Origin: a virus
Length of the DNA: 24,116 bases
Strand: one strand, 5' to 3'
IMG/VR virus record: IMGVR_UViG_3300009158_000197
Span: 1 to 24,116 of that record
Each line of letters starts with the position of its first letter. The first letter of the stretch is position 1. Under the pieces are notes generated by a model. The model worked only from the letters and a program-made list of their open reading frames with translations, ran no database searches and was not told where the DNA came from. Position numbers and translations under genes: made by a program. Of this stretch, positions 1 to 24,116 are shown piece by piece.

Positions 1-1292
1 TAGACAATGAAAAAATTTATTTATCGGTTGATTCAAAAGTAACAGTAGACAACTTTAATATTTTTGTATATGTTAAAAAATATAATACCGACACATGGCA
101 AAAATGGACAAGAGTACAAGATTTGTTTTTAAATAAAGCTACAGACACTGTATATGAAGTAAGATACAATGAAAATAAAAGATACGAAATAACATTTGGT
201 GATGATATAAATGGTAAAAAAATAGAAAAAGGAGATTCTGTTGCTATCTATTATTTAAAAATAAATCCAGATATCCAAAATGTTGGAGTTGGTGCTATGA
301 ATTTAGTTCCTACGATATTATATAATTCTATTCAATTTACAAAAATTTTATCAGATACTGGTATAGATTCAGGAAATTATTTAAATTCAAATGGTTGTTT
401 AAATGTAAAAATAAGCAATGAATTTCCATCTACTGCCTATTCACCAGAAGAAACTGTAGATAGCATTAGAAAAAATGCACCACAAAATTTTAAATCTCAA
501 AATAGATTGGTAACAGCATCAGATTATGAAATTTTTATTAAAAGCAATTATAAAAATTTAATATCTGATATTAAATTGTTAAACAATGATGAATATTTAA
601 AACAACATATAAAATATCTTTATGATAATGGATTAAAAAATCCTCAACAAGATACAAAAATATTATACAATCAAATTAAATTTGCAAATTCTTGTAATTT
701 TAACAATTTATATGTATATATGATTCCTTCAAATCAAGGACAAGAATATTTGACACCGTCTCAAAAAGAATTTATTCTAGAGGGACTGAAAGAAGTAAAA
801 ACCATAACAACTCAAATAATTCCAATAGATCCGGTTTATGTATATATGGATTTTTATTTAAAAAGTTCAGAAGCTTCAAGTATAAATCTAGCCGATATAA
901 ATCAAACTAAAATTTTGATAAACAAATCATTTAACACAAGAAGAGCATCTTCGGCTATAGCATTAGAAATTAAAAAAATATTCGATGATTCTTTCTCAAG
1001 AGAAAATTCTAAATTAGGACAAATTATAGACATATATCAAATAGCAAACAATATAGTTAATATTGATGGAGTAGATAGCATACAGACATATAGATCTGAT
1101 ATAAATCTAACTATAGACGGCTTATCTTTTGTTGTTTGGAATCCAACATATCCAGAAACCGATGTTAATGTGTTTACACAAAATTTAACAATAGAAAATT
1201 TCAAATTTCCTATTTTTAACAATATAGAAAATATTTTAGATAGAATAGAAATAGTAGAAAAATCAAATAGTATAAAAATAGCAGATTTTTAA
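1..1292 (+). CDS. Baseplate wedge subunit, T4 gp6-like (5' partial)
   Basis: This is the C-terminal part of a baseplate wedge protein of the T4 gp6 / phage-J family, which forms the ring of the contractile-tail baseplate. The frame is open from base 3 to the window edge, so the gene starts upstream; a TTG at 123 is only an internal codon. The best family mark is a short beta stretch about 60 residues in, reading ITFGDDINGKKIEKGD and then a hydrophobic YYLKI strand. It matches the F-G-D-x-x-x-G-K-K-x-x-x-G pattern of gp6-like proteins. Downstream come RLVTASDYEIFI, typical of the conserved core of J/gp6 proteins, and a C-terminal alpha/beta region. Only 9 bases separate it from the next gene, consistent with co-transcription. 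The family call is from recognition, not alignment; the partial state is directly visible. Confidence 0.82.
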   Translation, partial: DNEKIYLSVDSKVTVDNFNIFVYVKKYNTDTWQKWTRVQDLFLNKATDTVYEVRYNENKRYEITFGDDINGKKIEKGDSVAIYYLKINPDIQNVGVGAMNLVPTILYNSIQFTKILSDTGIDSGNYLNSNGCLNVKISNEFPSTAYSPEETVDSIRKNAPQNFKSQNRLVTASDYEIFIKSNYKNLISDIKLLNNDEYLKQHIKYLYDNGLKNPQQDTKILYNQIKFANSCNFNNLYVYMIPSNQGQEYLTPSQKEFILEGLKEVKTITTQIIPIDPVYVYMDFYLKSSEASSINLADINQTKILINKSFNTRRASSAIALEIKKIFDDSFSRENSKLGQIIDIYQIANNIVNIDGVDSIQTYRSDINLTIDGLSFVVWNPTYPETDVNVFTQNLTIENFKFPIFNNIENILDRIEIVEKSNSIKIADF

Positions 1293-1301
1293 TATATTTT
1301 T

Positions 1302-4300
1302 ATGGGAAGTTTATCGATAAATTTAAATAGAGAAACGGGATATACTAAGGCTACTAATTTTAGTGTATCTGTAAATTATGCACCATTAGACGAGTTAATA
1401 AAAATAAAATGGAATTTTGGTGATGGGGCTATTATATATGATAAACAATCAATAGATCATTACTATGCCGTACCCGGTAAATATGATATAAATCTATTTG
1501 CATTTACAAATACTGATGTTTTAACAGCAAAAAGAACAGTAAGAGTAGAAAATTATGTAAAAGATTCTGTATTTTTTAATGAAATTCCACCTCCAGCATT
1601 TGCAGGACATATAAATCGTTATCCATTTAGATTAGAAATAACCACAGCATCTGTTGGTGAAAATATTATAGATTTACATGCACAATATTCTAGATCTTAT
1701 CCATATCAAGAACCACAAAATAAATGGTCTTTTTTAAAACCACAATGGAGATTTTTGGATTTAGATGGAAATCAAATATGGAATATTAAAACTACCGATT
1801 CACCGCTAAAAATAACAGCAGATGGTGTAGTAGATCAAATAAACGGAACTACTGTTGGTGTTTCTGGATTTGCAGAATTTTATTTCGTTGATGATATATA
1901 CAACAATGATCTAGCTTTCAATGGAGATAACTATACAACATTGTGGGCAACTCTTCAAACGAGTGGAAGAAGAGTAGTGAGCGATAGTTTTAATGCCGAT
2001 CTGACGCTACCAGGCTTTGCCAATAGCACGGCTAGGGCATTTGCACCTTATATGGTGTTAAAAAGATTTCCAGAAAAATTATTAATAACCGAAAATGGTT
2101 TGCGTCCACATTCAAATCCAAGATGGACAGGTTCGGTTCAACCAGTAATAATAAAAGCAGGATTCAATGATAGTTTTCCCGACGATTGGGTTGATGGAAA
2201 TGGTATATTACAATATGAACCTTTTGCTAAATATATACCTTTAGAGCAACCCGACATTTATTTTAGTGCGGGTGTACTAAATCTAAGCACAAACTTTACA
2301 CCAACTCCTCGTTTTCAATGGATAGATGATACAACATATAAGGTTGGGGGTTATTATAAGGGATCATTTTATGTTGATCCTTCTACTCCCTATGCTTTTA
2401 GTACAAATATAACAGCAGCTGCAAATATTAATACAGGATCTACACTAGCATCTTATTTTAATCCACATATTTGGTTACCAAATCCTAATGCGGGAACCGT
2501 ATCAGTAGCTCAATATTACAAAAACAATAATTCAGATTTTGGACAAATTGATACCACAAATTTACAAAATGCACAGGTTAAAACTTTTGAAATGCCAGTA
2601 ATAGATACGGTTGATTTTGAAACTGATTCAATGGCATTAACCGGATTCCATGGTATATATTCAGTAGCATCTTTACCTGCACCAAACTATCATGCATGGT
2701 TGTGTGACTCGGAAATGAGTATGTTATATAGGGTATCAACAATGGGTCAAATATTATGCTCCGTTGATTTAAACGAAGTGGTAAAAACAAAAAAATTAGG
2801 ATATTCTATCCCGAATGTATTAAGTCCTTCTCATATAAGTTTAGATGGTGAAAGAAATATATGGGTTTCTTTACACGATACATTATCGGTTTTGAAATTT
2901 AATCCAATTGGCGATTTTTTATTTGCTACAACTCCAATAAAAATAAAAGAAAGTTTACCAACTGGTGTATACAATTGGTTTATACAAAACTCTTATTATC
3001 CAACTACTACTGATGATTATGATCAAATATTAATAGAACCTACTGGTATAGAAACGGACAAAGATAATAATTTATGGGTTTCTTATTCAAATTATTTAAG
3101 TGGATTTGTAACAAAAATAGATAAAAATGGAAATTTACTTTTAACAATAAGTTCTCCTGTTTGTTCATGTCCACAAGAAGTAATATCTGATAATAAAGGA
3201 AATGTTTGGATATGTAACAATGGAAACATTTGGGGTTCTTTTGGGTCTATTCAAAAGAGAACATCCACTGGCACATTATTGAGTACCTTTAAGGGAATAA
3301 GAAGTCCTAATTATTTAACCTTGGATATGGACCAAAATCTATGGTTCTCTTATGGATATAATAAAATAGGATATATTAATAATATCAGCGGAACAACATT
3401 AACATACACAATATCTGGTACTACTCTATGTTTAGCAGATAACATATATGCAGATTATCCAAAATCTAATATAGCATTTTCGAAATATCCAAGTAAAATG
3501 CCATGGTTCAATGAAAATGAAAATATTGATGAAACTGCAATAGAAGGTATTGCATGTGATATGAGAAATTATCTATATGTTATAAATTCAATAGAAAACA
3601 TGGTATATGTTTTTGATACAGTTCAAAAGAAAACAATAGATAATTTTTATATATCACCACAAGGGTTTTTATTTTATCCAGAAGATCAAGAAAAATCAAC
3701 TAAAATGGAATATTATGAGTGGAGTAAATCATTACAAGCCACTGGTGATTGGACAGGTTCTCGTTGGGTTAATAAATATGGAGAAAATTATTTACCATAT
3801 TTTACCACTACTAGTAAATCATTTTATATAACCGGAATATCTGATAAACTAAATTTTTATGACCGATCTGTTTATACAGCATTTAAAATAAATGAAGATT
3901 TTAATTTGGCAGAAAATATGAAGCAATTTGCGCATATTCCTGCATTGCAAAAAAGTGAATTTTTCTTTGATCAATTTTTAGGTAATATTTTTGGTAAAGA
4001 ACCATTTTACCAAGATGATTTGGCGGTAGTGGCATATGAAAAAATAGCAAATTTTGTTTCTAATAGTTCTGACCCAGAAACATGCGAAATACCACAATTG
4101 TATAATCTAGCACAAATGATAAATTCTGAATCAGAAGATTTGCAATTAAATTATCCACCAACTATAAAAAGAATAATGGGATTTGCGAGCATAAATCTCT
4201 CAAAATTAATAGGAACAGAATGTAATTGTGGTGTTTCGTTTGAAAGACACAATGATTGTGCTAAAGTGGAAGTATGTCCATATTGCAAAAAAGAAAAAAA

Positions 4301-4676
4301 GAACAATCGTGGAAATTTAATAAATACCACAACATATACAGTAACGGCGGGAACACCTTTAGTTCTTAAAACAAAATCTATAAATGATTATAGACTAATA
4401 CCAACAGGAATAGTTAATGATACTACAAAATATACGGTAAATATTTTAGCAACTTCCATAGGATTGGGACAAGATTGGACACAATATTACGAATTTTATG
4501 AATATGTACCATATTGGAACGGGGGAATAATAGAAAATTTAATAGATTGGAATAGCGATCAAACAACAATTAGTAGAAATTTATCAACAAATGATGATTG
4601 GTATAAAGACGAGGGTTTATTGGATATATTTTTCAATTATGAGTTATATAAAGGGTTAGGACTATTAGATGATTGA
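1302..4676 (+). CDS. Large tail/baseplate structural protein with N-terminal PKD domain and beta-propeller
   Basis: This 1124-aa protein is probably a virion component attached to the baseplate. Residues about 10-85 form a PKD-type Ig fold, with the diagnostic WNFGDG at 37-42 and a following HYYAVPGKYDINL strand. Residues about 447-783 contain NHL/Vgb-like blades of the form 'D-x-x-N-N-L-W-V-S' (for example near 520, 595, 635 and 680), implying a beta-propeller. The C-terminal region (about 895-1045) has a helical stretch, then Cys973, 975, 986, 992 and 995 in a CxC...CPxC arrangement that could bind zinc. The start ATG lies 9 bases after the gp6-like stop and has no Shine-Dalgarno sequence. 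By position it follows gp6, where T4 has gp7, a protein of similar length (about 1030 aa), but I see no direct sequence proof of homology. A segment around 1957-2050 has atypical GC-rich codons. Confidence 0.72.
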   Translation: MGSLSINLNRETGYTKATNFSVSVNYAPLDELIKIKWNFGDGAIIYDKQSIDHYYAVPGKYDINLFAFTNTDVLTAKRTVRVENYVKDSVFFNEIPPPAFAGHINRYPFRLEITTASVGENIIDLHAQYSRSYPYQEPQNKWSFLKPQWRFLDLDGNQIWNIKTTDSPLKITADGVVDQINGTTVGVSGFAEFYFVDDIYNNDLAFNGDNYTTLWATLQTSGRRVVSDSFNADLTLPGFANSTARAFAPYMVLKRFPEKLLITENGLRPHSNPRWTGSVQPVIIKAGFNDSFPDDWVDGNGILQYEPFAKYIPLEQPDIYFSAGVLNLSTNFTPTPRFQWIDDTTYKVGGYYKGSFYVDPSTPYAFSTNITAAANINTGSTLASYFNPHIWLPNPNAGTVSVAQYYKNNNSDFGQIDTTNLQNAQVKTFEMPVIDTVDFETDSMALTGFHGIYSVASLPAPNYHAWLCDSEMSMLYRVSTMGQILCSVDLNEVVKTKKLGYSIPNVLSPSHISLDGERNIWVSLHDTLSVLKFNPIGDFLFATTPIKIKESLPTGVYNWFIQNSYYPTTTDDYDQILIEPTGIETDKDNNLWVSYSNYLSGFVTKIDKNGNLLLTISSPVCSCPQEVISDNKGNVWICNNGNIWGSFGSIQKRTSTGTLLSTFKGIRSPNYLTLDMDQNLWFSYGYNKIGYINNISGTTLTYTISGTTLCLADNIYADYPKSNIAFSKYPSKMPWFNENENIDETAIEGIACDMRNYLYVINSIENMVYVFDTVQKKTIDNFYISPQGFLFYPEDQEKSTKMEYYEWSKSLQATGDWTGSRWVNKYGENYLPYFTTTSKSFYITGISDKLNFYDRSVYTAFKINEDFNLAENMKQFAHIPALQKSEFFFDQFLGNIFGKEPFYQDDLAVVAYEKIANFVSNSSDPETCEIPQLYNLAQMINSESEDLQLNYPPTIKRIMGFASINLSKLIGTECNCGVSFERHNDCAKVEVCPYCKKEKKNNRGNLINTTTYTVTAGTPLVLKTKSINDYRLIPTGIVNDTTKYTVNILATSIGLGQDWTQYYEFYEYVPYWNGGIIENLIDWNSDQTTISRNLSTNDDWYKDEGLLDIFFNYELYKGLGLLDD

Positions 4677-4712
4677 TAAAATGATATTTTAATCTAAATA
4701 TTAGATAATAAC

Positions 4713-7700
4713 ATGGGTCTTGAACAAGGATATAACATAACAGAAGTTGGTAGTTGGCCATATGAAACATATAGAATATCGCCAATTACACCTAATATGT
4801 TTAGTATCGGTGATCAATATGACTATTTTTACAATTCCTATTATTATTACATAAATAATCCAACAGTTCAGATAGATGAAATATTCAGAGATTTTGAATC
4901 TTATAATAGTATTACATTAGAAACTAATCCAGAAGGTAAAACACTATCTTGGAGATCAACTAATTCTTATGTAGAAACGAATTCATTATCTTCTAGATTA
5001 AATGAATATGGTCCATTTTCTCATTTTTATAAAATGATTGGAAATAACAATAATACTGTATATAGTTTAGCTTATTTTCCAAAAAAATTATTTTTAAAAC
5101 CAATTAGTGCAACAAAAATTACTAATGGAGGAAATACATCATTTATATTAACATTATCTTCTATAATTTTAAATTCTTACGTTGAATATTTTAATGCTCC
5201 GATACCAACAGCTGGATTATATGCACCAAAAGCACATTTAACCTATACAACAAGTCCTAGAGAGACATTATATATAAATAATCAATTATCAAATAAAATA
5301 ACACTTTTTTATTCTATATGTTCATCTCAAACAATAATAAAAACACCGATTACAGTTTCTAATTATACAAATATAATATTAGAAACTGATTTAACATACA
5401 AAAAATTAAGAAAAGATTTTTTCTATTTAAATGCAATTTTTAATTATTGGAATAAAAGAAAAATTAATCAAAACGAATCGATTATTTATTTTGAGCAGTT
5501 AAATTATGTATATATCGACGATCCTTTATCAGTAGATCCTTATACATCAAATTTTATTTTATATTATGATACAAATCTTAATAAAAATTTACAAACTTTT
5601 TCTTATGTACAATCCGCAATATCTGATAACATAGATCCTCAAATTTCTGCTTGTTCTATGTTAAGTGCTATAGTGTATTTAGATAGTGCAAACATAAAAT
5701 ATTATCAAAAATCTACAAAAGTTGGAACAACTTTAGTAAGTGTTGTTAGTGCAACTGATAATAAAATAAATTTATCATATATATGTGATTCTGATACTTT
5801 GAAATTTTCTAAAGAAAAAGTAATAGATACAGTTAATAACTATTATGTTCATGGTAGACCAACTCTTACAAAAAATGATATATGGAAAGGTATAGTACCA
5901 GAAGTACAATCTAAAAATGACACTATAACATTTGTGACTAAATATCCACCATATTATTATACATATGGTGTATACTTGACTAGTGCAACATTACCAAATC
6001 CTACAGAAAATACCAATTTAAATTTCAATTTAAGCACTATTCCGATTACAGATACAACAGCGGATTATTTTTCTGCTATAACTTATATGTATTCGGATTT
6101 TAATTTTTTACAATTAGATTTAAACACATATACAATTGGAAATGAATACATTATATATGAAACAGAATATACGGATACCAATTTATTAAATGATATTAAA
6201 GTATATTATAAACAAAATGGAAATAGAGTATTATATAATTTAGCAAATCCAACATGGGTTAATGCTAAAGATGCTAGTATATTAGAAATAACAAATCCAA
6301 AAACATTTGTTGGTAATCCAGTATTAACAATAAGACCAAAATTATCTACATCATCTGGTTTTAAACATGCTATTAAAAATTCTAAAATAGTTTTAACTGG
6401 AAAATATGATGCACCAACTTATGATTTGGTTGTTAATACGATAAAAGAAGGTAATGATTATATAGATATATCAGCGGAATCGATGGTGACGGAGGAGGAA
6501 GCACCGGGTATTGATTTGCGAAATTCAAACATAAAATGGACAGTTACTCCATATGATTCAAATGTAAAAATAAATTACCTATTAAAAGATTCTAATGGAA
6601 ATTATAATCCTGTAAATTTTATATCAAATGATACTTTAATACCATATAATATAAATTCTTGGGCAGTAAGAGTATCAGGTTATGGTGGAAATCAAAAAAA
6701 TATCACTTTATTTTCACAAAAACAAAATAAATCATCTACTATAAAAAATGATTTATTTTTTTATGATGCATTTATAAATAAATCATTAATATTAGATCCA
6801 AAAATACCATTAAATAATTTAAATCAAATAAAAACAATAACATTAATAACTTTATTGCCTTATAAAGATAGAACTTATAATTTACCATCAACAAATAATA
6901 TATATTGGGACTGGACTTATAATAATACATATAATAATACAACACCAATAACAGCATATTATGAAAATGGTAATGTTTATGAAAGAGGAGAAACAGGTCC
7001 AACACAAACATTAAGTTGTTTAAGTTTTAAAATACAACCTGATAGTTCTATTAATCAATTTATAAACGATATAAAAATAAAAGTATATACCGCAGATACA
7101 CCAGAATTAGTTTTTGGTTCATATGATTTACCAGTAGTTAATTTTCCTAGTTCAAGTATAATAAATGCAAATTTTAAAATAGTACATAATACACAACAAA
7201 GTGAAACCATACTAGATACATTTTTAAATGAAAATGTATTAACACGTTCCGCTTCACAAAATACAAACTTTTTACTCATACCTAATATTTTAAGTAATAT
7301 ATCTTATACATCATATCAATGGAGTATTTTGCAACCAAATGGTACAACAGTAACAAACACAACAAATTATAATTATAATTATAATTTTACTCAAACTGGA
7401 AAGTATACTGTTACCTTTACATTAAAGGGTGCAAAAACTAATACGTGGTCAATATTACATGATATACAAAAAACTATAACTATATATAAAATATCTGATT
7501 CTGAATTTAATAAACAATTAAAATTTATTTCATATCCACAATATGCATGGAAAAATAGTGATCAAGTATCGATATTAACCCAATCAAATTATAATACTAT
7601 AGCGGCGGGAACTACTGCATATGATTATAAAAAATCAAACACTGAAGTTTTTTATGTTTCGGCAAATGGAAATTTTGATAGATATGTTTATCAACAAGGA

Positions 7701-10400
7701 TCAGATAGAGAATTGTTGTTGGATACGGCTAATGATGGTGTTAATATATTAACATTAAAATATACTGATGAATTTTTATCTTCGGTTGGAACAAAGTTAT
7801 ATCTTTCTGCATTTAATGAGTATTTTCCATCAAATACCCCATTATATTATAAAACTATATATAATGAAACATTGGTTACAAGTAGTTATAATATAGTAAC
7901 GGAGTCTATACCATATAGTATTAGTACACCGAGTAATTTATTATTCACACAAAATCCAAAAATAGTGGATTACAACGGTATAACACATACCTTTAGTGCT
8001 ATCATATCATCATTTGATTTAGATGTTAATAGAAGTGTATTTATACAACAAAAATTTAATACTAATCCATTAAACACTCCTGCTAAAATTCAATCCGGAG
8101 AATCGACTATTACATACATGTTATCCGCTCCAAAATGGATAGTTAAAAAAGAAATTCCAGCAGTTGATGGTATATATAATGTTTTTACCATAAGACCTGG
8201 TGATGATTTGTCACCTCTTAGAGTTAAAAACACAACACTTAATACTTTATATTTAAATGCTAGTTCAAATTTAAATATAAAAATACCAGAATCTACGTTT
8301 ACTACAGTAGGATTGTCTAATGGTGGAGATTTTTGGAATACTAAAAACATAACAATACCACAAAGAGAAAATTGGCAAACTCTACAAGCATATGCTACAT
8401 CAACAAAACCGGAAATATTTTTAAATACTGCTTATACATTATCTGGAAATCAAGTATTTGTAGAATTTAATACACCAGAATATACAAAAAATCCAATAGT
8501 TTCTTATGCAGTAAATTTTGGAGAAGGCATTATACAAGAAAAACCAAAAAATGAAAGATTCTATAATACATACACAACACTAGGAACTTTTTATATAACA
8601 TATAGCGCAATATATAACGATAATTCTAAAAAAGTATTCACAGAAAAAACACCATTTATTGTCAAAAAAAATTGGGATGAATATAACAAAGAAAGTATAA
8701 GAATTATAAGTGAGGCAAATTTAGAATTGCCATATAGTTTAAATGATATTTCCATACAACCAAATGAATTTGGTGATGCGGATATATTCAATACATGTTT
8801 AACCAGAATTGATGAAAATTTAAATTATTTAAAAAACAATATTCAAACAATTAATAGTAATGCTCCTTCATATTACTATGGATGGATGGGTTCAAATCAA
8901 GATAATAGATCGGATGGTATAAGATGGTATACCCCAAGCTATGGTTCCGAGTTTTACGAAACTCCAAACTATGCAGCATCAGAAGGAACATCATATTTCA
9001 CAGACATAAAAGATATACATATAGGAAAATACATATACGTGTTAGATGATAAAAGATTCAGACTTTTTGAAAAAGATAAAAATTGTAAAGAAATAAAATT
9101 TTTAAAAGCATCTGATATGGATGATTTGTTTTTTAATCCACAATCAATAACCGTAAATGAAGATGAAACATCCATATATGTGGCAGATTCAATTAGGAAT
9201 AAAATATACAGATTTGATTTTGATTTTAGTGATTTACAAAATCCTTTATTTGGATTGGTTTTAACCGTTGGAACCTTGGGTGGACTAAATGATAATAGCA
9301 GGTTCGATTTCCCATCTGAAATATTCTTATGGAATGATAATGTATTTGTTTTAGATTATAACAACAATTGCATAAAACAATATAGTGGATCTTTATCTTG
9401 GATACATACATACTATGATGATGTTTTAAAAGATGATCAAATAGTAAATTTTACAGTCCATGAAAGTGGATTAATATATGCAGTAACTAAAAATTTAAAA
9501 GTTCATATATTTGATGAGTTAGCAAAATCGGTATATTCCACATTTGATGTTGCTCAGATCGGAGAATCGGAAATAGTTAAAATGGAATTTGATGAAAATG
9601 GAGAATTTTTATACATAATAACTACCGGAAATGTTTTTAAATACTCTTCTGTTGGTGAATTTTTAACAACATTTAATTTACCAAATATAAATGGATTGAA
9701 ATTTACATCGTGTAAACATTATTCAAATAGAGAATTGTATGTCTCGACCAACAAATCAATTTTAAAATTCCAAGACTTTGTTGATTTGTTTAAAATAGGA
9801 GATGGATTGGATTCTAAATATTGGTCTTTGGATCAAATATTATTAAAGAAAGAAGAATTTGCAACAGATATAAACTATAATTTGGCATTAAATAGAACCG
9901 CTCAAAATTTAAAAACATTTAGAAATTCATTAAATGGAAAATTTGTTTTAGTATCAGAACAAACAGCCAGAGGAACAGCAACATATTTTTCACTAATACC
10001 AATACTAAAAGAAGATAATGTTAAATTTGGTTCAGATGTAGAAAATGAAAAATTAAAAATTGGAGTAAATGAATTTTATATTCCCGATGTAGTCAATAGA
10101 GAATTGAAAAAATTACACGATTCTCAAATAAGTTTGAGGGAAAATTTGGACGTTTCATTTTCTGATAGTTCATCATCAAATTTAGACGGAGAAAAATCAA
10201 AATGTGGAGGAGATTTCTGTTGGTCATGGAGAGCTATGTCTTGTTATGATCTATCTTTACCTATAATAAGATTATGTAACATAAATCCAATAACATATGC
10301 GGAGTTAATGGATACATTTCAGGTTAATTATGCACCAACAAAACAATGGAAAGATGCAACATCCAATTGTTGTAATGAATATACATCACCATTAACATAA
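4713..10400 (+). CDS. Giant PKD/beta-propeller virion protein (1895 aa)
   Basis: This is the largest gene in the window, a predicted structural protein with no signal peptide or obvious enzyme motif. The N-terminal two-thirds is Ser/Thr/Asn/Tyr-rich beta sequence compatible with serial Ig-like domains. Two are recognisable as PKD-like: about 885-927, ending in FTQTGKYTVTFTLKG, and about 1254-1320, with a degenerate VNFGEG in place of WxFGDG followed by TTLGTFYITYSA. Residues about 1423-1696 hold NHL-type repeats (IYVADSIRNKIYRFDF, NVFVLDYNNNCIKQY, FLYIITTGNVFKYSS), i.e. a beta-propeller. The last about 190 residues are a distinct module (LNRTAQNLKTFRNSLNGKF) ending in a Cys-rich tail with a CGGDFCWSW motif. 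The preceding gap is 36 bases with no Shine-Dalgarno; the next gene starts 12 bases after the stop. It is probably a tail-associated or fibre-like protein; the exact role is not recognisable. Confidence 0.7.
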   Translation: MGLEQGYNITEVGSWPYETYRISPITPNMFSIGDQYDYFYNSYYYYINNPTVQIDEIFRDFESYNSITLETNPEGKTLSWRSTNSYVETNSLSSRLNEYGPFSHFYKMIGNNNNTVYSLAYFPKKLFLKPISATKITNGGNTSFILTLSSIILNSYVEYFNAPIPTAGLYAPKAHLTYTTSPRETLYINNQLSNKITLFYSICSSQTIIKTPITVSNYTNIILETDLTYKKLRKDFFYLNAIFNYWNKRKINQNESIIYFEQLNYVYIDDPLSVDPYTSNFILYYDTNLNKNLQTFSYVQSAISDNIDPQISACSMLSAIVYLDSANIKYYQKSTKVGTTLVSVVSATDNKINLSYICDSDTLKFSKEKVIDTVNNYYVHGRPTLTKNDIWKGIVPEVQSKNDTITFVTKYPPYYYTYGVYLTSATLPNPTENTNLNFNLSTIPITDTTADYFSAITYMYSDFNFLQLDLNTYTIGNEYIIYETEYTDTNLLNDIKVYYKQNGNRVLYNLANPTWVNAKDASILEITNPKTFVGNPVLTIRPKLSTSSGFKHAIKNSKIVLTGKYDAPTYDLVVNTIKEGNDYIDISAESMVTEEEAPGIDLRNSNIKWTVTPYDSNVKINYLLKDSNGNYNPVNFISNDTLIPYNINSWAVRVSGYGGNQKNITLFSQKQNKSSTIKNDLFFYDAFINKSLILDPKIPLNNLNQIKTITLITLLPYKDRTYNLPSTNNIYWDWTYNNTYNNTTPITAYYENGNVYERGETGPTQTLSCLSFKIQPDSSINQFINDIKIKVYTADTPELVFGSYDLPVVNFPSSSIINANFKIVHNTQQSETILDTFLNENVLTRSASQNTNFLLIPNILSNISYTSYQWSILQPNGTTVTNTTNYNYNYNFTQTGKYTVTFTLKGAKTNTWSILHDIQKTITIYKISDSEFNKQLKFISYPQYAWKNSDQVSILTQSNYNTIAAGTTAYDYKKSNTEVFYVSANGNFDRYVYQQGSDRELLLDTANDGVNILTLKYTDEFLSSVGTKLYLSAFNEYFPSNTPLYYKTIYNETLVTSSYNIVTESIPYSISTPSNLLFTQNPKIVDYNGITHTFSAIISSFDLDVNRSVFIQQKFNTNPLNTPAKIQSGESTITYMLSAPKWIVKKEIPAVDGIYNVFTIRPGDDLSPLRVKNTTLNTLYLNASSNLNIKIPESTFTTVGLSNGGDFWNTKNITIPQRENWQTLQAYATSTKPEIFLNTAYTLSGNQVFVEFNTPEYTKNPIVSYAVNFGEGIIQEKPKNERFYNTYTTLGTFYITYSAIYNDNSKKVFTEKTPFIVKKNWDEYNKESIRIISEANLELPYSLNDISIQPNEFGDADIFNTCLTRIDENLNYLKNNIQTINSNAPSYYYGWMGSNQDNRSDGIRWYTPSYGSEFYETPNYAASEGTSYFTDIKDIHIGKYIYVLDDKRFRLFEKDKNCKEIKFLKASDMDDLFFNPQSITVNEDETSIYVADSIRNKIYRFDFDFSDLQNPLFGLVLTVGTLGGLNDNSRFDFPSEIFLWNDNVFVLDYNNNCIKQYSGSLSWIHTYYDDVLKDDQIVNFTVHESGLIYAVTKNLKVHIFDELAKSVYSTFDVAQIGESEIVKMEFDENGEFLYIITTGNVFKYSSVGEFLTTFNLPNINGLKFTSCKHYSNRELYVSTNKSILKFQDFVDLFKIGDGLDSKYWSLDQILLKKEEFATDINYNLALNRTAQNLKTFRNSLNGKFVLVSEQTARGTATYFSLIPILKEDNVKFGSDVENEKLKIGVNEFYIPDVVNRELKKLHDSQISLRENLDVSFSDSSSSNLDGEKSKCGGDFCWSWRAMSCYDLSLPIIRLCNINPITYAELMDTFQVNYAPTKQWKDATSNCCNEYTSPLT

Positions 10401-10405
10401 GTATT
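10398..10405 (+). promoter_or_regulatory. TAAGTATT start-proximal element (copy 1)
   Basis: The octamer TAAGTATT includes the stop codon of the 1895-aa gene and lies 7 bases before the ATG at 10413. The same octamer occurs just before two other starts in the window, at 15470 and 16867. It is not a Shine-Dalgarno sequence. It could be a translation-initiation context, a -10-like promoter element, or chance in AT-rich DNA. Confidence 0.25.
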
Positions 10406-10412
10406 TAAAAAT

Positions 10413-12530
10413 ATGAGCAATAGATTTCACTCGAAATATCACAGAAAAAACCATCATACATACGGAAATGCAACAAATCCTGATGCATCACACGACCCTA
10501 TAGCAAGTCCAGATCAACCATTCTTAGGAGATTTCTCATTACAGGGTGCATTATGTGCAGTTGCACCAGCAAGTGCATATGCGGGATATTTTTATTCATC
10601 AAAAACTGGTGTTCGTACTATTGGTGGAGAAATTGGTTTAGCAGCATTTAGTTTTAATACACCACTTTCTACTGCATTCGGTAAAAACATAATGCACGGT
10701 ACAGTTGGTATAAATACAAATTCTATAACTCCTACTTATGTTTTGGATGTATTGGGAAATACAAATTTGAATGGAAATTTAAATGTAGTTGGTGATGTTG
10801 ATATAGATGGTGGAGATTTATCAGCTTCTACTCCCACTTTTAATTTGTTAAATACATCACATACAACGACAATTAATTTTGGCGGTAGTGCTACGAGCAT
10901 AAAAATGGCAAAAGCAGATGCTACTAGTACTGTTAATATAATTGGAACAAAAAATAGCACATCCTGTACCGATGGAGCATTAGTAGTTGATGGTGGGGTT
11001 GGTATTGCAAAAAAATTAAATGTTTGTGGTGGAGTTAAGTTTAATAATGATGATGAAAGTACGTCATGTGAAACTGGTGCATTAATAGTAGCTGGTGGGG
11101 TTGGTATTCAAAAAAATTTAAATGTATGTGGTAATGCAACAGTAAAAGGAGATTTAACCGTATTGGGAGCATATACATATTTGGATACCAAAGTACAAGT
11201 TACATCTGCAATGACAATTGAAAATACCGGAACTGGTCCTGCATTAAAAGTTACACAAACAGGTAATGAGGCAATTGCACATTTCATAGATTCTGATGGA
11301 GATGATATATATTTTTCTAATAATGGAAAAGTAGGATTAGGTACTGATGATCCAAAAGCACATATTCATATTTATGAAAATTCGGAAAATCCAGAAATTC
11401 GAATACAGGCGATTAATGATGCACATAATCCAATTCTAAGATTGGCGGGTAATGGAGACATAACAAGTGAAGGATTTTACGTACAATATGATAATAATAA
11501 AGGTGATACATATTTTAAAAATATATTTCATAATACCACATATAATAATGCATTTCATTTTCAAACCGGATATAATACCACTACCGAAGCTCTTACTATA
11601 AAATCTACAGGTCAAGTAGGTATATTAACAACAAACCCACAAGAATCATTAACCGTAAATGGAAATATTAGTACAAATGGTAATGTGCTATTAAACGATT
11701 CTAAATTTATTCAATTTGGATATGGCGCAGTAAATGATGGAGGAAGAATATTTTTTGAACATATTTCCGATGCTAACAGTAGATTAATATTTGAAACAAT
11801 TGATAATGGAAATGAAGCATTAATATTTAGACAAAACGATACTGGAACAAATCCAAATAAAATATATAATAGACTGGTTATAGGAACCGATGGTAGGGTT
11901 GGAATTGGAACAAATACATTAACAGCAATAGAGACATTTCCACAACAATTAACGGTTTATGGTGGAATTAGTTCACAGCAACAGAATTATGCCACGGGAT
12001 TTAGATCTTATCAAGGAGTTCCATCAAATGCTGATTCATCAATAAATGGTTATGCTTTTGGTTCAGATGGCGATACTGGTGTATTTAGTCCAATAATAGG
12101 AGCAGGAGGAGCAAGTAATGGTATAGTATCACTATTTACCAACAATGTTGAAAAATTAAGAGCAGATAATAGTGCGGTTACAGTATATGGTAATTTTTCA
12201 GTAACTGGGTCAATAACAAATGATCCAAAAGCACCCGTAACAACAGCAGTAAATTATCTTGTATCACAAAATGATCACGATAAAACAATTTTGGCAGATC
12301 ATGCAACAACTACTATAAATATCCAATTACCAACTGGGTTAAAAGCAGGAACACAAGTTTCGGTAATAAGAGTAGGTGCTGGTGTAGTACAATTTGCACA
12401 AGGTACAGGAACACCCACTATATTATCAACACCAAATAACGATTTTAAAAAATTGGCATTTACAAATTCAGCGGCAAGTGCATACTGGACTGGTACATCT
12501 TGGTATCTTGTAGGAGATTTATTATCATAA
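10413..12530 (+). CDS. Tail fibre protein of the 'VGIGTT-repeat' type
   Basis: This 705-aa fibre-like protein probably projects from the baseplate. After a His-rich start (RFHSKYHRKNHHTYG) comes the DPIASPDQPFLGDFSL segment that I associate with this class of phage fibres. It has the repeated beta-structural phrases common in trimeric fibres: LDVLGNTNLNGNLNVVGDV near 110, VGLGTDDP near 306, VGILTTNP near 401 and VGIGTNT near 496. Residues about 182-249 are two 34-residue tandem repeats built on GALxVxGGVGIxKxLNVCG. The C-terminus ends in YWTGTSWYLVGDLLS; no intramolecular chaperone of the endosialidase (Peptidase S74) type is seen. The start ATG lies 12 bases after the upstream stop and 7 bases after a TAAGTATT element, with no Shine-Dalgarno. 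Class is fairly sure; receptor or partner is unknown. Confidence 0.78.
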   Translation: MSNRFHSKYHRKNHHTYGNATNPDASHDPIASPDQPFLGDFSLQGALCAVAPASAYAGYFYSSKTGVRTIGGEIGLAAFSFNTPLSTAFGKNIMHGTVGINTNSITPTYVLDVLGNTNLNGNLNVVGDVDIDGGDLSASTPTFNLLNTSHTTTINFGGSATSIKMAKADATSTVNIIGTKNSTSCTDGALVVDGGVGIAKKLNVCGGVKFNNDDESTSCETGALIVAGGVGIQKNLNVCGNATVKGDLTVLGAYTYLDTKVQVTSAMTIENTGTGPALKVTQTGNEAIAHFIDSDGDDIYFSNNGKVGLGTDDPKAHIHIYENSENPEIRIQAINDAHNPILRLAGNGDITSEGFYVQYDNNKGDTYFKNIFHNTTYNNAFHFQTGYNTTTEALTIKSTGQVGILTTNPQESLTVNGNISTNGNVLLNDSKFIQFGYGAVNDGGRIFFEHISDANSRLIFETIDNGNEALIFRQNDTGTNPNKIYNRLVIGTDGRVGIGTNTLTAIETFPQQLTVYGGISSQQQNYATGFRSYQGVPSNADSSINGYAFGSDGDTGVFSPIIGAGGASNGIVSLFTNNVEKLRADNSAVTVYGNFSVTGSITNDPKAPVTTAVNYLVSQNDHDKTILADHATTTINIQLPTGLKAGTQVSVIRVGAGVVQFAQGTGTPTILSTPNNDFKKLAFTNSAASAYWTGTSWYLVGDLLS
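10956..11159 (+). repeat. Two tandem 102-bp coding repeats (34 aa each)
   Basis: Units 10956-11057 and 11058-11159 are direct repeats with a 102-base period inside the 705-aa fibre gene. Each begins STSC, continues GAL-V-GGVGI, and ends its conserved part with LNVCG. The DNA is similar but clearly diverged, so the duplication is old or under strong coding constraint. Each unit carries two cysteines at equivalent positions. Confidence 0.8.
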
Positions 12531-12534
12531 TGAT

Positions 12535-13455
12535 ATGGCATCACTCGGACTAGGATATTATGGTAGTTGGTATAATGTTGTTTTAAATCTAACTACTCAG
12601 GCCAATGTCAATCTATATAATTTTATAACATCCAACAGTTCATGGAACAATACTAGTAAAAAATTAAAGGCAATTATAACTATACCAGCAGGATATAGTA
12701 TATATTCAACTAATCCTTCCACTCCTGCATTATTAATACCACCAAATTTATTTAGACCATATGATTTAATATTTTTAATAAACAATGGTTCTATTTTAGG
12801 TGCGGGTGGCACAATAGGAACAGGTGGAGAAGGGGATCAAACACCCACAAATGGTACAAATGGAGGAAACGGAGGAACCGCATTAAAAGTACAAAAACAG
12901 ATATATTTAAATAATAATGGAAATATATATGGTGGAGGCGGTGGAGGCGGTGGAGGCGGTGGTGGACAAGAAACCTTTACTATAACAGGAGGAGTATTAA
13001 AAAGTTGTTGTAGTGCTAGTGGTTGCGATGATTGTCCAGTAAATATTTTAACAGATGCATATGGTGGTACAGAATATTGGTATAATACTAGAAGTTATGA
13101 TTGCAGTCCTTTAAGCAATAATTGTAGTGCAACATGTAATCCACCATGTTGTGACCCTCCCGAATTAAAAAGAGGTGGAATAACATATCAATGTAGAGCA
13201 AAAACATGGACATCGGCTAATGGAGGAAATGGTGGATTGGGACAAGGATATACACAATCTGCGGGATCTGGTTTAGCAGGAACAGGAAATGGTGGTACAG
13301 GAGGAAATGGTGGTACATGGGGAACAACTGCACAAAATGGTAATAATAGTCCAATTAAAAACGGTGGAACCGGAGGAAGTGGTGGAAATTGGGTAGAGGG
13401 TATCGGTAATATAATTTTACAAAGTCAAACTAATGTATTGGGAGGACAAAGTTAA
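12535..13455 (+). CDS. Glycine-rich receptor-binding adhesin, gp38-like architecture (paralogue A)
   Basis: This 306-aa protein is probably a fibre-tip adhesin. The N-terminal about 85 residues (MASLGLGYYGSW...) end in YDLIFLINNGSILGAGG, where glycine-rich motifs begin: GGTIGTGGEGDQ, then NGGNGGTA, then 12 consecutive glycines at residues 133-144. A Cys-rich stretch (about 10 Cys, residues about 150-222) interrupts them. The glycine motifs resume (NGGNGGLGQGY...GGTGGNGGTWG...NGGTGGSGGNW) to about residue 285. Glycine-rich motifs alternating with variable inserts, next to a fibre gene, resemble gp38-type adhesins of T-even relatives such as S16, whose glycine motifs form polyglycine-II helices. 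No sequence alignment supports direct homology. The start lies 4 bases after the fibre stop; a GGAG 18 bases upstream is too far to be convincing. Its stop overlaps the next start by one base (TAATG). Confidence 0.72.
   Translation: MASLGLGYYGSWYNVVLNLTTQANVNLYNFITSNSSWNNTSKKLKAIITIPAGYSIYSTNPSTPALLIPPNLFRPYDLIFLINNGSILGAGGTIGTGGEGDQTPTNGTNGGNGGTALKVQKQIYLNNNGNIYGGGGGGGGGGGGQETFTITGGVLKSCCSASGCDDCPVNILTDAYGGTEYWYNTRSYDCSPLSNNCSATCNPPCCDPPELKRGGITYQCRAKTWTSANGGNGGLGQGYTQSAGSGLAGTGNGGTGGNGGTWGTTAQNGNNSPIKNGGTGGSGGNWVEGIGNIILQSQTNVLGGQS
12931..12966 (+). repeat. Polyglycine tract with 9-bp tandem unit (12 Gly codons)
   Basis: Three perfect copies of the 9-mer GGTGGAGGC are followed by GGTGGTGGA, encoding 12 glycines in paralogue A. 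Unit changes stay in frame, so strand slippage could alter tip length without breaking the gene. Confidence 0.9.
13441..13445 (+). promoter_or_regulatory. Possible Shine-Dalgarno GGAGG for paralogue B
   Basis: GGAGG lies 9 bases before the ATG at 13455 and inside the last codons of the upstream gene (LGGQS). It is the only well-placed strong Shine-Dalgarno-like sequence in the window. Because it encodes Gly-Gly in a glycine-rich protein, it may be coincidental. The one-base TAATG overlap alone could permit translational coupling. Confidence 0.35.
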
Positions 13456-15428
13456 TGGCATCTCTTGGACTAGGATATTATGGAAGTTGGTTAACAGTAG
13501 TTGATACAATAACTACTGACCAACAAAATTTAAATTTATGGACATATATAAGTACTAGAGCAGCTAGTAGATTTAATTGGAATAGAAATGGTGGAAAAAA
13601 ATTAAGAGGTATAATCACAATTAATGCTGGGGTGAATATATATTCCAATAATCCATTAACACCAGCTATAACTATTCCAGCCGATAGTGCAAGTACATTC
13701 AGATCATATGATCAGGTTATAATAATTAACAAGGGTTCAATATTAGGAGCAGCAGGAGTTGGTGCAATAGGAGGAGGTAGTACAGCGGGTTTTGATGGAG
13801 GAAAAGGAGGAACTGCTATATACACTAGAAGAAACCTTATTATAACCAATAATGGAAATATATATGGTGGAGGTGGAGGCGGTGGAGGTGGAGGTGGAGC
13901 ATATAAAACAGAAGTATTAACATCATCTACAAATTGTCCAGGTGCATCCTATTGTGGTAAATGTTGTATACTCAATTGTCAAGGAAGAAATTATTGCTCT
14001 ACTCCAAATGACTGTACAGTTGGAGCAGGGTGTGGTTCTTCTTGTCAATATTATAACAATTCTTCTGATTGTAATGGATCAACTGTTGGTACATGCAATA
14101 CCAAATATAGAGAATGTACAACATATACTGGTGGAAAGGGAGGAAACGGACAAGGTTATGGGTCGGTTCCAACTTCGGGTACAACAGGAATAATATATGG
14201 AGCTTCTATATTTACCGGAAGCGGTGGAGATGGTGGAGCATGGGGGCAAGATGGAGAAGATGGTATAGCAGGTTCAACTACAAGTTTTGGTAATGGTGGA
14301 CAAGGGGGTTGTTGGATAGATGGTTCAGAATTTACAACAATTCAAACCAATAATGATGAGAGAGGCTATCAATGTACTAGTAGCGGATCTGGTACATTAC
14401 CAGTATTATGGTCGGGATGGAGTTCACAACCTTCTATAACAACTACCCCATCGGATGGTTCTGGTGTAACAATTACTACACAATCAACTGATCTTTATAT
14501 AGAACCTAGACAGGCATTAACTAATATAACAGTAAATTCACCAAACAATCTTGGAGGTGCTATAGATTTATCAAATTGTAGATTGTTACAAACAATCACA
14601 TGTAACACACAATCTATAGCATCATTGAATTTGACTAATTGTTCTAGTTTAAAAACGCTTAATTTTAATAGTAATAATTTAAGTACTTTAAATGTGTCTT
14701 CTTGTGTATCATTGGAAACGTTAAATTTAGAAAATAATAATATTCGTGGAAATTTAAGTGGATTATCTAATATTTCTTTAACACAAAATACAACAAGAAC
14801 AATATCAATAAAAAACAACAATATGTCAGCAACAAATTTAAATGACATATTTAATCAACTTCCACAAAAACCACCAAGCATAACACCAGAATGGAGCATT
14901 TATGTAGATAATAATACAGGAACATGTTCATGCAACTGGGTTACTGCAAAAAATAAAGATTGGAGAGTTTATCCAACATTATATAGTTTAACTAAAACTA
15001 TAAATGGATCAACTGTGACTTTTGGATTGGATACATCATTATTAGGCGATGAAAATGTAGCATATACTATAACAGGAGTTACAACAGGTGAAATAAATGG
15101 AGCAAACTTAACCGGAAATTTTGTTTTATACAAAGGATATGGAACACAAGCATTTACTGTCACCACATCAACAGCAGGAACTAAAACCATGACAATTACT
15201 ATCAATGGTGCAACTTGTTCTACTTCTATATCAGTTACTATTGTTACAACAACATCAACAGGTTGTAATGGTATTGTTACATGTACTTGTACTGACAATA
15301 CTCCTACCGATGGTTGTCCACCTGGATTTAATGGCGATCCATGCTTTGGAGGATGTTTTTGTGGTCGAAGTGGTAATACGTATAGTTATTGTGGTTATCA
15401 AACAACCATATCGAGAACATTAACATAA
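13455..15428 (+). CDS. Glycine-rich adhesin with LRR, Calx-beta-like and Cys-rich modules (paralogue B)
   Basis: This 657-aa multi-domain adhesin is paralogous to the preceding gene. It shares MASLGLGYYGSW at the start, a YDQVIIINKGSILGAAG boundary and 11 glycines at residues 138-148. A Cys-rich insert (about 12 Cys, residues 159-222) precedes renewed glycine motifs (GGKGGNGQGYG, GGDGGAWGQ, GNGGQGG) to about residue 285. Residues about 368-430 are three 21-residue leucine-rich repeats of the L-x-L-S/T-N/S-C-x-x-L type (such as ASLNLTNCSSLKTLNFN). A capping region follows with NNTGTCSCNWVTAKNKDWRV. Residues about 510-590 form a Calx-beta-like sandwich (YTITGVTTGEINGANLTGNF). The end is Cys-rich (8 Cys; CPPGFNGDPCFGGCFC), loosely EGF-like. 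The start overlaps the upstream stop by one base. Receptor recognition is the likely role; the ligand is unknown. Confidence 0.75.
   Translation: MASLGLGYYGSWLTVVDTITTDQQNLNLWTYISTRAASRFNWNRNGGKKLRGIITINAGVNIYSNNPLTPAITIPADSASTFRSYDQVIIINKGSILGAAGVGAIGGGSTAGFDGGKGGTAIYTRRNLIITNNGNIYGGGGGGGGGGGAYKTEVLTSSTNCPGASYCGKCCILNCQGRNYCSTPNDCTVGAGCGSSCQYYNNSSDCNGSTVGTCNTKYRECTTYTGGKGGNGQGYGSVPTSGTTGIIYGASIFTGSGGDGGAWGQDGEDGIAGSTTSFGNGGQGGCWIDGSEFTTIQTNNDERGYQCTSSGSGTLPVLWSGWSSQPSITTTPSDGSGVTITTQSTDLYIEPRQALTNITVNSPNNLGGAIDLSNCRLLQTITCNTQSIASLNLTNCSSLKTLNFNSNNLSTLNVSSCVSLETLNLENNNIRGNLSGLSNISLTQNTTRTISIKNNNMSATNLNDIFNQLPQKPPSITPEWSIYVDNNTGTCSCNWVTAKNKDWRVYPTLYSLTKTINGSTVTFGLDTSLLGDENVAYTITGVTTGEINGANLTGNFVLYKGYGTQAFTVTTSTAGTKTMTITINGATCSTSISVTIVTTTSTGCNGIVTCTCTDNTPTDGCPPGFNGDPCFGGCFCGRSGNTYSYCGYQTTISRTLT
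13866..13898 (+). repeat. Polyglycine tract (11 Gly codons)
   Basis: A run of GGT, GGA and one GGC codons encodes 11 glycines in paralogue B, at the position equivalent to the 12-Gly tract of paralogue A. The mixed GGTGGA-rich unit is also slippage-prone while staying in frame. Confidence 0.9.
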
Positions 15429-15455
15429 TAAAATAGAAAATTTAACACTTATTAT

Positions 15456-15463
15456 TAAGTATT
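15456..15463 (+). promoter_or_regulatory. TAAGTATT start-proximal element (copy 2)
   Basis: This copy lies in the 41-base gap before the ATG at 15470, 6 bases from the start. Unlike the other two copies, it is not formed by the upstream stop codon, so the octamer here is not explained by coding. Function is unproven. Confidence 0.28.
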
Positions 15464-15469
15464 ATATAA

Positions 15470-16138
15470 ATGCTAAATTTTGAAAAAACAATAAATTTAA
15501 CAACATCTTTGCATAACACTATAACTAGTTTTTATGCACCATTAACATTAACTATAAATCCATCATCATTAATTGTTTCTAAAAAAATATATAAAATTGA
15601 ATATATTTTTGATGATGAAATTAAAACACAAACTTTATTTTACAAAAAAACAACTACCGAAACTCTACCATTTTCAAGTGAAATAGGAGATCCCAGAAAT
15701 TATAAATGTAATAAAACATTTTATATTACATCAACCGCCACATCGCAAATTTTTGGAGTTAGTGCAAATGTTTATCAGTTAGGAGTAACGAATCCTACTA
15801 AAATTGAATTTAAATTAAATTTAATATCGCCTAAAATGGATGGAACTGGTGGTTTTTTTGATAGTGTTCAATTATTGTACACCAGAATGTTTGGTGTAAA
15901 CAACGACATTTTATATGTATTTGAATCGGTAAATCCTAATTATTACATTCCGGTTGTGGTTAATTGGAATAATAAACCAGTAATAGAACCAATTGTTGAT
16001 TTATCTTCTAAATCTAGAAGAGCATATAATATACTCAAACCATTTCAAAATCAAAATGTGGAAAATCCATATAATATAGATTTTGTTGATAAACAAAAAG
16101 AAGTTGAAAATGATCCAAATTATCCAGATTGTAAATAA
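15470..16138 (+). CDS. Beta-rich phage structural protein, function unknown (222 aa)
   Basis: I do not recognise a named family. The protein is soluble and beta-rich, with no signal peptide or membrane segment. Residues 1-40 look like an Ig-like strand pattern (LTLTINPSSLIVSKKIYKIEYIF). The middle has GDPRNYKCNKTFYITSTAT, and the later core reads FDSVQLLYTRMFGVNNDILYVFESVNPNYYIPVVVNW, a distinctive segment suitable for a profile search. The C-terminus is Asn/Asp-rich and ends NDPNYPDCK. It follows the adhesins after a 41-base gap, and the next gene begins 2 bases after its stop. Its placement in the structural run, between adhesins and a LamG/propeller protein, suggests a tail or fibre-attachment component; that is inference from context only. 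Confidence 0.6.
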   Translation: MLNFEKTINLTTSLHNTITSFYAPLTLTINPSSLIVSKKIYKIEYIFDDEIKTQTLFYKKTTTETLPFSSEIGDPRNYKCNKTFYITSTATSQIFGVSANVYQLGVTNPTKIEFKLNLISPKMDGTGGFFDSVQLLYTRMFGVNNDILYVFESVNPNYYIPVVVNWNNKPVIEPIVDLSSKSRRAYNILKPFQNQNVENPYNIDFVDKQKEVENDPNYPDCK

Positions 16139-16140
16139 TT

Positions 16141-16857
16141 ATGAATAAGTTAATAGAGAATCAAAGTTCCGGTGAAATATGGATGAGAACTCCCAGTGGT
16201 AAAATTTTACCATCTACTGATGCATTATCAGCCTTAAATTTAAAATATAGTACTATAAATCCAGATTTTCATTTTGAATTGATTAATAATGAAATAAAAA
16301 GATTTGACTTTTTTTATGATGTTATTTTTATAGAAACTGCATCAGGATATATTTTTGATAAATTATCAAAAAATGAAAATGTATTAATACCAGAAAATAA
16401 CGATAATAGATTAACATTAAAACCAAACATGGAATCTAATCCAGATTATTGGTTGGATGAGGTAAATAAAAAAATATATGTCGTTGATAATGAAATAAAA
16501 TATTGGACTTCTGTATCAGTTAAAATAAACGTAAAAATTAAACAATTTGATATAACAAAAAATTTGTATTCTACAAAATTTTCTTATGATATAGAGTTAA
16601 TTTATAGTAATACTATTACAAAAAAACCAACAATAGAACCATGTAAAATATCATATAATCTTGATACCAGATGTTTTAATATATCTTTTATATTACGCGG
16701 AAATGATGAAGAATTTGGTTTAATTAGCAGTACATTAAAAAAGAATCAAAATTTAGTAATAAATAATATAAATTGTTTATTACCATACACAACAGTACAA
16801 AAAATAAACTCAAATGTATTAGTAGATAAATTATTAGAAACTGATTTTTACAGTTAA
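16141..16857 (+). CDS. Phage structural-region protein, function unknown (238 aa)
   Basis: No family is recognised. The N-terminus carries GEIWMRTPSGKILPSTDALSAL; the rest alternates short hydrophobic strands with Lys/Asn-rich turns, consistent with a beta-rich protein. There is no signal peptide, membrane segment or visible catalytic motif. The ATG is 2 bases after the preceding stop (TAATTATG), with no Shine-Dalgarno. The preceding 222-aa product is similar in size, and the two may be partners, but I see no clear sequence similarity between them. The stop codon forms part of a TAAGTATT element just before the next gene. It is probably a tail-associated protein, based on location in an uninterrupted structural operon. 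Confidence 0.58.
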   Translation: MNKLIENQSSGEIWMRTPSGKILPSTDALSALNLKYSTINPDFHFELINNEIKRFDFFYDVIFIETASGYIFDKLSKNENVLIPENNDNRLTLKPNMESNPDYWLDEVNKKIYVVDNEIKYWTSVSVKINVKIKQFDITKNLYSTKFSYDIELIYSNTITKKPTIEPCKISYNLDTRCFNISFILRGNDEEFGLISSTLKKNQNLVINNINCLLPYTTVQKINSNVLVDKLLETDFYS

Positions 16858-16862
16858 GTATT
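16855..16862 (+). promoter_or_regulatory. TAAGTATT start-proximal element (copy 3)
   Basis: The octamer begins with the stop codon of the 238-aa gene and lies 4 bases before the ATG at 16867. The downstream ATAAATG resembles the sequence between copy 2 and its ATG. Function is unproven. Confidence 0.25.
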
Positions 16863-16866
16863 ATAA

Positions 16867-19800
16867 ATGGAACTATCTTCAAAAAAAATATCAGATATAT
16901 ATTGGTATCCTATTAATTTTAATTTAATGGGTAATAAAATCAATATAAAAAAAACATATTTTGTTTTTAATAATGGTTTTAAATCAAATATATATGAATT
17001 TTTAAAAGATCCAAATGATATAAAAATAAATAAAAAAACCGGAATCGTTTTGACTAATTTTTTATCAGGACAAGATATGTTTGAAGACAAAAATTCTCCT
17101 GAGATTTTAACGGATCTTTCTAAGATAGAAACTCCGTTAAAAACAACAGATTCTTTTGTTTTAACACTTTCAACATATCAAAATAAAAACATATTATATA
17201 AATCATATAATAACAGCTTTTCATATTTAGATACCATGAAAATAATATTCGATGATGATACAATTTCAATCGAATCATATAACGGAAATGTTTTAACTTA
17301 CGATAATTCTAATAATTTATTTTTTTCATCTAGAATATCACCGCCTTCAAATACACAAAAATTCAATTATTTTTTGGGTGAAGATAACATAGTATTATTT
17401 TCATATGATAGTAACTATACAAAAGCAGTAACTATAAATTCAAATAGAATATTGTCACTTACTAATGTCTCATATAATTTAAATTCTACTTTAGGAGACT
17501 CTAATATATTAAACTTTATATCATATAAAAGAAATAATTTGTTACCAGATAGCATTAAAAATAGTTATTTTTGTAGATATGAATCTAGTCCATTATTATC
17601 TCAAAAAGATTTAATACCAACCCAAGAAAGTTTAAAAGAAAATTATAAACAAAATTTTCTATCATTTTTTCCATATAAAAATCCAAAATTTAACGATGTC
17701 ACCGAAACGGTAGATTATGATTTACAAATACATGGTTTAAAAAATTATCAAACACCGGAATACAACTATTCCAGAGGTGTTGATTACATTGGCGATTATC
17801 CATCGATTAGAAGAGTATATAATAATATATTCTCTGGAACCAATCAAGAAAATGGATTGGAAAATATATATTTAGGGTTTACTACAAATACATATTTAAA
17901 AAAATTTGAAACCGATAGAAACACAGTTTTTTACTTTCCACCAACAACTCAAAGAATATCGGTACAAGATGCAGGATTGATCGAAGATGGGGCATATTAT
18001 GGAGAATTGCCTTATGTTTCAGATAGAATATATACTAGACAGATATCATACGAGGAACTAACGCCAAATGTTCCACAGCCTCCGTCTATGCCTAGATTAG
18101 ATGGAACATGGTTGTGTACATGGTTATCTGGAAATACAATGGGTCAAAAGAAGTGGATGGACAGATATTTCAATTCCGCTTATTATACAACCGATACAGC
18201 ATTAGGAGCAACTGATTTGTTGTACAACGAAAAGTTAAACCCTGATGTTGATTTTGAAGTTTGGGATCAACCATCATCTTTATTTTTTGAACCCGGTGGG
18301 CAGTATATATACTTCCGTTCTGGACAAGAAAATTCTAAAACATTTTTGACATATTTAAGTTCAGATTTTTACAATCCACTAGGATCTAAAGTATTGGACA
18401 TATCAAATTTTACCAGTTCACCATTAATAGACAACACACCATATAAAAACGATGGTTTCATAGTTGGAAACGACGATTCAAATTTTAAAGGAGAATATTT
18501 AAATTTAAATGGAAAAAATCATATAGTATTTCCTGCTAAAAATGTATTATTGGAAAAAAATCATTTAACACTTTCCTTATGGTTAAGAGTTGAAAATTGG
18601 GGTAATATAAACGGAGATCAAATAATAGGAAATTATTATGATAGTGGATTTGGATTTATAAATGAATCATCCTTAACATCACCTCTTTTTACAGTTGTTG
18701 ATTCCACATCAGGAAATATTTTCAATTTAAATTTTAAACTTTCTCATATAGATAATATATCTATTCCATATAAACCAAATAGTCAAAATAATATAATACA
18801 AAGATTGATAGATTTCGGCTATTGGGTGGTAGATTCATATAATAGAATACTAAGAAAATATAACATAGAAGGAAAAATTGAAAAAACTGTTGATGTAACA
18901 GAATTAAGCGATATAACATATATAGATCAACTAGAAATAGATTCTCAAGAAAATTTATATCTATATTGTGTAAAAGATAAAAAAGTAGTAAAACTTAATT
19001 CCGAAGGAAAATTATTATCAACTAATATACTCACAAAAGAATACAAAAGAATTGAAATAGATTTAGATGATAATCTAAAATACTCTTATGGTAATACTTC
19101 ATGTATCGATAATCAAAATAGTTTATGGGAAGTTATAGGTGGAAATTTATATAAAGATCAACAGATATATGCAAATCTAGGACCAATGCAACAAATAAGC
19201 TGTGATGCTAAAAATAATTTATGGTTGGTTCATCAAAAAGATAAAATAACAAAATTCAATATAACAGAAGACCGATTTGAATTTACAAAAAGCATAGGAA
19301 AAAATGCTTTGATAGATGATGATTGTTTTCAATATAATGGTCAGTTTAGATTTTTAAACTTTATTAAAACACCTAAAATAAGCAAAGTATGTGTGGAAAC
19401 ATCTGATAAAACAGAAGACTTGGCTATTTTGGTAGATGATTCTGATAAAATAGCATACTTAATAAATTCCGAAGGAGCATTAGTTTCTACATTAAGTTTA
19501 TATGGATTATTAACAGTAGATTTAGCAACAGTAATAGAGAATCATAATTTCAAAGCATTAGGTGATTTTAGCAGTTATCAATTTTTAAGAAAATTTGGAT
19601 CATTAGATAAAAATTTAAGTTGGAAATTTAAAATAGCAACTGCAAATGGAAAAGAAGGAAGATTATTAAAATTAACATATGATGTTAAAGATCTGCCACC
19701 GGGCTGGCATAACTTTGTTTTTAATTTTGATTCAACAAATGGTACTGCAAAATATTATATAGATACTATTTTAGTAGCTGATGAAAAATTCGATAAAGCA

Positions 19801-20247
19801 AAATATCAAATACAATACGATTACAAGTCATCCTTATTGGTAGGTGCATCAAATATAAAAAATACTACATTAAATGATTTAATTCAGGTTGAAGATGCGT
19901 ACAAACTACTTGGAGATATTGGTCAAATTTTGATGTACAACAAATCCTTAACACAGGGAGAAATTGCACAAATATATTTTGCATCACCATTATCTATTGA
20001 TAAAGGACCATTAAAATGGAATATCCCAATTGGAGAAAGAAATTACGTAGAAGAAATAAAACATTGGTTTCAAATGCAATTACCAACAAGTAAGAGCAAA
20101 TATTATAATATTAATATCCATAATTTAAAAGCAGACGATAGTGTTAAAAAATTAATAGAAGATTCTATAAGAAGCAATATTAAGAAGATTACTCCTGCGC
20201 ATACCGATTTATATAAAATAAATTGGTTCGATTCAACTAGAGAATAA
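16867..20247 (+). CDS. Large virion protein: LamG-like lectin fold apparently split by a beta-propeller (1126 aa)
   Basis: This is probably a tail-associated carbohydrate-binding or decorative protein. Residues 1-400 are a beta-rich N-terminal region containing a conserved-looking segment NIYLGFTTNTYLKKFETD and then DAGLIEDGAYYGELPY. Residues about 411-490 include GTWLCTWLSGNTMGQKKWMDRYF. A LamG/concanavalin-like fold begins about 516 (PLIDNTPYKNDGFIVGN) with the classic strand HLTLSLWLRVENWG near 565. From about 641 to 881 come NHL-like blades (LEIDSQENLYLYCVKDKKVV, ISCDAKNNLWLVHQKDKI). The lectin signature then returns: LPPGWHNFVFNFD near 944, AKYYIDTILV, and GDIGQILMYNKSLTQGEIAQIY near 1017. 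A C-terminal module (GPLKWNIPIGERNYVEEIKHWFQ, about 1047-1126) may attach it to the virion. It is the last gene of the + strand block; the ATG lies 9 bases after the previous stop. Confidence 0.72.
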   Translation: MELSSKKISDIYWYPINFNLMGNKINIKKTYFVFNNGFKSNIYEFLKDPNDIKINKKTGIVLTNFLSGQDMFEDKNSPEILTDLSKIETPLKTTDSFVLTLSTYQNKNILYKSYNNSFSYLDTMKIIFDDDTISIESYNGNVLTYDNSNNLFFSSRISPPSNTQKFNYFLGEDNIVLFSYDSNYTKAVTINSNRILSLTNVSYNLNSTLGDSNILNFISYKRNNLLPDSIKNSYFCRYESSPLLSQKDLIPTQESLKENYKQNFLSFFPYKNPKFNDVTETVDYDLQIHGLKNYQTPEYNYSRGVDYIGDYPSIRRVYNNIFSGTNQENGLENIYLGFTTNTYLKKFETDRNTVFYFPPTTQRISVQDAGLIEDGAYYGELPYVSDRIYTRQISYEELTPNVPQPPSMPRLDGTWLCTWLSGNTMGQKKWMDRYFNSAYYTTDTALGATDLLYNEKLNPDVDFEVWDQPSSLFFEPGGQYIYFRSGQENSKTFLTYLSSDFYNPLGSKVLDISNFTSSPLIDNTPYKNDGFIVGNDDSNFKGEYLNLNGKNHIVFPAKNVLLEKNHLTLSLWLRVENWGNINGDQIIGNYYDSGFGFINESSLTSPLFTVVDSTSGNIFNLNFKLSHIDNISIPYKPNSQNNIIQRLIDFGYWVVDSYNRILRKYNIEGKIEKTVDVTELSDITYIDQLEIDSQENLYLYCVKDKKVVKLNSEGKLLSTNILTKEYKRIEIDLDDNLKYSYGNTSCIDNQNSLWEVIGGNLYKDQQIYANLGPMQQISCDAKNNLWLVHQKDKITKFNITEDRFEFTKSIGKNALIDDDCFQYNGQFRFLNFIKTPKISKVCVETSDKTEDLAILVDDSDKIAYLINSEGALVSTLSLYGLLTVDLATVIENHNFKALGDFSSYQFLRKFGSLDKNLSWKFKIATANGKEGRLLKLTYDVKDLPPGWHNFVFNFDSTNGTAKYYIDTILVADEKFDKAKYQIQYDYKSSLLVGASNIKNTTLNDLIQVEDAYKLLGDIGQILMYNKSLTQGEIAQIYFASPLSIDKGPLKWNIPIGERNYVEEIKHWFQMQLPTSKSKYYNINIHNLKADDSVKKLIEDSIRSNIKKITPAHTDLYKINWFDSTRE

Positions 20248-20251
20248 ATTT

Positions 20252-20268
20252 TTAAAATTATATTTTAA
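20252..20268. terminator. All-AT inverted repeat at a convergent junction, possible weak bidirectional terminator
   Basis: TTAAAAT and ATTTTAA form a perfect 7-bp stem with a 3-base TAT loop between the convergent genes ending at 20247 and 20258. There is no GC in the stem, so a conventional rho-independent terminator is doubtful, and such repeats arise easily in AT-rich DNA. Only the position favours a function. Confidence 0.2.
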
Positions 20269-20731
20269 CCAAAGATAATAAATAATTTGCTTTATTTAAT
20301 GCGGATAAAATTTCTTCTTTGGTATTATTTAATCCAGATATAACCGAACTGATGTATGAATCAAATTCCGGTGAGTTTAATGATGAACAAATCGATCCAC
20401 ATACACCATAATATGTTTTTAGTATTGAACCATCACAATCCACATACAATTGTATATCGTCAAAATTGATATCATTTGATATATGAGGAAATTGTTTTGA
20501 TTGTTGTTTACAAGTACCAATTATTTCTTCTTGTAGATCATCAAAAGAATCGCTTAATGAACCATACAAGTTTCCTAGAATGTTATGAGCATCGTAATTT
20601 TCAGTATACCAATGACACATTTTAACAATAGATAAAGATTTATTTAAAAATAAACCAAAGGTTCTCGTTGAATCCAAAGAATTTTCTATATTATCTTGAG
20701 AAGAAATTACTGTTATGTTTACATTATTCAT
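20258..20731 (-). CDS. Dps/ferritin-like helical protein of the phage DUF5856 type
   Basis: This 157-aa protein is mostly helical, unlike its beta-rich neighbours. Its core reads KMCHWYTENYDAHNILGNLY followed by GSLSDSFDDLQEEIIGT. That gives His40-Trp41, His49, Asp64 and Glu68. The His49-Asp64-Glu68 spacing (15, then 4) matches the ferroxidase ligands of Dps, and the HW...H spacing of 9 is as I recall for phage DUF5856 proteins. It may therefore bind iron or form a four-helix bundle; DUF5856 proteins are found in T4-like phages with unknown function. The C-terminal part contains four Cys (about 74, 99, 111, 115), not typical of Dps. The gene is divergent from 20808 (76 bases apart) and convergent with the LamG gene (10 bases apart). 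The helical-bundle assignment is fairly good; iron oxidation is inference. Confidence 0.6.
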   Translation of the reverse strand: MNNVNITVISSQDNIENSLDSTRTFGLFLNKSLSIVKMCHWYTENYDAHNILGNLYGSLSDSFDDLQEEIIGTCKQQSKQFPHISNDINFDDIQLYVDCDGSILKTYYGVCGSICSSLNSPEFDSYISSVISGLNNTKEEILSALNKANYLLSLVKI

Positions 20732-20807
20732 TTAAACTAATTATAAAAATTTAAAAAATTTCAATAAAATATTTGACATTTATATTATTTTATATAAAAT
20801 ATAATAT
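20732..20807. promoter_or_regulatory. Divergent intergenic region, likely holding two promoters
   Basis: These 76 bases separate divergent starts at 20731 (-) and 20808 (+), so both genes are probably transcribed from here. Composition is almost entirely A/T. On the + strand TTGACA at 20773-20778 is a perfect -35-like hexamer. However, TATAAA at 20793 gives a 14-base spacer and TATAAT at 20800 a 21-base spacer, neither ideal. On the - strand TATAAATG (complement of 20777-20784) resembles the T4-type late element TATAAATA in seven of eight bases. No Shine-Dalgarno precedes either start. The exact promoter boxes are uncertain. Confidence 0.4.
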
Positions 20808-21224
20808 ATGAATATTGATCCAAATTACCAATACTTATCTAAAATATTTTTAGAACTTTTAAGCTTAAATCAAAACTTTAAAGCATCTTTTCAGTCTTTG
20901 GCTCCGGAAATCTATGCCGATATCGAATCAGCATCAACCAATCCCAACTGCTCATGTAGAGGTAAAGTAGAAAATTATGTAAACTCTAATAGAGAAAAGT
21001 GTGCAAAATTTTTAAATGAATCTTCTACGGAAATTAAATCTTTAATTAATTTGCATGATATCGAAAACAAATACGGATTCGTAATCTACGGTGGAAAAGT
21101 AGAAAGAGTAAAGGTTACTGAATGGAACAATTTTTCTCAAAAATTAAATAATGATAGAGCAGCATATAGACAATTTTCTCTTTTAAGAGTAGATGATGAA
21201 TATGTTGATGTTTTCTTTTTATGA
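20808..21224 (+). CDS. Conserved-looking small phage protein, function unknown (138 aa)
   Basis: I do not recognise a named family. The N-terminal half is helical (YLSKIFLELLSLNQNFKASF), followed by a short Cys-containing segment NPNCSCRGKVENYVNSN (Cys48 and Cys50) and a second helix with another Cys. The C-terminal half is beta-like (GFVIYGGKVERVKVTEW) and ends in a charged strand DDEYVDVFFL. No membrane segment or signal peptide is seen. It opens a two-gene + strand cassette inserted between minus-strand genes; its stop overlaps the next start (ATGA, 4 bases), implying translational coupling with the membrane protein. Composition and codon use look like the rest of the window. A single CxC is too little to argue for metal binding. 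Confidence 0.6.
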   Translation: MNIDPNYQYLSKIFLELLSLNQNFKASFQSLAPEIYADIESASTNPNCSCRGKVENYVNSNREKCAKFLNESSTEIKSLINLHDIENKYGFVIYGGKVERVKVTEWNNFSQKLNNDRAAYRQFSLLRVDDEYVDVFFL

Positions 21225-21508
21225 TATTTTTTGAATTTTTAACATACATAATACTAAGTTTGAGTGTTAGTTTTATGTGGAGTTTTTCAGAAATATTTGC
21301 TCCCGTTAGAAATTTGGTTGCAAGGATTCCATATATAAGAAAACCTTTGATATGTCCAGAATGTAGTAGTTTTTGGATGGGTGTATTAACCAGTTTATTT
21401 TATAATCCACTTTTTGATACATTAGGATATTATTCATATCCCTTTTGTGGATTATCGGTTCACCTGTTCGCTTGTTTTTTATACAAGATTTATTTTAAAA
21501 TTAACTAA
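21221..21508 (+). CDS. Small membrane protein, DUF1360-like
   Basis: This 95-aa protein has a hydrophobic N-terminal helix (residues about 4-24), the motif FAPVRNLVARIPYIRKPLICPECSSFWMGV (about 27-56), and one or two further hydrophobic segments (about 53-66 and 74-92). The combination 'E-x-F-A-P-V-R ... CPxCxxFWxG' is typical of DUF1360-family membrane proteins found in phages and bacteria, whose function is not established. Two Cys (CPEC) could bind metal or form a disulfide. The start overlaps the upstream stop as ATGA, so expression is probably coupled to the 138-aa gene. It converges with the 538-aa gene, leaving only 7 bases between stops. Family call is moderate to good; role unknown. 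Confidence 0.68.
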   Translation: MIFFEFLTYIILSLSVSFMWSFSEIFAPVRNLVARIPYIRKPLICPECSSFWMGVLTSLFYNPLFDTLGYYSYPFCGLSVHLFACFLYKIYFKIN

Positions 21509-21515
21509 AAATTTA

Positions 21516-23132
21516 TCAACAAATATCTGCGCAACTAAAAGTAGCATAGTCTGGTGGGGGGCGATCCAAATACACATTCACATTTGAACCCATGTATAAT
21601 GCACCACCGCTCAAAGTCCCTGTTGCGTAAAGACCACCACTACCCTCCTGTACATGTATATCAAAATTATCTGGCTGTGTAAGATGAGCGGGGTATTTTA
21701 TCCACAGTGTAGCACCATTTGATATGAAGATGTTGCCGTTTACTGTTACGCTTTCACAAATTGCAACTTTACCCGTTATAACCCAATTACCACTAGTACG
21801 GATGCAACCAGTTTTTGAAGTATCATTTATAAATATAAGAATATTAATAGCCTTATTAGGAATTTCAAGAGTTAATATCTCCGTATTTTCAGTAAAAGCG
21901 TCACCTTTAATATTAAAGGTGACAGATGCTGTATTATTGTTAATATAAAAGTTACCTGTTAAACTTGCACCATTTATATCATCAGAAGAAACACCTATAA
22001 TATTATAAGGCACGTTCGTATAATTAGCTACATTTGTAGTATTTAATGTAATCGTCACAGATTGATTTTCATTAACCACATAATATTTTAAATTATTAAT
22101 AGTTTGAACTGATGCATTTGTACTTAATGAATAAGTAGGATTATTATCTAATATGTTAACTGACACAGAAGCTTTTCCATTATCAAGAGAAAGAGTTAAT
22201 ATTTCTGTATATTCATTAAGAGTGTCACTTTTAATATTAAAAGTGACAGATGCTGTATTATTGTTAATATAAAAGTTACCCTTTAAACTTGCACCATTTA
22301 TATCGTCAGAAGAAACACCAGTAACAGTATAAGGCACGTTAATAAAATTAGGTATATTTATAGTATTTAATGTAATTGTCACTGACCCTCCTTCGGTTAC
22401 AGAAGGAGTAGATTTCATTAATGAATAATCAGATGGAAGTCTATTATAAATATGCATTGCAGGTGATTGAGAAAAATAATTATTAAATCTATCATAATAT
22501 TCTATATAAAAATATATATCCTCACTAGTATATTTTTCTAATGCTGCGAGAGTAATTTGTGCTGTATTATTAATAATAGTAAATTCTCCTGTTTCCTGTG
22601 TTATCGATCCAACATTTTTAATATCACCATATTTCACAGCCCATTTACACAAATACCCATCAGGTATAGCAGACCTGACACCATTAGAATCATTATTAGA
22701 TGTTATATAAACATTTAAACTATCTCCTGTATACATAGAAACATCACTATATTCAAAATTAATGCATGTACTTCTATCATATATTAAAGAAAGACTTTCA
22801 CCAGCACAAGTAACTGTAAATATCGCGTCACTAAAGTTGCTTTGTCTACATCGTTCACTCCTTAATAAGATTAATGATATAGATGCGGTATTGTTTATAA
22901 CTGTAAATTGTCCATTAAGAGAAGATGAAAATGAACCAAATTTAACACCGGAAATATATAATCCCGTAATACTATATGGAAATACTGTACCATCGGATTG
23001 ATTCGTTGTTGTTAAAGTAAATGTGATAGTTTCACCAGGAAAAACACGATTTTTTGAACTAGTTAAAATAATAGATCTAGGAGTTGATCCAGAGATTTGT
23101 GTTTTTAATTGTTTTCTTACATTAAATGACAT
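21516..23132 (-). CDS. Calx-beta-like repeat adhesin with distinct C-terminal tip (538 aa)
   Basis: This is probably a fibre or receptor-binding protein. After a short N-terminus (NVRKQLKTQISGSTPRS) come four beta-sandwich repeats of roughly 105 residues. Repeats 3 and 4 are near-identical around VTEGGSVTITLNT...VPYTVTGVSSDDINGASLKGNF...NNTASVTFNIKSD; repeats 1 and 2 are diverged but keep the 'GEF/GQFT-x-INNTA-x-I-x-L' core. This resembles Calx-beta domains. The final about 95 residues (from about 443, SKTGCIRTSGNWVITG) differ. They look beta-solenoid-like (VTVNGNIFISNGATLWIKYP, GGLYATGTLSGGALYMGSNV) and are encoded by clearly more GC-rich DNA. The gene follows the tail-fibre assembly chaperone gene by 7 bases on the same strand, supporting a fibre role. 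There is no Shine-Dalgarno at the start. The exact receptor is unknown. Confidence 0.68.
   Translation of the reverse strand: MSFNVRKQLKTQISGSTPRSIILTSSKNRVFPGETITFTLTTTNQSDGTVFPYSITGLYISGVKFGSFSSSLNGQFTVINNTASISLILLRSERCRQSNFSDAIFTVTCAGESLSLIYDRSTCINFEYSDVSMYTGDSLNVYITSNNDSNGVRSAIPDGYLCKWAVKYGDIKNVGSITQETGEFTIINNTAQITLAALEKYTSEDIYFYIEYYDRFNNYFSQSPAMHIYNRLPSDYSLMKSTPSVTEGGSVTITLNTINIPNFINVPYTVTGVSSDDINGASLKGNFYINNNTASVTFNIKSDTLNEYTEILTLSLDNGKASVSVNILDNNPTYSLSTNASVQTINNLKYYVVNENQSVTITLNTTNVANYTNVPYNIIGVSSDDINGASLTGNFYINNNTASVTFNIKGDAFTENTEILTLEIPNKAINILIFINDTSKTGCIRTSGNWVITGKVAICESVTVNGNIFISNGATLWIKYPAHLTQPDNFDIHVQEGSGGLYATGTLSGGALYMGSNVNVYLDRPPPDYATFSCADIC
21900..21923. repeat. 24-bp perfect palindrome in the adhesin gene
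   Basis: The sequence equals its own reverse complement across 24 bases, centred on AATATT. It codes for VTFNIKGD in repeat 4. There is no loop, so it is a dyad rather than a classic hairpin. Confidence 0.85.
21901..22016 (-). repeat. Direct repeat copy 2 within the adhesin (116 bp)
   Basis: This copy pairs with 22225-22340 at an offset of exactly 324 bases (108 codons). By eye there are 9 mismatches in 116 positions, about 92% identity. Such similarity at synonymous sites points to a recent duplication or gene conversion between repeats 3 and 4 of the adhesin. Confidence 0.85.
22223..22248. repeat. 26-bp perfect palindrome in the adhesin gene
   Basis: Homologous to the palindrome at 21900-21923 but different at two positions that pair with each other, so perfect symmetry is kept. 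It codes for VTFNIKSD in repeat 3. Confidence 0.85.
22225..22340 (-). repeat. Direct repeat copy 1 within the adhesin (116 bp)
   Basis: Partner of 21901-22016, encoding the equivalent part of adhesin repeat 3. Homologous recombination between the copies would remove or add exactly one 108-residue domain in frame. Confidence 0.85.
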
Positions 23133-23139
23133 ATTATGA

Positions 23140-23598
23140 TTATAATAATGGAAACGTTACGATAAAAGGATCTTCTACAATACTAGGTAAATCTCGTAAT
23201 TCTTGTCTATATGTTTTAATTTTTTGTTTTTTTTCTTCGGTATAGGTTTCCCATTTATCTATTAAAACAAGTATATCAGATTCTTTTAATAAATTGTTTC
23301 TATTTTCTCTAATAATTTGCCATTGTACATTAATTTGTTTTTGTATTTCTAATTGAATTTCTTCTTCTGTTTTATCTCTGGTTATAATAGTTTGAACCAC
23401 TTTATCATCAAAAATTTCTAAACAAGAATTACAAAAAATTTCTTTATTTTCTGATATCGTTTCTACTGGAATCCAATTGTATTTTTTTAATATATTATCA
23501 TTCAACGTATTAAAATTAGATATGTTATTCCAATTTGTAGGCAATGTTCTAGGGTGAATTTTAATTTCTCCATTTTCTATTAAACAATATTTTTTCAT
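23140..23598 (-). CDS. Phage tail-fibre assembly chaperone (Phage_tail_APC-like)
   Basis: This 152-aa protein probably assists folding, trimerisation or attachment of the adjacent fibre. The C-terminal half has the family signature: a helix WQIIRENRNNLLKESDILVL, then DKWETYTEEKKQKIKTYRQELRDLP. This matches the 'W..lR..RN.lL..sD........t.e....w..YRqaLRdLP' pattern of tail-fibre assembly proteins (Phage_tail_APC / gp38-assembly-like). A charged coiled-coil segment (TEEEIQLEIQKQINVQW, about 90-107) precedes it, and the N-terminus (MKKYCLIENGEIKIHPRTLP) resembles the usual 'ENGxVxxxPRxLP' opening. The gene lies 4 bases downstream of the fibre stop and 7 bases upstream of the 538-aa adhesin, so it could serve either or both. 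The start ATG has no Shine-Dalgarno. Confidence 0.82.
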   Translation of the reverse strand: MKKYCLIENGEIKIHPRTLPTNWNNISNFNTLNDNILKKYNWIPVETISENKEIFCNSCLEIFDDKVVQTIITRDKTEEEIQLEIQKQINVQWQIIRENRNNLLKESDILVLIDKWETYTEEKKQKIKTYRQELRDLPSIVEDPFIVTFPLL

Positions 23599-23602
23599 AA
23601 TT

Positions 23603-24116
23603 TTATTGATTTGTATTTACAATATGTGCATACCATTCGGTTCCACCTGTTCTAGTTGAAAATACAAATGTATCCACTTTATTTGCATTAGTTGTTAGGG
23701 TGGGAAGAGTTCCTCCTGACCATCTTGTTCCGGTTGGCCAAGTAATAGCCCTAGCCGTTCCGTCACAGCATAATTGAAGTGTAAATGAATACATATAACT
23801 ATTCAATCCTGCTGTATTTGAAAATGTCCAAGATTCTATAGGTCTGTTTAGATAAACCAAGAACGTATTTGCGGCTTTTGTATCTATAGTTAAAGCATTT
23901 GATGCATTTATAACCGGAGTAGTTGTGCTTTCAGCAACAGATTTAAAAATTATTCTGTTTGATGTTGAATCATCATTTATTTTACTTAAAAAATTTCCAA
24001 AATTATTAGAAATATTGTTTATAGTAATAGCAGAAGCCTGAAGATTGGTAGTTAATGTGGTTACATTATTATTTGTAGCATTTATACTATTACTTAAATT
24101 GTTTATGGAAATAGCA
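23603..24116 (-). CDS. Tail fibre protein, C-terminal part (5' partial)
   Basis: The minus-strand frame is open from the stop at 23603 to the right edge, so about 171 residues are visible and the start lies outside. A TTG at 23860 looks like a start but is internal. The edge-proximal part (24116 to about 23985) is Asn/Ser/Ile-rich with spaced hydrophobic residues (SINNLSNSINATNNNVTTLT), compatible with a trimeric coiled coil or beta-stalk. After a DSTSNRIIFKSV linker, the C-terminal about 90 residues form a fibre-tip-like domain: FLVYLNRPIESWTFSN, LCCDGTARAITWPTGTRWSGGTLPTL, and NKVDTFVFSTRTGGTEWYAHI. The ITWP...W.GG..PTLT...N.VD.F.F.T..GG..WY pattern is common at the end of phage tail fibres. 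The chaperone gene immediately downstream supports the call. Confidence 0.78.
   Translation of the reverse strand, partial: AISINNLSNSINATNNNVTTLTTNLQASAITINNISNNFGNFLSKINDDSTSNRIIFKSVAESTTTPVINASNALTIDTKAANTFLVYLNRPIESWTFSNTAGLNSYMYSFTLQLCCDGTARAITWPTGTRWSGGTLPTLTTNANKVDTFVFSTRTGGTEWYAHIVNTNQ

Follow-up and report, generated by a model that had tools for sequence, protein, structure and literature searches.

The locus raises the question of whether the GC-rich 3' end of an otherwise AT-rich tail adhesin gene entered that gene from another genome. The gene lies at positions 21516-23132 of the window, the 24,116-base stretch analysed here, which is the entire virus record IMGVR_UViG_3300009158_000197 and is probably a piece of a T4-like virus genome. 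With moderate confidence, we propose that the GC-rich stretch encodes the tip of a phage tail adhesin, that this tip is exchangeable and presumably binds a receptor, and that its codon composition suggests a later entry than that of the stalk on which it sits.

The adhesin gene and its surroundings

The adhesin is encoded in a tail and baseplate region, together with genes for a baseplate wedge, the end of a tail fibre and a fibre assembly chaperone. The baseplate wedge gene opens the window (PHROG 219), and its matches in phage records are mostly to cyanophages, all below 60% identity and at 25-28% among the matches listed. A small gene at 20258-20731, presumably Dps-like, weakly resembles PHROG 858 (starvation-inducible regulator) and DUF5856. 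The adhesin itself consists of a short N-terminus, Ig-like domains, a linker and the tip. The features that the argument uses are as follows.

13455-15428, plus strand: second gene with an exchanged C-terminus, the relatives L034, L042 and L032 having a different end after an Ig-like repeat; it carries a second copy type of the repeat at 14973-15251
21221-21508, plus strand: conserved small gene, convergent with the adhesin gene, its 3' end forming the border of the variable site; relatives in 32 loci
21516-23132, minus strand: adhesin-like tail-region gene, an open frame of 538 amino acids; repeats match PHROG 1922
21519-21806, minus strand: GC-rich C-terminal tip, amino acids 443-538 (last 96 codons), with codon-corrected excess of GC and GC3
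21810-21830, minus strand: linker INDTSKT, which closes the last Ig-like repeat; module junction
21810-22097, minus strand: second near-duplicate Ig-like repeat, about amino acids 346-441, from DNA alignment of both repeats and matches in L031 and L039
22143-22436, minus strand: first near-duplicate Ig-like repeat, about amino acids 233-330, from DNA alignment
22443-23078, minus strand: N-terminal part with Ig-like domains, about amino acids 19-230; amino acids 16-283 match L023 repeats locally
23140-23598, minus strand: tail fibre assembly chaperone, upstream of the adhesin (PF16778, 42.5 bits, cut-off 26.6; PHROG 4912)
23603-24115, minus strand: last part of a tail fibre gene that the window truncates (PHROG 9017, E 1.8e-14)

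The stalk repeats match PHROG 1922 (baseplate hub and tail lysozyme; E 2e-13) and also hub proteins of cyanophages. Their resemblance to the cyanophage proteins of PHROG 1922 is confined to the Ig-like repeats; the hub and lysozyme part is unmatched. The initial annotation had described the repeats as Calx-beta-like. For Calx-beta (PF03160) the window adhesin has no Pfam match, and the repeat of one relative matches with 19.6 bits (E 0.00094), under the curated cut-off of 27, so that the name is only weakly supported. The first domain of the N-terminal part, scanned alone, matches DUF11 with 25.2 bits against a cut-off of 24.6.

Base composition of the tip

The initial annotation had pointed to 103 G+C among the 240 bases at 21541-21780 (43%) and 12 among the 60 bases at 22441-22500 of the same gene; our recount gave exactly these figures. 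The latter segment is an extreme low spot, the GC of the entire stalk being 0.28 and the mean of the window 0.285. Segments of 240 bases that reach 103 G+C or more occur in four clusters in the window, with starts at 12787-12803, 13094-13209, 14017-14233 and 21516-21554; the first three belong to glycine-rich genes at 12535-15428 and have ordinary GC3 (0.13).

The excess in the tip could in principle be a matter of amino-acid content only. Indeed, glycine, alanine and proline lift the GC expected for the tip to 0.355, well above the window mean, but the observed value is 0.424 (z 6.2), which was reached by none of 5000 synonymous recodings that kept the amino acids and drew on the codon usage of the window. 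GC3 is likewise raised, at 0.312 against 0.146 expected (z 5.25; same recoding scheme, with codon frequencies taken from the window outside the tip). About half of the GC excess follows from amino-acid content, and the remainder is synonymous; the recoding simulation thus rules out amino-acid content as the sole cause, which we regard as highly improbable. The stalk (amino acids 1-442) is ordinary by the same measures, with GC of 0.280 against 0.278 expected and GC3 of 0.127 against 0.133.

When GC and codon usage were compared between windows along the coding sequence, much as the initial annotation had proposed, the most extreme of the 143 windows, each of 96 codons, was one that overlaps the tip. 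The z-values across these 143 windows have a standard deviation of 1.39, so the significance of the tip is lower than its z suggests, although still clear. A change-point search within the adhesin gene peaked at codon 460, with codon 442 nearly equal and the best points falling at codons 442 to 464, and none of 2000 permutations reached the maximum. The module junction, as placed by sequence, is at codons 441-442, and the earlier claim that the GC shift coincides with a switch of domain stands, apart from the name given to the repeats. Within the tip, two-fold codons are raised (C-ending 11 of 30 against 13%, G-ending 5 of 9 against 11%), and four-fold sites are barely richer in GC (9 of 45 against 13%).

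A codon composition unlike the rest of the window beyond amino-acid content is what foreign DNA should have, and the tip has it; as a sign of import it is weakened by conserved genes, which hold GC3-rich stretches of their own. We therefore considered a second explanation, that the tip is native to the phage lineage, that its GC3 reflects codon selection, for expression or for the folding of a compact tip, and that it passes between related phages only as part of the whole gene. Stretches whose GC3 z lies between 3 and 5.6 do occur in conserved genes of this group. In the conserved gene at 16867-20247, for example, codons 385-480 have a z of 3.6 in the window, values from 3.3 to 5.6 in each of five close relatives (L031, L032, L033, L040 and L042) and about 0 in four distant ones (L075, L043, L037 and L036). 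Among 2820 coding windows of relatives, which still include some spurious frames after 49 of 2869 with GC3 of at least 0.36 were left out as likely spurious, 1.8% reach the GC z of the tip and 2.0% reach its value for GC3. Among the genuine ones, the highest values include those of the presumed capsid gene, which we take to be the major capsid gene, with z above 7. GC3 alone is therefore no proof of import. The resemblance to the presumed capsid gene does not extend to codon choice, however: among four-fold codons that gene raises C-ending ones (0.25-0.27) and avoids G-ending ones (0.01-0.02), whereas the tip, with small counts, has 0.09 and 0.11. Moreover, the rest of the adhesin gene is translated at an equal level and is compositionally ordinary. 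On balance, we consider a native tip a possible but less likely explanation.

The alternative C-terminal ends of relatives are not compositionally odd, with GC z up to 1.5 among the five scored. From the 32 loci with a relative of the small gene at 21221-21508, nine ends were scored for codons (L055, L056, L057, L058, L062, L072, L074, L075 and L080), after exclusion of loci with a conserved gene of 294-297 amino acids at this position, duplicates, more distant frames and short spurious frames. Separately, we observed that the first 96 codons of the gene at 20808-21095 have GC3 of 0.26 (z 4.1), and that its copies in the three closest relatives have z of -0.4 to 0.6.

Turnover of the site and a recurrent joint

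Three contigs (L039, L040 and L041) align with the window from about 20250 at 89-92% DNA identity, and in each of them the alignment stops at 21513, three bases before the adhesin stop codon; a fourth contig, L042, was excluded from this comparison because it ends. The adhesin site of L039 (3974-9217) encodes a 1747-residue protein that combines a von Willebrand type A domain with a legume lectin domain at its C-terminus (62.6 bits, cut-off 26.3, for the lectin), the sites of L040 and L041 encode proteins with proline-threonine repeats and other tips, and in more distant loci among the 32 the site is occupied by other genes. The long body of the L039 protein is common to L041, L043 and L075 up to about residue 1516, after which L041 differs and L075 ends. 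Of 20 baseplate relatives, 4 matched the adhesin as a whole, almost entirely through its repeats, and none matched the tip; nor was the tip matched in any of the 32 loci, many of which are short or have no adhesin there (best E 2.1). Scans with the chaperone gave only partial matches and scans with the cut tail fibre at 23603-24115 none, so that the mapping covers the near side of the variable site. We also noted a 406-residue gene beside the relative of 20258-20731 (L041:3730-4950 and L040:2915-4135) that is missing in the window, the L041 copy of which matches a GlcNAc glycosyltransferase family (PF11397, 241 bits).

Close relatives thus differ over the whole of the adhesin gene, and for the window adhesin we observe turnover at the level of the gene end only. 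Exchange of a C-terminal domain alone, behind a conserved stem and between conserved flanks, is seen for the relatives' long protein and for the gene at 13455-15428. In the adhesin, the last repeat ends with the linker INDTSKT, to which an unrelated tip is directly joined; in L031 and L039, linkers nearly identical to it connect one repeat with the next. Relatives of 13455-15428 in L034 (as L024), L042 and L032 (as L025) have INDTSKPP or INDTQKPP followed by a C-terminus unlike those of the window, L033, L040 and L031. Another repeat in L031 leads into a glycine-rich end. Different ends sit behind one recurrent joint, consisting of an Ig-like repeat and an INDTS linker. Turnover of the adhesin site, taken with the changed C-terminus of the second gene after the same kind of repeat, leads us to the reading of an exchangeable, presumably binding tip at a variable site. 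As further observations on these genes, the sequence on either side of the exchanged C-terminus of 13455-15428 is about 83-91% identical in DNA, and in L031 (15777-20000) the relative of 16867-20247 extends into Ig-like repeats with INDTS linkers where the window gene stops.

The stalk also contains the two longest perfect palindromes of the window, at 22223-22248 (26 bp) and 21900-21923 (24 bp). They occupy equivalent places in the near-duplicate Ig-like repeats. Between them, a mirror-image pair of changes leaves both perfect, and they are the only palindromes with arms of at least 12 and at least 3 G-C pairs in 963,684 bases (loci, some of which overlap, plus the window). One could imagine a dedicated exchange site for C-terminal modules, cruciform or protein-bound, which would make the adhesin a cassette programmed for tip swapping and not the outcome of chance recombination; we consider this very unlikely. 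The pattern is found in none of the other loci examined, and the palindromes encode ordinary repeat residues.

Origin and role of the tip

The initial annotation had suggested searching for the tip on unrelated phages or bacteria, and this search returned no homologue. No homologue or donor was found in phages, by protein or by DNA, or in plasmids, nor in viral contigs and bacterial and archaeal genomes, where the contig scans need exact 8-residue matches and may miss distant relatives. The tip likewise has no match in Pfam, PHROGs, PDB sequences or NCBIfam. A weak match to Synechococcus phage S-CAM9 in the phage collection (E 9) was judged to be chance. A structure model made without an alignment was poor (mean pLDDT 43), a second model, restricted to the tip, brought no improvement, and Foldseek with the poor model gave no match at E up to 0.001; the short strands predicted suggest that the tip may be beta-rich. 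None of the literature titles listed concerned this phage group, and those found for Calx-beta in phage tails were unrelated.

A C-terminal position in an adhesin would also fit the variable region of a diversity-generating retroelement, the reverse transcriptase of which could lie in the genome beyond the window; alternatively, the tip could be overlapped by a second gene or an RNA. Neither the window nor the loci examined contain a further copy of the tip that could serve as a template, the other frames contain many stops when read by eye, and the window has no Rfam match and no tRNA. These explanations are without support, and we give them next to no credence.

The initial annotation had taken the tip to be a recent acquisition from another genome. 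About half of the GC excess lies beyond amino-acid content, the tip is absent from all relatives checked, and the content of the site varies; on the other side, the searches yielded no donor, and conserved genes also contain stretches rich in GC3. The same tip on all close relatives, with a GC content due to amino acids, would have spoken for the opposite, and we found the tip in none of the relatives checked, with amino acids accounting for about half of the excess. A foreign tip from a less AT-rich source is therefore favoured, but not proven.

We infer receptor binding by the tip, its foreign origin and a role for recombination from these comparisons, and propose the following mechanism. 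The Ig-like repeats would form a stalk that ends with INDTSKT, followed by an unrelated, probably beta-rich tip that would serve as a ligand for a host surface structure; this binding role is presumed by analogy with the legume lectin at the same spot in L039. Recombination between phages at the end of the stalk would change the ligand, and the tip may be a later arrival than the stalk, its source being a genome richer in G+C. Since the content of the site changes between close relatives, these phages could acquire a new surface ligand and leave the remainder of the region unchanged. If the tip is indeed foreign, then the surface ligand changed recently.

Among known systems, gp38 of T4-type phages is a small distal protein that decides host binding. 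The role of the window adhesin can be likened to that of this tail fibre tip adhesin (PF05268) by analogy, although the window adhesin has no GP38 match; GP38-like genes do occur elsewhere in the window, at 12535-13455 and 13455-15428, both under the Pfam cut-off. C-terminal exchange of phage receptor-binding proteins is already well documented, and the present locus is one more case, with a tip that has no family match. In Smug et al. (2023; PMC10684548), receptor-binding protein mosaicism in tail fibres and neck passage structures takes the form of a shared N-terminal part with non-homologous C-terminal binding domains. In the window, by comparison, the shared part is an Ig-like stalk, the virus group is uncultivated, and the tip matches no family searched. 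Distant Alteromonas phages share host recognition modules comprising fibre and chaperone, according to PMC10579305. Unlike for those modules, we found none that the window shares with a distant phage; like them, a fibre gene and a chaperone adjoin the window adhesin, in a region that varies between relatives. The locus thus adds an uncultivated T4-like virus group to the cases of tail adhesins that exchange their distal domains.
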